From Hyphomicrobiales bacterium (GTDB lineage: Bacteria; Pseudomonadota; Alphaproteobacteria; Rhizobiales; Rhizobiaceae), in NCBI GenBank assembly GCA_900471925.1, contig UCGV01000010.1:263257-327256 (forward strand): DNA of 64,000 nucleotides. Reading direction: 5' to 3'. Shown here in pieces: positions 1-64,000 of this stretch; within the stretch, counting starts at the first letter, position 1; each line of letters opens with the position of its first letter. The notes under the pieces are model-generated. The model worked only from the letters and a program-made list of their open reading frames with translations, was not told the DNA's origin and did no database searches. A program made the translations under genes and the position numbers.

Positions 1-168
1 GGTAATCACATAGGCGCTTTCAGCGGGTGAGCCCTGGCGGAACAGCATCTGCCCGGCCGCAATCACCCGCCGGTCAGCACCGAAGGCGATCAGGCGCAAC
101 TGATCGTCGTTCATGTCCTTGAAGAGCGGAAGCTGCGAGAGCAGGTGGATATCGTCGGAAAGAGACAT
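1..168 (-). CDS. Cyclic-nucleotide-binding (CRP/FNR-type) protein, N-terminal part
   Basis: The window cuts this gene; only the first 56 codons are visible. The protein starts MSLSDDIHLLSQLPLF and continues through LRLIAFGADRRVI and LFRQGSPAESAYVI. This is the usual opening of a cyclic-nucleotide-binding beta-barrel: a helix ending in LxxxPLF, then the beta strands leading to the F-x-x-G-x-x-A turn. The start codon lies one base after the stop of the upstream response regulator, so the two are almost certainly co-transcribed and may act in one signalling pathway. Whether it carries a C-terminal helix-turn-helix cannot be seen. Confidence 0.75.
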   Translation of the reverse strand, partial: MSLSDDIHLLSQLPLFKDMNDDQLRLIAFGADRRVIAAGQMLFRQGSPAESAYVIT

Positions 169-169
169 T

Positions 170-853
170 CTACGGGATGATCTTGTAGCCGCCGTTTTCC
201 GTCACCAGAATCTCGGCGTTGGACGGATCCCGCTCGATCTTCTGGCGCAGGCGGTAGACGTGGGTTTCCAGCGTGTGGGTGGTAACGCCGGAATTGTAGC
301 CCCAAACTTCTTCCAGCAGCACGTCGCGGGTGACGACTTTCTGTTCGGCGCGGTAGAGATAGCGGATGATGGCCGCTTCCTTTTCCGTCAGGCGGATCTT
401 CTGGCCGTTGTCGGTCGTCAGCAGCTTCTGGCTCGGCTTGAAGAGATAGGGGCCGACGGTAAAGGTGGCGTCCTCGCTCTGCTCGTGCTGGCGCAACTGC
501 ACGCGGATGCGGGCGAGCAGCACAGCGAAGCGGAAAGGCTTGGTGACGTAATCATTGGCGCCGGCCTCGAGGCCGAGGATCGTGTCGGAATCCGTGTCAT
601 GGCCTGTCAGCATGATGATCGGCGCCTTGAAGCCGCCCTTACGCAGCAGTTTCACCGCCTCGCGGCCGTCCATATCAGGAAGACCGACGTCCATGATCAA
701 AAGATCGACCGGATTGGAGCGGGCGGCCTGGACACCCTTTCCCGCGGTCGCTTCCTGCAAAACCGTGAATTCCTCGTACAACGACAATTGCTCCGTCAGC
801 GTCTGGCGAAGGTCGTCGTCGTCATCCACCAGAAGAATGGTGCGTGCGGTCAT
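170..853 (-). CDS. OmpR/PhoB-family response regulator
   Basis: A 227-residue two-component regulator. The N-terminal receiver domain has the acidic cluster DDDDD near residues 10–14, the phospho-acceptor Asp in LLIMDVGLPDMDG, the conserved Thr in MLTGHD and Lys in YVTKPF. The C-terminal winged helix (RLTEKEAAIIRYL, VWGYNSGVTTHTLETHVYRLRQKIE) is the PhoB-type DNA-binding domain. I start at 853 rather than the in-frame ATG at 946: MTARTILLVDD is a normal receiver start and AGGGA lies about 10 bases upstream. No histidine kinase is adjacent. The cyclic-nucleotide-binding gene follows after one base. The cognate process is unknown; CenR-like envelope regulators of alphaproteobacteria are one possibility, not shown here. 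Confidence 0.9.
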   Translation of the reverse strand: MTARTILLVDDDDDLRQTLTEQLSLYEEFTVLQEATAGKGVQAARSNPVDLLIMDVGLPDMDGREAVKLLRKGGFKAPIIMLTGHDTDSDTILGLEAGANDYVTKPFRFAVLLARIRVQLRQHEQSEDATFTVGPYLFKPSQKLLTTDNGQKIRLTEKEAAIIRYLYRAEQKVVTRDVLLEEVWGYNSGVTTHTLETHVYRLRQKIERDPSNAEILVTENGGYKIIP

Positions 854-992
854 GCGGGTGCGTCCCTTGCGTTGCTCAAATACTCCTACGCCAAATTCCA
901 CATTTGGCAAGGATTGGTGATCTGCGGTTGCCGCTTCAGGCTTCATATGGTTTCAATCGAAGCCCAAGGCAATTCAAGAACATGCGAGAAAA

Positions 993-1541
993 ATGGAAAA
1001 AGCAAGGCGAGAGCGAAACGGCAGGCCTTCAACGCTCGTTGTGCGTGCTGCGCCGGGCCAAAAAAGCAGGGCTCTCCTCCGTTTCGGCGCTCTAACGGTA
1101 CCAGCCGCGATCGGTCGTAGCGGCCGCACCGTGATCAAGCGCGAGGGCGATGGAGCCACGCCGATCGCCTTCATGCGATTGCTTTACGGCTTTCGTCGCG
1201 GCGAACGAAACGGCCATCTGCCCACGGCGCTGCCGATCAAGCGCATCCGTTCCGACATGCTCTGGTGCGACCAACCTGAAAACCCGAACTACAACAGGCT
1301 GGTCAAAGCACCGTTCAAGCCGAGCCATGAAGAGATGAGGCGCAAGGACGGGCTCTACGATATCTGCCTGGTACTCGACTGGAACGTGACGAAGCGGGCG
1401 CGCAACTGTGGCTCGGCGATCTTCTTCCATCTCATCAGGCCGGGATACGAACCGACCGCCGGCTGTGTGGCCGTCAGCGCCCGCGACATGCGCCGCATCC
1501 TGCCGCATCTGAGAAAGGGAACGGTCGTCCGGGTTCTCTGA
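993..1541 (+). CDS. L,D-transpeptidase (YkuD) family protein
   Basis: A 182-residue protein of the YkuD fold, which forms 3-3 peptidoglycan cross-links or attaches proteins to peptidoglycan. The catalytic signature is readable near the C-terminus: His146 in AIFFHLIRP and the nucleophile Cys158 in PTAGCVAVS, matching the family pattern of His, a spacer, then S/T-x-G-C. No signal peptide is evident from this start, which is unusual for a periplasmic enzyme; many alphaproteobacterial relatives of this short form also lack one. The start is uncertain because the ribosome site upstream of 993 is weak and GTG codons occur a little downstream. It diverges from the response regulator across 139 bases. 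Confidence 0.8.
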   Translation: MEKARRERNGRPSTLVVRAAPGQKSRALLRFGALTVPAAIGRSGRTVIKREGDGATPIAFMRLLYGFRRGERNGHLPTALPIKRIRSDMLWCDQPENPNYNRLVKAPFKPSHEEMRRKDGLYDICLVLDWNVTKRARNCGSAIFFHLIRPGYEPTAGCVAVSARDMRRILPHLRKGTVVRVL

Positions 1542-1702
1542 TTGTATTGCAGGCTTCCTGTCCTATATGAATTTTCGACCGGACGCGCCGGCTGCAATGC
1601 GTTCAGGCAAACCCGCCCTCCGGGTTCAATTCATACCCTTTTCCAATTTGCGCCTCGGCTCATTCGCGCCCCGGCCAGTCTTCAAACTTGCGGAGATATA
1701 TT

Positions 1703-2533
1703 GTGACCACTCAGCCCATCATCACGTTCCATGACGGACATTCGATTCCTCAGGTCGGTCTCGGCGTCTGGCAGACCCCGCAGGATATCGCGGCGCCGAC
1801 CGTGCGTACCGCGATTGCCGCCGGCTATCGCCATATCGATACGGCGTCCGGCTACGACAACGAGCAGGGCGTCGGCGAAGGCATCCGATCTGCCGGCGTG
1901 GATCGCAAGGATATTTTCGTCACCACCAAGCTGCGCAACACCGACCAGGGTTACGACAATGCGCTGCGTGCTTTCGAGGTCAGCCTCAAGAAGCTCGGCA
2001 GCGAGTATATCGATCTCTACCTGATCCACTGGCCGTCACCGCATCGCGGGCTTTACCGTGAAACCTGGAAGGCGTTCGTACGCCTGCGGGACGAAGGCCG
2101 CGTGCGCTCCATCGGGGTGTCAAATTTCTACCCCGACCATCTCGACCATATTATCGGCGATACGGGCGTGGTACCCGTCATCAATCAGATCGAGTTGCAT
2201 CCGGATTTCCAGCAGAAGGCGGCTCAGGAAGCTCACAGGAAGCACAATATCGTCACGGAATCCTGGAGCCCGCTCGGTCAGGGCCGCGTTATTGCCAATC
2301 CGGTGATCGGCCAGATCTCCGCCAAGCACGGCAAGACGCCGGCCCAGGTCATCATTCGCTGGCACCTCGATACCGGCCTCGTCGTCATTCCGAAGTCGGT
2401 GACGCCTTCGCGCATCGAAGAGAACTTCAATGTCTTCGATTTCAAGCTGGATGGTGAAGACATGGCCGCGATCGCGAAGCTCGACAGCGCCGGCGCCCGC
2501 ATGGGGCCTGATCCCTACACGGCAACGTTCTGA
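1703..2533 (+). CDS. Aldo/keto reductase (2,5-diketo-D-gluconate reductase type)
   Basis: A 276-residue NADPH-dependent carbonyl reductase with an (alpha/beta)8 barrel. All four catalytic residues are visible: Asp46 and Tyr51 in HIDTASGYDNE, Lys76 in VTTKLRN and His109 in LIHWPSP. The cofactor end shows VIPKSVTPSRIEENFNVFDF, typical of the AKR5 group that includes DkgA/DkgB. I use the GTG at 1703, which has CGGAGA about seven bases upstream, rather than the TTG at 1688. The physiological substrate cannot be read from sequence; small aldehydes and methylglyoxal are common for the group. The gene ends at a terminator shared with convergent leuC. Confidence 0.88.
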   Translation: MTTQPIITFHDGHSIPQVGLGVWQTPQDIAAPTVRTAIAAGYRHIDTASGYDNEQGVGEGIRSAGVDRKDIFVTTKLRNTDQGYDNALRAFEVSLKKLGSEYIDLYLIHWPSPHRGLYRETWKAFVRLRDEGRVRSIGVSNFYPDHLDHIIGDTGVVPVINQIELHPDFQQKAAQEAHRKHNIVTESWSPLGQGRVIANPVIGQISAKHGKTPAQVIIRWHLDTGLVVIPKSVTPSRIEENFNVFDFKLDGEDMAAIAKLDSAGARMGPDPYTATF

Positions 2534-2564
2534 ACGTTGTTTCCTCTGCCTGTTCGCCATTAAA

Positions 2565-2594
2565 AAAGCCCGGCGCGGGAGCGCCGGGCTTTTA
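2565..2594. terminator. Bidirectional rho-independent terminator between the reductase gene and leuC
   Basis: GCCCGGCGC at 2568–2576 pairs with GCGCCGGGC at 2581–2589 around a GGGA loop. The stem is flanked by an A run on the left and a T run on the right, so it can stop transcription from either side. It sits between two convergent genes. Confidence 0.9.
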
Positions 2595-2617
2595 TCATTT
2601 CCGATCATCGAGGATGA

Positions 2618-4027
2618 TCAGTTCCACTCGCGGATATCGACGAAGTGACCGGCGATCGCGGCTGCAGCGGCCATGGCCGGCGAGACGAGATGAGTGCGGC
2701 CCTTGAAGCCCTGGCGGCCCTCGAAGTTGCGGTTCGAGGTCGAGGCGCAGCGCTCACCCGGCTTCAGGCGGTCGTCGTTCATGGCAAGGCACATAGAGCA
2801 GCCCGGCTCGCGCCAGTCGAAACCGGCAGCCTTGAAGATCTTGTCGAGACCTTCCTGCTCCGCCTGCTCTTTCACGAGGCCAGAGCCCGGAACGATCATG
2901 GCATTGACGGTGGAGGCAACGGTCTTGCCTTCGACAACCTTGGCAACAGCGCGCAGGTCTTCGATACGGCCATTGGTGCAGGAGCCGATGAAGACACGGT
3001 CGATGCTGATATCGGTCATTGGCGTGCCCGGCTTCAAGCCCATATAGTCGAGCGCACGCCACTTGGAGGCGCGCTTGGTCTCGTCCTGGATATCGTCAGG
3101 GTTCGGGACGATGCCCTGTACCGAGATGACATCCTCGGGCGAGGAGCCCCAGGAGACGATCGGCGGCAGTTCGGCAGCGTTGAGCGTGACGACGCGGTCG
3201 TAATGCGCACCTTCGTCAGTCTTCAGTGTCTTCCAGTAGGCGATCGCCTGCTCGAGCGCTTCGCCCTTTGGCGCGCGCGGCTTGCCCTTGATATATTCGA
3301 AGGTGATCTCATCAGGCGCGATCAGGCCGGCGCGGGCGCCGCCTTCGATCGACATGTTGCAGATGGTCATGCGGCCTTCCATCGACAGCGCGCGAATTGC
3401 TTCGCCGGCATATTCGATGACGTAGCCGGTGCCGCCGGCAGTGCCGATCTCACCGATGATGGCAAGAACGATGTCCTTGGCAGTGACGCCAGCCGGCAGC
3501 TGGCCATCGACCTGCACCAGCATGTTCTTGGCCTTCTTCTGAATCAGTGTCTGGGTGGCGAGAACGTGCTCGACCTCAGACGTACCGATACCATGAGCCA
3601 GCGAGCCAAAGGCGCCATGCGTCGAGGTGTGGCTGTCGCCGCAGACGATCGTCATGCCCGGCAGGGTGAACCCCTGCTCCGGTCCGATGATGTGGACGAT
3701 GCCCTGACGCTTGTCGCTCTCGGAGTAATATTCGACGTTGAATTCGGCGGCATTCTTGGCGAGCTGCTCGACCTGAATGCGGCTTTCCTCGTTCTTGATG
3801 CCGAGATGGCGGTCAGCGGAGGTCGGAACATTGTGGTCGACGACGGCAAGGGTCTTTTCCGGCGCGCGGACTTTGCGGCCGGTCATGCGCAGGCCTTCGA
3901 AAGCCTGCGGCGAGGTGACTTCGTGGACCAGGTGGCGGTCGATGTAGAGAAGACAGGTGCCGTCAGGCTGTTCGTCGACCAGGTGGTCGGCCCAAATCTT
4001 GTCGTAAAGGGTACGCGGTGCGCTCAT
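2618..4027 (-). CDS. leuC: 3-isopropylmalate dehydratase large subunit
   Basis: A 469-residue aconitase-superfamily enzyme that, with LeuD, isomerises 2-isopropylmalate to 3-isopropylmalate in leucine synthesis. The three cysteine ligands of the [4Fe-4S] cluster are present: Cys350 in GSCTNGR, and Cys410 and Cys413 in [25 protein letters not shown] and [14 protein letters not shown] are also family signatures. The length matches bacterial LeuC. leuD is not adjacent, as is common in rhizobia. The 243 bases upstream, up to the ABC permease gene, hold no leucine-rich leader peptide that I can see. Confidence 0.97.
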
Positions 4028-4270
4028 GGCTAATCGTCCGTTTTGGCTGGAGCGTGGAATAAGGGATGTGGCGGACAGGCTCCGCAGGCCGTCATTCGAT
4101 CAACGAAGTCGGCTGTTGAGCGCACCGGAAACGGATGCAAAGAAACGTGCCGGCAGGCGATAATGGTCCTGCAGCACGAAAATATGCGCACCGATGCATC
4201 TGAACTTGGATTCCATGGGGCTGGATATAGCTATTTTTGATCGAAACGGCAATTCGAATCGTGAGGCGGC

Positions 4271-5089
4271 TTAGCGTCGCGGCATCTGCTTCATCTTCTT
4301 CTCGATCCGCCGAAGGAAAAGCGACAGGCCGATCGTCAGGATCAGATAGATGTAGGTGACAATCGAATAGGTTTCGAAGAAGCGGAAAGAGCCGGAGGCG
4401 TAGACCTTGCCCATCTGCGTGATGTCGGCGACGCCGAGTACTGAGACGAGCGACGAATCCTTCACCATCGAGACGAAATCGTTGGAGAGTGGCGGAAAGA
4501 TCACCCGAATCGCCTGCGGAAAGACGACGAGGCGGAAGCGGCGGTAACGCGACAGGCCGAGCGACTTGGCCGCCTCGATCTGACCAATATCGACCGACTG
4601 AAAGCCGGCGCGGAAGATCTCGGCGATGAAAGAGGAATAGCCGATCATCAGCGCGATAATCGCCCGCCACATCAGCGATAGGTCACGCACCAGGATCGGT
4701 TCGGTGACGCCCGCCTTCACCAGCGGGGTAATCAGGAAGTTATAGGCCGCGACGACGCCCGGGGCGCCGACGAAGGCGATGTAGAACAGCAGCACCAGGA
4801 TCGGGATGCCTCTGATAATCTCGATATAGAAGCGGGCGATCTGGCGCAGCAGGAGGCTGTCGGACAGGCCGAGCAAGGCGATGCCGAGACCGAGCACGGT
4901 TGCCAGCACGAAGGCGACGAGCGTTACGAAAACGGTGATGCCGACGCCGTTCACGACAGTGCGGAAGACCTGCGTGTAGATGTCATTGGTAATGATGACA
5001 ACGGCAAGGACGATGCCGATCAGAACAAGGACGACCAGCCACCAGGGACGGTCGTCCTTCTCGTGTCGCGGGGATGGTTGAAGGGCCAT
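4271..5089 (-). CDS. Polar amino-acid ABC transporter permease (HisM/GlnP type)
   Basis: A 272-residue inner-membrane protein. A first hydrophobic segment at about residues 18–35 is followed by the HisMQ-type permease domain. The cytoplasmic coupling loop (EAA motif) reads IEAAKSLGLSRYRRF, followed by FPQAIRVIFP. The IEIIRGIPILVLLFY segment is also typical. It lies 18 bases downstream of a solute-binding protein gene, so the two form one unit. No ATPase gene follows: the next gene on this strand is leuC. The transporter must therefore use an ATPase encoded elsewhere. A single permease gene suggests a homodimeric channel. Confidence 0.9.
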   Translation of the reverse strand: MALQPSPRHEKDDRPWWLVVLVLIGIVLAVVIITNDIYTQVFRTVVNGVGITVFVTLVAFVLATVLGLGIALLGLSDSLLLRQIARFYIEIIRGIPILVLLFYIAFVGAPGVVAAYNFLITPLVKAGVTEPILVRDLSLMWRAIIALMIGYSSFIAEIFRAGFQSVDIGQIEAAKSLGLSRYRRFRLVVFPQAIRVIFPPLSNDFVSMVKDSSLVSVLGVADITQMGKVYASGSFRFFETYSIVTYIYLILTIGLSLFLRRIEKKMKQMPRR

Positions 5090-5107
5090 CAGCGATCGCT
5101 CGGGAGC

Positions 5108-5905
5108 TTATTCGCCCATCTTGTAGTCGAGAAACCATTTCTTATTCAGGGTATCGAACGTGCCGTCGGCCTTCAGCGCGGCGATTGCGGCGTTGACGGG
5201 GGCGACGAGATCGGAGCCCTTCGGGAAGATGAAGCCGAAGTCTTCGGTGCCGAGAGGACCGCCGACGAGCTTCAGTGCGCCGTTTGAGGCATCGACATAA
5301 CCCTTGCCGGCGGTGCCATCTGTCAACACCGTATCGACGTCGCCGGTCTTCAGCGCCTGCACCGTTGCTCCGAACGTCTCGAAAAGCTTGATACGAGGGT
5401 TCTGCTCATTGCCGTCGAGCACTTCGTAGACCGCGGTATAGAACGGCGTCGTGCCCGGCTGCGCGCCGATCAGGCCGTCCTTGAGATCGGCAAAGCTCTT
5501 GGCGTCGGTGAAGCGGCTTTCGTCGCCACGTACCAGCATGAATTGCTGCGAGCGCATATAGGGGTCGGAGAAATCGACCTTCTCCTTGCGGTCGTCCTTG
5601 ATGGTGATGCCGGTCATCCCGATATTGTACTGGCCGTCGGACACGGCCTGGATCATCGCGTCCCAGCTGGTGTTCTGGTACTCGACCTTGAAGTTCAGCC
5701 GCTTGGCGATCTCGTTCATCGCGTCATATTCCCAGCCGATCGCCTTGCCGGACTTGGGATCGACGAACTGCAGCGGCGGGTAGGCATTTTCCGTAACCAC
5801 CACGACAGTCTTGCCGCTGAGATCCGGCAGGCCGGCGGCGAAGGCTGTGAGCGGCGAAAGCATAACGGCCGTCAGGCCGGCAAGAACGGTGCGGCGAAAG
5901 AACAT
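5108..5905 (-). CDS. Amino-acid ABC transporter periplasmic binding protein
   Basis: A 265-residue SBP family 3 (HisJ/GlnH-like) protein. The signal peptide is MFFRRTVLAGLTAVMLSPLTAFA with an Ala-rich cleavage region. The mature domain starts LPDLSGKTVVVVTENAYPPLQF and contains the signature GWEYDAMNEIAKRLNF. MTGITIKDDRKEKVDFSDPY matches the ligand-binding hinge of the family. I start at 5905, where GGGGAG lies about nine bases upstream; an in-frame upstream ATG would bury the signal peptide. The substrate is likely a polar amino acid; it cannot be assigned more closely. Confidence 0.9.
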   Translation of the reverse strand: MFFRRTVLAGLTAVMLSPLTAFAAGLPDLSGKTVVVVTENAYPPLQFVDPKSGKAIGWEYDAMNEIAKRLNFKVEYQNTSWDAMIQAVSDGQYNIGMTGITIKDDRKEKVDFSDPYMRSQQFMLVRGDESRFTDAKSFADLKDGLIGAQPGTTPFYTAVYEVLDGNEQNPRIKLFETFGATVQALKTGDVDTVLTDGTAGKGYVDASNGALKLVGGPLGTEDFGFIFPKGSDLVAPVNAAIAALKADGTFDTLNKKWFLDYKMGE

Positions 5906-5990
5906 GATGTGGCTCCCCAATATTTGAGTGGCAGAATTGTCATGGATGACGCCGTGATGGCAAGGCTGCCAGCGCCGCGCGGCGGCGTAA

Positions 5991-6021
5991 AAAAGAAAAG
6001 GCGGCCCAAAGACCGCCTTTT
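5991..6021 (-). terminator. Terminator after rplS
   Basis: On the minus strand GGCGG and CCGCC form a five-pair stem around an eight-base loop. AAAA and TTTT flanks extend it, and TTTTCTTTTTT follows. It lies about 30 bases past the rplS stop and ends the ribosomal block. Confidence 0.8.
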
Positions 6022-6052
6022 CCATGCAATGATTTTCGCTTTCGCGAGAAGC

Positions 6053-6595
6053 TTATTCAGCGGAGCCTTCAGCAGCGGCTGCAGCTGCAGCTTCTGCGGC
6101 GGCCTTTGCTTCAGCGGCTTCTGCTGCTGCCTTTTCGGCGGCGAGAGCCTGTGCTGCTGCAACCTTTTCAGCTTCGATACGTGCCTTTTCCTCGGCAACA
6201 GCCTGGCGCTCGGCGTCGTTGAGCTTGCGAGCGCGGACGCCGGTGTCTTCAACGATACGAGCCGACTTACCGCGACGATCGCGCAGGTAGTAGAGCTTGG
6301 CGCGACGGACCTTACCGCGGCGAACGACTTCGACGCTTTCGATCATCGGCGAGTAGACCGGGAATACGCGCTCGACGCCTTCACCGTAGGAGATCTTGCG
6401 GACCGTGAAGTTTTCCTGGAGGCCGCCGCCGGAACGGGCGATGCAAACGCCTTCATAGGCCTGAACGCGGGTACGGTTGCCTTCCGTAACCTTCACGTTG
6501 ACGCGGACGGTGTCGCCCGGGGAGAATTCGGGAAGCGTGCGCTTGGCTTCGATCTTGGCGGCCTGTTCGGCCTCAAGCTGCTGAATGATGTTCAT
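6053..6595 (-). CDS. rplS: 50S ribosomal protein L19 with a long alanine/glutamate-rich tail
   Basis: L19 sits at the 30S–50S interface. The conserved core is residues 1–120: [51 protein letters not shown] and [19 protein letters not shown]. The protein is 180 residues; the bacterial norm is about 115–125. The extra C-terminal sixty residues are almost only Ala, Glu and Lys and should form a charged helix. Such tails are known in rhizobial L19. An in-frame ATG at 6745 exists, but the 50 residues it would add do not resemble L19, so I reject it. The 199 bases up to trmD may hold a separate promoter. Confidence 0.96.
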
Positions 6596-6794
6596 CGTCT
6601 TAACCTTTGGTTCTTCTGAAACAGCCAGAGCGCTCACACTGTCCTTCGGTCGATGCCTCCGGAGTTTGCCCTTGCGGGCGGGAGCGGATTCGCCATTCTT
6701 TGTTTGCTGGCAGACGGGGATAAACCCCATTTCCGGGTGCGCCATTACACGAAAGACTTCACCTTGTCATCCCTGAGACGACAAATTTGTGAAA

Positions 6795-7496
6795 TCAGCC
6801 GCCTTTTCCGGCCTTTTGAGCGGCAAGAAGATCGGGGCGCCTTTCCTTTGTCAGCGAGACGGCCTGTTCATGGCGCCACTTCTCGATGGCGCCGTGATTG
6901 CCAGAGGTCAGGATCGCCGGAATCTCACGGCCTTCCCATTCCTGCGGACGCGTATAGTGCGGATGTTCCAGCAGACCGCCTTCAAAACTTTCGTGCAGGC
7001 CGGAGAGGTCGTTGCCCATGACACCCGGCAGGATGCGGATGATCGCATCGAGCACGATCAGCGCGGCCGGCTCGCCACCGGAGAGAACATAGTCGCCGAT
7101 CGAGACTTCCTCGAGTTCTCGTGCCTCGATTACCCGCTGGTCGACGCCCTCGAAGCGGCCGCAGACGATGATCACGCCATCACCCGCCGCCAGTTCCCGC
7201 ACGCGCTCCTGCGTGAGCGGTCTGCCGCGCGGGCTCATCAGCAGGCGCGGGCGGTTGTCGTTTTCGGAAGCACTGTCGATGGCGCGGGCGAGAACATCGG
7301 GCTTCAGCACCATGCCGGCGCCGCCGCCGGCCGGGGTGTCATCGACCGTGCGATGCTTATCGCCGGCAAAATCACGGATCTGCACGGCATCGAGAGACCA
7401 TTGCCCGCGCTCTGCAGCCTTGCCTGCGAGTGAAAAGCCGAGATGGCCCGGAAACATTTCCGGGTAGAGTGTCAGTACAGTCGCCCGGAAAACCAT
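6795..7496 (-). CDS. trmD: tRNA (guanine-37-N1)-methyltransferase
   Basis: A 233-residue SPOUT-class enzyme that makes m1G37 in tRNAs reading CNN codons and so prevents +1 frameshifting. The start [27 protein letters not shown] is standard. The trefoil-knot S-adenosylmethionine site is visible as [11 protein letters not shown] and [20 protein letters not shown]. The tail [23 protein letters not shown] is the conserved tRNA-binding part. It lies five bases downstream of rimM on the same strand, the usual order. Confidence 0.97.
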
Positions 7497-7501
7497 GGCG
7501 C

Positions 7502-8071
7502 TTACTTCTTTTTCTTCGGCTTGCCGGGGGTGAGACCCTTGAGGTCGTCGGGATCGTCGACGAGGCCGGCGGCAAGCGGATCGATCAGCAGCTTGCCGGC
7601 TTCGAGATCGATTTCAAGTACGGAGGCTTCCGAGAAAGGGATCAGCACCGGGCGCTTGCCGGGGCCTTTGAGCTCGAGGAGATCGCCGGCGCCGAAATCG
7701 AAGACTCCGGTCACGGTGCCGTAGCTCACGCCCTGGTCATCGAAGGCTTCGAGCCCTTCCAGATCGGCATAGAAGAACTCGTCGTCCTCCAGCTCCTCAT
7801 CCGACAGGTTGTCGCGCTCGATATAGAGTTCCAGGCCGTTCAGCGCCTCGGCGGCGTTGCGGTCGTTGATGCCACGGAAGCGGACGACGACCATGTTTTT
7901 CATCTCACGCAATTCGAGAACTTCGAAAGCGCGTCCATCCATGCTGTGCAGGTGGCCATAGTCGCCGAGCGCGGTCGGATCGGCCGTGTAGGCCTTCACA
8001 CGCACCTCGCCGCGAATGCCCTGCGCGCCGCCGATGGTCGCCATCAGCACCGGGTTTTCAAGCTTGGTCAT
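7502..8071 (-). CDS. rimM: 16S rRNA processing protein RimM
   Basis: An assembly factor for the 30S head that binds S19. The N-terminal RimM domain is seen as [26 protein letters not shown] and the C-terminal PRC-barrel as [20 protein letters not shown]. The protein ends in a lysine run (GKPKKKK). There are two candidate ATGs, at 8083 and 8071. I choose 8071 because the codons after the upstream ATG contain AAGGA, spaced correctly as a ribosome site for the second. The product is 189 residues. A strong terminator separates it from rpsP, so rimM–trmD–rplS may need its own promoter or readthrough. Confidence 0.95.
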
Positions 8072-8144
8072 GGGTTCCTTCATTCGAACGCAGGCAAGAA
8101 GGTGAAATCACGCTTCTCATAAACGAAGTACGGGGGAATGGAAA

Positions 8145-8178
8145 CGAAAACGGGCGGCATGTTTCCATGCCGCCCGTT
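8145..8178 (-). terminator. Terminator between rpsP and rimM
   Basis: CGGGCGGCATG at 8151–8161 pairs perfectly with CATGCCGCCCG at 8166–8176 around a four-base loop, extended by two A–T pairs. On the minus strand it is followed by TTTTCGTTTCC. It lies about 20 bases after the rpsP stop. It would stop or reduce transcription passing from the ffh–rpsP segment into rimM–trmD–rplS. Confidence 0.85.
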
Positions 8179-8197
8179 CAGATGAGATCGAAACCGA

Positions 8198-8566
8198 TTA
8201 TTCGGCGGAAGCAGCGGCTTCAGCGGCGTCAGCAGCCTTCTGAGCCTTTTCAGCAGCACGCTCCTGTGCCTTCTTGCCCGGCTTTGCCTTTTCAGGGTTG
8301 TTGCGGGTTTCGCGCTTGGAGATGCCGGCTTCGTCGAGGAAACGCAGAACGCGGTCGGTCGGCAGGGCGCCCTGGTCGAGCCAGTGCTTGATGCGCTCGC
8401 CGTTCAGCTGAACGCGCTTCTCGTCGTCCTTGGCGAGCATCGGGTTCCAGGAACCGAGGTTCTCGAGGAAGCGGCCGTCACGCGGGCTGCGGGCATCAGC
8501 GAGAACGACGTGGTAGTACGGGCGCTTCTTGGAACCACCGCGTGCGAGACGAATTTTCAGTGCCAT
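8198..8566 (-). CDS. rpsP: 30S ribosomal protein S16
   Basis: A small-subunit protein needed for 30S assembly. The conserved core [36 protein letters not shown] and [18 protein letters not shown] is complete. The protein is 122 residues against about 80–90 in many bacteria. The extra C-terminal part after residue ~85 is rich in Ala, Lys and Glu ([18 protein letters not shown]) and resembles the tail on L19 in the same cluster. An AAGGAG ribosome site lies just before the start. Confidence 0.97.
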
Positions 8567-8615
8567 GTTCTTTACTCCTTAGGCTTTTCTTGAACCGCTT
8601 CGTTGAGCGGCGTGG

Positions 8616-8936
8616 TTATCGGGCTGCGGCGCTTTGTTCAGCGTGGTCCGCAGCGATCTGCTCATGATGCCGGATGACTTCCTTGATGACGAAGTTCAGG
8701 AACTTCTCGGCGAAATCCGGGTCCAGATGCGCATCTTCGGCAAGCTGACGAAGACGTGTGATCTGGTATTCTTCGCGCGCCGGATCGGCCGGCGGCAACT
8801 TGTACTTGGCCTTGAGAACGCCGACCTCTTTGGTGCAGCGAAAGCGTTCGGCCAGAATGTGGACGAGCGCCGCATCGATATTGTCGATCGACTGGCGGTA
8901 GCTCGAAAGCTGAGCTTTGACGTCTGGATCAATCAT
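8616..8936 (-). CDS. Chorismate mutase (AroQ class)
   Basis: A 106-residue all-helical chorismate mutase that converts chorismate to prephenate for Phe and Tyr synthesis. The AroQ pattern is clear: YRQSIDNIDAALVHILAERF in helix 1 with the catalytic Arg, LKAKYKLPPADPAREEYQI with the conserved Lys and Arg, and FLNFVIKEVIRHHEQI in the last helix. I start at 8936 (MIDPDVKAQL); the longer frame to 9023 overlaps ffh and adds an unrelated Cys/Arg-rich stretch. It lies 16 bases after ffh. This ffh–aroQ–rpsP order is common in alphaproteobacteria. Confidence 0.92.
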   Translation of the reverse strand: MIDPDVKAQLSSYRQSIDNIDAALVHILAERFRCTKEVGVLKAKYKLPPADPAREEYQITRLRQLAEDAHLDPDFAEKFLNFVIKEVIRHHEQIAADHAEQSAAAR

Positions 8937-8952
8937 GGGGCAGGCGATCCTT

Positions 8953-10536
8953 TCACTTCTTCTTGGGCAATCCGGGCAGGCCCGGGAAACCACCGCCGAG
9001 GCCGGGCAGCTTTGCACCGCCAAGACCGGGCAATCCGCCCGGCAAGCCTCCGCCTAGACCGGGTATACCCCCACCCGGCTTTCCGAGACCCGCGGCTTCG
9101 GCCTGCTGCTGCAAGGCTTCGAGCTGCTTCGGGTCGATATTCGAGAGATCGGGCATGCCACCCATGCCGCCGAGGCCCCCCAGCCCCATCTTGCCGGCAA
9201 GGCCGCCCATCATCTGCTTCATCAGGCCGCCTTTGCCCTTGCCGCCCATCATCTTCATCATGTCCGCCATCTGGCGATGCATCTTCAAAAGCTTGTTGAT
9301 TGCGGCGGCATCAGTGCCGGAGCCGGCGGCAATGCGCTTCTTGCGCGAATGCTTGAGCAGATCGGGATTGGCGCGCTCGGCCTTGGTCATCGACTGGATA
9401 ATGGCGATCTGGCGGCCGAAGAGTTTATCGTCAAGGCCGGCAGCGGCCATCTTGTCCTTCATGCCGGCCATGCCGGGCATCAGGCCCATGATGCCGCCCA
9501 TGCCACCCATCTTCTGCATCTGACGCAGCTGGTCGGCAAGGTCGTTCAGGTCGAACTTGCCCTTGGCCATTTTGGCGGCCATGGCGGCCGCCTTTTCAGC
9601 ATCGATATTTTCCGCAGCCTTCTCGACGAGCGAAACGATGTCGCCCATGCCGAGGATACGGTCGGCGATACGGCGGGGGTGGAACTCTTCCAGCTCGCCC
9701 ATCCGCTCGCCGACACCGATCAGCTTGATCGGCTTGCCGGTCACGGCGCGCATCGAAAGCGCCGCACCGCCACGACCGTCGCCATCCATACGGGTGAGTA
9801 CGAGGCCGGTGATGCCGACGCGCTCATCGAAACTGCGAGCAAGGTTGACGGCGTCCTGACCGGTCAGGCTATCTGCGACCAGCAGGATTTCGTGCGGGTT
9901 GGACTTCTTCTTGATATCGGCCATTTCGGCCATCAAGGGTTCGTCGATATGGGTGCGGCCGGCGGTATCGAGGATAACGACGTCGTGGCCGCCGAGCCTT
10001 GCAGCCTGGACGGCGCGGGCGGCGATATCGGTCGGCGACTGGCCGGCGATGATCGGCAGCGTGTCGATATTGGCCTGGGCGCCGAGCTGGCGAAGCTGCT
10101 CTTGCGCTGCCGGACGGCGCGTGTCGAGCGATGCCATCAGCACCTTCTTCTTCTCGCGCGTCGTCAGGCGGTTGGCGATCTTTGCCGTGGTCGTCGTCTT
10201 GCCGGAGCCCTGCAGGCCGACCATCATGATGACGACGGGAGCAGCGGCGCGCAGGTCGACGCCGACGCCTTCGCCACCGAGCATCTCGATCAGCTCGTCA
10301 TGGACGATCTTGACGACCATCTGGCCGGGCTTGATCGATTTCAGGATTTCGGCGCCGACGGCCTTTTCACGGACGCGATCGGTAAAGGAGCGGACGACCT
10401 CAAGCGAAACGTCGGCTTCCAGAAGCGCACGGCGAACCTCCCGCAGCGCTGCGGAAACATCACTTTCCGAAAGCGCGCCACGGCCTGTCAGTCCATTCAG
10501 GATGGAACCAAGACGGTCCTGGAGGTTCTCAAACAT
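8953..10536 (-). CDS. ffh: Signal recognition particle GTPase Ffh
   Basis: A 527-residue SRP54 homologue that binds signal sequences of nascent membrane proteins and hands the ribosome to FtsY. The N domain runs over residues 1–85. The G domain has the P-loop GLQGSGKTTT, DTAGRT and TRMDGDGRGGAALS. The M domain holds many methionines (GGMGGIMGLMPGMAGMKDKM, MHRQMADMMKMMGG) and the RNA-binding RIAAGSG. The last ~60 residues are Gly/Pro/Leu-rich and end in KKK, a tail typical of rhizobial Ffh. The start at 10536 has an AAGGAAGAG site. Its partner ftsY is 3 kb away on the other strand. Confidence 0.97.
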   Translation of the reverse strand: MFENLQDRLGSILNGLTGRGALSESDVSAALREVRRALLEADVSLEVVRSFTDRVREKAVGAEILKSIKPGQMVVKIVHDELIEMLGGEGVGVDLRAAAPVVIMMVGLQGSGKTTTTAKIANRLTTREKKKVLMASLDTRRPAAQEQLRQLGAQANIDTLPIIAGQSPTDIAARAVQAARLGGHDVVILDTAGRTHIDEPLMAEMADIKKKSNPHEILLVADSLTGQDAVNLARSFDERVGITGLVLTRMDGDGRGGAALSMRAVTGKPIKLIGVGERMGELEEFHPRRIADRILGMGDIVSLVEKAAENIDAEKAAAMAAKMAKGKFDLNDLADQLRQMQKMGGMGGIMGLMPGMAGMKDKMAAAGLDDKLFGRQIAIIQSMTKAERANPDLLKHSRKKRIAAGSGTDAAAINKLLKMHRQMADMMKMMGGKGKGGLMKQMMGGLAGKMGLGGLGGMGGMPDLSNIDPKQLEALQQQAEAAGLGKPGGGIPGLGGGLPGGLPGLGGAKLPGLGGGFPGLPGLPKKK

Positions 10537-10618
10537 CGGCTCTTCCTTGCTACGTTTCGGGGAGTTTTGGGGTGTCCCGAACGTCGTGCTTTTCCTTGAC
10601 GAAAACAAGACGCAAAGC

Positions 10619-10654
10619 CAAAAAGCACCCGAGGGCGCAACGCGCTGTCGGGTG
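10619..10654 (-). terminator. Intrinsic terminator upstream of ffh
   Basis: Read on the minus strand, CACCCGA and GCGC pair with GCGC and TCGGGTG around a GTT loop (positions 10654 to 10626), directly followed by CTTTTT. It lies about 80 bases before the ffh start codon and points towards ffh, so it ends a short transcript or attenuates ffh. Confidence 0.75.
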
Positions 10655-10714
10655 TTGACCTCCAGAATCGAAGTTCCGGTCGGCGGCTCGGAGTTCTGTT
10701 ACTCGTCGCAGATT
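10619..10714 (-). ncRNA. Candidate small RNA or attenuated leader of ffh
   Basis: A promoter-like pair at 10749–10721 and an intrinsic terminator ending near 10619 enclose about 95 bases with no reading frame of useful length. The RNA would end in a strong GC hairpin and a U tract. It lacks the conserved SRP RNA tetraloop and GGAAG motifs, so it is not 4.5S RNA. It may be an independent small RNA, or a leader whose terminator controls readthrough into ffh. The 5' end is inferred from the promoter only. Confidence 0.4.
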
Positions 10715-10720
10715 TGGCGC

Positions 10721-10749
10721 GATAAACAGGAAAGCAGACGGAAAGTCAA
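10721..10749 (-). promoter_or_regulatory. Probable sigma-70 promoter for the ffh leader transcript
   Basis: On the minus strand, TTGACT (10749–10744, preceded by C) is followed after exactly 17 bases by TTTATC (10726–10721). CTTGAC with 17-base spacing is the housekeeping promoter pattern of rhizobia. No other candidate as good lies between here and ffh. Confidence 0.5.
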
Positions 10750-10862
10750 GGCGAATGCGCGAAAGGTGCGTGTGGCGGCTTTTTCGGAAGCCGGGTGACG
10801 GGCGTGCCGCCGATCGCACGTCGGAAGTACATATCTATATATACTAAAATATTTTCATTAAA

Positions 10863-10911
10863 ATTCGCGGGGCATCTCAGGCGAATAATTTCATCGTTGA
10901 GGCGAATTCGC
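10863..10911. repeat. Cluster of GCGAAT hexamers, operator-like
   Basis: The hexamer GCGAAT or its complement ATTCGC occurs four times in 49 bases: 10863–10868 (minus), 10881–10886 (plus), 10902–10907 (plus) and 10906–10911 (minus). The last two form the perfect palindrome GCGAATTCGC. The two direct copies of AGGCGAAT start 21 bases apart, two helical turns, as expected for adjacent protein-binding sites. Confidence 0.35.
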
Positions 10912-11024
10912 TTCAAAAGCCAGTTGCAAAATATTCCGCTTCTGATTCTACTTTCTACTTAAGTAAATCCTGTAAAATGATTCGTGAATATCCTTGATGC
11001 CGAATGAATCGGCGGAGATATCAA

Positions 11025-11228
11025 ATGATAAACCCAGATATCGAGAGCTGGGCGCTTGCCCGCGCCCAAACTATTGTTCTTAAGGAAGGCCTGAATCTCG
11101 CGAAGGCAGCACAGGATCTGGATCGCAAACGATCCCGCCTGCTGGTTTACGAGCTCAGAAAGGTCATTACCGCTGCGATCGTCGAAGCCCATGCGGCATC
11201 CCTTACGCCTGAGGCTACGCAGCGCTGA
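11025..11228 (+). CDS. Small hypothetical protein, 67 residues
   Basis: I do not recognise this protein. It starts MINPDIESWALARAQTIVL and is predicted to be mostly helical and basic in the middle (AAQDLDRKRSRLLVYELRKV). There is no signal peptide, membrane segment or Cys cluster. The start at 11025 is preferred to the ATG at 11004 because GGAGA lies seven bases upstream. Its codon use looks like its neighbours. It precedes dapF by 126 bases on the same strand. The upstream region is AT-rich with repeated hexamers. It could be a small regulatory or stress protein; nothing in the sequence decides. Confidence 0.55.
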   Translation: MINPDIESWALARAQTIVLKEGLNLAKAAQDLDRKRSRLLVYELRKVITAAIVEAHAASLTPEATQR

Positions 11229-11354
11229 ATTTGGATTTCTCGGTGCCTCGCGCGTATGCGCAGGTTACAAGGGCAAACATCGCTTGGCGCTCACCCACTG
11301 GTAATCCCTGCGCGTTTCCGCCATATACAGTGGAAACGCAGTGGAAAATGTCAG

Positions 11355-12257
11355 ATGAGCAACACGGTCGAATTCGCGAGGATGAACGGGCTTGGCAACA
11401 AGATCCTGGTTGTCGACATGCGCGGACGAACCGATAAGGTGACGCCGCAGGCGGCGGTCGCGCTCAATGCCGATGCCGAGACGCAGTTCGACCAGATCAT
11501 GGCGATCCATGATCCGAAGGCTGAGGGCACGGACGCCTATATCGATATTCTGAACTCCGACGGCTCCAAGGCGCAGGCCTGCGGCAACGGCACACGCTGC
11601 GTCGTACAGGCGCTCGCCGCCGAAACCGGCAAGAAGGCTTTCACCTTCCAAACGGTTGCCGGCATTCTGAACGCAGTCGAGCATGAGGATGGCACGATCT
11701 CCGTCGACATGGGACGGCCGGTGTTCGAATGGAACCGAATTCCGCTTGCCGAAGAATTCTTCGATACGAGCCGTATCGAATTGCAGATCGGACCGATCGA
11801 CAATCCCGTGCTGCATTCACCCTCGGTCATGTCGATGGGTAATCCGCATGCGATCTTCTGGGTCGATCGCGATCCCATGAGCTTCGATCTCGAACGTTTC
11901 GGACCGCTTCTCGAAAATCATCCGATGTTCCCTGAGAAGGCCAATATCACGCTGGCGCAGGTGATCTCGGATTCGGCGCTGCGCACGCGCACCTGGGAGC
12001 GCGGCGCAGGCCTGACGCTTGCCTGCGGGTCGGCCGCTTGCGCCTCCGCCGTCAGTGCCGCGCGCACCGGCCGTACGGGTCGCAAGGTGACGATCGACGT
12101 TGCTTCCAGCCCGATCCGCCAGCCTCTGGTGATCGATTGGCGTGATGACGACCATGTCGTCATGACTGGTCCAGCCGAATGGGAATGGTCGGGCATGCTC
12201 GATCCGTCCTCCGGCACATGGTCTCGCGATGCCGAGCGCGGGGTGGAAGCGCGGTGA
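11355..12257 (+). CDS. dapF: Diaminopimelate epimerase
   Basis: A 300-residue PLP-independent epimerase that converts LL- to meso-diaminopimelate for lysine and peptidoglycan. The two catalytic cysteines are visible: Cys76 in [10 protein letters not shown] and Cys224 in [11 protein letters not shown]. Other signatures are [12 protein letters not shown] near the N-terminus and [11 protein letters not shown] start at 11355 ([15 protein letters not shown]); upstream in-frame codons to 11256 do not resemble the family. The stop overlaps the next gene in a GTGA arrangement, so dapF and mtaB are translationally coupled. Confidence 0.96.
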
Positions 12258-13528
12258 GCGGCGTCGAGGTTATCACCTTCGGCTGCCGTCTCAATACTTA
12301 TGAATCCGAAGTGATGAGATCGCAGGCCGAAGCGGCCGGGCTCAACAATGCCATTCTGGTCAATACCTGCGCCGTCACCGGTGAGGCCGTGCGCCAGGCC
12401 CGCCAGGCGATCCGCCGCGCGCGCCGTAACAATCCGCATGCCCGCATCATCGTCACCGGCTGTGCCGCGCAGACCGAAAAAGAAACCTTTGCCGAGATGG
12501 CCGAGGTCGATGCCGTCCTCGGCAACGAGGAGAAGCTGAAGGCTGCCTCCTATCGCGCGCTTCCCGATTTCGGCGTCTCCGCGGAAGAGAAGCTGCGCGT
12601 CAACGACATCATGAGCGTGCGCCACACCGCGCCGCAGATGGTCAAGCATATCGACGGACACGTGCGGGCCTTCATCCAGGTACAGAACGGCTGCGACCAT
12701 CGCTGTACGTTCTGCATCATTCCCTATGGCCGTGGCAATTCGCGCTCGGTGCCGATGGGCGCTGTGGTCGATCAGTCGCGCAATCTCGTCGAGAGCGGTT
12801 ATCGTGAAATCGTGCTGACCGGTGTCGACGCAACGAGTTATGGCGGCGATCTTCCCGGTGAGCCGACGTTGGGGCTGCTCGCAAAGACGATATTGAAACA
12901 GGTGCCGGATATCCGCCGTTTGCGGCTCTCGTCCATCGACAGTATCGAGGCCGATCGTCATCTGATGGATCTGATCGCCGACGAGCCGCGCTTCATGCCG
13001 CATTTGCATCTGTCCTTGCAGCATGGCGACGACATGATCCTGAAGCGCATGAAGCGTCGCCACCTGCGTGCCGATGCGCTGCGCTTCATAGGGGATGTCC
13101 GCCGGCTGCGGCCGGAAACGAGCTTCGGCGCGGATATGATCGCCGGTTTCCCGACGGAGACCGAGGATATGTTCGAAAATGCCGTAGGGTTGGCGGAAGA
13201 GGCCGACATCGCGCATCTGCACGTCTTCCCCTATAGCCCGCGCACTGGCACGCCCGCTGCGCGCATGCCGCAACTTGACCGTTCGCTGGTCAAGGACCGT
13301 GCCGCACGGCTGCGCGCCACTGGACAGATGCTGCACCAGCGCCATCTGGACAAGATGGTCGGAACGCGGCAATGGCTGCTCGTGGAAAATAACGGTCTTG
13401 CTCATACGGAAAACTTCACGCTGGTTGCTGTGCCCGGTCTTCGTCCGCGCGATATCGTCGAGGCGACAATATCAGGCCACAATGGCAAGCATCTCGACAT
13501 GCAATTGACGGCCGCCGCAGCGGCCTGA
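12254..13528 (+). CDS. mtaB: tRNA t6A37 methylthiotransferase MtaB
   Basis: A 424-residue radical-SAM enzyme that adds a methylthio group to t6A37 (ms2t6A) in tRNAs reading ANN codons. The N-terminal UPF0004 domain has the second cluster's ligands Cys11 (TFGCRLN), Cys39 (NTCAVTG) and Cys70 (VTGCAAQ). The radical-SAM cluster is Cys147, Cys151 and Cys154 in [10 protein letters not shown]. The GTG start overlaps the dapF stop by four bases, and ftsY follows after 15 bases. TsaD, encoded at 54687, belongs to the pathway that makes its substrate t6A. Confidence 0.93.
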
Positions 13529-13543
13529 CTTCACGGACAGCTC

Positions 13544-14989
13544 ATGGCGCTCAGTTTCATCAAAAAGGTCTTCACCTTCGGCAAGCCGGCGGAAGAGCCT
13601 GTGCCGGAGGCCGTGCAAGCAGAGCTGGAGCCGCGCTCGCGCGACGAGGATCTGCCGGTTGCCGCGGATCCGGTACTTGCCGAGGAGATGGATACAGCCG
13701 GCGGGCCGGCTGCTGATGTCGCTGAAACTGTAGCGGAACAGGAACCTGCTGAGGCGGAGCCGGACGTTTTGCCGGCGGTCGATCAGCTGGGTGATATGGG
13801 CGTCGTGCCCTTGTCGCTGTTGGAGGCTGAAGCGGAGGCCGAGGAAAGCCCGGCGATTTCTGCCGACACTATCGAAAGCGAACGGACAGCCGACCTGGTC
13901 GATGATGAAGGCTCGGTTGAGGCCATTGAAGCGCTTGCCGAAGAAGTGCCGCCTGCAAAGGTAGCCGAGGAAGAGCCTCTTGTGGATGAGGCTCTGGCGC
14001 CGGTTCTTCCAAAGGGTTTTGCCACTGGTCCCGTCGCGGAGCCGGAACCGGTTATTGTCGCACAGCCGAGACTTTCCTGGTTCCAACGCCTGCGCAATGG
14101 TCTGGCACGTACTTCTTCGCAGCTCACAAGCCAGATCACGGCTCTTTTCACCAAGCGCAAGCTCGATGACGAGACGCTGCAGGATCTGGAAGACCTGCTC
14201 ATCCAGGCCGATCTCGGTGTCGAGACGGCAATGCGGGTCACCGATACTCTGGCGTCAGAGCGCTATGGCAAGGACGTGACGGGCGAAGATGTCAGCCGCA
14301 TCATGGCGACCGAGATCGCCAAGGTGCTGAAGCCGGTCGCCAAGCCGCTGCAGCTTGATCTGTCGCACAAGCCGCATGTCATTCTTGTCGTCGGCGTCAA
14401 CGGTACAGGCAAGACGACGACGATAGGCAAGCTCGCGGCCAAACTCTCCGGCTCCGGTCTGAAGGTCATGCTGGCGGCCGGTGATACGTTCCGTGCCGCA
14501 GCTATCGAACAGCTGAAGATCTGGGCCGATCGCACGAAGTCCGAATTCATCGGCACCAAACTCGGCGCCGATGCGGCTGGGCTTGCCTACGATGCATTCG
14601 AACAGGCAAAGGCCAAAAAATGCGACGTGCTGATCATCGACACGGCCGGCCGCCTGCAGAACAAGGCGGAGCTGATGGCCGAGCTTGAAAAGATCGTACG
14701 CGTGCTCGGCAAGCTCGATCCGGATGCCCCGCATACGGTGCTGCAGACGCTCGATGCGACAACGGGCCAGAACGCGCTCAATCAGGTCGAGATATTCCGT
14801 AATGTCGCCGGCGTCAGCGGTCTCATCATGACGAAGCTTGACGGCACGGCACGCGGCGGCATTCTGGTCGCGATCTCCGCCAAGCATAAATTGCCGGTCT
14901 ACTTCATTGGCGTCGGGGAAGGGGTCGATGATCTCGAGCCCTTCGAGGCCGAGGATTTTGCCCAGGCCATTGCCGGCATTGGCCAATGA
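13544..14989 (+). CDS. ftsY: Signal recognition particle receptor FtsY
   Basis: A 481-residue SRP receptor GTPase. The first ~170 residues are a long acidic A domain rich in Glu, Ala, Pro and Val, followed by the N domain (WFQRLRNGLARTSSQL). The G domain carries GVNGTGKTTTIGKLA, the insertion-box loop GDTFRAAAIEQL, DTAGRL and TKLDGTARGG. It works with Ffh (8953–10536). It is downstream of dapF–mtaB and upstream of yciB, a conserved alphaproteobacterial order. The start ATG at 13544 sits 15 bases after mtaB. Confidence 0.97.
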   Translation: MALSFIKKVFTFGKPAEEPVPEAVQAELEPRSRDEDLPVAADPVLAEEMDTAGGPAADVAETVAEQEPAEAEPDVLPAVDQLGDMGVVPLSLLEAEAEAEESPAISADTIESERTADLVDDEGSVEAIEALAEEVPPAKVAEEEPLVDEALAPVLPKGFATGPVAEPEPVIVAQPRLSWFQRLRNGLARTSSQLTSQITALFTKRKLDDETLQDLEDLLIQADLGVETAMRVTDTLASERYGKDVTGEDVSRIMATEIAKVLKPVAKPLQLDLSHKPHVILVVGVNGTGKTTTIGKLAAKLSGSGLKVMLAAGDTFRAAAIEQLKIWADRTKSEFIGTKLGADAAGLAYDAFEQAKAKKCDVLIIDTAGRLQNKAELMAELEKIVRVLGKLDPDAPHTVLQTLDATTGQNALNQVEIFRNVAGVSGLIMTKLDGTARGGILVAISAKHKLPVYFIGVGEGVDDLEPFEAEDFAQAIAGIGQ

Positions 14990-15048
14990 TGCCACAGATT
15001 AGCCTTTGAAGGCTTGCATGCATTGCAAAAAAGCAGGTTTGAAGAAGC

Positions 15049-15693
15049 ATGACGACTGAAAGCGATATCACTCCCAGCGCCGCAGACCGGCATCACCCGC
15101 TTCTGAAACTGGCGCTGGAACTGGGGCCGCTTCTGGTTTTCTTTTTTGCCAATCTGCGTGGCGAATGGCTCGTTGCACGCTTTCCGGCATTGGCAGAGCT
15201 CGGCGGCCCGCTGTTTGTGGCGACCGGGCTGTTCATGACGGCGACCATCATCTCGCTCGTCGTTTCCAAGTTGGTGCTCGGTCATTTGCCGATCATGCCT
15301 TTTATCTCCGGGATCGTGGTTCTGGTGTTCGGGGCCCTCGGCATCTATCTGCAAAACGAGATCTTCATCAAAATGAAGACCACGATCATCAATGCGCTGT
15401 TTGGCGGTGTTTTGCTCGGTGGTCTGCTTTTCGGAAAGTCGCTGCTCGGCTACGTCTTCAACGCCGCTTTCCAGCTCGATGCCGAGGGATGGCGCAAGCT
15501 GACGATCCGCTGGGGTCTGTTTTTCCTCTTCCTCGCCGTGCTGAACGAAGTGGTCTGGCGCAATTTCTCGGATAATTTCTGGGTCGCCTTCAAGGTCTGG
15601 GGCACGATGCCGATCACCATCATCTTCACGATGGCGCAGATGCCGCTGATCCTGAAGCACAGCATCCAAACCGAGGCGGACAGCGAAAAGTGA
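15049..15693 (+). CDS. yciB: Inner-membrane septation protein YciB (IspZ/IspA family)
   Basis: A 214-residue polytopic membrane protein with about five or six hydrophobic segments: [66 protein letters not shown] and [26 protein letters not shown] and [21 protein letters not shown] are family signatures. YciB is linked to envelope integrity and septation in enterobacteria; the biochemical role is not settled. The GTG of the next gene overlaps its stop. Confidence 0.9.
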
Positions 15694-16277
15694 CTGCCAT
15701 CGACGGCGCCGGTCGGTCACGGCATCAGCTCTTCTGGTTCTCTGCCTGTCTCGCGGTGCTGATCGTTCAAGTGATTGTCGAATATCTGATGGGCCGTACG
15801 CCGATCTGCACCTGCGGCTATGTCAAGCTCTGGGAAGGCGTCGTCAAATCCAGCGGAAATTCCCAGCACCTTTCGGACTGGTACACGCCTTCGCACATCA
15901 TCCACGGGTTCCTGTTCTATGGGCTGGCGCATCTCGTCCTTCGCCGCAAGCCGCTTGGGGCGCGGCTGCTTCTCGCCGTGCTGATCGAATCCGGCTGGGA
16001 GCTTCTGGAAAATTCGCCTCTGATCATCGACCGCTATCGCACTGCGACGATCTCGCTCGATTATTACGGCGACAGTATCATCAATTCGGCGATGGATACG
16101 ATCTTCATGGCTGTGGGTTTCTTCTTTGCCTGGCGAGCGCCTGTGGCGCTGACGGTGGCCATCGCCATCATCTTCGAAATATTCACTGGCTACATGATCA
16201 GAGATAATCTGACGCTCAACGTGCTGATGCTGATCTGGCCGGTCGAGGCCATCAAGGTGTGGCAGGGCGGAGTTTAG
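15690..16277 (+). CDS. DUF2585 (UPF0314) membrane protein
   Basis: A 195-residue integral membrane protein with four hydrophobic segments. It belongs to a family found mainly in Rhizobiales. Recognisable stretches are [39 protein letters not shown] and [18 protein letters not shown]. The function is unknown. The conserved His, Asp and Glu at the membrane faces could bind a metal or lipid, but that is inference. The GTG start overlaps the yciB stop, so the two are coupled. It converges with ccmG with a four-base overlap at the stops. Confidence 0.85.
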
Positions 16278-16882
16278 GAAACCGGCTTGCCCAGCGCCTT
16301 TTCCATGGCCGGGAACAGGCCTTCCTTCAGGCTGATATCGTCGAATGGACCGACGCGCTTGTAAAGGATCGTGCCGTCGGGTGCGACGAGATAGCTTTCC
16401 GGAATGCCATAAACACCCCAATCAATTGCCGCCTTGCCGTTCGGATCAATGCCGATCGCATGATAGGGGTTGCCGAGTTCGCCGAGGAAACGCAGTGCGT
16501 TCTCGCTCTTGTCCTTGTAGTTGATCGCGACAATGTTCAGCCGTCCATCCTGTGCCAGTTGCTTGAGCACGGGATGTTCGTCGCGGCAGGGAATGCACCA
16601 GGAGGCGAAGACGTTGACGAGGGTCAGCTTGCCCTTGATTGCCTCATTCGTCAGCGCCGGCAGGCTGGAGCCTTCGAGCGGCGGCAGGTTCAGGGAAGGG
16701 GCCTTGGTGCCGATCAGCGCCGAAGGGATTTCGGCAATGTTCTTGCCGTGGAAATCCTGATCGTAAAGCATCTTGCCAGCCGTTGCGGCGATGCCGCCGA
16801 AAATGACCAGCGGTATCAAGGCAACAATATATCCGCTTACACCGCGGTTCTTCTGCGAGCCATCCTGAGGGGCGTCGGTCAT
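16274..16882 (-). CDS. ccmG: Cytochrome c maturation thiol:disulfide oxidoreductase CcmG (DsbE/CycY)
   Basis: A 202-residue periplasmic thioredoxin-like protein anchored by one N-terminal membrane helix (residues ~16–36). It reduces the CXXCH cysteines of apocytochrome c before haem attachment. The active site is WCIPC in [35 protein letters not shown] holds the cis-proline of the fold. It is last in the ccmABCDG unit and overlaps ccmD by four bases (ATGA). Confidence 0.94.
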
Positions 16883-17049
16883 TCAATGTCTTTCGGTCGG
16901 GCGGAGCGGCGGCGGATGCCGGCGGCTTCGAGCGCTGCCAGTTCCTTCTGGCGGGCGCGGCCGTCAGCCCACGTCCAGAGCGTCACAGCAATGGTTACGA
17001 CGGCGGCAAAACCATAGGAGCCGTAGACGTAGAAGGCATAGGAACTCAC
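16879..17049 (-). CDS. ccmD: Haem exporter protein CcmD
   Basis: A 56-residue single-span membrane protein that helps release holo-CcmE from the CcmABC complex. The transmembrane helix is [20 protein letters not shown], followed by a charged cytoplasmic tail [18 protein letters not shown] use a GTG start (17049) three bases after ccmC; the longer frame to 17262 lies within ccmC and is not real. Its size, position and hydropathy fit CcmD, which has little sequence conservation. Confidence 0.85.
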
Positions 17050-17051
17050 TC

Positions 17052-17813
17052 TCAGTCCTCCCGGCTTGCCATGCGGGCGGCCATGCGGCGCTGGGAGGCG
17101 ATGCGGCGGCGCCAGATCTCGTTTCGCATCGCCATCAGATGCAGCGTGAAGAACAGCAGCGTGAAGGCGATCGCCATGATCAGCAGCGGACGCAGGAATT
17201 CCGGATCGATCGCAGGGCCATCGAGGCGCAGAACGCTTGCCGACTGATGCAGCGTGTTCCACCAGTCGACCGAGAATTTGATGATCGGGATATTGACGAA
17301 GCCGACGAGGATCAGGACGGCAGTGACGCGTGCGGCCTTCGACGGTTCATCCATGGCACGGTTGAGGGCGATCAGGCCAAGATACATCAGGAAGAGGATG
17401 AAGACGGATGTCAGTCGCGCGTCCCAGACCCACCACGTTCCCCACATCGGCTTGCCCCAGAGGGAGCCGGTAACGAGTGCCAGAAGGGTGAAGGCGGCGC
17501 CCAGCGGGGCTGCGGCCTTGGCCGAGACATCGGCCAGCGGGTGGCGCCAGACAAGCGTGCCGATCGCCGAAATGCTCATGATCGTGTAGCACATCATGGC
17601 GAGCCAGGCTGATGGTACGTGGATATACATGATGCGGACGGTTTCGCCCTGCTGGTAATCGCCCTCGGTCGAGAAGCTCAAATAGAGCCCGATGACAAAA
17701 CAGAGGGTGGTTATGCCAGACAGCCACGGAATGATACGCGACACCAGCGCCAGAAACCGCGTCGGGTTGGCGAGGTCGCTGAATTTGCTGATGGCAAGGC
17801 TCGTTTCGCTCAT
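17052..17813 (-). CDS. ccmC: Haem exporter protein CcmC
   Basis: A 253-residue membrane protein with six hydrophobic segments that loads haem onto CcmE. The tryptophan-rich haem-handling motif is seen as [18 protein letters not shown]. Nearby histidines, for example in [12 protein letters not shown] and [11 protein letters not shown], match the conserved periplasmic ligands. I start at 17813 ([11 protein letters not shown]), which has AGGAAG upstream. It is the third gene of the ccmABCDG unit, separated from ccmB by 48 bases. Confidence 0.94.
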
Positions 17814-17861
17814 ATCCGCTTCCTTACCTTGATCCGCTTGGAGCCGCAATCGAAGCACCGA

Positions 17862-18521
17862 TCAATCCGCCGTGTTTCTCAGCGCAAGGGCAGCCGCCGC
17901 CGGACCCAGGACGGAGAAAAAGAGTGTCAGGGCAATGAGGATCAGAAATGGCGGCAGGAAGGGCGATGGTCCGACGACTGCTGCGTAGGTGGCGCTGACG
18001 CCGAAGATCAGCACGGGAATCGTCAGCGGCAGGATCAGCACCGATACCAACAGGCCGCCGCGCGGCAAAGCGACGGCAACGGCCGCACCCACGGCGCCGA
18101 TGAACGTGATGGCCGGCGTGCCGACGAGCAAGGTGAGCATGGTCGCGCCGATCGCCGTCTCGCTCATGTTCATGAAGAGACCAAGCAGCGGCGAGGCAAT
18201 GACGAGCGGCAGGCTGGTTGCCGCCCAGTGAGCGGCGCATTTGACGAGAACGGTCAGCACCAGCGGCGTGTCCTGCATGAGCATCAGATCGAGAGAGCCG
18301 TCGTCACGCTCCGCCTGGAACAGCCTGTCGAGCCCGAGAAGGGCTGCGAGCAAGGCACCGATCCAGACGATGGCCGGGCCGATGCGCGCGAGAAGCGCGA
18401 GATCAGGCCCAACGCCGAATGGAATGACGGCGACGACCGTCAGAAAGAAGAGAATGCCGATCAGCGCGCCGCCGCCGGCACGTATGGAAAGCCTCAGGTC
18501 GCGCACGAAGAGGGCGGTCAT
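17862..18521 (-). CDS. ccmB: Haem exporter protein CcmB
   Basis: A 219-residue membrane subunit of the CcmAB ABC complex used to free haem from CcmE. About six hydrophobic segments are visible. The start MTALFVRDLRLSIRAGGGAL and the internal FQAERDDGSLDLMLMQDTPL are family hallmarks. Two ATGs lie six bases apart; I choose the second (18521) because the AGGGA site is too close to the first. It overlaps ccmA by four bases. Confidence 0.93.
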   Translation of the reverse strand: MTALFVRDLRLSIRAGGGALIGILFFLTVVAVIPFGVGPDLALLARIGPAIVWIGALLAALLGLDRLFQAERDDGSLDLMLMQDTPLVLTVLVKCAAHWAATSLPLVIASPLLGLFMNMSETAIGATMLTLLVGTPAITFIGAVGAAVAVALPRGGLLVSVLILPLTIPVLIFGVSATYAAVVGPSPFLPPFLILIALTLFFSVLGPAAAALALRNTAD

Positions 18522-19162
18522 CCCCATATTCCCTGATCGACGCCGGCAAAACCGGCCATTTTCAATTCCCTCGTTCCTCCCAGTCCAAGGGGCTGATGTG
18601 TTGCGGCGACGACGATGCCGCCTTTCCTGCGATGGGCTTCGATCAATTCCGCAAACAGCCGGTCTGCACTCGTATCGAGCGCTGCCGTAGGTTCGTCCAG
18701 GATCCAGACCGGGCGATGCGCGACGAGAAGCTTTGCGAATGCAAAGCGGCGCTGCTGGCCGGCTGAAAGATAGCCGAAAGGCAGATGCGTGATGCCGGGA
18801 AGCCCGACGGCGTCGGCGGCCTCCTCGATGCTCAGGCCAGTCGACCTTTCCGATCCGAGGAAGGATCGCCAGAAATCCAGATTCTCTGCAACTGTAAGTT
18901 CAGTCTTCATGGCGTTCCGATGGCCAAGGTAGTGGCTTGCTTCCGCCGCCGAACGGCTCTCGGCGGCTTGCGAATCAGACACTGTGACGGAGCCTTTTTC
19001 AGGCCTCAAAAGACCTGCTATCACGCGCAGCAAAGTGGACTTTCCCGATCCGTTTTTACCCGTGAGAATTAGTGCTTCACCGGCCTGCAAGTGAAAGGAA
19101 ACGTTAACGAAAATCAGATCTTCCCCGCGCCGGGCAGCCAGATTTTCAGCGATTAATTGCAT
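18518..19162 (-). CDS. ccmA: Haem ABC exporter ATP-binding protein CcmA
   Basis: A 214-residue ATPase of the CcmAB complex. Walker A is TGKNGSGKST, the signature loop is YLSAGQQRR, and Walker B is VWILDEPTAALD. SHYLGHRNAMKTELTVAENL is characteristic of CcmA. It is the first gene of the ccm unit and diverges from acnA across 261 bases. The ATGA overlap with ccmB suggests coupled translation. Confidence 0.95.
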   Translation of the reverse strand: MQLIAENLAARRGEDLIFVNVSFHLQAGEALILTGKNGSGKSTLLRVIAGLLRPEKGSVTVSDSQAAESRSAAEASHYLGHRNAMKTELTVAENLDFWRSFLGSERSTGLSIEEAADAVGLPGITHLPFGYLSAGQQRRFAFAKLLVAHRPVWILDEPTAALDTSADRLFAELIEAHRRKGGIVVAATHQPLGLGGTRELKMAGFAGVDQGIWG

Positions 19163-19215
19163 GCATCGGCTCTTTCTTCGTTGCGCTCTCGGGCAGGCTC
19201 AAAAAATGTCCAATT

Positions 19216-19261
19216 TTGACCCTTGGTGCTATGGCAAGTCTTTAGGAAATTATCTATAAGA
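19216..19261. promoter_or_regulatory. Candidate acnA promoter with an overlapping dyad
   Basis: TTGACC at 19216–19221 is followed after 17 bases by TCTTTA (19239–19244), a weak -10. Overlapping this, 19239–19261 is an imperfect palindrome with arms TCTT…GA and TC…AAGA. It resembles in layout the iron-control elements bound by Irr in rhizobia, but the match to a consensus was judged by eye. Confidence 0.3.
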
Positions 19262-19423
19262 CCTGCAACCACGCCAGCGGTCGGCGTGAATTTCATCCTT
19301 GCGCCGAACTTGGGGTACTCTCCTCACGTGCGGACAGCGGAAATGGCCGTACCCGCATCCTGATGTGCATTAAGTGCATAGGCGTTCGCACGACTGTGTT
19401 GGCTATCAGAAACGGGGTCTCTC

Positions 19424-22114
19424 GTGTCTAAATCTCTTGACAGTTTCAATTGTCGGTCCACGCTTTCCGTTGGCGGAAAGGACTACGTCTACTACAGCCT
19501 GCCGAAGGCTGAGGCAAACGGCCTGCCGGGCGTATCGAAACTCCCTTATTCGATGAAGGTGCTGCTGGAAAACCTGCTGCGCTTCGAAGACGGCCAGTCG
19601 GTCACCAAGGATCACATCCTTGCTGTTGCCGAATGGCTCAAGAACAAGGGCGCCGTCGAAAACGAGATCGCCTATCGTCCCGCCCGCGTGCTGATGCAGG
19701 ACTTCACCGGCGTTCCCGCCGTTGTCGACCTCGCCGCCATGCGTGACGGTATCGTTGCCCTCGGCGGCGACCCGGAAAAGATCAACCCGCTCGTTCCGGT
19801 CGACCTCGTCATCGACCACTCCGTCATCGTCGACGAATTCGGCACGCCGCAGGCTTTCGCCAAGAATGTCGAGCTGGAGTACCAGCGCAACGGCGAGCGC
19901 TACCGCTTCCTGAAGTGGGGGCAGCAGGCATTCAAGAACTTCCGCGTCGTTCCTCCGGGCACCGGCATCTGTCACCAGGTCAACCTCGAATATCTCGGCC
20001 AGACCGTCTGGACCAAGGAAGAGGATGGCGAGACGATCGCCTATCCGGATACCTGCGTCGGCACCGACTCGCACACGACGATGATCAACGGCCTCGGCGT
20101 TCTCGGCTGGGGTGTCGGCGGTATCGAAGCTGAAGCCGCCATGCTCGGCCAGCCGGTCTCGATGCTCCTGCCTGAAGTCATCGGCTTCAAGCTCACCGGC
20201 AAGCTCAAGGAAGGCGTCACCGCGACCGACCTCGTTCTGACCGTCGTGCAAATGCTGCGCAAGAAGGGCGTCGTTTCCAAGTTCGTTGAATTCTTCGGTC
20301 CTGGCATGGACAACATGCCGCTCGCCGACCGCGCGACGATCGGCAACATGGGTCCGGAATATGGCGCGACCTGCGGCTTCTTCCCGGTTGACGGCGAAAC
20401 CATCAACTACCTCACCATGTCCGGCCGCACGCATGACCGGATCGCCCTCGTCGAGGCCTATTCCAAGGCTCAGGGCATGTGGCGCGATGGCGACGGTTCC
20501 GACCTCGTCTTCACCGACACGCTGGAACTCGACCTCGGCGACGTCGTGCCGTCGATGGCCGGCCCGAAGCGTCCGGAAGGCCGTATCGCTCTCGAAAACA
20601 TCGCTACCGGTTTCGCCGGCTCGATGGACACCGATTACAAGAAGCCCGGCCAGCTTTCCAACCGCTATGCGGTCGAAGGCACCGACTTCGATCTCGGCCA
20701 TGGTGATGTAGCGATTGCCGCTATTACCTCCTGCACCAACACGTCCAACCCGTCGGTTCTGATCGCTGCCGGCCTTCTCGCCCGCAACGCCGTTGCCAAG
20801 GGCCTGAAGACCAAGCCGTGGGTCAAGACCTCGCTTGCTCCGGGATCGCAGGTCGTCGGCGAATATCTCGCCAAGTCCGGCCTGCAGGCCGATCTCGACA
20901 AGCTCGGCTTCAACCTCGTCGGCTTCGGCTGCACGACCTGCATCGGCAATTCCGGCCCGCTGCCGGCACCGATCTCCAAGACGATCAACGACAAGGGTTT
21001 GATCGTTTCCGGTGTGCTCTCGGGCAACCGCAACTTCGAAGGCCGTATTTCTCCTGACGTTCAGGCGAACTACCTCGCTTCGCCGCCGCTCGTCGTCGCC
21101 TACGCGCTCGCCGGCACGGTTCAGAAGGATCTGACCAAGGAGCCGATCGGTGAAGACCAGGACGGCAACCCGGTCTATCTGAAGGACATCTGGCCGACCT
21201 CGCACGAAGTGCAGGACTTCATCCAGAAGTACGTCACCCGCGAACTCTACGAAACCAAGTATGCCGATGTCTTCAAGGGCGACGAAAACTGGCAGGCCGT
21301 TCAGGTTCCTCCGGGCCAGACCTACGCCTGGGACGACGATTCGACCTACTTGCAGAACCCGCCGTATTTCGTCGGCATGGGCAAGAAGGGCACCGGCGTT
21401 TCCGACATCAAGGGTGCCCGCATCCTCGGCCTGTTCGGCGACAAGATCACCACCGACCACATTTCCCCGGCCGGTTCGATCAAGGCTGCTTCGCCGGCTG
21501 GTGCCTACCTGCTCGGCCATGACGTCGCCGTTGCCGACTTCAACCAGTACGGCACGCGCCGCGGCAACCATGAAGTCATGATGCGCGGTACCTTCGCCAA
21601 TATCCGCATCCGCAACTTCATGCTCGGCGCAAACGGCAAGGAAGGTGGCTACACCATCCACTACCCGTCGAAGGAAGAGACCTCGATCTACGATGCGGCG
21701 ATGCAGTACAAGGCCGAGGGCGTTCCGCTCGTCATCTTCGCCGGTGTCGAATATGGTAACGGCTCTTCGCGCGACTGGGCTGCAAAGGGTACGAACCTGC
21801 TCGGCGTCAAGGCCGTCATCGCCCAGAGCTTCGAGCGTATCCATCGCTCGAACCTGGTCGGCATGGGCATCGTCCCCTTCGTCTTCGAAGAGGGCACGAC
21901 TTGGCAGAGCCTTGATCTGAAGGGTGACGAAATCGTCACCATCGAGGGTCTGGAAGACATCAAGCCGCGCGAAAAGAAGATCGCCAAGATCACCTATGCC
22001 GACGGCACGGTGAAGGACGTTCCGCTGTTGTCGCGCGTCGATACGCTTGATGAGGTCATCTACCTCAACAACGGCGGTATCCTGCAGACGGTTCTGCGTG
22101 ACCTCGCAGCCTGA
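19424..22114 (+). CDS. acnA: Aconitate hydratase
   Basis: An 896-residue aconitase A that interconverts citrate and isocitrate in the TCA cycle. The [4Fe-4S] ligands lie in [12 protein letters not shown] and [12 protein letters not shown]. The substrate-binding motifs [30 protein letters not shown] and [15 protein letters not shown] are intact. The start is a GTG at 19424 giving [16 protein letters not shown]. Codon use is strongly biased to highly expressed choices. It stands alone and ends at a strong terminator. Regulation by iron is possible (see the upstream dyad). Confidence 0.97.
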
Positions 22115-22140
22115 TTGTTAAGAGACTCAGCTGATAATGA

Positions 22141-22170
22141 CCGCCGGAAAGCAATTTCCGGCGGTTTTTC
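22141..22170 (+). terminator. Terminator after acnA
   Basis: CCGCCGGAAA at 22141–22150 pairs perfectly with TTTCCGGCGG at 22155–22164 around a GCAA loop, followed by TTTTTCTTT. It lies 26 bases past the acnA stop. Confidence 0.92.
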
Positions 22171-22348
22171 TTTGCGGGAACGGGGCTGATTTCGTGCTCA
22201 CGGCGATGTGTTTTACCGGCACGGCGCCAAGGGCTCCGTCTCACCCGTTCGTGACTTTGCGTTTGGACCCGGAAGGATTATTCGTACGTTCATATCTCAG
22301 AGCTGGCGGTTCATACTGCTGCCGGCCCTGAAAAAGAGGTGCTGGTGA

Positions 22349-23089
22349 ATGTCCCCGCGTTTTATGATCCCGCTGATCGCAGGGCTTGTCTTTGCAGGTC
22401 CGTTGCTCGCCGAAGACGGCACGCCGAAAGGTGTGGTCGAGCTATTCACGTCGCAGGGCTGCGGATCCTGTCCGCCGGCCGATGCAGCGTTCCGCAAGCT
22501 CGTCAGCCAGGGTAACGTCATCGCGCTCGCTTATCACGTCGATTACTGGAACTACCTCGGCTGGGCCGATACTCTGAGCTCCAAGGAAAACACCGAGCGC
22601 CAGTATGGCTATGCGCGAATGATGGGCCGCAGCAACGTCTACACGCCGCAGGCGATCGTCAACGGGCGCGACCATCTGGCTGGAGCCGATCTTGCCGGCA
22701 TCAATGGCAAGGTCAATGGCTATGCCGACGAGGGCAAGGGGCTAACCGTGCCTGTCAGCGCTCACATGCGCGACGACGAGCTAGAGATCAAGCTTGGCGC
22801 CGGACAGGGTAAAGCGAATGTCGTCATCGTCTATTTCGACAAGGAAAAGACCATCGACGTCGAGAAGGGTGAGAACAGCGGCCAGAAGATTTCCTACCTG
22901 CACAGCGTCACCGATGTGGAGACTGTGGGCATGTGGGATGGCAAGGCAACGACGCTGACCTTACCTGCCAGCGTCATGGAAAAGCCAGATCTCGAGGGTT
23001 CAGCGATTCTCCTGCAGTCTGTCACGGCTGACGGCGATCCGGGAGCGATCCTCGGCGCAACCGTCGTGATGGCAGGAAAAAATATCTAG
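22349..23089 (+). CDS. DUF1223 secreted thioredoxin-like protein
   Basis: A 246-residue protein of the DUF1223 family, common in alphaproteobacteria. The signal peptide is MSPRFMIPLIAGLVFAGPLLAE. The mature part opens with GVVELFTSQGCGSCPPADAAF, a thioredoxin-like strand and CxxC pair (CGSC) that suggests redox activity in the periplasm. YHVDYWNYLGWADTLSS and YTPQAIVNGR are the other family signatures. The function has not been established. It is alone between the acnA terminator and a strongly structured intergenic region. Confidence 0.85.
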   Translation: MSPRFMIPLIAGLVFAGPLLAEDGTPKGVVELFTSQGCGSCPPADAAFRKLVSQGNVIALAYHVDYWNYLGWADTLSSKENTERQYGYARMMGRSNVYTPQAIVNGRDHLAGADLAGINGKVNGYADEGKGLTVPVSAHMRDDELEIKLGAGQGKANVVIVYFDKEKTIDVEKGENSGQKISYLHSVTDVETVGMWDGKATTLTLPASVMEKPDLEGSAILLQSVTADGDPGAILGATVVMAGKNI

Positions 23090-23092
23090 GGA

Positions 23093-23114
23093 ATTCATCC
23101 ACTTGCGGATGAAT
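23093..23114 (+). terminator. Hairpin just after the DUF1223 gene
   Basis: ATTCATCC at 23093–23100 pairs with GGATGAAT at 23107–23114 around ACTTGC. It starts four bases after the stop codon. No T run follows, so intrinsic termination is doubtful; it may protect the 3' end of the mRNA. Confidence 0.4.
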
Positions 23115-23121
23115 GTTAGGC

Positions 23122-23197
23122 GGCCCGGCCAAGCGTATTCGGGGCTGGGGTTAAGGTCGATACGCTCCGCCGGGCCCTTTGGCGCGCTGGCGCCAAA
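23122..23197. repeat. Two adjoining palindromes between the DUF1223 and DUF2794 genes
   Basis: GGCCCGGC (23122–23129) pairs with GCCGGGCC (23169–23176). Inside it, AGCGTAT (23132–23138) pairs with ATACGCT (23160–23166), leaving a 2×2 internal loop and a 21-base loop. One base later TTTGGCGC (23178–23185) pairs with GCGCCAAA (23190–23197) around GCTG. Paired palindromes of this kind are seen in rhizobial intergenic mosaic elements; identity with one of those families is not tested. Confidence 0.6.
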
Positions 23198-23280
23198 CTG
23201 GAACCTATAGTTCTCTTGCAAATGAGGCGCTGTTTTGACTGAAATGCGGCGCTCCAGAGAAAGCAGGTTTCGTCCCCGCT

Positions 23281-23340
23281 GTGACAGTCCGCGCCCTTGC
23301 AATTTGGCGCGGCTCGGGCAAACTGTCACTCTCCTGTCAC
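23281..23340 (+). promoter_or_regulatory. Compound dyad in the leader of the DUF2794 gene
   Basis: GTGACAGT (23281–23288) pairs with ACTGTCAC (23322–23329). Nested inside, CCGCGCC (23289–23295) pairs with GGCGCGG (23306–23312). A second CTGTCAC follows at 23334–23340 and could compete for the same GTGACAG. The unit ends 22 bases before the start codon. It may be an operator or an RNA structure with two alternative folds. Confidence 0.4.
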
Positions 23341-23362
23341 ACGTGGAGGTCTTGGGAGTCTG

Positions 23363-23764
23363 ATGACAGATACGCCGGATTTGCGACACGGCGAAAGCCG
23401 CTCCGTCGACAATAGCTCTTCAACCGTCGTTGATCTCAAGGAATACAAGCAGAACAAGGATCCGATGCCGGTGACATTCCACCGGCGGGAACTCGACCAG
23501 ATTCTGTGGATCTACGGTCGCATGGTGGGCGAGGGCGAGTGGAAGGACTATGCCATCGATCACACCAGGGAGAAGGCGGTGTTCTCCGTCTTCAAGCGTT
23601 CCGGCGAAATGCCGCTCTTCCGTATCGAGAAGAACCCGAAGCTTGCTGGCAAGCAGGGAGCCTTTTCGGTCGTGAACATCAACGGCATGATCCTAAAGCG
23701 CGGCCATGAACTTGGCCCGGTGCTGAAGATCTTCGACAAGTCTCTGAAGCTCGTCGATAAATAG
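23363..23764 (+). CDS. DUF2794 protein
   Basis: A 133-residue cytosolic protein of a family conserved across Rhizobiales and relatives, of unknown function. The core is VTFHRRELDQILWIYGRMV, GEWKDYAIDHTREKAVFSVF, RSGEMPLFRIEKNPKL and FSVVNINGMILKRGHEL. It has no signal peptide or membrane segment. I start at 23363 with GGAG seven bases upstream, not at the in-frame ATG at 23297, which lies within the structured leader. It converges with an acetyltransferase gene six bases away. Confidence 0.85.
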   Translation: MTDTPDLRHGESRSVDNSSSTVVDLKEYKQNKDPMPVTFHRRELDQILWIYGRMVGEGEWKDYAIDHTREKAVFSVFKRSGEMPLFRIEKNPKLAGKQGAFSVVNINGMILKRGHELGPVLKIFDKSLKLVDK

Positions 23765-23770
23765 GCGACA

Positions 23771-24328
23771 TCAGCCTTTGAACAGCGTACCCGGATAGGC
23801 TTCAGGGTCCGGATGGGTCTCGTTCCCATCGCCGAGCGTACGTTGCATCAGCATCGTATCCAGCCAGTGGCGGTGCTTGTAGCCGGCGCCCTTCATCAGT
23901 CCGATCTCTTCGAAACCGAGTGAGCGGTGGAGCCCGATCGAGGCCGGGCTAGCACCACCGATGACCGCGGTCATCTGTCGGAAACCCGCCACCGTGCAGC
24001 GGGAGATCAGCTCCCCCAGCAACAGCTTGCCGATGCCCTTTCCACGCGCCTCCTTACCGAGATAGATCGAATCCTCCACCAGCCAGCGATAGGCCGGGCG
24101 CGTGCGGAAGGCCGAAGCATAGGCATAACCGAGCAGGCTGCCGTCCTCGGCCACCGCAGCGATGTATGGATAGAACTTGTCTCGGATCGCTGAGAAACGA
24201 GCAGCCATTTCCGCTTCCGTCGGCGGCAGGATCTCATAGCTCGACGTGCCATTCAGCACGGATTCGCGGTAGATTTCGGTAATGGCGGGAAGGTCGGAAG
24301 GAAGAGCGTCGCGCAGGAGAGTGGGCAT
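23771..24328 (-). CDS. GNAT acetyltransferase, phosphinothricin acetyltransferase-like
   Basis: A 185-residue acetyl-CoA-dependent N-acetyltransferase. LRDALPSDLPAITEIYRESVLNGTSSYE, SLLGYAYASAFRTRPAYRW and the acetyl-CoA loop EARGKGIGKLLLGELI are clear. Near the end, VIGGASPASIGLHRSLGFEEIG matches the Pat/Bar/YncA subgroup, which acetylates phosphinothricin or methionine analogues. The natural substrate is uncertain. I start at 24328 (MPTLLRDALP). Confidence 0.88.
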   Translation of the reverse strand: MPTLLRDALPSDLPAITEIYRESVLNGTSSYEILPPTEAEMAARFSAIRDKFYPYIAAVAEDGSLLGYAYASAFRTRPAYRWLVEDSIYLGKEARGKGIGKLLLGELISRCTVAGFRQMTAVIGGASPASIGLHRSLGFEEIGLMKGAGYKHRHWLDTMLMQRTLGDGNETHPDPEAYPGTLFKG

Positions 24329-24391
24329 TTCGGATCGATCGGCAGGTTGGAAGATGTTCCCGTTGAAGCATCCCATCCATGCAGCCGCAAC

Positions 24392-24417
24392 AAAAAAGGC
24401 GGCCTAAGCCGCCTTTT
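24392..24417 (-). terminator. Terminator after the Bax-inhibitor gene
   Basis: On the minus strand GGCGGC pairs with GCCGCC around a four-base loop and is followed by TTTTTT. It lies 21 bases past the stop of the BI-1 family gene. Confidence 0.85.
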
Positions 24418-24437
24418 CGTATTTCAGTCCGACCTGC

Positions 24438-25166
24438 TTATTTGCGGTTGCCCATGAACTGCAGCAGGAACATGAATAGGTTGATGAAGTCGAGGTAGAG
24501 TGTCAGGGCGCCCATGATGGCCTTGCGGCCGGCGACATCAGAACCGTCTGCTTCAAAATACATTTCCTTGATCCGCTGCGTATCGTAGGCGGTGAGGCCG
24601 GCGAAGATCAGAACGCCGATCACGGAGATGGCGAACTGCAGGGCAGACGAAGCCAGGAAGATGTTGACCAGCGAGGCAATGATCAGGCCGAAGAGACCCA
24701 TGATCAGGAACGAACCCATCGCAGACAGGTCACGCTTGGTCGTGTAGCCGAAGAGCGACAGCGCACCGAAGGAGGCGGCGGTCACGAAGAAGGTCTGCGT
24801 GATGCTCGACTGTGTGTAGACCAGGAAGATCGACGACAGCGAGAGACCGACCAGCGCGGCATAGACCCAAAAGGTCGTCTGCGCGGCAGCCACGCTCATG
24901 CGGTTGATGCGGAAGCTCAGGAAGAAGACCGCCGCAAGAGGCGCAAGAATGACGACCCAGCGCAGCGGCGACTGGAACAGCAGATTGCCGAACTGCGTCA
25001 GCTGGCCGTCCTGGACAGCGAATGTGAATGCGAAATACGCGGCCAAACCAGTGATCGCCAGACCCAGCGCCATCAGGTTGTAGACCTTGAGCATATAAGC
25101 GCGGAGGCCTTGATCAATCACTTCGCCGGTTTGCGCACGGCTTTGATAGTTACGGAGATCAGCCAT
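24438..25166 (-). CDS. Bax inhibitor-1/YccA (YbhL) family membrane protein
   Basis: A 242-residue protein with seven hydrophobic segments, related to BI-1 calcium-leak proteins and E. coli YbhL/YccA. The start MADLRNYQSRAQTGEVIDQGLRAYMLKVYNLMALGL is typical. The family signature LTAYDTQRIKEMY near the C-terminus and the acidic residues in the last helices match the pH-sensing pair of BI-1. The role in bacteria is not clear; YccA inhibits FtsH in E. coli. A structured leader of the ybhL type precedes it. Confidence 0.92.
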   Translation of the reverse strand: MADLRNYQSRAQTGEVIDQGLRAYMLKVYNLMALGLAITGLAAYFAFTFAVQDGQLTQFGNLLFQSPLRWVVILAPLAAVFFLSFRINRMSVAAAQTTFWVYAALVGLSLSSIFLVYTQSSITQTFFVTAASFGALSLFGYTTKRDLSAMGSFLIMGLFGLIIASLVNIFLASSALQFAISVIGVLIFAGLTAYDTQRIKEMYFEADGSDVAGRKAIMGALTLYLDFINLFMFLLQFMGNRK

Positions 25167-25180
25167 AGTTTCCTCTTACA

Positions 25181-25234
25181 AGCTCCGATGGAAATACGGT
25201 GTCGGGTTCACGACCCGGGCGCCGCTGCGGAGCT
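25181..25234 (-). ncRNA. ybhL-type leader RNA
   Basis: On the minus strand AGCTCCG (25234–25228) pairs with CGGAGCT (25187–25181), and inside it CGGGT pairs with ACCCG around CGTGA. The element ends about 15 bases before the start codon of a YbhL-family gene. A conserved RNA motif upstream of ybhL is known in alphaproteobacteria. I assign it from position and fold, not from an alignment. The outer stem would reach close to the ribosome site. Confidence 0.6.
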
Positions 25235-25345
25235 CCAGCATGCCTGCAGACAATATGAGGCTTTCGCCGAATTCAAACAAGGCCCTTGCAATCAGCCCTT
25301 CGGTTAAATCGCCGTAAGGTGAAGGGATTTGAGCTCCTGACCGCC

Positions 25346-27889
25346 TCAGAGCTCGCGCAGAACGGGTGCCGCCTTCTGCCCGAGGATGCGCCATGTGCCG
25401 ATCAGGCCGATGCCGACAGTCAGGACGAGGGCCGTGACGAGGGTCAGGCCCGCGACATCAGGCATGAAAGTGGAGGGCAGGCGCATGATGCGGCTGACGA
25501 TGAACCAGGCCGCGATTCCACCCGCAAAGAGCGCGAAGATGGCGGTCGCCACGCCGAGGATCAGATATTCATAGCTAAAGGCCCGGATCAGCATGGCGCG
25601 GGTGGCGCCGAGCGTTTTCAGCACCACCGCATCATGGGTACGCGCCCGGTTGCCGGCCGCGAGCGCGCCGGCGAGCACGAGGACCGAAGCGATGAGCGCA
25701 ACGGAGGCTGCGGCGCGGATGGCGGTCGCAAGCTCGCCGACCAGCTGGTTGACGATATCGATCGCGTCCTTGACGCGGACACTGGTGATCGTCGGATAAG
25801 TGTTGGTTACGGATTTCAGGATCGCGGCATCCTCGGCTTCCGTCGAGTTCGGATCGGTCAGCGTTGCAAGCCAGGCATGCGGGGCGCCCCGGAAGGTGTT
25901 CGGCGAGAAGACCATGACGAAATTGATCGAGAGCGATTCCCATTCGACCCGCCGCAGGTTGGCGATCTTCGCAGTGATATTGCGGCCAAGCACGTTGACG
26001 GTCACCGTATCGCCGATCTTGAGGCCGAGTTCATGCGCTTCTTCCGCCGAGAAGGAGACGAGCGGCTCGCCGCTATAATCCTTGCTCCACCACTGGCCTT
26101 CGACCAGCGCCGAATTCTCCGGCAGGCTTTCCTCATAGGTGATTCCACGGTCGCCGTTCAGCACCCAGCGGCCGGCGGCCGGTACGTTCATCTTGGTCAC
26201 GTCCTGGCCATTGAAGGCGAGGATGCGGCCACGCAGCATCGGCACTTCCACCAGCTTGCCGTTCGGCGACTGGGTGTGGATCAGGTCGCGGAAGGTATCG
26301 ACCTCGGCACTCTGGATATCGACGAAGAAGAAATTCGGGGCGCCCTCGTTCATACGACCCGTGAGCTGTTGGCGCAGATTGCCGTCGATCAGTGTCAGGG
26401 TCACGAGCAGGGCAAGGCCGAGGCCGAGCGAGAGCACGACTGAGGGTGTCAGGGCGCCGGGGCGATGGATATTGCCGATCGCCAGCCGCAGCGCTGGTGA
26501 GTTGACGCGCGGGCTCCTGCGCGCCAGCCAGGCGATCAGGCCAGCGACGAGGCGCAGGATGACGAAGGCGAAGATGATGGCGCCGACGAAGACAACGGCG
26601 ATGAAACGGTCATAGGCGGTCAGGATAGCAAGGCCGGCCAAAGCGGCCATGAAGACCGCAGCGAGCAACACATATGGCCAGGAAGGAAGGCGACGTGCCT
26701 CGAAACCCTGCTCGCGGAAGAGGGCGGTCGCTGGCACTTCGCGCGCATGGCCAAGCGGCAAAATGGCGAAGGCAAGCGTCGTCAGCAGCCCGAAGAGGGC
26801 GGCCAGCAGTAATGCGCCGGGGTAGAGCGTCGGATCCGTGGAAACCGGCAGGAACTGGGCGAGAAACTGTGCGGCCAGCATCGGCGACAGCGCGCCGAGC
26901 ACGAGGCCGATCAGAATGCCGCCCGATGCGATGATGGCGATCTGGAACAGATAGATCCAGACGACGACGGCTGCCGGGGCACCCAAGCATTTGAAGGTGG
27001 CAATCGTCGTTCGCTTGGCGTCGAGGAAGGCGCGTACCGCATTGGCGACACCCACACCGCCGACGATCAGGGCGGTCAGGCCGACCAGCGTCAGGAACTG
27101 CGTGAAGCGCGTGATGTTTTCGGTCAGCGATGGCGCGGCGCGATCGCTGGTGCGGATCGACCAGCCGGCGGACGGGAATTCCTTGGCAGCGCGGGCCTGG
27201 ATGCCGGCCATCGTGCCATGGTCTTCCAGCTTGATCTTGTAGGCATGCTCGACAAGGCTGCCCGTCTGGATCAGTCCGGATGCCTGAAGCGCCTTGCGGC
27301 TCACCAGCATGCGCGGCGCGAAACCGAAGCCTTCGGAAAGCGCGTCAGGTTCGGTCTTGACTGTGCCGGTGATACTGAGCTTGACGTTGCCGAGCAGCAG
27401 TTCGTCACCGATCTTCAGGCCCAGCCGTTCGAGCAGCAGCGGAGCGACGACCGCGCCAAAGGTGCCACCTTCTCCCGACAGCATGGAGGGCAACGGATAA
27501 TTCGGCTCCGCTTCGAACGTGCCATAGAGCGGATAGGCTTCATCGACGGCCTTGACCTCGACCAGCGCCTGATCCGAGCCATCCGGCTTGCGGGCCATGG
27601 AGCGCAGGCCGGTGGAGACGGAAACTTCCCCGAGGCCGCGCAGGAAATTCATCTCTTCGGGTGTTGCTTCACGGTTGTTGAGTTCGAAGCGGACGTCGCC
27701 GGCGAGAAGTTCCTGTCCCTGCGAAGCAATCGTATCGGTGATCGACTGCGATACCGAATTGACGGCTGCGATCGCGGCGGTGCCGAGCGCGATGCAGGCA
27801 AGGAAGATGTAGAAGCCTTTCAGGCCGCCGCGCAACTCGCGAAGGGCCAGACGGAAGGCGAGCGAGATTTGCGGCGGCACGATGCTCAT
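25346..27889 (-). CDS. ABC transporter permease with two FtsX domains
   Basis: An 847-residue inner-membrane protein of the LolE/YbbP (YbbA–YbbP) class. The N-terminal helix at residues ~25–45 is followed by a large periplasmic domain. The first FtsX block (TQFLTLVGLTALIVGGVGVANAVRAFLDAKRTTIATFKCLGA), a central membrane pair and a second FtsX block (AASVALIASVLVLAGALAAGNRARTHDAVVLKTLGATR) complete the layout. Such transporters extract molecules from the inner membrane; substrates are unproven. It overlaps its ATPase gene by four bases. Together with the adjacent divergent arylesterase this is the conserved ybbA–ybbP–tesA neighbourhood. Confidence 0.92.
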   Translation of the reverse strand: MSIVPPQISLAFRLALRELRGGLKGFYIFLACIALGTAAIAAVNSVSQSITDTIASQGQELLAGDVRFELNNREATPEEMNFLRGLGEVSVSTGLRSMARKPDGSDQALVEVKAVDEAYPLYGTFEAEPNYPLPSMLSGEGGTFGAVVAPLLLERLGLKIGDELLLGNVKLSITGTVKTEPDALSEGFGFAPRMLVSRKALQASGLIQTGSLVEHAYKIKLEDHGTMAGIQARAAKEFPSAGWSIRTSDRAAPSLTENITRFTQFLTLVGLTALIVGGVGVANAVRAFLDAKRTTIATFKCLGAPAAVVVWIYLFQIAIIASGGILIGLVLGALSPMLAAQFLAQFLPVSTDPTLYPGALLLAALFGLLTTLAFAILPLGHAREVPATALFREQGFEARRLPSWPYVLLAAVFMAALAGLAILTAYDRFIAVVFVGAIIFAFVILRLVAGLIAWLARRSPRVNSPALRLAIGNIHRPGALTPSVVLSLGLGLALLVTLTLIDGNLRQQLTGRMNEGAPNFFFVDIQSAEVDTFRDLIHTQSPNGKLVEVPMLRGRILAFNGQDVTKMNVPAAGRWVLNGDRGITYEESLPENSALVEGQWWSKDYSGEPLVSFSAEEAHELGLKIGDTVTVNVLGRNITAKIANLRRVEWESLSINFVMVFSPNTFRGAPHAWLATLTDPNSTEAEDAAILKSVTNTYPTITSVRVKDAIDIVNQLVGELATAIRAAASVALIASVLVLAGALAAGNRARTHDAVVLKTLGATRAMLIRAFSYEYLILGVATAIFALFAGGIAAWFIVSRIMRLPSTFMPDVAGLTLVTALVLTVGIGLIGTWRILGQKAAPVLREL

Positions 27890-28605
27890 GCAATCGCCGC
27901 CTCGGACGCTGCCTCTGACGGGCGGGCGGCACTGTCGCCTTCGATGCGGCCGGAGCGGACCCGGATCTGGCGGGAGCAGCGATTGGCGAGGCTATTATCA
28001 TGTGTCACGAGAAGCAGGGTCATGCCGCGTTCGGCCTGTTTGGAAAACAGGAGGTCGGCGATCTGCCTGCCGGTATCGGTGTCGAGATTACCGGTCGGCT
28101 CATCGGCGATCAGTAGCGCTGGTGAAGGGGCGAGTGCGCGGGCGATGGCGACACGCTGCTGCTCACCGCCGGAGAGCTGGCCGGGGTAATGGCTCAGACG
28201 CTCGGCGAGGCCGACGGATGCCAGCTCGCGCCGGGCGATCTCGAAGGCGTTGGGAACATTGGCGAGTTCAAGCGGAACGGCGACATTTTCCAGAGCCGTC
28301 ATGTTGGCGATCAGATGAAAGGATTGGAAGACGATACCGATATTGCGGCCGCGGAAGTCGGCGACCTGATCTTCGCTCAGCGCGTGCAACGGCGTATCGT
28401 TGATGTTGATCTCGCCGCTGTCGAGTTTTTCAAGGCCGGCGAGCACCATCAAGAGCGTCGACTTGCCGGAGCCGGAAGGGCCGACGATGCCGACCGATTC
28501 GCCGGCATCGATCTCGAGATCGATGCCTTTCAGCACATGGACGGAGGCCGCAGCATTACCGAGCGTCAAATCGGCGTGTTTCAGATCGATGATGGTTTTG
28601 GCCAA
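27886..28605 (-). CDS. ABC transporter ATP-binding protein (LolD/YbbA type)
   Basis: A 239-residue ATPase. Walker A is GPSGSGKST, the signature loop is LSGGEQQRVA, and Walker B is ALLIADEPTGNLD; the following H-loop is LLVTHD. The C-terminus has a variable tail rich in Ala and Ser. The best start is a TTG at 28605 (MAKTIIDLKHADLTLG); a preceding CTG is possible. The upstream ATG at 28704 lies within the divergent esterase gene. It energises the permease encoded directly downstream. Confidence 0.92.
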   Translation of the reverse strand: MAKTIIDLKHADLTLGNAAASVHVLKGIDLEIDAGESVGIVGPSGSGKSTLLMVLAGLEKLDSGEININDTPLHALSEDQVADFRGRNIGIVFQSFHLIANMTALENVAVPLELANVPNAFEIARRELASVGLAERLSHYPGQLSGGEQQRVAIARALAPSPALLIADEPTGNLDTDTGRQIADLLFSKQAERGMTLLLVTHDNSLANRCSRQIRVRSGRIEGDSAARPSEAASEAAIA

Positions 28606-28677
28606 CAGAAATCGCCCTATATAATTCCCTAACCGAATGGCCGCATAACGGCACCTAGCCAATCTAGGGAAAGCATT

Positions 28678-29322
28678 ATGAGATTTAAAGTTGCCGCCCT
28701 TCACTTCGCTGTCATCGTCTTCGCTCTGATTTTATCGACAGTTGCGCAGGCACGCACCATCAATCTGGTCGGTTTCGGCGACAGCCTGATGGCGGGTTAC
28801 CAGCTGCCGCCGGGCGACGGTTTTCCCGAAAAGCTGCAGGCTGCATTGAAGGCCAAAGGGATCGACGTCTCGATCACCAATGCCGGGGTTTCCGGCGATA
28901 CGACAACTGGCGGTTTGGCGCGAATCGACTGGTCGGTACCTGATGGCACCGACGGAGTTATCCTCGAACTCGGTGCCAATGATGCGCTTCGCGGCATCGC
29001 ACCCGAGCAGAGCGAAAAGAATCTCGACGAAATGATAAGCCGGTTAAAGGCACGCGGTATCGCAGTGTTGCTTGCCGGCATGATGGCGCCGCCGAACATG
29101 GGCGCTGACTACGCCGAACGTTTCAACCCGGTCTACCAGAAACTGGCGGAAAAACATGGAGTTGAACTCTATCCATTCTTCCTCGACGGTATAGTTCTGG
29201 ATGCGGCTCTGAAGCTGGATGACGGCATGCATCCCAATGCCAAAGGTGTCGATGCCATGGTCGAGAAGATGGAACCGGCTGTCACAAAATTCGTCGACAC
29301 GATTTCTTCTGTGAAGAAATAG
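28678..29322 (+). CDS. Arylesterase/lysophospholipase, SGNH family (TesA-like)
   Basis: A 214-residue periplasmic hydrolase. The signal peptide covers residues 1–25 (ending TVAQA). The SGNH blocks are present: Ser36 in VGFGDSLMAG, Gly in NAGVSGDTTTGG, Asn in LELGANDALRG, and the Asp–His pair in DDGMHPNAKG. It likely cleaves esters or lysophospholipids. It diverges from the YbbA/YbbP-like transporter across 72 bases, a very conserved pairing that suggests a shared role in lipid handling. Confidence 0.92.
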   Translation: MRFKVAALHFAVIVFALILSTVAQARTINLVGFGDSLMAGYQLPPGDGFPEKLQAALKAKGIDVSITNAGVSGDTTTGGLARIDWSVPDGTDGVILELGANDALRGIAPEQSEKNLDEMISRLKARGIAVLLAGMMAPPNMGADYAERFNPVYQKLAEKHGVELYPFFLDGIVLDAALKLDDGMHPNAKGVDAMVEKMEPAVTKFVDTISSVKK

Positions 29323-29390
29323 GGGCTTGCACAGGTTTGTAATGCGTGATTCCGTGTGAGCACCTGCAAAAGATTCGGGGAGTGCTCGTT

Positions 29391-29984
29391 ATGCCGAGAC
29401 TGTTTACCGCCCTCGAAATTCCGCGCAATGCGGCGATGAGCCTGTCATTGTTGCGCGGTGGTCTTCCCGGAGCACGATGGATCGATGTGGAGAATTACCA
29501 CATCACACTTCGCTTCATCGGCGACGTCGATGGCCGGACCGCAGACGAAATTGTCGAACGCCTCGACCGGATCGACCGGCCGGAATTCCAGCTTCGGCTT
29601 GATGGCATCGGCTCTTTCGGCTCCAAGAAACCGCATTCGATCTGGGCGGGGGTTTCTCCCTCGCCGGAAATGTCTGCCCTGCAGGGCGAGATCGAGCGGA
29701 TCTGCCAACGCATCGGCCTGCCGCCGGATCCGCGCAAGTTCACGCCGCATGTCACACTCGCCCGGCTGAAATATTCTCGCGTCGATGATGTCGTTCAGTA
29801 TCTGGCCGGCCGCGGCAATTTCCAGACCTCGATGTTTACCGTGCCGCGCTTTGTGCTTCTTTCGTCGCGCGAATCGGTCGGCGGCGGGCCTTACCTCACC
29901 GAGGAAATCTTCCCGCTTCACGAGCCGCGGATGGCGCCAAGCCTCTCGACCAGTGTGTTGCAGCCGGCCAAGAGCCTCGCATAG
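29391..29984 (+). CDS. thpR: RNA 2',3'-cyclic phosphodiesterase
   Basis: A 197-residue 2H phosphoesterase (LigT/ThpR). It opens 2',3'-cyclic phosphates on RNA ends and can ligate tRNA halves in vitro. Both HxTx motifs are visible: HITLRFIGDVD near residue 39 and HVTLARLKYSRV near residue 122. I start at 29391 (MPRLFTALEIP), which has GGGGAG upstream. Its last 67 bases overlap, on the opposite strand, the end of the phosphatase gene. Confidence 0.9.
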   Translation: MPRLFTALEIPRNAAMSLSLLRGGLPGARWIDVENYHITLRFIGDVDGRTADEIVERLDRIDRPEFQLRLDGIGSFGSKKPHSIWAGVSPSPEMSALQGEIERICQRIGLPPDPRKFTPHVTLARLKYSRVDDVVQYLAGRGNFQTSMFTVPRFVLLSSRESVGGGPYLTEEIFPLHEPRMAPSLSTSVLQPAKSLA

Positions 29985-30391
29985 ACGAACTCGAAATCTT
30001 CCGGGCCACCGTAATAGGGGTCCGGAATATCTTCGCCGGTGCCGAGCGCAAAATCGCCGAACAGGTGGATATTGTCCGTCCGCGGGGAACGCCGGTGCAG
30101 TTCCGAAACATTCGAGCGGTCCATAGCGAGGATCAGATCAAAATCGCCAAAATCCTCCGGCAATATCTTCCGGGCACGCTGTCCGGTGATATCGATACCG
30201 TGGGCGCTCGCCGTCGCAATCGAGCGGCGATCCGGCAAATCCCCTTGATGCCAGCCGCCGAGGCCAGCCGAATCGACGTGGAATACATCGGTGAGGGCGG
30301 CCTGTGCCACGACGCGGCCGAAGATCCCTTCCGCCAAGGGAGAGCGGCAGATATTGCCCATGCAAACAAACAGGATGCTGATACGTTTCAT
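29918..30391 (-). CDS. Low-molecular-weight protein-tyrosine phosphatase
   Basis: A 157-residue LMW-PTP. The P-loop is CMGNICRSP with nucleophile Cys10 and Arg16. The general-acid Asp lies in DIPDPYYGGPEDFE. LILAMDRSNVSEL is also conserved. The start MKRISILFVC at 30391 is the normal family start; an in-frame ATG at 30457 would add 22 unrelated residues. It converges with thpR with a 67-base overlap. No polysaccharide-export kinase gene is nearby, so the substrate is open. Confidence 0.93.
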   Translation of the reverse strand: MKRISILFVCMGNICRSPLAEGIFGRVVAQAALTDVFHVDSAGLGGWHQGDLPDRRSIATASAHGIDITGQRARKILPEDFGDFDLILAMDRSNVSELHRRSPRTDNIHLFGDFALGTGEDIPDPYYGGPEDFEFVYARLLAGCNTLVERLGAIRGS

Positions 30392-30426
30392 CTGGAAACC
30401 CGAGGGAAGGATGAAAGGAGCATGGC

Positions 30427-30732
30427 ATGAAAATGGAAAAGCTGGAAAGATCCGCAATCGATGGACTGCTCGGCGAACTCAAGGGCTGGACGCTCGATGA
30501 TGCTGCAGGCTCGATTTCGAAGAGCTTCAAATTCGCAAGCTTCGTGGAAGCTTTCGGCTTCATGGCCGAGTCCGCACTTGCAGCCGAGAAGCTCAATCAT
30601 CACCCCGAATGGTTCAACGTCTATTCGCGAGTCGAGGTGAAGCTCAACACCCATGATGCCGGCGGTTTGACGGAGCTCGATTTCAAATTGGCAAAGGCGA
30701 TGGAGAAGGCGGCAGCCCGGCGGGGCGATTGA
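30427..30732 (+). CDS. phhB: 4a-hydroxytetrahydrobiopterin dehydratase
   Basis: A 101-residue pterin-4a-carbinolamine dehydratase that recycles the cofactor of aromatic-amino-acid hydroxylases. The active-site block [28 protein letters not shown] carries the paired histidines and the downstream His and Asp. The length is normal for the family. No phenylalanine hydroxylase gene is adjacent. A DUF1232 gene follows on the same strand. Confidence 0.92.
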
Positions 30733-30782
30733 AACCGCTTTTGCCGTCACCATATGTTCGGGGCGACGAAAAGGGATATCGG

Positions 30783-31175
30783 ATGGACGAGGTCAAGTAC
30801 GGAGAGATCCTGTTGCCAGGCGATGAGGATACTCAACGGAGGCGCGAGCAGACTGTACGGCAGAAATTCTGGCCGACCTTTCGCCGTGCCGTCAGGCAAA
30901 TTCCGTTTTCACGCGATGTTGTCGCCGGCTTCTACTGCGCGCTCGACCCGCAGACACCCGCCAAAGTGCGCGGCGTGCTTCTGGCCGCACTCGCTTATTT
31001 CGTCATGCCCGTCGATATCATTCCGGATATTTTTGCCGTGGTCGGTTTTTCGGACGATATCGCGGTCCTGTCAGCCGCCTTTGCTATGGTCAGAGGCAAT
31101 ATAAAGCCGGGTCATTATGAGGCGGCCGACCGCGTACTTGCCGACCGTTCCGAAGACGGGATGAAGACCATCTAG
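30783..31175 (+). CDS. DUF1232 (YkvA-like) membrane protein
   Basis: A 130-residue protein with one DUF1232 domain. The hallmark is a hydrophobic hairpin: PAKVRGVLLAALAYFVMPVDIIPDI followed by VVGFSDDIAVLSAAF. The function is unknown; relatives are found across bacteria and some plants. I start at 30783 (MDEVKYGEILLPG) with AGGGA eight bases upstream; a TTG at 30729 overlapping the phhB stop is the alternative. Its stop overlaps that of the convergent sigma-factor gene by four bases. Confidence 0.85.
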   Translation: MDEVKYGEILLPGDEDTQRRREQTVRQKFWPTFRRAVRQIPFSRDVVAGFYCALDPQTPAKVRGVLLAALAYFVMPVDIIPDIFAVVGFSDDIAVLSAAFAMVRGNIKPGHYEAADRVLADRSEDGMKTI

Positions 31176-31741
31176 GCTTCCTCGCGCTCCAGCAGGTTCC
31201 GGAGCTTGCCGAAGGCGAGCCGGATGCGCGATTTGACGGTGCCGAGCGGCAGGCCGGTCGCCTCTGCTATTTCGGTATGCGACTGACCGAGGAAAAAGGC
31301 GGCCTGCAGCAGCGCGCGCTGCTCTTCCGGTAACTGGCCGACGGCATCGCGTACCTGGGCGTCACGGTCGTCATTGGCGATGATATCGTCGGCGCGCATT
31401 TCTTCGGGCGGCTGGAGTGTCGGATCCTCCCCGTCAAAGACCCGCACCTGGGCCCGGCGCTGAAGATCGATGCGCCGGTTACGGGCGATACGGAAAAGCC
31501 AGGTGGAGAGAGAGGAGCGTGTGGGGTCGTAGAGATCGGCCTTGTGCCAAAGGACGATCATGATCTCCTGCACCAGTTCTTCCGCTTCGCCCGATGTCAT
31601 CTTCTGGCGCATGAGCCAGGATTTCAGGCGCGGGGCGAAATAGTCGAAGAGTACGGAGAATGCCGACTCGTCGCGCTTATCGGCAACGGCCTTTGCGAGG
31701 GCAGCGAAACGCTGTCTTTCCTCGGCATCCATCCCTCTCAC
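31172..31741 (-). CDS. ECF (group 4) sigma factor
   Basis: A 189-residue extracytoplasmic-function sigma factor. Region 2 is FSVLFDYFAPRLKSWLM, AEELVQEIMIVLWHKADLYDP and STWLFRIARNRRIDLQRR. Region 4 is LPEEQRALLQAAFFLGQSHTEIAEATGLPLGTVKSRI, a complete helix-turn-helix. Region 2 resembles the RpoE/ChrR (ECF11) group. An anti-sigma gene would be expected next to it, but the neighbours are a DUF1232 gene and ialB. The start is either GTG at 31741 or ATG at 31732. Confidence 0.9.
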   Translation of the reverse strand: MRGMDAEERQRFAALAKAVADKRDESAFSVLFDYFAPRLKSWLMRQKMTSGEAEELVQEIMIVLWHKADLYDPTRSSLSTWLFRIARNRRIDLQRRAQVRVFDGEDPTLQPPEEMRADDIIANDDRDAQVRDAVGQLPEEQRALLQAAFFLGQSHTEIAEATGLPLGTVKSRIRLAFGKLRNLLEREEA

Positions 31742-32067
31742 GAACTCCCTGCGGTCAAGATTTCGGTCTGAATTTCCTTATCTTAACGACCTACAACGGA
31801 TTTTAGAAAGGTCAAACTCTTGCCTGAATCTTTGTGTCTTAAATTCACCCGAACCGATGGGTTGGGGCATCAGGATAGCGCGCAGCTACATGTGCCGCTG
31901 TCGGTTCGCAGTTAACAGTCGGGCGGAAATGAAACAGGCAGATACAATTCGCAGCCATTGTTGACCATTTGGTAACCTGAATTAAGTCAAAATAAAGCAG
32001 ATCGTGATTATGCGCCGCCCGCAATGATCGCTTCGGGCCTTGAACCGCAAGAACCGGCAGGAATTCC
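31742..32067. other. 326-base divergent intergenic region
   Basis: This region lies between the ECF sigma gene (minus) and the ialB-type gene (plus). On the minus strand there is a TTGACC-type -35 at about 31808 but no convincing -10. I see no tRNA, no strong hairpin and no coding region. The promoter of the IalB-type gene must be here, perhaps around 31960–32000, where the sequence is AT-rich. Confidence 0.5.
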
Positions 32068-32586
32068 ATGTTTGTAAAAAGTATCGTATCCGCTTTCGCC
32101 CTCACAGTTGCTATGACCGGAGTGGCGGCAGCGCAGCAGGCGGCAGCCGCAGCACCGACCCGTATCCAGCAGTTCCAGGCATGGGGCGCCTATTCCTACA
32201 AGTCCGGCGCCTCGACCGTCTGCTACGTGCTCTCGGTGCCGACTGCCAAGCAGCCGGCGAGCGTCGACCATGGCGACAACTTCTTCATCGTTTCCCAGCG
32301 CCCCGGCCAGAACATCTCCTACGAACCGCAGGCGATGATGGGCTATACGCTGCAGGAAAATTCCAAGGTCAACGTTGTCATCGACAACAAGACCTTCGTG
32401 ATGTTCACCAAGGACAAGGCAGCCTGGGTCGAAAACGCCGCGCAGGAGCCGGCGCTCGTCGCAGCCATGAAGACCGGTCATTCGATGACCGTCAATGCTG
32501 TCTCGCGCAAGGGCACCGGCACGTCCTACAGCTATTCGCTGTCCGGCATTTCGGCTGCACTGAAGCAGATCGAAAGCTGCAAGTAA
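32068..32586 (+). CDS. Invasion-associated locus B (IalB) family protein
   Basis: A 172-residue secreted protein. The signal peptide is MFVKSIVSAFALTVAMTGVAAAQ. The mature part starts with an Ala/Gln-rich linker. The IalB fold is seen in FQAWGAYSY, STVCYVLSVPTAKQPA and FTKDKAAWVENAAQEPALV. Two cysteines (SACTVCY region and the C-terminal SCK) could pair. The name comes from Bartonella erythrocyte invasion; in rhizobia the family is general and its role is unknown. The gene ends at a terminator. Confidence 0.88.
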   Translation: MFVKSIVSAFALTVAMTGVAAAQQAAAAAPTRIQQFQAWGAYSYKSGASTVCYVLSVPTAKQPASVDHGDNFFIVSQRPGQNISYEPQAMMGYTLQENSKVNVVIDNKTFVMFTKDKAAWVENAAQEPALVAAMKTGHSMTVNAVSRKGTGTSYSYSLSGISAALKQIESCK

Positions 32587-32611
32587 GCCCATACGCCAGG
32601 GTAATGTTTCT

Positions 32612-32636
32612 AAGGCCGGCCTTGCGCCGGCCTTTG
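32612..32636 (+). terminator. Terminator after the IalB-type gene
   Basis: AAGGCCGGC at 32612–32620 pairs with GCCGGCCTT at 32626–32634 around CTTGC, followed by TTGTCGTTT. It lies 25 bases past the stop. Confidence 0.75.
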
Positions 32637-32813
32637 TCGTTTCCATCTATAGTGACGCGCGACGAAAATGATGCTAAAGCGGCGCGCAACTGCGGAAGGA
32701 TGGCGATCTCATCGCCGCTCCGCCCATTCATTTCTGCAATCATGCGTCACCGGCCCCGTAAGTCTTCCGGCTTTCCGGGATGGTTGCCATGTTGAGTTCG
32801 GGATTAGAAGATT

Positions 32814-34049
32814 ATGTCCGTTATGGATGCGATGACCGTTGCCAAGCCCGCAGGGCGGGCGCCTCTCGGCACTGAGCTTTCGCCAAAACCCTCGCTGATC
32901 GGCTTGACGCGCGAGGAAATGGCTGCGGCGCTGCGCGAAAAGGGCGTGCCGGACAAGCAGATCAAGATGCGTGTGTCGCAGCTCTGGAATTGGATCTATG
33001 TGCGCGGTGTCTCCGATTTCGACCATATGACGAATGTCGCCAAGGACATGCGCGAGATGCTGAAGCAGCATTTCACCATCGCCCGACCCGAAATCGTCGA
33101 AGAACAGATTTCCAATGACGGTACACGCAAATGGCTGCTGCGCTTTCCGCCGCGCGGCGCCGGCCGTCCCGTCGAGATCGAAGCCGTCTATATTCCCGAG
33201 GAGGGTCGTGGCACGCTCTGTATTTCCAGTCAGGTCGGCTGCACGCTCACCTGTTCTTTCTGCCACACCGGCACGCAGCGGCTGGTGCGCAACCTGACGG
33301 CCGAGGAAATTCTCTCCCAGCTTCTGCTCGCCCGCGACCGTCTCGGCGATTTTCCGGATCGCGACGTGCCTGTCGGTGCCATGGTGCCGTCAGAGGGCCG
33401 CAAGGTCAGCAATATCGTGATGATGGGCATGGGCGAGCCGCTCTATAATTTCGATGCCGTGAAGCAGGCTCTGCTGATCGCGACAGACGGTGATGGCCTG
33501 TCGCTGTCCAAGCGTCGCGTGACGCTTTCCACCTCCGGCGTCGTGCCTGAAATTCTCCGTACCGGCGATGAAATCGGCGTCATGCTGGCGATCTCGCTGC
33601 ATGCTGTGCGTGACGACCTGCGCGATATCCTCGTGCCGATCAACAAGAAGTATCCGCTGAAGGAACTGATCGAGGCTTGCCGGAACTATCCCGGCCTTTC
33701 AAACGCGCGGCGCATCACTTTCGAATATGTGATGCTGAAGGATGTCAACGACAGCCTGGAAGACGCCAAGGGGTTGATCCAGCTTCTGAAGGGCGTGCCG
33801 GCAAAGATCAACCTCATCCCGTTCAATCCCTGGCCGGGCACGAACTACCAGTGTTCGGATTGGGCGCAGATCGAGAAGTTTGCCGACTTCATCAATTCGG
33901 CAGGTTACGCTTCGCCAATCCGTACACCGCGCGGCCGCGATATTCTTGCCGCCTGCGGCCAGCTGAAGTCGGAATCCGAACGCATGCGCAAGACCGAGCG
34001 CCTTGCCTTCGAAGCGATGATGATCGCCAACCACGGCGCCGACGACTGA
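32814..34049 (+). CDS. rlmN: 23S rRNA (adenine-2503-C2) methyltransferase RlmN
   Basis: A 411-residue dual-specificity radical-SAM enzyme that methylates A2503 of 23S rRNA and A37 of some tRNAs. The cluster ligands are Cys143, Cys147 and Cys150 in [13 protein letters not shown]. The resolving Cys381 lies in [26 protein letters not shown] and [14 protein letters not shown] are family motifs. The N-terminal tail (about 25 residues) is longer than in E. coli. It is preceded by 227 bases and followed by an unrelated ABC operon. Confidence 0.95.
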
Positions 34050-34142
34050 TCAGCAAGTTTGATCGTCGCAACAATTCTCCGCGATTGATTAACGGGGGCG
34101 CTTTTCCTAAAAGTGCCCCAAAAATCATCATGGAGGACACTC

Positions 34143-35096
34143 ATGCGTTCCATTCTTCTGGTATTTGCTGCGACTTTAGCTCTTACTCTGCCGGCAAAGG
34201 CCGATAACGTCACGGTTGCCGTGACGGCGATCGTCGGGCATCCGGCGCTCGATGCCGTGCGCAAGGGCGTGCAGGACACGCTGGCGGCAGCCGGCTACAA
34301 GGAAGGCGAAAACCTCAAATTCGTTTTCGAGTCCGCGCAGGGCAACCCGGCAACGGCAGCCCAGATCGCCCGCCAGTTCGCTGGCGACGAACCCAATGTC
34401 ATCGTACCGATCTCCACGCCGTCGGCGCAGGCCGTTGTCTCCTCGACCCGCGATATCCCTGTCGTCTTCACAGCCGTGTCCGATCCGCTCGGCGCGCAGC
34501 TCGTCAAGAACATGGACAAGCCGGGTGGCAACGTGACCGGTCTTTCCGACATGTCGCCGGTTGCCGAGCACATCGCGCTCATCAAGGAAATCCTGCCCAA
34601 TGTGAAGACGATCGGCTACCTTTACAATTCCGGCGAGGCAAACTCGGTTTCGCTGTTGGCAGTGCTGAAGGCCGAAGCCGACAAAGCCGGCATCAAGATC
34701 GTCGAATCGGCCGCAACGAAGTCTGCCGAGGTGCAGGGTGCAGCGCGTGCGCTCGTCGGCCGCGCCGATGCGATCTACATCCCGACCGACAACACGATCA
34801 TCTCGGCGCTCGAGGGTGCGGTTGCCGTTGCCGAGGAAAGCAAGCTGCCGCTCTTCACAGCCGATACGGATTCCGTTTCGCGCGGCTCAGTCGCAGCGCT
34901 TGGCTTCAATTATTACGACGTCGGCAAGCAGACCGGTGAAATCGTTGTACGTATTCTGAAGGGCGAAAATCCTGGCGATATCGCCGTCAAGACTGCAGCC
35001 GGCAGCGACCTCGTCATCAACAAGTCTGCTGCTGCAAAGATGGGCGTGACTCTGCCGGAAAGCGTCGTCTCGCGCGCCAACAAGGTCATCGAATAA
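34143..35096 (+). CDS. ABC transporter substrate-binding protein (COG2984, TrpX-like)
   Basis: A 317-residue periplasmic protein with signal peptide MRSILLVFAATLALTLPAKA. The fold is that of the ABC_sub_bind (DUF534) family: VAVTAIVGHPALDAVRKGVQD, NPATAAQIARQFAGDEPNVIV, TAVSDPLGAQLV and PTDNTIISALEGAV. In Gram-positives the equivalent TrpXYZ systems take up tryptophan or tyrosine; here the ligand is open. I start at 34143 with GGAGGA upstream. A large inverted repeat separates it from the permease gene. Confidence 0.88.
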   Translation: MRSILLVFAATLALTLPAKADNVTVAVTAIVGHPALDAVRKGVQDTLAAAGYKEGENLKFVFESAQGNPATAAQIARQFAGDEPNVIVPISTPSAQAVVSSTRDIPVVFTAVSDPLGAQLVKNMDKPGGNVTGLSDMSPVAEHIALIKEILPNVKTIGYLYNSGEANSVSLLAVLKAEADKAGIKIVESAATKSAEVQGAARALVGRADAIYIPTDNTIISALEGAVAVAEESKLPLFTADTDSVSRGSVAALGFNYYDVGKQTGEIVVRILKGENPGDIAVKTAAGSDLVINKSAAAKMGVTLPESVVSRANKVIE

Positions 35097-35122
35097 TCGA
35101 CTGCAATTCTGCGCACTTACAG

Positions 35123-35162
35123 ATGATCAGCCGCTCCCGTTTGCATGGGGGCGGCTGATCAT
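35123..35162 (+). terminator. Inverted repeat between binding-protein and permease genes
   Basis: ATGATCAGCCGCTCCC (35123–35138) pairs with GGGGGCGGCTGATCAT (35147–35162), with only one mismatch, around an eight-base loop. No T run follows, so it probably attenuates or protects the upstream mRNA. This would give more binding protein than permease. Confidence 0.6.
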
Positions 35163-35219
35163 ATTAAAAAGCTTCGGTTTCGCGACGGGCGGAACGGAAA
35201 CAAAAAGGGGCTGAAAGCC

Positions 35220-36098
35220 TTGAGCCAAATCGCATTCTGGGGGGCCGTCGAGCTCGGCCTGGTCTATTCCTTCGTCGCCCTCGGCGTCTATCTTGCCTTT
35301 CGCGTCCTCGATTTTCCGGACCTGACGGTGGATGGTTCATTTCCGCTCGGTGCAGCCGTGACCGCCGTGCTGATCATTGCCGGTGTCAATGCATGGCTTG
35401 CGGCCCTGATTGCGATGGCAGCGGGTGCTGCAGCCGGCATGGTGACGGCACTCCTCAATGTGCGCTTCAAAATCCTCAACCTGCTCGCCTCGATCCTGAC
35501 GATGATCGCGCTCTTTTCCGTCAATCTCAGGGTGATGGGAAAACCGAATGTCGCGCTGATCAATGCCGATACGATGATCAGCCCGTTCTTCGGCCACGGC
35601 TTGCGGGATTTCTACGTGCGGCCGCTGTTCGTCGGCGTTCTGGTCGTCATCGCTGTCATCGTCGTCTGGGGCTTCCTTGAAAGCGATGCGGGACTTGCGA
35701 TGCGCGCGACCGGTGCCAATGCCCGCATGGCTCGTGCCCAGGGCGTCGATACCAGTCGGCAGATCTATTTGGGCATGGCGATCTCCAATGCACTGGTGGC
35801 GCTTGGCGGCGCGCTGTTTGCCCAGACCAACGGCTTTGCCGATGTGACCTCGGGTGTCGGCACAATCGTCGTCGGTCTCGCCGCCGTCATCATCGGCGAG
35901 ACGCTGCTCGGACGGCGTGGGCTGCTGATCGCGCTTGTCGGATGCGTGTTCGGCTCGATCATCTACCGCATCGCCATCCAGCTTGCGCTGTCGAGCGATA
36001 TCATCGGGCTGCAGGCCTCGGACCTCAATTTCGTGACGGCGGTTCTGGTGACTGTCGCGCTCATTCTTCCCCGCCTTCGCGGAGGTGCTGCATCATGA
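35220..36098 (+). CDS. ABC transporter permease (COG4120)
   Basis: A 292-residue permease related to branched-chain amino-acid permeases (BPD_transp_2), with about nine hydrophobic segments. LGVYLAFRVLDFPDLTVDGSFPLGAAVTAVLI is the family hallmark, and ESDAGLAMRATGANARMARAQGVDT is the coupling loop. I prefer the TTG at 35220 (MSQIAFWGAVELG) with AGGGG upstream; the ATG at 35145 lies inside the inverted repeat. It overlaps the ATPase gene by four bases (ATGA). Confidence 0.88.
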   Translation: MSQIAFWGAVELGLVYSFVALGVYLAFRVLDFPDLTVDGSFPLGAAVTAVLIIAGVNAWLAALIAMAAGAAAGMVTALLNVRFKILNLLASILTMIALFSVNLRVMGKPNVALINADTMISPFFGHGLRDFYVRPLFVGVLVVIAVIVVWGFLESDAGLAMRATGANARMARAQGVDTSRQIYLGMAISNALVALGGALFAQTNGFADVTSGVGTIVVGLAAVIIGETLLGRRGLLIALVGCVFGSIIYRIAIQLALSSDIIGLQASDLNFVTAVLVTVALILPRLRGGAAS

Positions 36099-36889
36099 TC
36101 AGCGTCAAGGATATCAAGGTTGTCTTCGGGCGTGGCACGCCGCTGCAGAAACAGGCGTTGAATGGTGTCAGCCTGACTATCGAGGAAGGCTCCTTCGTTA
36201 CCGTCATTGGTTCCAATGGTGCCGGCAAGTCGACGCTGCTCGGTGTGCTTGCCGGAGATGTGATACCGAGCGAAGGCTCGGTGCTGATCGGCAAGACGGA
36301 CGTGACACGCAAATCGACATCGGCACGTGCCGGTCTGGTGGCGCGTGTCTTTCAGGATCCATTGACGGGCAGCTGCGGCGCTCTGTCGATCGAAGAGAAC
36401 CTTGCTCTGGCCGCGCGTCGCGGTGAAAAGCGAGGTCTTGCATCGGCGCTCGGTGGCAACAGGCGCGACTATTTCCGGGAGCGGATTGCCGAGCTGAACC
36501 TCGGGCTGGAAAACCGGCTGAAAGACCGCATGGATTTGCTTTCAGGCGGCCAGCGGCAGGCGGTGTCGCTTGTCATGGCGACGCTGGCCGGCTCCGAAGT
36601 GCTGCTGCTCGATGAACATACGGCAGCACTCGATCCTGGTATGGCCGAGTTCGTCATGAACCTCACCCAGAAGATCGTCTCCCAACGCAAGCTGACGACG
36701 ATGATGGTAACGCATTCCATGCGACAGGCGCTGGACTACGGCCACCGCACGATCATGCTGCACGGCGGCGAGATCGTTCTCGACGTTGCAGGCGATAACA
36801 GGAAGAACCTGCAGGTCGAAGACCTGATTGCCATGTTCCGCAAGATGCGCGGTCAGACGCTCGACGACGATGCCCTGCTGATCGGCTGA
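36095..36889 (+). CDS. ABC transporter ATP-binding protein (COG1101)
   Basis: A 264-residue ATPase. Walker A is GSNGAGKST. The signature region is LLSGGQRQAVSLVMATL, where the canonical LSGGQ is intact. Walker B is VLLLDEHTAALDP, with His in place of the more common Pro, and the switch His is in MMVTHSMRQALDYG. The replacement of DEPT by DEHT is normal in this COG1101 subgroup. The start ATG overlaps the permease stop. It completes a three-gene importer with the two preceding genes. Confidence 0.9.
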   Translation: MISVKDIKVVFGRGTPLQKQALNGVSLTIEEGSFVTVIGSNGAGKSTLLGVLAGDVIPSEGSVLIGKTDVTRKSTSARAGLVARVFQDPLTGSCGALSIEENLALAARRGEKRGLASALGGNRRDYFRERIAELNLGLENRLKDRMDLLSGGQRQAVSLVMATLAGSEVLLLDEHTAALDPGMAEFVMNLTQKIVSQRKLTTMMVTHSMRQALDYGHRTIMLHGGEIVLDVAGDNRKNLQVEDLIAMFRKMRGQTLDDDALLIG

Positions 36890-36915
36890 ACGGCCGGATC
36901 AGCAGGTCTGGGTGG

Positions 36916-37557
36916 TCAGCGGGCCTGTGTAAGCAGTATCTTGGCGGCGAAGACCGAGAAGACGCCGGCGAAGGTATAGTCCATACCGCGCAGTACCTTC
37001 TTGTTGTTCTGCAGCCAGCTCGACAACCAGTCGGCAGCCATGACGACAGTCGCGTTGACAGGCATGCCGATCACGATGAAGCAAAAGCCGAGGAAGAGCA
37101 GCTTGTGCGTGACGGCGGGATCGTTTGCGCTGACGAATTGCGGCAGGAATGTCATGAAGAAGATGATGACCTTCGGGTTCAAGAGATTGACCCAAAAGCC
37201 CGAGGAAATGTTCGACAGGATCGTACCCTTCGGGCCGTCAACCTTGGCGACGGTCAGCTTCGAGCCGTAGCGGATTGCCTGCACGGCCAGCCAGAAGAGA
37301 TAGGCCGCGCCGCCGGTCTTCAGGATCAGGAAGGCAGTCGGCGAGGCGGTAATCAGGGCCGAGATGCCGAAGGCGACCAGCATCGTGTGCACGACGATGC
37401 CGAGGCTGGTGCCGAGAACGACGAAGAGCGCAGCCTTCTTGCCCTGCGCAAGGGCACGGCTAATCGACAGCGTCATATCAGGGCCAGGAGTGGCTGCCAG
37501 CAGCAGCGTGGCGGCAGCAAAGGCGACGAGCGTCGGAAAACTCGGCAGGAAGTCCAT
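36916..37557 (-). CDS. LysE/RhtB family exporter
   Basis: A 213-residue membrane protein with about six hydrophobic segments. The N-terminal signature TPGPDMTLSISRALAQGKKAALFVVLGTSLG is typical of RhtB/LysE amino-acid exporters. GFWVNLLNPKVIIFFMTFLPQFV is the other conserved block. The substrate is not known; homoserine, threonine or lysine are usual. It converges with the ABC ATPase gene. A second, distinct LysE member lies at 40042. Confidence 0.88.
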   Translation of the reverse strand: MDFLPSFPTLVAFAAATLLLAATPGPDMTLSISRALAQGKKAALFVVLGTSLGIVVHTMLVAFGISALITASPTAFLILKTGGAAYLFWLAVQAIRYGSKLTVAKVDGPKGTILSNISSGFWVNLLNPKVIIFFMTFLPQFVSANDPAVTHKLLFLGFCFIVIGMPVNATVVMAADWLSSWLQNNKKVLRGMDYTFAGVFSVFAAKILLTQAR

Positions 37558-37642
37558 GGTCTACTCTGAAAGCCGGAAAAGATAGAGCAATCTCTTACCC
37601 GGCTTTCAGCAAATTACCAATCAAACGTTCTGATGGCGCCGA

Positions 37643-38494
37643 TTACCTCTGTTCGAGGAAAGCCTTGAACCTGTCGGCGTAGTCCTTGTGCCAGCGCGAC
37701 AGCGGCGGGCGGTTTTCGATGATATCGCCCATCGCCCAGGCCATGCGGCGCTCGTCCACCGGCCGGGCAACGTCATTGTCTGGGCAAAGGATGTAGAAGT
37801 CGCCGCGCTCAAGGCTCTCGACCATGAAATCGACAGTCTGTTCCGGCGTCCAGGCGGCAGCCGGTTTTTCGCTGCGGTCGCCCTTGGTAAGTCCGGTGAA
37901 GACGAAGCCGGGGATCAGCAGATGTGCAGAGATGCCAGCGCCTTCGGTATTGCGCAGTTCATGTTCGAGCGCCTCGGTGAAGACCTTCACGCCGGCCTTG
38001 GAGAGATTATAGGCAGGGTTGCCGGGCGGCGTGGTGATGCCCTGCTTGGAGCCGGTATTGATGATGAGGCCCGGTTCGTTGTGGGCGATCATGCCGGGGC
38101 CGAAGGTTCTGACGCCGTTGACGACGCCGAGAAGATTGACGGCGAGGATATTGTCCCAATTGGCCTGGGCGCTGAAGATCGAGGTTTCCGGGCCGATGCC
38201 GGCATTGTTCATCAGCACATGCACGCGGCCAAAGCGCTGGATAACGGCCCGCTCAAGCGCTTCGATCTGCTCTTTCTGGGAGACATCAGTCTCGATCGCC
38301 ATCACATGTTCCTGGCCGGCGATCGCCTCCAGTTCCGCGCGGGCGTTGGCGAGCCTGTCGCCGCCGAGATCGGCAATCACGACGCTCATGCCGATCTTTG
38401 CAAAGTACTTCGCAGCAGCAAGGCCGATGCCGGAAGCGCCGCCGGTGATGACGGCAACATTGGATTTCTTGAAAATGGCTTGAATATTCGTCAC
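37643..38494 (-). CDS. Short-chain dehydrogenase/reductase
   Basis: A 283-residue classical SDR. The cofactor loop is [12 protein letters not shown] (residues 16–27), followed by IADLGGDR, whose Asp suggests NAD(H) preference. NNAGIG and the catalytic tetrad Ser (NTGSKQGI), Tyr and Lys (YNLSKAG) are present. The C-terminal stretch FLEQR is short. The substrate is unknown. It diverges from argG; the 188 bases between carry both promoters. Confidence 0.9.
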
Positions 38495-38682
38495 GGGACG
38501 GGCCTCTCCTCAGAGCATTGTTCGGACGATGCCGAATATGGGCTCCGGTTCCCTGCTGTCAAACCTTATCGGACCGGTTGCTGTCCTCGTTGCCCTTGCG
38601 TCACGCGTCAATCTCGCTAAAAGTGCCGCGATACCGGGCTTTGCGGGTGTGCCGCGGCCTCTATGCAACGGACCTCATCATC

Positions 38683-39906
38683 ATGGCATCATACAAAGAC
38701 GTGAAGAAAGTCGTGCTCGCCTATTCCGGCGGTCTCGATACCTCGATCATCCTGAAGTGGCTGCAGACCGAGCTCGGCGCTGAAGTCGTCACCTTCACGG
38801 CCGACCTCGGCCAGGGTGAAGAGCTGGAGCCGGCGCGTAAGAAGGCCGAGATGCTCGGCATCAAGGAGATCTATATCGAGGACGTGCGCGAGGAATTCGT
38901 GCGCGATTTCGTCTTCCCGATGTTCCGTGCGAATGCCGTCTATGAAGGCGTCTACCTGCTCGGCACCTCGATTGCCCGCCCGCTGATTTCCAAGCATCTC
39001 ATCGAGATCGCCAGGAAGACGGGTGCGGACGCGATCGCACATGGTGCGACCGGCAAGGGCAACGACCAGGTTCGTTTCGAGCTTTCCGCCTATGCGCTGA
39101 ACCCTGACATCAAGATCATCGCGCCGTGGCGCGACTGGTCGTTCAAGAGCCGCACCGACCTGCTCGAGTTCGCCGAAAAGCACCAGATCCCGGTCGCCAA
39201 GGACAAGAAGGGCGAAGCACCCTTCTCCGTCGATGCCAACCTGCTGCACTCCTCCTCCGAGGGCAAGGTTCTGGAAGATCCGGCGCAGGAAGCCCCTGAA
39301 TATGTGCACATGCGCACCATTTCGCCGGAAGCGGCCCCCGACAAAGCAACCACCATCAAGGTCGGTTTCCGCAAGGGTGACGCCGTTTCCATCAACGGTG
39401 TCGAGATGTCGCCGGCGACGCTGCTCGCGACGCTCAACAATTACGGCCGCGACAATGGTATCGGCCGTCTCGATCTCGTCGAGAACCGCTATGTCGGCAT
39501 GAAGTCGCGCGGTGTCTACGAGACCCCGGGCGGCACGATCCTGCTCGCAGCACACCGTGCCATCGAGTCGATCACGCTTGACCGTGGTGCCGCTCACCTC
39601 AAGGACGAGCTGATGCCGCGTTATGCCGAGCTGATCTATTACGGCTTCTGGTTCTCGCCAGAACGTGAGATGCTGCAGGCGCTCATCGACAAGAGCCAGG
39701 AGCATGTCGAAGGCGAAGTGACGCTGAAGCTCTACAAGGGCAATGTCATGGTTATCGGCCGCGAAAGCGAAAAGTCGCTCTATTCCGACAAGCTCGTCAC
39801 TTTTGAAGACGACCAGGGCGCCTACGACCAGAAGGATGCCGCCGGCTTCATCAAGCTCAATGCGCTGCGTCTTCGTACGCTCGGCAAACGTAACCTGAAG
39901 AAATAA
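38683..39906 (+). CDS. argG: Argininosuccinate synthase
   Basis: A 407-residue ligase joining citrulline and aspartate with ATP in arginine synthesis. The PP-loop is [16 protein letters not shown]. Other signatures are [24 protein letters not shown] and [20 protein letters not shown] start at 38683 ([17 protein letters not shown]); the frame upstream to 38518 is not conserved in kind. argH is not adjacent. A terminator follows. Confidence 0.97.
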
Positions 39907-39926
39907 GCCGCTTCAGGTCGGTTTCG

Positions 39927-39959
39927 AAAGCCCGCCGGCTTCGCTGCGCGGGCTTTTTC
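39927..39959 (+). terminator. Terminator after argG
   Basis: AAAGCCCGC at 39927–39935 pairs with GCGGGCTTT at 39948–39956 around a 12-base loop, followed by a T run. It lies 20 bases past the argG stop. Confidence 0.85.
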
Positions 39960-40041
39960 TTTGCCTGCCGATTGCAGGTTGCTGAGCTTGACGTGGCACG
40001 GGCATTGCCTAAGCTGAACCTGTCATCACCGGAGCTTTTCC

Positions 40042-40683
40042 ATGCCGCTTTCCCTGCTTGTCGGCGCCTTCCTGGCGGCGCTTTTTTACGTGCTCATTCC
40101 CGGCCCTGCCTTCCTGCAGCTCCTCGGCATTGGTGCCGGGCAGGGGCGCAAGGCGGGCGCCTTTTTCATGGTGGGCCATCTCGTTGGCGACCTCATTTGG
40201 TCGGGGCTGGCACTGGTTGCGATCGTTGGTGCCAAGACGATCGGCACTTTCGTGTTTGATCTGCTGGGGCTTGCCTGCGGCTTTTATCTCGCCTGGATCG
40301 GCTGGAGCGCCGTCAATGCCAAGCCGAAGGCCGAGGGGCAGGCGCTGATGGTGGTGGAGCGGCCATTTCGCCGCGGGCTGATTTTCGGCGTTACCAATCC
40401 GAAGGGTTATCCGGTGGCGCTTGCTACGTTCACAGCTTTGGTCGCGGGCTCCGCAAACGCACTCGATTTCCAGGCATTGCCGATGCTGCTCAGTGTTTCC
40501 TTCGTCGGTTTCATCACGGCAGATATCATCCTGATCGGCATCATTGGTGCCAGCGTGGTGCGCCGGTTCTACCGTGCGCACGAACGGCTGATCGTGCGCT
40601 GCTCGGGCGTTCTGTTCATGGGTTTTGCCGTACAGGCGCTGTGGCATGCGACGCCCGGCCTGCTCGGCTGGCGCAAGGCCTGA
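40042..40683 (+). CDS. LysE family translocator
   Basis: A 213-residue membrane protein with about six hydrophobic segments. The start MPLSLLVGAFLAALFYVLIPGPAFLQLLGIGAGQGRKAGAF has the PGPA motif of the family. FGVTNPKGYPVALATFTALV is the second conserved block. It differs clearly from the LysE-type protein at 36916, so it is not a recent duplicate. The substrate is unknown. Its stop codon lies in a palindrome shared with the convergent gene. Confidence 0.85.
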   Translation: MPLSLLVGAFLAALFYVLIPGPAFLQLLGIGAGQGRKAGAFFMVGHLVGDLIWSGLALVAIVGAKTIGTFVFDLLGLACGFYLAWIGWSAVNAKPKAEGQALMVVERPFRRGLIFGVTNPKGYPVALATFTALVAGSANALDFQALPMLLSVSFVGFITADIILIGIIGASVVRRFYRAHERLIVRCSGVLFMGFAVQALWHATPGLLGWRKA

Positions 40684-40691
40684 TCAGGCCT
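40676..40691. repeat. Palindrome containing both convergent stop codons
   Basis: AGGCCTGATCAGGCCT is a perfect 16-base palindrome. The TGA at 40681–40683 ends the LysE-type gene, and the TCA at 40684–40686 is the stop of the hypothetical gene on the other strand, so the stops abut with no gap. No T run follows on either strand. Confidence 0.7.
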
Positions 40692-41130
40692 CGCTGGCGA
40701 GGAAGCCGACGACAGATTTCAGCGTCTGCACCTCATTCGGATTGCCGATCGACATGGCGATCTGAAGCTGGCTTTTGTAATAGTCCAGAAAGTTGAAGCT
40801 GGTGCCGTCGGTGACGCTGGACAAATCGATGACATTGCCGAGAGGGTCGATTGCATGCATCGGCAGCGGTTCGGATATCGCGGCAAACGTATTCTGGTCG
40901 ATTACACCGTTGTCGAAACTCTGGCGCGCATAGCTGCGCAACTCACCCGCGCTGACGGAGGTGAAATCGATCGCCTGCCGGTTGTCTGAATCTTCGATCT
41001 GGAACGAAGCCTGGGCGATAGGCGGCTTCGGTTCGATTGTAATATCGGCGGTCTTCGAACTTTTTGCGTTATTATTGGGATTATTTTTGAATAGCAAACT
41101 CTGAGAAGACCGCAGGGAGAAAATTTCCAT
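40684..41130 (-). CDS. Hypothetical protein, 148 residues
   Basis: I do not recognise this protein. The first ~35 residues (MEIFSLRSSQSLLFKNNPNN) are Ser/Asn-rich and look disordered. The rest contains ELRSYARQSFDNGVIDQNTF and NFLDYYKSQLQIAMSIGNPN, probably helical. There is no signal peptide or membrane segment. I start at 41130 because AGAGGAC is spaced for that ATG, not for the one six bases upstream. A CtrA-like box lies 65–79 bases upstream. The linker plus helical core recalls small cell-cycle or flagellar accessory proteins, but that is only an impression. Confidence 0.7.
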   Translation of the reverse strand: MEIFSLRSSQSLLFKNNPNNNAKSSKTADITIEPKPPIAQASFQIEDSDNRQAIDFTSVSAGELRSYARQSFDNGVIDQNTFAAISEPLPMHAIDPLGNVIDLSSVTDGTSFNFLDYYKSQLQIAMSIGNPNEVQTLKSVVGFLASEA

Positions 41131-41194
41131 GCGCATGTCCTCTTACTTGAAGATTAAGGGGAAACTAGCGTCTTGGGGTGATTCGCGTCAATCG

Positions 41195-41209
41195 TTAACG
41201 ATTGGTTAA
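41195..41209. promoter_or_regulatory. CtrA-like box TTAA-N7-TTAA
   Basis: TTAA at 41195–41198 and TTAA at 41206–41209 are separated by exactly seven bases, the CtrA full-site pattern of alphaproteobacteria. It overlaps the perfect 16-base palindrome CAATCGTTAACGATTG (41189–41204). A GATTC (GANTC, CcrM methylation) site lies at 41180–41184. The site is between a hypothetical gene (minus) and the M3 peptidase gene (plus). Confidence 0.5.
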
Positions 41210-41334
41210 TTTTTATGTATCAATTCTTGCCCCCAAGATTTAGCGGAGCAGGAAAAGTCCAGGTCGATCGCATATCAATTCTACGACAGCCTTCCTATAT
41301 TACCAGTCCACTTGCCGGCATAAAGGACTTTCAC

Positions 41335-43422
41335 ATGTCTTCTCCCACCCAATTCAATCAGGCACTTGTCAACTGGAATGGCCTTCATGGCCTGCCGCGT
41401 TTTGACGCGGTTGCCGATGGCGATTTCGCTGCTGCCTTCGAAGCCGCACTCGCCTCGCACGAACGAGAGATAGACGAGATCGCCGGCAGCAAAGACGAGC
41501 CGACTTTCGAAAATACGATCGTCGCGCTGGAAATCGCCGGCGATGAGCTGTCGCGCGTTTCGGCGCTTTTCTGGAACCGCGCCGGCGCTCACACCAATGA
41601 TGTGATTCAGGCACTGGAGCGCGATATCTCGCCGAAAATGTCGCGTCACTATTCGAAGATCGGCATGAATGCGGATCTCTTCAAGCGCATCGACGCGCTC
41701 TGGGAAGAGCGTGAAGGCCTCGGCCTGACGCTGGAGCAGACGCGCGTCCTGGAACGGCACTGGAAAGGCTTCGTCAAATCCGGCGCCAAACTGCCGAAGG
41801 CGGAGCAGGAGAAGCTTGCGGCCATCAACGAAAAGCTTGCCAGTCTCGGTACCAGCTTCGGGCAGAATGTGCTTGCCGACGAAAAAAGCTGGTCGCTGAT
41901 CCTTTCCACGGAAGAGGAACTAGCCGGCATTCCCGATTTCCTGCGCGATGCGATGGCCGCGGCCGCCCGCGAGCGCGGCGCGGAGGGCAAATATGCCGTG
42001 ACGCTGTCGCGCTCGATCATCGAGCCGTTCCTCACCTTCTCGGAGCGACGTGATCTTCGCGAACAGGCCTTCAAGGCATGGGTGGCGCGCGGCGAAAACG
42101 CCGGGACGACCGACAATCGCGGCATTATCACCGAGACGCTTGCCTTGCGCGATGAAGTGGCGACGCTGCTTGGTTATGGCAATTTCGCGGAACTGAAGCT
42201 CGACAACACGATGGCGAAGACGCCTGAAGCGGTGAACGATCTGCTGCGCGCCGTCTGGGCGAGGGCTGTGAAGCGCGCGCATGAGGAAGAGGCCGATATT
42301 GCCCAGCTCATCACCGCAGAGGGCAAGAACCACGACGTGATGCCATGGGACTGGCGTCACTACGCGGAGAAGATCCGGGCGCAGCGGTTCAATTTTTCGG
42401 AAACAGAACTGAAGCCCTACTTGCAGCTCGAAAAGATCATCAATGCCTGTTTCGACGTCGCCGACCGTCTGTTCGGCATCCGCGCCGTGGAGAAGAAGGG
42501 GATAACCGCCTATCACCCGGATGTGCGGGTCTTCGAAATCCGCGACCGGGACGACAAACTGGTGGCGCTCTTCCTCGGCGATTATTTCGCCCGCAGCTCA
42601 AAGCGCTCGGGCGCCTGGATGAGTTCCTTCCAGTCTCAGCATAAGCTGGCGCTGAAGAACGGCCATCACGGCGAAATGCCGATCATCTACAATGTCTGCA
42701 ATTTCGCCAAGCCTGCCGAGGGCAAGCCGGCGCTGCTTTCACTCGACGATGCGCGCACGCTGTTCCACGAGTTCGGGCACGCGCTGCACGGCATGCTCTC
42801 CAACGTTACCTATCCCTCGGTGTCCGGCACCGGCGTCTCGCGCGATTTCGTGGAATTGCCCTCACAGCTCTACGAGCACTGGCTGACGGTTCCCGCCATT
42901 CTCAGGGAATATGCCGTCCATTTCGAAACGGGCGAGCCGATGCCGCAAGCCCTGCTCGACAAGGTGCTGGCGGCACGCACCTTCAATTCCGGCTTCAATA
43001 CGGTGGAGTTCACCTCCTCGGCTCTGGTCGATATGGCCTTCCACACGCGTGAAAAGGTGGAGGATCCAATGGCGGTGCAGGCTGAGGTGCTCGCCGAGAT
43101 CGGTATGCCGAAGTCGATCGTCATGCGTCACGCCACGCCGCATTTCCAGCATATCTTCTCCGGCGGTTATTCGGCGGGCTACTATTCCTACATGTGGTCG
43201 GAAGTGTTGGATGCCGATGCCTTCTCCGCCTTCGAGGAGACCGGGGATGCCTTCAATGGCGAGATGGCCAGGAAACTCAGCGAGAATATCTACTCCACGG
43301 GTGGCTCCATCGATCCGGAAGATGCCTACAAGGCTTTCCGTGGCAAGCTGCCGAGCCCCGATGCCATGCTGGTCAAGAAGGGGCTTGCCACCTTCGAGGA
43401 ATTGACAGGCAGCGATGCTTAA
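41335..43422 (+). CDS. M3 family zinc oligopeptidase (Dcp/oligopeptidase A type)
   Basis: A 695-residue cytoplasmic metallopeptidase that degrades short peptides. The zinc site His478-Glu-Phe-Gly-His482 lies in LFHEFGHALHGML, and the third ligand Glu follows in DFVELPSQLYEHW. The C-terminal block HIFSGGYSAGYYSYMWSEVLDADAF is the family signature. I start at 41335 (MSSPTQFNQALVNW), not at the ATG at 41215 near the palindrome. The length is normal for Dcp/PrlC. Confidence 0.94.
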   Translation: MSSPTQFNQALVNWNGLHGLPRFDAVADGDFAAAFEAALASHEREIDEIAGSKDEPTFENTIVALEIAGDELSRVSALFWNRAGAHTNDVIQALERDISPKMSRHYSKIGMNADLFKRIDALWEEREGLGLTLEQTRVLERHWKGFVKSGAKLPKAEQEKLAAINEKLASLGTSFGQNVLADEKSWSLILSTEEELAGIPDFLRDAMAAAARERGAEGKYAVTLSRSIIEPFLTFSERRDLREQAFKAWVARGENAGTTDNRGIITETLALRDEVATLLGYGNFAELKLDNTMAKTPEAVNDLLRAVWARAVKRAHEEEADIAQLITAEGKNHDVMPWDWRHYAEKIRAQRFNFSETELKPYLQLEKIINACFDVADRLFGIRAVEKKGITAYHPDVRVFEIRDRDDKLVALFLGDYFARSSKRSGAWMSSFQSQHKLALKNGHHGEMPIIYNVCNFAKPAEGKPALLSLDDARTLFHEFGHALHGMLSNVTYPSVSGTGVSRDFVELPSQLYEHWLTVPAILREYAVHFETGEPMPQALLDKVLAARTFNSGFNTVEFTSSALVDMAFHTREKVEDPMAVQAEVLAEIGMPKSIVMRHATPHFQHIFSGGYSAGYYSYMWSEVLDADAFSAFEETGDAFNGEMARKLSENIYSTGGSIDPEDAYKAFRGKLPSPDAMLVKKGLATFEELTGSDA

Positions 43423-43446
43423 GACAGTTTGATGACATGGAGCAAA

Positions 43447-43470
43447 GCGGCATGGTGACAGCCATGCCGC
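43447..43470 (+). terminator. Hairpin after the M3 peptidase gene
   Basis: GCGGCATGG at 43447–43455 pairs perfectly with CCATGCCGC at 43462–43470 around TGACAG. The sequence after it (AGCTTTCGCG) has only a short T run, so termination may be weak. Confidence 0.5.
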
Positions 43471-43581
43471 AGCTTTCGCGTGCCACCCCCTTTCGCAATC
43501 GCGAAAAAAACGGTATGAGCGCGCCAAACGTAAATGGCGCGTCCACTTGGCGAAGCGCCCCAGCCTCAGAGATTATGACAA

Positions 43582-45402
43582 ATGGCACTTCGCAACATCG
43601 CGATCATCGCGCACGTTGACCATGGCAAAACCACCCTCGTCGACGAGCTTCTGAAACAGTCCGGTTCGTTCCGCGAGAACCAGCGCGTTGCAGAACGCGT
43701 GATGGACTCGAACGACCTCGAAAAGGAACGCGGCATCACCATTCTCGCCAAGGCGACCTCGGTGGAATGGAAGGGTGTCCGCATCAACATCGTCGACACC
43801 CCCGGCCACGCCGACTTCGGCGGTGAAGTCGAGCGCATTCTCTCGATGGTGGATGGCGCGATCGTCCTCGTCGACTCCTCTGAAGGCCCGATGCCGCAGA
43901 CGAAGTTCGTGGTCTCCAAGGCGTTGAAGGTCGGCCTCCGCCCGATTGTCGCGATCAACAAGATCGACCGTCCGGACGGTCGCCACGAAGAAGTCATCAA
44001 CGAAGTCTTCGACCTTTTCGCCAATCTCGACGCAACCGACGAGCAGCTCGACTTCCCGATCATGTACGGTTCGGGCCGCGACGGCTGGATGAACGTCAAT
44101 CCGGAAGGACCGAAGGACGAAGGTCTTGCGCCGCTTCTCGACCTGGTGCTCAAGCATGTTCCGGAGCCGAAGGTCGAAGAAGGCCCGTTCCGCATGATCG
44201 GTACGATCCTTGAAGCCAACCCCTTCCTCGGCCGTATCATCACCGGCCGTATCGCTTCCGGCTCGATCAAGCCGAACCAGGCCGTCAAGGTTCTCGGTCA
44301 GGATGGCAAGCTGATCGAAACCGGCCGTATCTCCAAGATCCTCGCCTTCCGCGGCATCGAGCGTCAGCCGATCGAAGATGCGCAGGCAGGCGACATCGTC
44401 GCTATCGCCGGCCTCTCCAAGGGCACCGTCGCCGACACCTTCTGCGATCCGGCCGTCTCGGAAGCCATGAAGGCACAGCCGATCGACCCGCCGACCGTCA
44501 CCATGTCCTTCATCGTCAACGACAGCCCCCTGGCGGGCACCGAAGGCGACAAGGTAACGAGCCGCGTCATCCGCGACCGTCTCTTCAAGGAAGCTGAAGG
44601 CAACGTCGCGCTGAAGATCGAAGAAGCTGAAGGCAAGGACTCGTTCTTCGTGTCCGGCCGCGGCGAACTTCAGCTCGCTGTTCTGATCGAAACCATGCGC
44701 CGCGAAGGCTTCGAGCTTGCCGTGTCGCGTCCGCGTGTCGTTATGCACAAGGACGATGCCGGCCAGGTTCTGGAGCCGATCGAAGAAGTCGTCATCGACG
44801 TCGACGAGGAACATTCCGGCGTCGTCGTGCAGAAGATGTCCGAGCGCAAGGCCGAAATGGTCGAGCTTCGTCCGTCGGGCGGCAATCGTCTTCGCCTGCG
44901 CTTCTATGCGCCGACCCGCGGCCTGATCGGTTACCAGTCGGAACTGCTGACGGATACGCGCGGTACGGCGATCATGAACCGCCTGTTCCACGACTATCAG
45001 CCGTACAAGGGCGTCATCGGTGGCCGTGTGAACGGCGTGCTGCTCGCCAACGGTTCCGGCGAAGCTGTCGCCTATGCAATGTTCAACCTGGAAGATCGCG
45101 GTCCGATGATTATCGAGCCGGGCGAAAAGGTTTATGCCGGCATGATCATCGGCATCCACTCGCGCGATAACGACCTTGAAGTGAACGTGCTGAAGGGCAA
45201 GCAGCTGACCAACATCCGCGCCGCCGGCAAGGATGAAGCAGTCAAGCTGACCCCGCCGATCCGCATGACGCTCGACCGCGCTCTCTCCTGGATCCAGGAT
45301 GACGAGCTGATGGAAGTGACGCCGAAGAACATTCGCCTGCGCAAGATGTATCTCGACGCCAACGACCGTAAGCGCTTCGAAAAGTCGAAGGCCGCTCTCT
45401 AA
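43582..45402 (+). CDS. typA: Ribosome-associated GTPase TypA/BipA
   Basis: A 606-residue translational GTPase related to EF-G and LepA, active in ribosome assembly under stress. The G domain has AHVDHGKTTLVDELL, the switch DTPGHADFGGEVERIL and NKIDRPDGR. The BipA-specific C-terminal part RLRFYAPTRGLIGYQSELLTDTRGTAIMNRLF is intact. The start at 43582 gives MALRNIAIIAHVDHG. Codon use is strongly optimised. A terminator follows. Confidence 0.97.
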   Translation: MALRNIAIIAHVDHGKTTLVDELLKQSGSFRENQRVAERVMDSNDLEKERGITILAKATSVEWKGVRINIVDTPGHADFGGEVERILSMVDGAIVLVDSSEGPMPQTKFVVSKALKVGLRPIVAINKIDRPDGRHEEVINEVFDLFANLDATDEQLDFPIMYGSGRDGWMNVNPEGPKDEGLAPLLDLVLKHVPEPKVEEGPFRMIGTILEANPFLGRIITGRIASGSIKPNQAVKVLGQDGKLIETGRISKILAFRGIERQPIEDAQAGDIVAIAGLSKGTVADTFCDPAVSEAMKAQPIDPPTVTMSFIVNDSPLAGTEGDKVTSRVIRDRLFKEAEGNVALKIEEAEGKDSFFVSGRGELQLAVLIETMRREGFELAVSRPRVVMHKDDAGQVLEPIEEVVIDVDEEHSGVVVQKMSERKAEMVELRPSGGNRLRLRFYAPTRGLIGYQSELLTDTRGTAIMNRLFHDYQPYKGVIGGRVNGVLLANGSGEAVAYAMFNLEDRGPMIIEPGEKVYAGMIIGIHSRDNDLEVNVLKGKQLTNIRAAGKDEAVKLTPPIRMTLDRALSWIQDDELMEVTPKNIRLRKMYLDANDRKRFEKSKAAL

Positions 45403-45424
45403 GAGCTATCGGTGATATCCTTTG

Positions 45425-45454
45425 AAAACCCCGGCCTTTGCGCCGGGGTTTTTT
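45425..45454 (+). terminator. Terminator after typA
   Basis: AACCCCGGC at 45427–45435 pairs with GCCGGGGTT at 45442–45450, followed by a T run. It lies about 25 bases past the stop. Confidence 0.92.
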
Positions 45455-45490
45455 ATTGTGCGCCGCGTTGATTCCGACTTGTGACAATCG

Positions 45491-45505
45491 TTAAAAAAGC
45501 GTTAA
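45491..45505 (+). promoter_or_regulatory. CtrA-like box TTAA-N7-TTAA
   Basis: TTAA at 45491–45494 and TTAA at 45502–45505 are separated by seven bases. The base after the second half is A, where the consensus has C. A GATTC methylation site lies at 45470–45474. The site is about 100 bases upstream of the acetyltransferase start codon. Confidence 0.4.
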
Positions 45506-45603
45506 AATTCATCTGTCGTCCACATATCAAGTCTGTGGGCAATCGATCACTATGCGGTCGTCGCGTATGGTTAATTGCCTCCAGCAGGACCAGAGTAAGC
45601 GTT

Positions 45604-46110
45604 ATGAAGACGTTGTCGATCGATGTCCGGCGGGCTGAACCGCACGATGCCCGAGCCATTTCGGAAGCGCACAGGCTTTCATGGCAGCATACCTATGCGG
45701 GCATCATTCCGCATCGCGCTCTGACCCAGATGATCGAACGCCGCGGCGAGACCTGGTGGCGCAAGGCTACGCGTGGTCCGGCGACGCTGCTTGTTCTTGA
45801 TGTTGCAGGGACTGTCGCGGGTTATGCGACCCTCGGTCTCAATCGTGCCCGCGCGCTGCCGCAGGAAGGCGAGATCTACGAGCTTTATCTGCGCCCGGAA
45901 TATCAGGGTATCGGCCTCGGCAAGCTGCTTTTCGGTGAAGCCCGGCGTCTCCTGAAGTCTCTCGGCTGCAACGGTCTTGTTGTCTGGTGCCTGGAAGAAA
46001 ATGAGACGGCGGCGGACTTTTACCGTGATCATGGCGGTATCGATTTCTGCGAAGGTATCGAAAATTTCGACCATAAGCAGATCAAAAAGATCGGTTTCAT
46101 CTGGAACTGA
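45604..46110 (+). CDS. GNAT family N-acetyltransferase
   Basis: A 168-residue acetyltransferase. IDVRRAEPHDARAISEAHRLSWQHTYAGIIP is a typical N-terminal arm. The acetyl-CoA loop is seen in EIYELYLRPEYQGIGLGKLLFGEA, and the last motif is VVWCLEENETAADFYRDHGGIDF. The substrate cannot be assigned. I start at 45604 (MKTLSIDVRRAEP); a GTG at 45481 lies before the CtrA-like box. The ribosome site is weak. Confidence 0.85.
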   Translation: MKTLSIDVRRAEPHDARAISEAHRLSWQHTYAGIIPHRALTQMIERRGETWWRKATRGPATLLVLDVAGTVAGYATLGLNRARALPQEGEIYELYLRPEYQGIGLGKLLFGEARRLLKSLGCNGLVVWCLEENETAADFYRDHGGIDFCEGIENFDHKQIKKIGFIWN

Positions 46111-46259
46111 TCGCGGGCATTGCAGTGACCGCATCTTTTATTAGAAAAGTTATATATTAAGCTGAGCTCGCATATTAAGCATTGCTTGCGAGGCATGTTG
46201 CGTTGCGACATGAAACCGATTATCTGGCTTCGAGCAATTCAACCTCGCGGGAGTTTCCT

Positions 46260-46796
46260 ATGCGCATCGATGCCGTTTCAATCGGTAAGAATCCACCTGA
46301 AGACGTCAATGTCATCGTCGAGGTTCCGGTCGGCGGTCATCCGATCAAGTACGAGATGGACAAGGAAGCCGGCACGCTCGTCGTTGACCGCTTTCTCTAC
46401 ACGCCGATGACCTATCCGGGTAACTACGGTTTCGTGCCGCACACGCTTTCCGAAGACGGCGACCCGATCGACGTGCTGATCGCCAGCACCCGCCCGCTGG
46501 TTCCGGGCTGCGTCATCAACGTTCGCCCGATTGGCGTTCTGAAGATGGAAGACAATTCCGGCAAGGACGAGAAGATCATCGCCGTTCCGTCGCCGAAGCT
46601 GACGCAGCGCTATGACAAGGTGAAGGACTATACCGACCTTCCGGAAATCACGCTCAAGCAGATCGAGCATTTCTTCGAGCACTACAAGGATCTTGAGCCT
46701 GGCAAGTGGGTCAAGATCTACGGCTGGGGCGACTACAAGGAAGCTGGCGAACTGATCCTCGAGGCTATCGAGCGCGCCAAGAAAGAAAAGGCCTGA
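46260..46796 (+). CDS. ppa: Inorganic pyrophosphatase
   Basis: A 178-residue family I soluble pyrophosphatase that hydrolyses PPi and pulls biosynthetic reactions forward. The metal-binding aspartates are in [10 protein letters not shown] and the following [18 protein letters not shown]. The core [21 protein letters not shown] and [12 protein letters not shown] is fully conserved. I start at 46260 ([19 protein letters not shown]). The region upstream has two copies of ATATTAAGC, of unknown meaning. Confidence 0.96.
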
Positions 46797-46800
46797 TCCT

Positions 46801-47112
46801 TCAGGCTAGAAGCCTTTCGAGCTTTCCAATCAAATCCTCCGGGTCGCCATCGATCCGGAGGATTTTTTTACGCGAGGTGTCGCCGGAGACGAGGTCGATG
46901 GAGGATTTGGCGATGCCGAGCGATTTGGCGACGAGGGCGATCAGCGCCTTGTTGGCTTTTCCCTTTTCCGGGACGGCGGTAACGCGCGCCTTCAGCAGCA
47001 TCCCACCTTCGCTATCAGGCTCGATACCATCAATGGCATCACGCCCGCCGTTCGGCGTCAGCCGGACAGCAAGGCGTATGTGGTCGCCGAATGGCCGCCA
47101 AGGGTGGTTCAA
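46801..47112 (-). CDS. DUF167 (YggU) family protein
   Basis: A 103-residue protein with the DUF167 fold: [43 protein letters not shown] and [19 protein letters not shown]. The function is unknown; it is often coupled to yggT. The start is a TTG at 47112 in a TTGA overlap with the YggT stop, giving [11 protein letters not shown]. It converges with ppa four bases away. Confidence 0.85.
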
Positions 47113-47423
47113 GCGATCAGCGAAAAGAGGAAGGGCCTGATCGGATCGTTGAGGATAGCCTGAATGAAGATGATAATTAGTAACAGGACAATCGGGGAGA
47201 GGTCGATGCCACCCAGATTGGGCAGAAAACGGCGGATCGGCCGCAAGGCAGGCTCGGTCACATTGTAAAAGAACATACCCAGCTGACTTACAAACTGGTT
47301 GCGCGAATTGATGACGTTGAACGCATAAAGCCACGAGAAAATCGCGCTACCGATAATCACGTACCAATACAGGTTCAAAGCCATATTGAGGATCAAAAAT
47401 ATGGCTCCAAGAATTCCCGCCAT
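47109..47423 (-). CDS. YggT family membrane protein
   Basis: A 104-residue protein with two main hydrophobic regions: [29 protein letters not shown] and [42 protein letters not shown] between them is the YggT signature. Homologues are linked to osmotic shock, potassium handling and, in cyanobacteria and plastids, nucleoid or division functions. I start at 47423 ([11 protein letters not shown]), which has GGAGACG upstream. Confidence 0.88.
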
Positions 47424-47560
47424 TACCGTCTCCAGTTCGTTGTTGACAGATATGTAGACATTGGCGATTAAACGAGCAAGGGCCGTGTGGAGGCGCATGG
47501 CAAATCATGTTTAACGGGTCACTTCGCCGGTATTCGTGCCCGTTTTCTCGGAAAATCTTC

Positions 47561-48805
47561 ATGTCCATTTCGCCCACCGGAGACCGTTTTGCCGCGTTCC
47601 GGCATCCGTCCTACACCCGCTTCTTCTTTGCACGGTTTCTGCTTTCCTTTTCGCAGCAGATCGTCAGCGTCGCGGTTGGCTGGCAGATGTACGACCAGAC
47701 CGGCAGCGCCATCTATCTCGGCCTGATCGGGCTCGTGCAGTTCTTGCCGTCTCTGGTTCTGATCCTCGTCACCGGTTCGGTGGCCGATCGGCATAACCGG
47801 CGCGCCATAGCCTCGATCTGCTCGCTTGTCAGCGCGCTCTGCACGCTGGCACTGCTCGGCATGACGGCGACCGGTACGTTTTCGCCGATCCCGGTCTTCT
47901 TCGTGCTTTTGATCTTCGGCATCGAGCGTGCCTTCATGGCGCCGGCGGTGCAGTCGCTGGCGCCCAATCTGGTGCCCGAGAAGGATCTCTCAAACGCGAT
48001 TGCCTGGAACTCATCGTCCTGGCAACTCGCCGCCATTACCGGTCCGGTGCTGGGTGGCCTGCTCTATGGAGTCAGCGCATCGACAGCCTATTGGGTCGCT
48101 GTCATCTTCTCCGCGCTCGGCGCGATCCTTCTCTACATGATCCCGAAGCCGCCGCAAAAAACGGCTGGCGAGGCCAAGAGCTGGGACATGATCCTCGGCG
48201 GCTTCCGTTATATCCGGGAGGAACGGGTGGTGCTCGGCGCCATCTCGCTCGATCTCTTTGCCGTGTTGCTCGGCGGCGCCACCGCACTAATGCCGATCTT
48301 TGCGCGCGATATCCTGACACTTGGCCCATGGGGCCTCGGCCTGCTGCGATCTGCGCCGGGTGTCGGCGCCATCATCATGGCGATCTTCCTTGCCGCTTAT
48401 CCGCTGAAGCACAAGGCCGGCATCTATATGTTCATTGGCGTTGCCATCTTCGGCCTCGGCACGATCGTCTTTGGCCTCTCGACCAACACAGAGGTTTCCA
48501 TTGCCGCTCTCGCCATCATGGGGGCTGCGGACATGATCTCGGTCTATGTTCGCGAAAGCCTGATCGCGCTCTGGACGCCTGACCATCTGCGCGGGCGTGT
48601 GAACGCGGTGAATACGGTCTTTGTCGGCGCTTCCAACGAGCTTGGAGAATTCCGGGCAGGCACCATGGCCTCGGTCTTCGGCGCGGTGCCGGCCGTTGTT
48701 ATCGGCGGGCTAGGCACGCTTGCTGTGGCGGCAATCTGGGCTACGGGTTTTCCGAAGCTCAGGAAGATCGATACGCTGGACGCGCCTACGCGCGAAGCGG
48801 CGTAG
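47561..48805 (+). CDS. MFS transporter (EntS/DHA3-like)
   Basis: A 414-residue major-facilitator protein with 12 hydrophobic segments. FLLSFSQQIVSVAVGWQMYDQTGSAIYLGLIG is the first pair. SVADRHNRRAIA is the MFS loop 2–3 motif. VPEKDLSNAIAWNSSSWQLAAITGPVLGGLLYG in the middle resembles the EntS (enterobactin exporter) branch. The substrate is not known; no siderophore genes are near. It overlaps the convergent amidotransferase gene by 20 bases. GGAAAA lies upstream of the start. Confidence 0.88.
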   Translation: MSISPTGDRFAAFRHPSYTRFFFARFLLSFSQQIVSVAVGWQMYDQTGSAIYLGLIGLVQFLPSLVLILVTGSVADRHNRRAIASICSLVSALCTLALLGMTATGTFSPIPVFFVLLIFGIERAFMAPAVQSLAPNLVPEKDLSNAIAWNSSSWQLAAITGPVLGGLLYGVSASTAYWVAVIFSALGAILLYMIPKPPQKTAGEAKSWDMILGGFRYIREERVVLGAISLDLFAVLLGGATALMPIFARDILTLGPWGLGLLRSAPGVGAIIMAIFLAAYPLKHKAGIYMFIGVAIFGLGTIVFGLSTNTEVSIAALAIMGAADMISVYVRESLIALWTPDHLRGRVNAVNTVFVGASNELGEFRAGTMASVFGAVPAVVIGGLGTLAVAAIWATGFPKLRKIDTLDAPTREAA

Positions 48806-49541
48806 CGGCTTCATTTAAGGTCGACTTGCCTTCGAAGACGATATCAAGGAAATCGTCGAGCCAGGCTTTAAGCGGTGCATCGAACAGCATGCGGCCTTCC
48901 AGATGCTCGCGTCCCTGCTGCGCATTCGGGAGGATGAAACGGTGGGCGCCGTGGACGACCCAGCGGTGCATCATCACCCGCGTCAGTTCGGCATGGAACT
49001 GCAGCCCCCAGGCATTGTCGTTATAGCGGAAAGCCTGATTGGGATAGGCGTCGCCCGCTGCCAGCAGTTCGGCACCGTAGGGCAGCTCGAATCCTTCACG
49101 GTGGAAATGATAGACCATCTTCGGCCAGCGCATGAGCAGGCGGCCCTTCTCGGTCGCGTGCAGCGGATACCAGCCGATTTCCGTTGATCCGTCATTATTG
49201 GCGGCGACCTTGCTGCCTAGCTGACGCGCCAGCATCTGGGCGCCGAGGCAGATACCGAGGTAGGGGCGGTTCTCCTTGAGCGGCACCTCCAGCCAGTCGA
49301 TTTCCTTCTTGACGAAGTCGTCGGGATCGTTGGCGCTCATAGGGCCGCCGAAGACCACAGCTCCGGCATGATTTGCGAGCGTGCAGGGCAGGGGATCGCC
49401 GAGGACAGGGCGGCGAATGTCGAGAGCATAGCCTTTCTCGACGAGAAGCTGGCCGACACGGCCGGGGCTGGAACGCTCCTGATGAAGAATGATGAGGATC
49501 GGGCGCCTGTCGCGCCCCATGCTTCTGTCAGTCGGTATCAT
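48786..49541 (-). CDS. Class I glutamine amidotransferase-like protein
   Basis: A 251-residue GATase1 protein similar to the amidotransferase domain of GMP synthase. The nucleophile Cys98 is in YLGICLGAQMLARQ. The His183 and Glu185 of the triad are in WGLQFHAELT. The N-terminal part (PILIILHQERSSPGRVGQLL) is typical of the YfeJ-like branch. No synthetase domain or partner is present, so the amine acceptor is unknown. The start at 49541 overlaps the terB-like gene by 14 bases; a second Met at 49520 has no ribosome site. Confidence 0.87.
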   Translation of the reverse strand: MIPTDRSMGRDRRPILIILHQERSSPGRVGQLLVEKGYALDIRRPVLGDPLPCTLANHAGAVVFGGPMSANDPDDFVKKEIDWLEVPLKENRPYLGICLGAQMLARQLGSKVAANNDGSTEIGWYPLHATEKGRLLMRWPKMVYHFHREGFELPYGAELLAAGDAYPNQAFRYNDNAWGLQFHAELTRVMMHRWVVHGAHRFILPNAQQGREHLEGRMLFDAPLKAWLDDFLDIVFEGKSTLNEAATPLRA

Positions 49542-50013
49542 CCTGTACCACCTGTGCGTCGGTCACCCTTGCGGCCGCCTCCTGCCGCTTCTGAATGCGC
49601 TCACGAGACGATACGCCCAGGAGATCGGCAATCCGCCAGATCACATGGTCTTCCATTTCGCTGCGCTCGCCGTCGGCATAGACGATATCCCAGAGAATAC
49701 CGATCAGCTCCAGGCGTTGTTCGGTATTGAGATGTCTCTTTAGATCGGATGTGAAACGGAAATAATCAACCGCCGTGCTCTCGGCTTCCAGGCCGGCGGC
49801 CATCAGCGCGTCGAGCTGCCTGCCGTCGAGCGCATATTGCTCCTTCAGGAGCTTACGCAGCCGTTTCTTCTCGCTGTCCTTGATCTGGCCGTCGGCCTCC
49901 ATGACCTGCATGCAAAGTGCCGCCACCGCGATACGCGGGTCATCTGGGGCAAAGCCTGTTTTCGGACGGTCGGCGGTCAGATGCTGGAAGAATGCCTGAA
50001 AGCGTTCGAACAT
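49528..50013 (-). CDS. TerB-like family protein
   Basis: A 161-residue protein with a TerB-like helical domain. The core is APDDPRIAVAALCMQVMEADGQIKDSEKKRLRKLL and GILWDIVYADGERSEMEDHVIWRIADLLGVS, each with the acidic metal-site pattern of the fold. Despite the family name there is no tellurite-resistance cluster here. The function is unknown. It follows hemY by 17 bases on the same strand, so it may be co-expressed with the tetrapyrrole genes. Confidence 0.87.
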   Translation of the reverse strand: MFERFQAFFQHLTADRPKTGFAPDDPRIAVAALCMQVMEADGQIKDSEKKRLRKLLKEQYALDGRQLDALMAAGLEAESTAVDYFRFTSDLKRHLNTEQRLELIGILWDIVYADGERSEMEDHVIWRIADLLGVSSRERIQKRQEAAARVTDAQVVQDDTD

Positions 50014-50030
50014 GCGGTTCTCGTTCCATT

Positions 50031-51629
50031 TCAGAAGAGGCGGAGCCGTGTCTTGGGTTCCGGTTCCACCTTGGGGTCACGGACGCCGGGATCATCCGGC
50101 AGACCGCCAAAGAAGGGCTTTGGTTCGGGCGCTGATGGCGCTGGTCTCGACGCAGCCGGTTCGGGGGATTTTGCCGGCTTGGCGGCGGGACGGACGGCCT
50201 CGGCAATCGTTGCCGCTCGTTCCAGCTCGATGATGCGGTGGTCGTTGACGACGCTTTCCGGACGGGTCTCGCGCAGCGGCGGCAAGGTCTTCAATGCGGT
50301 CTCGATGGATCCGGACGAACCTTCCTCGACCGGTCCTTCCAGCTGCCCGAAAGGCGCCTTCCATTCGAAGGCATCGAGACGGCCAGTCACAGGCGAGACA
50401 GGCAGCCACTTGTCGGACACGAAACCATCGGCGACCCAGGCCGGATCGCGCGGTGCCTTCAGCGCCTGTGCCAGCCAGTGGCGAACACGGCCCTGGTCCC
50501 CGGTTTCCGCTTCCTCGATATCGGCAAGTAAAAGGAAGGCCGCTTCGCGGGGCTCGATGCGGGCGGCCGCTTCCGCCTTGGCGCGGGCCTTGGCGAATTC
50601 CTGCGCGTCCAGCGATGCCTGGGCGACAATCAGAAGGGATTCGACATTGTTCGGTCGCATGCCCTCCAGCCGTTCGGCGCGCTTCAGGCGATCGAGCGTG
50701 GAATCGCCGCTGCGGGCGCGAACATAGGTGCGACCGATTTCCGGGTGCGGGCCGGCCTTCCAAGCCTGTTCGAGAATGGAGGCAGCCTTGCGGACGCCAC
50801 CTTCACGGAACAGCGCCTTGGCAGCGATGAGCGCGGCCGGCACGAAATCGGCGGAAAGCTTCAGCGCCTGCTGGGCATCGTCGCGCGCGCCAGCGGGATC
50901 GCTTTCCAGCTTGTCGTCGGCGCGGGCCGTCAACAGCACGGCATGAAGGCGATTGGCTTCGGTCTTTTCGACGACCTTGGCGGCCTTCTGCTGCTCCAGC
51001 AGGCGTATGGCGTCGTTCCAGCGGCCGGACTGGCTGCGATATTCGAGCGTCGCTTGCGCTGCCCAGGGCAGATAAGGCGCGTTATCGGCGGCCTTTTCGG
51101 CATATTGGCGGGCGGCTTCATTGGCGCCAAGGCGCTTGGCTTCCAGATAGAGGCCGCGCAGACCGAGTTCACGCGTTTCCGGATCGTTGGCCATGGCCTC
51201 GAATTTGGAACGCGCTTCGTCATAGCGGCCTTCGATGAGGGCAGCCTGCGCTTCAAGAAGATTGATCAAAGGCTCCTGATCGGCACGGATCAGGCCACGC
51301 GAGCGTGCCGCCATCTTGCGAGCCAGCAGGGCATTGCCGGCGCCGGCGGCAATAAGGCCGGTCGACAGGGCCTGATAGCCACGGTCGCGCTTGCGGGCGC
51401 GGAAGAAGCGCGTGACCGAATGCGGCGAGGTCCAGACGAGGCGAACGAACCACCAGGCGACCATGACGGCGGCGATCAGCGCAATGATGGCGCTTGCCGC
51501 GACGATCAATTTGGTCTGGTAGATCTGGCCTTCCCAGATCAGCGACAGATCGCCGGGGCGATCGGCGAGCCAGGAAAAACCATAGGCGAGAGCGAGGACG
51601 AGAAGAGCGAAAATTACAAGCCGGACCAT
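50031..51629 (-). CDS. hemY: HemY-type TPR membrane protein
   Basis: A 532-residue inner-membrane protein with two N-terminal helices (VRLVIFALLVLALAYGFSWLA and LIVAASAIIALIAAVMVAWWFV) and a long TPR-like domain, then a Pro/Ala-rich tail. It belongs to the HemY family (COG3898) linked to haem synthesis, not the protoporphyrinogen oxidase that shares the symbol. I use the ATG at 51629, which has the best spacing to AAGGAAGG; an ATG at 51635 overlaps the stop of the mitofilin-like gene. It ends the hemC–hemD–mitofilin–hemY block. Confidence 0.88.
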   Translation of the reverse strand: MVRLVIFALLVLALAYGFSWLADRPGDLSLIWEGQIYQTKLIVAASAIIALIAAVMVAWWFVRLVWTSPHSVTRFFRARKRDRGYQALSTGLIAAGAGNALLARKMAARSRGLIRADQEPLINLLEAQAALIEGRYDEARSKFEAMANDPETRELGLRGLYLEAKRLGANEAARQYAEKAADNAPYLPWAAQATLEYRSQSGRWNDAIRLLEQQKAAKVVEKTEANRLHAVLLTARADDKLESDPAGARDDAQQALKLSADFVPAALIAAKALFREGGVRKAASILEQAWKAGPHPEIGRTYVRARSGDSTLDRLKRAERLEGMRPNNVESLLIVAQASLDAQEFAKARAKAEAAARIEPREAAFLLLADIEEAETGDQGRVRHWLAQALKAPRDPAWVADGFVSDKWLPVSPVTGRLDAFEWKAPFGQLEGPVEEGSSGSIETALKTLPPLRETRPESVVNDHRIIELERAATIAEAVRPAAKPAKSPEPAASRPAPSAPEPKPFFGGLPDDPGVRDPKVEPEPKTRLRLF

Positions 51630-51631
51630 GC

Positions 51632-52882
51632 TCATCCTTCCTTGCCGGTGCCGGAAACGGCCTTGGACACTGCGCCGCTGACCAGGTCCTCGACGCGAAT
51701 ACGGGCCTCCAGAGACTGCTTGAAGGCGGCGGAGGCCTCTTTTGCGATCGCAGGCAAGCTGTTCCATTCGGTGGCTGCGCCGGGCAGATCGCCGTTCTTC
51801 ACCTTGTCCTCCATGCGGGCGGCGATGGCCTCCACGCTTTCGCCTTCGATATTGCCGACGGGACGGACCGATACCAGCGATTTAGCGCTCGACATCAGCC
51901 TGTCGGACCAGCTCTGATTGGGATCGGGCTGGTTGACGGAATCGACAATGGCGGTGGCGACATCGGGAACCTGCCGGATCAGCTCTGCGCGGGAGGGCAC
52001 GCCGGTGTCGGCAAAACCGCGCAGATCAGTCGCGGCCGGATCATCGGGCGCCACGCCAGCGAATGTGTCCAGTTCAGCGGTAAAGGGCCCGCCGCGGTCT
52101 ATGGCAGCCTTCAGAGCGGCGGCCGCGATGGCACGGGCGACGGCAACGTCCTCGCGTGGTTCATTCAGCTTCTTCTCGGCCTCGGCGAGACGGCTGGAAA
52201 TATCCGCACCGTTGGAGGCCTGCTGTTCGGAGCTCTGCGCAAGGCTCGTCTTCAGCTGGTCGATTTCGCCCGTCAGATCTGCAATCTTCTGGTTGAGCGC
52301 ATCGACATCGGCGGAGCCGGTCGATGCGGCGGCTGCCGGCGCCTGGGGAGCGGCTTCAAGTGCTGCGACCCGCTTTTCAAGGGCGCTGATGTCGGCGGCT
52401 GGCGGCGGATTGGCTGCGAGGCTCGCGACGGATTGTTTGAGGCCTTCGATCTCGCCGGAGAGGTTTGCCATCTCGGGCGCGTTTGTCTGCTGGGTCGAAG
52501 AGCCCGGCAGATAACCGGCATATTGAATTGCACCAGCGCCGAGCAGGGCAACGAGACCACCGAAAATACCCGCGGCAATCAGACCGGAGGTGCCAGCATT
52601 CCCTCGATGTGAAGGCTGCGCCGGTCCGTCCGGCAGAGGCTTCGCAACGGGCGGCTCCTCCTGCGCGCCGGCGGCACGCTCGCTCTCATGTTCCGAAAGC
52701 GGTTCTCCCGCGGTTTCGGCAGCGGCGACCGCTTCTGCGGCAGGCGCATTGTCGACGGCCTCAGTGGGGATATCTGCAGCTTTTACGGGATCGGACGCCG
52801 AGGCAAATTGCTGCGCATCCAGGTCGATGGTGACCGGTGCGTCGGAACTCTTCGAGTGGCGTGGCGGATTTCCCGATACCAT
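51632..52882 (-). CDS. Mitofilin/Mic60-like inner-membrane protein (COG4223)
   Basis: A 416-residue protein. The N-terminal ~90 residues are acidic and Ala-rich. One membrane helix follows (GTSGLIAAGIFGGLVALLGAGAIQYAGYL). A long coiled coil covers residues ~150–270 (LSGEIEGLKQSVASLAANPPP, ISALEKRVAALEA, LNQKIADLTGEIDQLKTSLAQ), then a helical C-terminal domain. This is the architecture of alphaproteobacterial Mic60, the ancestor of the mitochondrial cristae organiser. Its place between hemD and hemY is conserved. I start at 52882 with GAGGA upstream. Confidence 0.88.
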   Translation of the reverse strand: MVSGNPPRHSKSSDAPVTIDLDAQQFASASDPVKAADIPTEAVDNAPAAEAVAAAETAGEPLSEHESERAAGAQEEPPVAKPLPDGPAQPSHRGNAGTSGLIAAGIFGGLVALLGAGAIQYAGYLPGSSTQQTNAPEMANLSGEIEGLKQSVASLAANPPPAADISALEKRVAALEAAPQAPAAAASTGSADVDALNQKIADLTGEIDQLKTSLAQSSEQQASNGADISSRLAEAEKKLNEPREDVAVARAIAAAALKAAIDRGGPFTAELDTFAGVAPDDPAATDLRGFADTGVPSRAELIRQVPDVATAIVDSVNQPDPNQSWSDRLMSSAKSLVSVRPVGNIEGESVEAIAARMEDKVKNGDLPGAATEWNSLPAIAKEASAAFKQSLEARIRVEDLVSGAVSKAVSGTGKEG

Positions 52883-52971
52883 GAGATCCTCATTATCCTG
52901 CATTGCAACGAAACTAGACAGGGAAGGCAATTAAGGGAAGAGGTTAGATCAAATTTGGACGGCTAAAGCCT

Positions 52972-53679
52972 TCAAAGCAGCGACAAAAGGCTTTTTTCAT
53001 CCGGCATGGGCGAAATCTCAAGCGCTCTTGCCAAGCTCGACGGAATGGCCTCCGCAACCGTTTTGCTGAGACAAATGAGACGGATTTTTGGCATCTGCAG
53101 CAAGAGCCGTTCTACCTGCGGGATATGAAAGAAATGTCGGCCCGACTGGCGGGAGTAAAAAAGGACTGCAGCCGGAGCGGTGTTGGTCAGGAATGAAGCG
53201 ACGACTTCCGGATCCGGCGCGACAGGCTCCATCCTGTAGCACTCGGCCAAGCGGATGGTCCGCCCGAGCTCCGTCAGCCGCGTTTCGAAAGTTTCGGCGC
53301 GCGGATTGCCGGCGAGATAGAGGAGATCGTCGGCGCCGCTTGCGGCAATGAGTTCAGCCAGTTCACGGCCGCTGCCCGACGACGCCGCGACGGAGCCGAA
53401 ACCAAGGCCGCGAGCCGCGGCAGCCGTTGCCTCGCCTACCGTGAAGAGGCGGCGGGAGAGGTGGGGTTCTAGCGTTTTGCCCAAGGCATTCAGTGCGTGC
53501 ACGGCTTCCGCGCTGGTCAGGACAATCGGGCCGCTAGTGGCTTCCAGCGCCCGCGCGGCAGCATCAGCGTCATGAACGGGGCGGGCGAGTGGCAGCAGCA
53601 CAGGCTCGTGACCCAGCTCGCGCAAACGTTGAGCGGTTCGCTCGCCCGAATGCGCGGGGCGGATGACGAGCACGCGCAT
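52972..53679 (-). CDS. hemD: Uroporphyrinogen-III synthase
   Basis: A 235-residue enzyme that cyclises hydroxymethylbilane with inversion of ring D. The family is poorly conserved. The start MRVLVIRPAHSGERTAQRLRELGHEPVLLPL, the block PIVLTSAEAVHAL, FTVGEATAAAARGLGF and LYLAGNPRAETFETRL fit the two-lobed fold. It lies five bases downstream of hemC, which is strong support. Confidence 0.9.
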   Translation of the reverse strand: MRVLVIRPAHSGERTAQRLRELGHEPVLLPLARPVHDADAAARALEATSGPIVLTSAEAVHALNALGKTLEPHLSRRLFTVGEATAAAARGLGFGSVAASSGSGRELAELIAASGADDLLYLAGNPRAETFETRLTELGRTIRLAECYRMEPVAPDPEVVASFLTNTAPAAVLFYSRQSGRHFFHIPQVERLLLQMPKIRLICLSKTVAEAIPSSLARALEISPMPDEKSLLSLL

Positions 53680-53684
53680 GGGAC

Positions 53685-54614
53685 CTAGCTCCAGTCCTCG
53701 AAGAAGGCGCTGCCGGCCCGTGCCCGTACGTCCTGACCGGCGCGGGTGCCGAGTGCGGCGGCATCGCGGCGGTTGCCGTCAATGGTGATCGCGTGTTGCT
53801 GGCGCCCATCCGGCGTGATGATCAGGCCGTAAAAACGGATCTGATCGCCTTCGCAGACCGCATAGCCGCCGATCGGCGTGCGGCAAGAGCCGTCGAGAGC
53901 GGCGAGAAAGGCGCGTTCGCAGGACACGGTGTCGAAGGTCGGTGCGTCGTTGATGGGGGCCAGCAGATCGTCGATCCTGGCATCGCCGATGCGGCTCTCA
54001 AGACAGATCGCGCCCTGGGCTGGTGCCGGCGGAAAATTGTCGGGGTCAAGGATGTCGGTGATCACTTCGACCTTTCCGAGCCGCTTGAGGCCGGCGAGGG
54101 CCAGAAGCGTCGCATCGACCTGACCTTCCTGCAGCTTGCGCAGACGGGTATCGACCTGACCGCGGAAGGTGATGACAGTGATGTCAGGCCGCATACGGCG
54201 AATGAGCGCCTGCCGGCGAAGAGATGAGGAACCGACTGTCGCGCCGTGCGGCAGATCGATAAGCTTCGGCGCGGTGCGCCCGACGACGGCATCGCGGATA
54301 TCCTCTCGCGGCAGGAAGGCGGAGAGATAGAGACCTTCCGGCAGGACGGTCGGCATGTCCTTACTGGAATGCACGGCGAAATCGAGATCGCCGGACTGAA
54401 GCTTTTCTTCCAGTTCGGCAGTGAACAGGCCCTTGCCACCGATTTCGGCGAGCGCGCGGTCGGTGATGCGGTCGCCCTTGGTCGTCAGCGCTACGATCTC
54501 GAACATTTCTTCCGGCAGATTGTGGGCCGCCATCAGCCTGTCGCGGGCTTCGTGGGCCTGTGCGAGCGCCAGCGGGCTGCCGCGCGTGCCGATCCGGAAA
54601 GGTTTTGTTTGCAT
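53685..54614 (-). CDS. hemC: Porphobilinogen deaminase (hydroxymethylbilane synthase)
   Basis: A 309-residue enzyme that polymerises four porphobilinogens. The dipyrromethane cofactor attaches to Cys244 in [14 protein letters not shown]. The catalytic Asp is in [28 protein letters not shown] and [14 protein letters not shown] are other signatures. I start at 54614 ([13 protein letters not shown]). The divergent tsaD start is 72 bases away, the usual rhizobial arrangement. Confidence 0.96.
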
Positions 54615-54686
54615 CCGCTTTGTTCCGTTGTTACCGGAGTTCTCGTAAACGGGTTTAACCCCTATCGCAATCAACGATCAGGTTTC

Positions 54687-55784
54687 ATGGCTCCCTTTCT
54701 GCGTATCCTCGGCATCGAGACAAGCTGCGACGAGACCGCCGCCGCCGTGGTCGAGCGCGACGCGGAAGGCCGCTCGAACGTGCTGTCGGACGTCGTTCTT
54801 TCCCAGCTTGACGAGCATAGTGCCTACGGCGGCGTGGTGCCGGAGATCGCCGCACGCGCTCATGTCGAGGCACTGGACGAGTTGATCGACGAAGCGCTGA
54901 AGCGCGCCAATGTGTCGCTCTCGGATGTCGACGCAATTGCCGCGACATCTGGGCCGGGGCTGATTGGTGGGCTGCTGGTTGGCCTGATGACCGGCAAGGC
55001 GATCGCCAAGGCGGCCGGCAAGCCGCTCTACGCCGTCAACCATCTGGAAGGCCATGCGCTGACGGCGCGGCTGACGGACGGGCTTTCTTTCCCCTATCTG
55101 ATGCTGCTTGTTTCCGGCGGCCATACGCAGCTCATCCTCGTGCGCGGCATTGGCGACTATGAGCGCTGGGGTACGACGATTGACGATGCGCTGGGCGAGG
55201 CCTTCGACAAGACGGCAAAGCTGCTCGGCCTGCCCTATCCCGGTGGCCCGGCCGTTGAGCGGATGGCGAAGAGCGGCAATCCTGACCGGTTCAATTTTCC
55301 GCGACCGCTGGTTGGCGAAGCGCGGCTCGATTTCTCCTTCTCCGGCCTGAAGACGGCCGTGCGGCAGGCGGCGACCGAGATTGCGCCGCTGACGGACCAG
55401 GATGTCGCCGATATCTGCGCCTCCTTCCAGAAGGCGATTTCGGGTACGATGAAGGATCGCATCGGTCGCGGTCTGCAGCGTTTCAAGTCGGAGTTTGCCG
55501 ACCTGCCGGAAAAGCCGGCGCTGGTGGTGGCTGGTGGCGTTGCCGCCAATCTCGAAATCCGCAACACCCTGCAGGCGCTTTGCGACAGGAACGGCTTCCG
55601 CTTCATCGCGCCACCGCTGCGGCTCTGCACCGACAATGCCGTGATGATCGCTTGGGCCGGATTGGAGCGCATGGCGAAGGGTATCTCGCCTGACGATCTC
55701 GATGTGCAGCCACGCTCGCGCTGGCCACTAGACTCGAAGGCGGAGACCCTGATCGGCTTCGGAAAGCGTGGGGCCAAGGCATGA
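54687..55784 (+). CDS. tsaD: tRNA N6-threonylcarbamoyladenosine synthase subunit TsaD
   Basis: A 365-residue ASKHA-fold protein that transfers threonylcarbamoyl to A37 of tRNAs reading ANN codons, with TsaB and TsaE. The metal ligands His119 and His123 are in [28 protein letters not shown] and [14 protein letters not shown] are classic. The C-terminal Asp ligand is in [12 protein letters not shown] start at 54687; the upstream frame is antisense to hemC. It overlaps gpsA by four bases. Confidence 0.96.
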
Positions 55785-56764
55785 GCGAGCGGATCGCCGT
55801 TATCGGGTCGGGAGCTTTCGGTACGGCGCTTGCGGCCGTCGTCGCGCTGACCGGGCGCAATTCGGCAATTCTCGTCGGCCGCGACCCCGCCCTGATCGCT
55901 GATCTTAAGGCCGAACGGCTGCATGATGCCGTGCTGCCGGGAATCGCCCTGCCGGAATCACTGGAATTCTCCGCTGATGCGGATGCGATTGCGGATGCCG
56001 GCATCGTGCTCTTTGCGATGCCTTCACAGTCGCAGGCCGATGCGGCGCGGCAATACGGTCCTTATCTGGCTAAAGATGCCGTTGTCGTTACCTGCGCAAA
56101 GGGAATTGAGCGAAAGACCGGCGCGCTTCTGACCGACATGCTGGAGCAGGAACTGCCCGACCATCCGGTTGGCGTACTTTCGGGTCCGGGCTTTGCCGCA
56201 GACATTGCCAAGGGGCTGCCGACGGCCATGGCAATCGCGGCCGCCGACATGCAGATTGCCGAGAGACTGGCGCAGGCAATTTCCGGCCGTACCTTCCGGC
56301 TTTATGCCTCGACGGATCGCATCGGCGTGCAGCTTGGCGGTGCCTTGAAGAACGTCTTGGCTATTGCCTGCGGCATCGTCGAAGGCAGCGGTATCGGCGA
56401 TTCGGCGCGTGCGGCATTGATTGCCCGCGGTCTTGCCGAGATGTCGCGTCTCATCGTTGCCAAGGGCGGCGAAGCCGATACCGCTCGCGGGCTTTCCGGC
56501 CTTGGCGATCTGGTACTGACGGCAACCAGCCATCAGTCGCGCAACCTGCGTTTCGGCATTGCGCTCGGGCGCGGCGAGAGAAATGATCCCGAGCATGGCG
56601 AGTTGGTGGAGGGGGCATTTGCCGCTGCCGTCGCCTCCCGCCTCGCTGCGGAGCTTGGTGTCGAGATGCCGATTACCGATGCGGTTTCCGCGATCATCGA
56701 CGGCAAGCTCGGCATTGCAGAAGCCATCGACCAATTGATGACCCGTCCGATTACGACCGAATAG
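55781..56764 (+). CDS. gpsA: Glycerol-3-phosphate dehydrogenase [NAD(P)+]
   Basis: A 327-residue enzyme that makes glycerol-3-phosphate for phospholipids. The Rossmann motif is [12 protein letters not shown] (residues 7–18). The catalytic Lys lies in [36 protein letters not shown] and [23 protein letters not shown] are family signatures. The ATG overlaps the tsaD stop, and YciI follows after nine bases. Confidence 0.96.
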
Positions 56765-56773
56765 GAGACAGAT

Positions 56774-57064
56774 ATGCTTTTTGCCCTTCTCTGCAAGGAT
56801 AAGCCCGGCCATCTCAACGTGCGCATGGAAACGCGCCCGACCCATGTCGACTATCTGAACAAGCTCAATGCCGAAGGCAAGCTTGCGATGGCTGGTCCGT
56901 TCCTCGATGCCGAAGGCAAGCCGAATGGCAGCCTCGTCATCGTCCATGCCGAAACGCCTGATGAGGCCAAGGCACTCGGCGCTGCCGATCCCTATGCGCT
57001 GGCCGGCCTGTTCGAAAGCGTCGAAGTGAAGCCCTTCAACTGGGTCTTCAACAAGCCGGAGTAA
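56774..57064 (+). CDS. YciI-like protein
   Basis: A 96-residue ferredoxin-like-fold protein. MLFALLCKDKPGHLNVRMETRPTHVDYLN, GKLAMAGPFLDAEGKPNGSL and DPYALAGLFESVEVKPFNWV match the YciI family, with the conserved His and Asp in place (RPTHVDYL). Some members are dehydrochlorinases, but the general role is unknown. It lies between gpsA and an EVE-domain gene with short gaps, a grouping common in Rhizobiaceae. Confidence 0.9.
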   Translation: MLFALLCKDKPGHLNVRMETRPTHVDYLNKLNAEGKLAMAGPFLDAEGKPNGSLVIVHAETPDEAKALGAADPYALAGLFESVEVKPFNWVFNKPE

Positions 57065-57068
57065 GCAT

Positions 57069-57500
57069 ATGGCGCACTGGCTTTACAAATCAGAGCCTTC
57101 GGCCTGGTCCTGGGAGCAGCAGAAGGCGGCCGGCGAAAAGGGCACGGAATGGACCGGCGTGCGCAATTATCTGGCGCGCAACAACATGCGGGCCATGCAG
57201 ATCGGCGACAAGGGCTTCTTCTACCATTCCAACGACGGGCTCGAGATCGTGGGCATTGTCGAGGTCTGCGCGCTGTCGCATCCGGATTCCACTGCCGGCG
57301 GCGATCCCAAGTGGGACTGTGTCGATATTCGCGCCGTGATGGATGTGCCGAAGCCGGTGACACTGAAGGATATCAAGGCAAGCGAGAAGCTTTCCAAGAT
57401 GTCGCTCGTCACCTCCATGCGGCTTTCCGTGCAGCCGGTGACCGACGAGGAATGGGCCGAGGTCTGCCGCATGGGCGGCCTCGACAATCCGCCGCGCTGA
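57069..57500 (+). CDS. EVE (PUA-like) domain protein
   Basis: A 143-residue protein made of one EVE domain. MAHWLYKSEPSAWSWEQQKAAG, WTGVRNYLARNNMRAMQIGDKGFFYHS and VCALSHPDSTAGG are hallmarks. The domain binds modified bases in DNA or RNA, but the target here is not known. It follows the YciI gene by four bases and precedes a methyltransferase gene by four, so the three are likely one transcript. Confidence 0.9.
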   Translation: MAHWLYKSEPSAWSWEQQKAAGEKGTEWTGVRNYLARNNMRAMQIGDKGFFYHSNDGLEIVGIVEVCALSHPDSTAGGDPKWDCVDIRAVMDVPKPVTLKDIKASEKLSKMSLVTSMRLSVQPVTDEEWAEVCRMGGLDNPPR

Positions 57501-57504
57501 AATC

Positions 57505-58182
57505 TTGAAGACCGATCCGGAAAGTTTCATCCGCGCCAATACCAGCCTGCTGTCGCCACCGCATGTGCCGGAGATCCGGCTTCATCTGGCAGACGAAGCC
57601 CATGAGCTCTGGCTGAAGACGGAGGAGGAACTTGAGAAGATCGGCCTGCCGCCGCCGTTCTGGGCATTTGCCTGGGCCGGCGGTCAAGGGCTGGCGCGAT
57701 ACGTTCTCGATCGTCCAGAGACGGTGAAAGGGAAGCGGATCCTTGATTTCGCAAGCGGTTCCGGACTGGTCGCGATTGCCGCAAGCATGGCAGGTGCTGC
57801 CAGCGTGACGGCTGCGGATATCGATCCGTGGTCGCAGACTGCGGTGCGGTTGAATGCGGCCGCCAATTCGGTTCCGCTGGATTTCACCGGCGAAAATATC
57901 ATCGGTCGGGATATCGATGCCGATGTCGTGCTTGCCGGCGATGTCTTCTACGACAAGGCCTTCGCAGAGGCACTGGTTCCGTGGCTCGAGGCGCTTGCTG
58001 TTGCGGGAAAGGGCGTGCTTGTCGGCGATCCGGGGCGCGCCTATCTGCCGAAAGACAAGCTGGAATTCTGCGCTGTTTACGAAGTGCCGGTCACAAGAGC
58101 GCTCGAAGACAGCGAGATCAAGAGGACGACCGTCTGGCGGTTCAGGCCTCAGGGCCTGATGACGCAGACATTGGCTTCGTAA
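57505..58182 (+). CDS. Class I SAM methyltransferase (ETFB lysine methyltransferase-like)
   Basis: A 225-residue protein. Motif I is ILDFASGSGLVAIAASMAGA, and the acidic end of strand 2 is AADIDPW. FWAFAWAGGQGLARYVLDRP is typical of the METTL20/Nnt1-like group, including the Agrobacterium enzyme acting on the electron-transfer flavoprotein beta subunit. That target is plausible, not shown. The start is a TTG at 57505, four bases after the EVE gene. It overlaps the convergent gene by 34 bases. Confidence 0.85.
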   Translation: MKTDPESFIRANTSLLSPPHVPEIRLHLADEAHELWLKTEEELEKIGLPPPFWAFAWAGGQGLARYVLDRPETVKGKRILDFASGSGLVAIAASMAGAASVTAADIDPWSQTAVRLNAAANSVPLDFTGENIIGRDIDADVVLAGDVFYDKAFAEALVPWLEALAVAGKGVLVGDPGRAYLPKDKLEFCAVYEVPVTRALEDSEIKRTTVWRFRPQGLMTQTLAS

Positions 58183-58643
58183 GAGCAGGGATCGTCGGCG
58201 ATCCCGACATCGATGACCTTGGCCTTGGGCGCGAGGTTGCGCTCTGATGTAGCCAGACGATAGGCTCCATCACCTCCGACATAGGTGCCGCCATCCGTCT
58301 GATAGGCATAGGACGATCCGGCGTAGATGCCGTTACTCCCGTAATTCTGATCATAGCTCCGGGGCGGAGCTGCAATGATGACGATGTTGTTCCGGCCGTA
58401 GCGGCTGGCTCCCGCACTGTAAAATTGCTTCAGAAAAGGGGTGCGGGGGCGATAGCGGATGACGTCGCCGCGGGTGAAGTGCAGGCCGCTGTCCCAATGC
58501 GTGCGCCTGCCGAGGAAGACGCCGTCATTGAAGCCGCCATGGCGGGCAAAGCGATGATCGATGTTGCGCTCACCTGCCGCGGCAGGCAGTGCCGTCAGGA
58601 CTGCAAGGAGAACGAGGGCGCTCTTGGACAGACTGCGAAACAT
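58149..58643 (-). CDS. Secreted hypothetical protein, 164 residues
   Basis: I do not recognise a characterised relative. The signal peptide is MFRSLSKSALVLLAVLTALPAAAG. The mature protein is basic and rich in Gly, Tyr and Arg: HRFARHGGFNDGVFLGRRTHW, VIRYRPRTPFLKQFY and SRYGRNNIVIIAAPP. A Cys pair at the end (PCSYEANVCVI) may form a disulfide. It overlaps the methyltransferase gene by 34 bases at the 3' ends. A near-CtrA box lies just upstream. It is likely periplasmic or surface-associated. Confidence 0.75.
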   Translation of the reverse strand: MFRSLSKSALVLLAVLTALPAAAGERNIDHRFARHGGFNDGVFLGRRTHWDSGLHFTRGDVIRYRPRTPFLKQFYSAGASRYGRNNIVIIAAPPRSYDQNYGSNGIYAGSSYAYQTDGGTYVGGDGAYRLATSERNLAPKAKVIDVGIADDPCSYEANVCVIRP

Positions 58644-58945
58644 GGACCAAACTCCGAAACGCTAACAAATCGTTAACGCCAGATTGCGCCAAAAGGCGAG
58701 CCTTGTCCACGCGGCCGTGCGGTCAGCATAAAATTGAGCGAAAGAGACGAGTTTCGCCGCCATGAAAACTTCCCGGTAACGCGAATCGATTAAATTAAAA
58801 GCAGGCAGCAATTATGCTTGTCGTCAGGGGTTTCGGTGATTAAACGTCGAGATTGATGCAACGCACACAGAATTTTGTCATTCGTGTGGTTGACTGAGAA
58901 AAGCCCCTGACATCAAGGGCAAAGAGAAGACGCCGCGAGGTTCTG
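58644..58945. other. 302-base divergent intergenic region
   Basis: This region lies between the secreted-protein gene and the sdh operon. It holds a near-CtrA site at 58662–58677 and an AT-rich stretch around 58790–58815. The sdh promoter is expected here, but I cannot place -35 and -10 with confidence. No RNA gene or terminator is seen. Confidence 0.5.
58662..58677 (+). promoter_or_regulatory. Near-CtrA box CTAA-N7-TTAAC
   Basis: CTAA (58662–58665), seven bases, then TTAAC (58673–58677): one mismatch to the CtrA full site. It is 19–34 bases upstream of the start codon of the secreted protein on the minus strand, so it would overlap the transcription start. Confidence 0.25.
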
Positions 58946-59338
58946 ATGGCGAATGTGACAAACCGGCCCCTGTCGCCGCATCTGCAAATTTACAAGCCAA
59001 TTCCCACCATGGTCATGTCGATCGTTCACCGTATTACTGGTGGCGCGCTCTACTTTGGTACGTTGCTGGTCGCCTGGTGGCTGATCGCAGCCGCCTCCGG
59101 CCAAGGCTATTATGATTGGGCCAACTGGGTGCTTGGCAGCATCATCGGCAAGCTCGTGCTGCTCGGTTACACCTGGGCACTCATGCACCATCTGCTGGGC
59201 GGCTTCCGCCACTTCATGTGGGATCTCGGACATGGTTTCGAGAAGGAATTCTCGACCAAGCTCGCCATCGCCAATATCATCGGATCGCTCTGTCTGACCG
59301 TGCTGGTCTGGGTGATCGGCTTCATCATTCGCTTCTGA
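58946..59338 (+). CDS. sdhC: Succinate dehydrogenase cytochrome b556 subunit
   Basis: A 130-residue membrane anchor with three helices. [27 protein letters not shown] is the family signature. The axial haem ligand His is in [17 protein letters not shown]. It binds haem b and ubiquinone with SdhD. It is the first gene of sdhCDAB, with GAGG five bases before the ATG. SdhD follows after 11 bases. Confidence 0.95.
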
Positions 59339-59349
59339 AGGTCGCACTC

Positions 59350-59730
59350 ATGGATATGCGTACTCCTCTGGGCAAGGTTCGTGGCCTTGGCTCCGCCAAG
59401 GAAGGCACCGATCATTTCTGGCGCCAGCGGCTGACGGCTGTTGCCAACGTTCCGCTGCTGATCTTCTTCGTCATCTTCATGATGGTCTATGCCGGCGCCC
59501 CTTACGCCGACGTGGTTCACGCGCTGTCGAACCCGTTCGTCGCCGTCGTCATGGGCCTGGTGGTCATTTCCGGCGTTATTCACATGAAGCTCGGCATGCA
59601 GGTCATCATCGAGGACTATGTTCACGGGGAGATCGGCAAGCTACTGCTCCTGATGCTGAACACGTTCTTCTCGGTTCTGGTCGCCGGCCTCTGTCTCTTC
59701 GCCATTCTGAAAATTGCATTCGTAGGATAA
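59350..59730 (+). CDS. sdhD: Succinate dehydrogenase membrane anchor subunit
   Basis: A 126-residue anchor with three helices ([62 protein letters not shown]). [25 protein letters not shown] is the typical start. The haem-ligand His is in [19 protein letters not shown] start at 59350; a second Met lies two codons in. SdhA follows after seven bases. Confidence 0.94.
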
Positions 59731-59737
59731 CCGTATC

Positions 59738-61579
59738 ATGGCACCGTCTTCACCCGCTCAGAATGGGAAGGCCTATACCTATGTCGATCACTCCTATGAC
59801 GTGATCGTCGTCGGCGCCGGTGGCGCGGGCCTGCGCGCCACGCTCGGCATGGCCGAGCAGGGCTTCCGCACAGCCTGCATTACCAAGGTATTCCCAACCC
59901 GTTCGCACACGGTTGCCGCCCAGGGCGGTATTGCCGCGTCGCTGCAGAACATGACGCCCGACAGCTGGCAGTGGCACCTTTATGATACCGTCAAGGGTTC
60001 CGACTGGCTCGGCGACGTCGATGCCATGCAGTATCTCACCATGGAAGCGCCGAAGGCGGTCTATGAGCTCGAGCATTACGGCGTGCCGTTCTCGCGCAAC
60101 GAGGAAGGCAAGATCTATCAGCGTCCGTTCGGCGGCCACATGCAGAATTTCGGTGAAGGCCCGCCGGTGCAGCGCACCTGTGCCGTTGCCGACCGTACCG
60201 GCCACGCCATCCTGCATACGCTCTACGGCCAGTCGCTGCGCAACAACGCGGAATTCTTCGTCGAATATTTCGCGCTCGACCTGATCATGTCGGATGATGG
60301 CAGCCGCTGCACCGGCGTCATCGCCTGGTGCCTCGACGACGGCACGATCCATCGCTTCGCCGCCAAGATGGTGGTGCTGGCGACCGGCGGTTACGGTCGA
60401 GCCTATTTCTCGGCAACCTCGGCCCATACCTGCACCGGCGACGGCGGCGGCATGGTGGCTCGCGCAGGCCTGCCGCTGCAGGACATGGAATTCGTCCAGT
60501 TCCACCCGACCGGTATCTACGGCTCCGGCTGTCTGATCACGGAAGGCGCACGTGGCGAAGGCGGCTATCTCGTCAATTCCGAAGGTGAGCGCTTCATGGA
60601 GCGCTATGCGCCGTCAGCCAAGGATCTTGCCTCGCGTGACGTCGTCTCGCGCTGCATGACGCTGGAAATCCGCGAAGGCCGCGGCGTCGGCAAGAACAAG
60701 GACCATATCTTCCTGCATCTCGATCATCTCGATCCGGCCGTGCTGCATGAGCGCCTGCCGGGCATTTCAGAGAGCGCCAAGATTTTCGCCGGCGTCGATG
60801 TGACCCGCGAACCGATCCCCGTCCTGCCGACCGTTCACTACAATATGGGCGGCATTCCGACGAACTATTGGGGTGAGGTTCTCAATGCCGACAGCTCCAA
60901 CCCGGAACGCATTATTCCCGGCCTGATGGCCGTCGGTGAAGCAGGCTGCGCCTCGGTTCACGGCGCAAACCGGCTTGGCTCCAATTCGCTGATCGACCTC
61001 GTGGTCTTCGGCCGTGCGGCTGCGATCCGCGCAGGCGAGGTTATCGACCGTGCCTCGCCGGTGCCGGCTTTGAACGTTGCTGCCTGCGACAAGATCATGG
61101 ATCGTTTCGACGGTCTGCGTCACGCCAATGGCGGCACGCCGACGGCGGTGCTGCGCGAAAAGATGCAGCGCGCCATGCAGGACGACGCAGCCGTGTTCCG
61201 CACGCAGGAATCGCTGGAATCCGGTTGCCGCAGGCTTTCGGAAATCTGGGGTGAGCTCAAGGATCTCAAGGTCACCGACCGCTCGATGATCTGGAATTCC
61301 GACCTCGTCGAGACTCTGGAATTGCAGAACCTGATGGCGAACGCCATCACGACGATCTACGGCGCCGAGGCCCGCAAGGAAAGCCGCGGTTCGCATGCGC
61401 GCGAAGATTATACGTCGGGTCCGTTCGCCGGTCGCGACGACGTCAACTGGCGCAAGCACACGCTGGCCTGGGTGAACGAGGCGGGCGATGTGAAGCTCGA
61501 CTACCGGCCTGTCCACACCGACCTCATCGCAGACGGTATCGATCCGCACAAGATCGAGCCGAAGGCCCGCGTATACTGA
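59738..61579 (+). CDS. sdhA: Succinate dehydrogenase flavoprotein subunit
   Basis: A 613-residue flavoprotein that oxidises succinate to fumarate and passes electrons to SdhB. The FAD motif is [19 protein letters not shown]. The flavin-linked His is in [14 protein letters not shown]. The active-site Arg lies in [10 protein letters not shown], and [20 protein letters not shown] is conserved. The length is normal. It is the third gene of the operon. Confidence 0.97.
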
Positions 61580-61594
61580 TCAGAGGAACCTGAC

Positions 61595-62374
61595 ATGGTT
61601 GAACTCGCTCTCCCCAAGAATTCCCAGATGCGCGAAGGCAAGGTGTGGCCGAAGCCGGCGGGTGCCAAGAACACCCGCGAGTTCCGCGTCTATCGCTGGA
61701 GCCCGGATGATGGCCAGAACCCGTCGATCGACACGTTCCATGTCGATATCGACGATTGCGGGCCAATGGTTCTCGATGCGCTTCTCTACATCAAGAACAA
61801 GATCGATCCGACGCTGACGCTGCGCCGTTCCTGTCGTGAAGGCATCTGCGGTTCCTGCGCGATGAACATCGACGGCACGAACACGCTTGCCTGCACCAAG
61901 GGCATGGACGACATCAAGGGCACGGTAAAGATCTACCCGCTGCCGCACATGCCTGTCGTCAAGGATCTGGTTCCCGATCTCAGCAACTTCTATGCCCAGC
62001 ACCGCTCGATCGAACCCTGGCTGAAGACGGTTTCGCCGACGCCGGCTAAGGAATGGAAGCAGAGCCACGAAGATCGTCAGAAACTCGACGGCCTTTACGA
62101 GTGCATTCTGTGCGCTTGCTGCTCGACTTCCTGTCCGAGCTACTGGTGGAACGGCGACCGCTACCTCGGCCCGGCCGTTCTGCTGCAGGCCTACCGCTGG
62201 CTGATCGATAGCCGTGACGAAGCAACCGGCGAACGGCTCGACAATCTCGAGGATCCATTCCGCCTCTATCGTTGCCACACGATCATGAACTGCGCCCAGA
62301 CCTGCCCGAAGGGTCTGAACCCGGCCAAGGCAATTGCCGAAATCAAGAAGATGATGGTCGAGCGCCGCGTGTAA
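61595..62374 (+). CDS. sdhB: Succinate dehydrogenase iron-sulfur subunit
   Basis: A 259-residue protein carrying three Fe–S clusters. The [2Fe-2S] ligands are in [18 protein letters not shown] with the later TLAC. The [4Fe-4S] ligands start in [16 protein letters not shown], and the [3Fe-4S] site completes in [12 protein letters not shown]. It links SdhA to the membrane quinone site. It is the last gene of sdhCDAB; I see no clear terminator after it. Confidence 0.97.
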
Positions 62375-62766
62375 GCGTCGCTACCTTCTTCGAAACTGAA
62401 GACTTTGATTCAGGGGCGGTCGCCGAAAATCGCGACTTGCCTCGGTCAAGGGATCGTTAGGCCAGATCGGCGAAGGCATGTGGCCTCAGCGTATCCAGTC
62501 CTTTCTGCCCGCTTCAACTGCGCATTTTGCGGACCTCGCCGAGCGTATCAAACTTGATCAGGAAGCGGACAGTCGGGCACATCACCTTGCTGACATATTT
62601 TATCAGCAAGAAGTCCAGCGAACGATCGGTTGAATTGTGCCGGTTTCGCCATAGGTGTCACGAAGGCGTTTTGGGATTGTGCTGACTTGATTAACCAAAG
62701 TGAAATACGGTAATCGAACCTACAATTGAAATATCTCTGCGGTTGAGGCGGACATTCGGGAGCTTG
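62375..62766. other. 392-base intergenic region after sdhB
   Basis: This region holds a possible 51-codon reading frame (62478–62633) and an AT-rich stretch at 62685–62735 that probably carries the promoter of the Omp19-like gene. I see no intrinsic terminator for sdh and no tRNA. Confidence 0.5.
62478..62633 (+). CDS. Candidate 51-residue protein
   Basis: A short open frame starting MWPQRIQSFLPASTAHFADL and ending EVQRTIG. It would be mostly helical with a charged C-terminal half (ERIKLDQEADSRAHHLADIF). The ribosome site (AAGG one base from ATG) is poorly spaced. Amino-acid content looks protein-like, but a short frame can arise by chance. I do not recognise it. Confidence 0.2.
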   Translation: MWPQRIQSFLPASTAHFADLAERIKLDQEADSRAHHLADIFYQQEVQRTIG

Positions 62767-63279
62767 ATGATGCAGTTGCGATATGTGGTGACGGGTCTAA
62801 CGGCCGCTCTGGCCTTGGCGGGATGCCAACGCACCTCATATGACTATAACGCGAATGCCGCACCTCCGCCGCTGACCGCGCAGCCGGTTCCTTCGGTGCA
62901 GGGCGGCCAGCTTCCACCTCCGAGCGGTCAGTTTCCCGCTGCCCCTGCTTCGACGGCGCCGGTGGCCGGTGTTCAGCCGGGTGGTGGCGCAGCACCTGCG
63001 ACTTCACTTGATGTCACCAAGGAATCGATGGTCGGTAGCTGGCGTGTCAACGGTACCTGCGACATGTTCCTGACGCTCACCAATCTCGGCAGCGGCTCGC
63101 GCGGCGGTACACGCGGTTGCGTCGGCGAGCTGACGGCGATGGGCTCCTGGGAAGTGTCCGGCAAACAGGTTCTGCTCAAGGACCGTAGCGGCAACCAGAT
63201 CGGTTCCGTCTACAAGGTGGCGGACAACAGCTTCAGCGGCCAGACCGCAACCGGGCAGTCGATCACCCTCAGCCGGTAA
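62767..63279 (+). CDS. Omp19-like outer-membrane lipoprotein (AprI/Inh protease-inhibitor family)
   Basis: A 170-residue lipoprotein. The lipobox is LALAGC after a hydrophobic stretch, followed by a Pro/Gly/Ala-rich linker. The C-terminal AprI/Inh-like beta-barrel domain is [45 protein letters not shown] and [14 protein letters not shown]. The last block is very close to the end of Brucella Omp19, a surface lipoprotein that inhibits proteases. Two Cys in the domain can pair. I start at 62767 with GGGAG upstream. Confidence 0.85.
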
Positions 63280-63326
63280 TATAATCCGGCGGGTTCCGCC
63301 GGTTACGCATAGGCGGAAAAGCCCTC

Positions 63327-64000
63327 ATGCAGCCAATGCCAGACTATTCGCTCAGTGTCACCGAGCAGCTTAAATCGCTGACTTCTTCGGGGACGCTGCA
63401 GGTCGATTCCGCCCAGATGGATGTGGCCAAATGCCTCGATCGGGTGCTTGCCGCTCTCAAGCAGAAACGGCCGGCCGCCAAGAGCAGTGCGCTCGGCTGG
63501 CTGTTTGCCTCCAAAAAGAAGGAGGAGGCCGGTATAAAGGGCCTCTATATTCACGGTAGCGTCGGGCGCGGCAAGACGATGCTGATGGATATGTTCTTCC
63601 AGATGGCGCCGTGCCGGAAGAAGCGTCGCGCGCATTTCCACGAATTCATGGCCGATGTGCACAATCGCATCGCCGCCCACCGGCAGAAGCTGAAGAATGG
63701 CGAGACCAAGCAGGCCGATCCGATGCCGCCGGTCGCCGCTGCGCTGTTCGAGGAAGCGGAGCTGCTCTGCTTCGATGAATTCACGGTCACCGACATTGCC
63801 GATGCGATGATCCTGTCGCGGCTGTTTTCCGAGCTTTTCCAGCGCGGTTGCGTGCTGGTCGCGACCTCGAATGTCGAGCCCGATAATCTCTACAGGGACG
63901 GCCTCAATCGCGCGCTTTTCCTGCCCTTCGTCGGTCTGCTCAAGAAGCATGTCGAGGTGGTTACGCTCGATTCGCAGACTGATTATCGGATGGAAAAGCT
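63327..64000 (+). CDS. zapE: Cell division ATPase ZapE (AFG1-like), N-terminal part
   Basis: This gene runs off the window; 224 codons are visible without a stop. The P-loop is IHGSVGRGKTMLMDMFF and Walker B is ELLCFDEFTVTDIADAMIL. RAHFHEFMADVHNRI, LVATSNVEPDNLYRDGLNR and FLPFVGLLKKHVEVV are signatures of the AFG1/ZapE family, which interacts with the Z ring in E. coli. The start at 63327 gives MQPMPDYSLSVTEQL; an ATG nine bases later is possible. Confidence 0.9.
   Translation, partial: MQPMPDYSLSVTEQLKSLTSSGTLQVDSAQMDVAKCLDRVLAALKQKRPAAKSSALGWLFASKKKEEAGIKGLYIHGSVGRGKTMLMDMFFQMAPCRKKRRAHFHEFMADVHNRIAAHRQKLKNGETKQADPMPPVAAALFEEAELLCFDEFTVTDIADAMILSRLFSELFQRGCVLVATSNVEPDNLYRDGLNRALFLPFVGLLKKHVEVVTLDSQTDYRMEK

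Follow-up and report, generated by a model that had tools for sequence, protein, structure and literature searches.

Autoregulatory leaders of ribosomal proteins are structured RNAs that head operons carrying ribosomal protein genes. The RNA treated here lies ahead of ffh and was described twice before, first as sm5 of S. meliloti, predicted in 2008 in the arrangement dapF<sm5>ffh> with a sigma-70-type promoter and a predicted Rho-independent terminator (PMC2573895). Counted from the nearer of its two starts, its predicted length is 108 nt, its alignment took in R. etli and R. leguminosarum, and it gave a microarray signal, with no northern blot; the passages of that report dealing with sm5 file it as an sRNA gene and do not discuss a link to the operon (PMC2573895). 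The second description is the "ffh motif" of Meyer et al. (2009), a covarying stem with two conserved cytosines found in SAR11 and in every Rhizobiales, Rhodobacterales and Sphingomonadales genome sequenced by that time, absent from Rhodospirillales and Caulobacterales, and suggested to regulate ffh (PMC2704228). A search of that paper's main text for rpsP, rplS, S16, L19, trmD and rimM finds no mention of any of them. Rfam holds the family as RF01793 ("ffh sRNA") and types it as sRNA. Further mentions are an ffH leader RNA detected by RNA-seq in Bartonella bacilliformis (PMC7717549), whose likeness to the present locus is one of family name, the passage giving no function, and a Mesorhizobium huakuii sRNA, from an intergenic region of a plasmid, that is listed under RF01793 (PMC5596092). 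In PMC2881028 and PMC7143759 the passages on ffh deal with 4.5S RNA only, as does the one on SRP in PMC3738593, and no function for the family, named in 2009, was found in the literature searched.

The window, a stretch of 64,000 nucleotides from a Hyphomicrobiales bacterium (contig UCGV01000010.1, positions 263,257 to 327,256), contains one member of this family. The Rfam covariance model for RF01793 matches positions 10618..10669 of the minus strand (66.2 bits, E 2e-10; gathering cut-off 35), which is the sole match in the window's genome at E <= 0.001. The locus has the traits of the family, namely a single bulged hairpin, two conserved cytosines in the bulge and a place before ffh. The same stretch aligns with the dapF-ffh gap of S. 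meliloti Ak57 at 76.2% identity over 94% of its length and with that of Rhizobium sp. NLR16a at 90.7% over 99%, and in both relatives ffh, a chorismate mutase gene and rpsP follow the gap. The element is therefore not new as a feature: it is an RF01793 member, an ortholog of both the predicted sm5 (2008) and the "ffh motif" (Meyer 2009). With sm5 it has in common the place between dapF and ffh, a sigma-70-type promoter and a predicted terminator (PMC2573895); with RF01793 and the "ffh motif" it shares the same hairpin, the same site before ffh and the same two bulge cytosines. The Rfam model differs from the picture reached here in leaving a second hairpin, P1, unpaired, and a model of hairpin P2 and its tail (R1) reaches roughly double the number of genomes in the class. 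What comparison adds to the earlier descriptions is the conserved promoter, P1, the count of a C.C mismatch in P2, a T run that is not constant, the wider range of R1, and a place at the head of an operon that holds also in the marine PS1/OCS116 clade. These results, together with membership of the family, covariation in both hairpins and persistence of the RNA where no SRP was found, were obtained by computation.

The first-pass annotation had called a promoter, a hairpin and a T tract upstream of ffh, and each is found on the minus strand where it had been placed. The order of elements is a −35 hexamer CTTGAC (10750-10745), a −10 hexamer TTTATC (10726-10721), a hairpin (10654-10626), the tail CTTTTT (10625-10620) and the ffh ATG at 10536. 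Transcription is predicted to start at 10714, +/- 2, from the position of the −10 element. The exact 17-base spacing that had been reported holds when counted from TTGACT (10749-10744) but not from CTTGAC, which gives 18. Relatives often carry TTTAAG, TTTATC or TTTACC as the −10 element, at a spacing of 16-17 bases. Generic searches recover little of this: a promoter scan of 11 kb returned 2 sites against 2.4 +/- 1.6 in shuffles and missed the one ahead of ffh, because its −10 element is poor by the E. coli consensus. A terminator scan of the same 11 kb found 13 terminator-like sites against 10.5 +/- 3.7 in shuffles, one of them a shorter hairpin (10638-10625) within the 3' half of the reported one, and the fold of the 99-nt RNA has z = -1.64, with 12 of 200 shuffles equally good. 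Promoter and hairpin, each taken alone, are thus not above chance, and conservation lifts both far beyond it; with generic scans no better than shuffles, the case for the element is one made by comparison. CTTGAC with a −10-like hexamer at 16-18 bases occurs in 28 of 31 Rhizobiaceae loci, where 0.23 are expected from mononucleotide shuffles, and across the class 143 of 145 loci have TTGAC within 150 nt before P2, against about 15.7 predicted, likewise from mononucleotide shuffles. The box is present in 30/31 loci of the family, 46/47 from the rest of the order and 67/67 from the rest of the class.

Downstream of this promoter, two adjacent hairpins are predicted. P1 (10658..10684, minus strand; GCC..CCGGAA / UUCUGG.GGU), recognized from the fold and from covariation in relatives, lies directly 5' of P2 and is unpaired in the consensus structure of RF01793. 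P2 (10626..10654, minus strand) consists of 7 bp, the mismatch C10647.C10633, the opposition A10646.C10634, 4 bp and a 3-nt loop, and is followed by the CTTTTT tail (10620..10625; C at 10625, five T at 10624-10620), which is terminator-like in Rhizobiaceae and not in general. In two lineage groups with quite different sequences, 95.9% and 87.0% of P1 cells are paired, and 6/9 and 7/9 of its pairs have changed on both sides; for P2 the figure is 11/12, with the variable A.C position counted as a pair. No shuffle among 500 reached the observed covariation score of the whole two-hairpin structure in either group, and one of five covariation measures (further pair types, second group) was reached by 40 of 500. 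These shuffles ignore shared descent; slid-column controls allow for it. The alignments were A2, with 33 loci, mostly picked for a short P1 loop, from 79 of the order (31 of the family and 48 others), in which rows L012, L023 and L029 were retained although their 5' arm seems misaligned; A3, with 19 loci, 18 of them from 68 of other orders; and A4, which like model R1 takes in 81 of 147 loci and leaves out L142, whose P2 had been miscut. An alignment of 34 rows, A1, stands outside all counts. Since a crude fold test (a hairpin ending <=5 nt from P2) is passed by 131 of 146 real loci against 85.3 expected, shuffles often passing too, support for P1 comes from the covariation counts.

The C.C mismatch of P2 is present in 80 of 81 sequences, and the position next to it is A.C in 55, C-G in 11, G.U in 6, A.A in 4 and A-U, G-C or U-A in 5 (n = 81). 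The inner letters of the hairpin are near-invariant, and the tail has T at position 4 and TT(T/G)G near positions 10-13 in 110 of 147 loci. A constitutive 5' UTR structure with no ligand, acting in mRNA stability or as a plain terminator-like pause, would account for the strong stems, and covariation by itself would be no proof of regulation. We nonetheless hold such a structure to be very unlikely, as the C.C mismatch, the near-invariant inner letters and the TT(T/G)G tail exceed what a plain stem needs.

A covariance search across Rhizobiales, which the first-pass annotation had proposed as a check, places RF01793 in 227 of 249 genomes of the order, as well as in 118 of 121 genomes of the window's family and 106 of 385 in a sample of the class. 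In a sample of the phylum, whose number of genomes outside the class is not given, it occurs in 55 of 299, all 55 inside the class. There is one match per genome, save for one genome (G259) with two on two contigs. Model R1 was built from P2 and its tail with 81 seeds, all RF01793 members; in the window it matches 10612..10656 of the minus strand (61.9 bits, E 4e-16), the locus being itself one of the seeds. Applied to 30 ffh loci from genomes without an RF01793 match, R1 found 17 at E < 1e-4 and one at 0.03, with none at the other 12. It matches 230 of 385 class genomes, with two matches in a few, and 100 of 398 in a phylum sample, again with the number outside the class not given and all matches inside it. 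Twenty R1 sites missed by RF01793 were inspected, and ffh lies directly downstream in 20/20. The element is therefore more widespread than Rfam's model shows. Several of the genomes without a match are small, such as those of one family (f4) at 1.0-1.5 Mb; in three of these, which have ffh, no P2 core was seen.

The constant parts of the element are the promoter, P1 and P2, and the terminator-like end is not constant, as the counts of T runs make plain. At least four T follow P2 in 23 of 31 loci of Rhizobiaceae, 20 of 48 from the rest of the order and 28 of 68 from the rest of the class, in total 71 of 147. In each of these groups T is more frequent in the tail than in the flank. Among loci with the ffh start no more than 25 nt away, 7 of 21 have the T run; at other loci the count is 60 of 119. 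The hairpin is conserved in related genomes, and outside Rhizobiaceae the T run follows it in 48 of 116 loci. In the window itself the hairpin is followed by a T run, the configuration of an intrinsic terminator. Such a unit predicts the short RNA of ~95 nt that had been proposed ahead of ffh, and its counterpart sm5 was predicted likewise and gave an array signal (PMC2573895). Since most Rhizobiaceae loci have a T run after P2, part of the transcripts there should stop at it, and in this family the short RNA is probably real, as the terminated part of a leader.

The first-pass annotation went further in raising control of SRP levels by termination. As a general account this is not supported, given the 71 of 147 loci with a T run and the retention of the RNA before rpsP in genomes without a detectable SRP; moreover, the only switch-like pairing seen is not conserved over 31 relatives. 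That pairing, between the 3' arm of P1 and the first ffh codons, is prominent in a 215-nt fold and in the window alone has a longest run of 10 against 6.46 in shuffles. Over the 31 loci the mean longest run is 6.10 against 5.85 in shuffled sequences, and this one candidate for a conserved alternative pairing was rejected. The further claim that the unit is not SRP RNA stands: between 10400 and 11100 nothing other than RF01793 matches at E <= 1, the SRP RNA model (RF00169) included, and the SRP RNA of this genome lies on another contig (C26).

What the RNA heads in the window is a row of minus-strand genes: ffh (SRP54; 8953..10536), a chorismate mutase gene (8616..8936, so named at the same place in two annotated relatives), rpsP (ribosomal protein S16; 8198..8566, annotated in relatives), rimM (7502..8083), trmD (6795..7496) and rplS (ribosomal protein L19; 6053..6595). 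A terminator-like hairpin of 13 pairs with a T run (5994..6023, minus strand) just after rplS is the probable end of the operon. On the other side of the RNA lies the divergent dapF (11256..12257, plus strand, given as the longest frame; the true start may be further in). The gene for the other SRP GTPase, ftsY, is also in the window (13544-14989, plus strand), ~3 kb from ffh, and a ybhL leader (RF00520, 79 bits) is found at 25178-25246 of the minus strand. Judged by gene order, the RNA thus heads an operon that includes ribosomal protein genes. The regulation of the rpsP/trmD operon is called unknown in the passage of a 2024 review that deals with it (PMC10931766).

This position is kept across the class. 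Gene order was read at 147 RF01793 loci, those listed with their place and fetched, which are a subset of the matches and include some below the gathering cut-off. The downstream gene is ffh in 143 (140 by tblastn, 3 read as ORFs) and rpsP in 2 (L111, L090), and 2 loci meet the contig end. The gap from the RNA to the ffh ATG ranges from 9 to 687 nt and is <=25 nt in 21 of 140 loci, where the RNA can therefore hardly lie outside the mRNA leader. A search for rpsP in 80 motif-bearing class genomes, part of 102 listed (106 have RF01793), gave matches in 79 and placed rpsP 1.4-5.1 kb downstream of the RNA on the same strand in 78. One of the two exceptions has no rpsP match; the other has rpsP on a second contig, with an R1 match ~1.5 kb upstream. 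The 22 genomes left out of this search include four of the PS1/OCS116 family, which were inspected separately. In three loci of one family (L044, L050, L057), the RNA and ffh are separated by a same-strand ORF of ~150 aa, judged SH3-like by eye, an arrangement compatible with a cis leader and with a free RNA alike.

A small RNA of the sm5 kind, acting in trans or by binding a protein from its own promoter and terminator while the operon is fed by readthrough, would fit the promoter box at 143 of 145 loci, the T run in 23 of 31 Rhizobiaceae loci and Rfam's typing of RF01793 as sRNA. It would also fit the prediction of sm5 as an independent, array-positive unit (PMC2573895) and the plasmid-borne RF01793 RNA listed for M. 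huakuii (PMC5596092). The plasmid listing is at odds with the other loci, being away from the operon unless that replicon carries the operon; a search of a plasmid collection for the M. huakuii locus gave 6 records, none of Mesorhizobium. A free RNA is hard to reconcile with nearly all examined loci heading the same operon, with a T run missing in about half of them and with start codons <=25 nt away in 21 of 140, and we consider it rather unlikely. As a separate observation, plasmid p3 of Rhizobium sp. NLR16a (NZ_CP072868.1, a 489-kb record; L244) carries the whole ftsY-mtaB-dapF-RNA-ffh-rpsP-rimM stretch, which is either a labelling matter or a case of essential genes on a secondary replicon.

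In one clade the RNA occurs without ffh beside it. In all four genomes of one family (f101), it is flanked by dapF and, immediately downstream, by rpsP, and ffh is absent from the locus. A sequence pattern drawn from this family finds 12 contigs from the marine PS1 clade, the OCS116 cluster and related MAGs, the four genomes of the family included. On these stretches rpsP follows the RNA in 12/12 and ffh is present in 0/12; the TTGAC box precedes the RNA in 12/12, and a T run of at least four follows it in 5/12. In four PS1/OCS116 genomes that are 93-97% complete, a protein query found no Ffh, a domain search found no SRP54 domain (that of Ffh and FtsY), and a search for SRP RNA found none. 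As controls, the Ffh query found its target in 32 of 33 other genomes, with an identity of >=52% in 31, and the SRP54 search in 4/4 other alphaproteobacteria and 14/14 well-known genomes. SRP RNA was recovered in 3/3 others, one of them below the cut-off, and in 11/14 well-known genomes, which makes it the weaker of these tests. The clade is known here from draft single-cell and metagenome assemblies, and the literature searched held nothing on SRP in the PS1 clade. It is possible, on these searches, that the whole SRP pathway has been lost in the marine PS1/OCS116 clade, and the RNA seems to have outlived its supposed SRP target, remaining beside the ribosomal genes. Should the loss of SRP be real, Ffh is excluded as the ligand there. 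Possible losses of ffh were also seen in two genomes rated 100% complete: one of 0.9 Mb (G433) has no Ffh match, and one of 1.9 Mb (G474) has only matches at <=34% identity, as FtsY-like proteins give.

These findings bear directly on an attenuator or leader that would sense Ffh or SRP and set SRP levels, as the first-pass annotation had it and as the suggestion of ffh regulation by Meyer et al. (2009) would imply. Its place upstream of ffh in 143 of 147 loci and the T run after the hairpin in the window speak for such a device. The RNA is kept, however, before rpsP where no SRP component was found, the SRP RNA model has no match at the site, and pairing with the ffh start is not conserved, and we regard an SRP sensor as improbable. 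As far as sequence comparison can tell, the element is probably a leader that acts in cis on the S16-L19 operon, and not an SRP attenuator.

We therefore favor, with slightly more confidence than doubt, a 5' leader of the ffh-(chorismate mutase)-rpsP-rimM-trmD-rplS operon that is bound by a product of the ribosomal half and lowers expression in cis. In this scheme, transcription would start at about 10714 from the conserved promoter and the leader would fold into P1 and P2. The recognized part would be P2, marked by the C.C mismatch, by inner letters that hardly vary and by the UU(U/G)G tail. S16, RimM, TrmD and L19 are candidate ligands because they are encoded downstream in both arrangements; our guess is S16 or L19 first, with RimM or TrmD possible. 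Binding of the ligand to the leader would repress the operon in cis, acting on translation or on early transcription, and in Rhizobiaceae some transcripts would also stop at the T run of P2, giving a short RNA of ~95 nt as for sm5. We infer the cis role and the common operon transcript; by analogy, the leader may work like the autoregulatory leaders of ribosomal proteins, which likewise are structured and head their operons. Several points count against a cis leader. The argument for the ribosomal half draws mainly on one clade, in which the RNA may survive merely as a remnant by its promoter, and a free small RNA would also fit a promoter found class-wide and a T run at 71 of 147 loci (5 of 12 in PS1/OCS116).

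A fuller statement of the cis-leader reading, which we offer tentatively and would not yet call the likelier case, is that the "ffh RNA" is the autoregulatory leader of the alphaproteobacterial rpsP-rimM-trmD-rplS genes, its two hairpins and C.C mismatch bound by S16, L19, RimM or TrmD, with ffh merely placed inside the unit and the RNA staying with the ribosomal genes when PS1/OCS116 lost SRP. The clade in which SRP was not found and the RNA was kept amounts to a natural experiment, one that points away from SRP and toward the ribosomal operon. The open question is thereby narrowed to four candidate ligands and one defined RNA. If the reading is true, a single signal would set SRP and ribosome assembly together.
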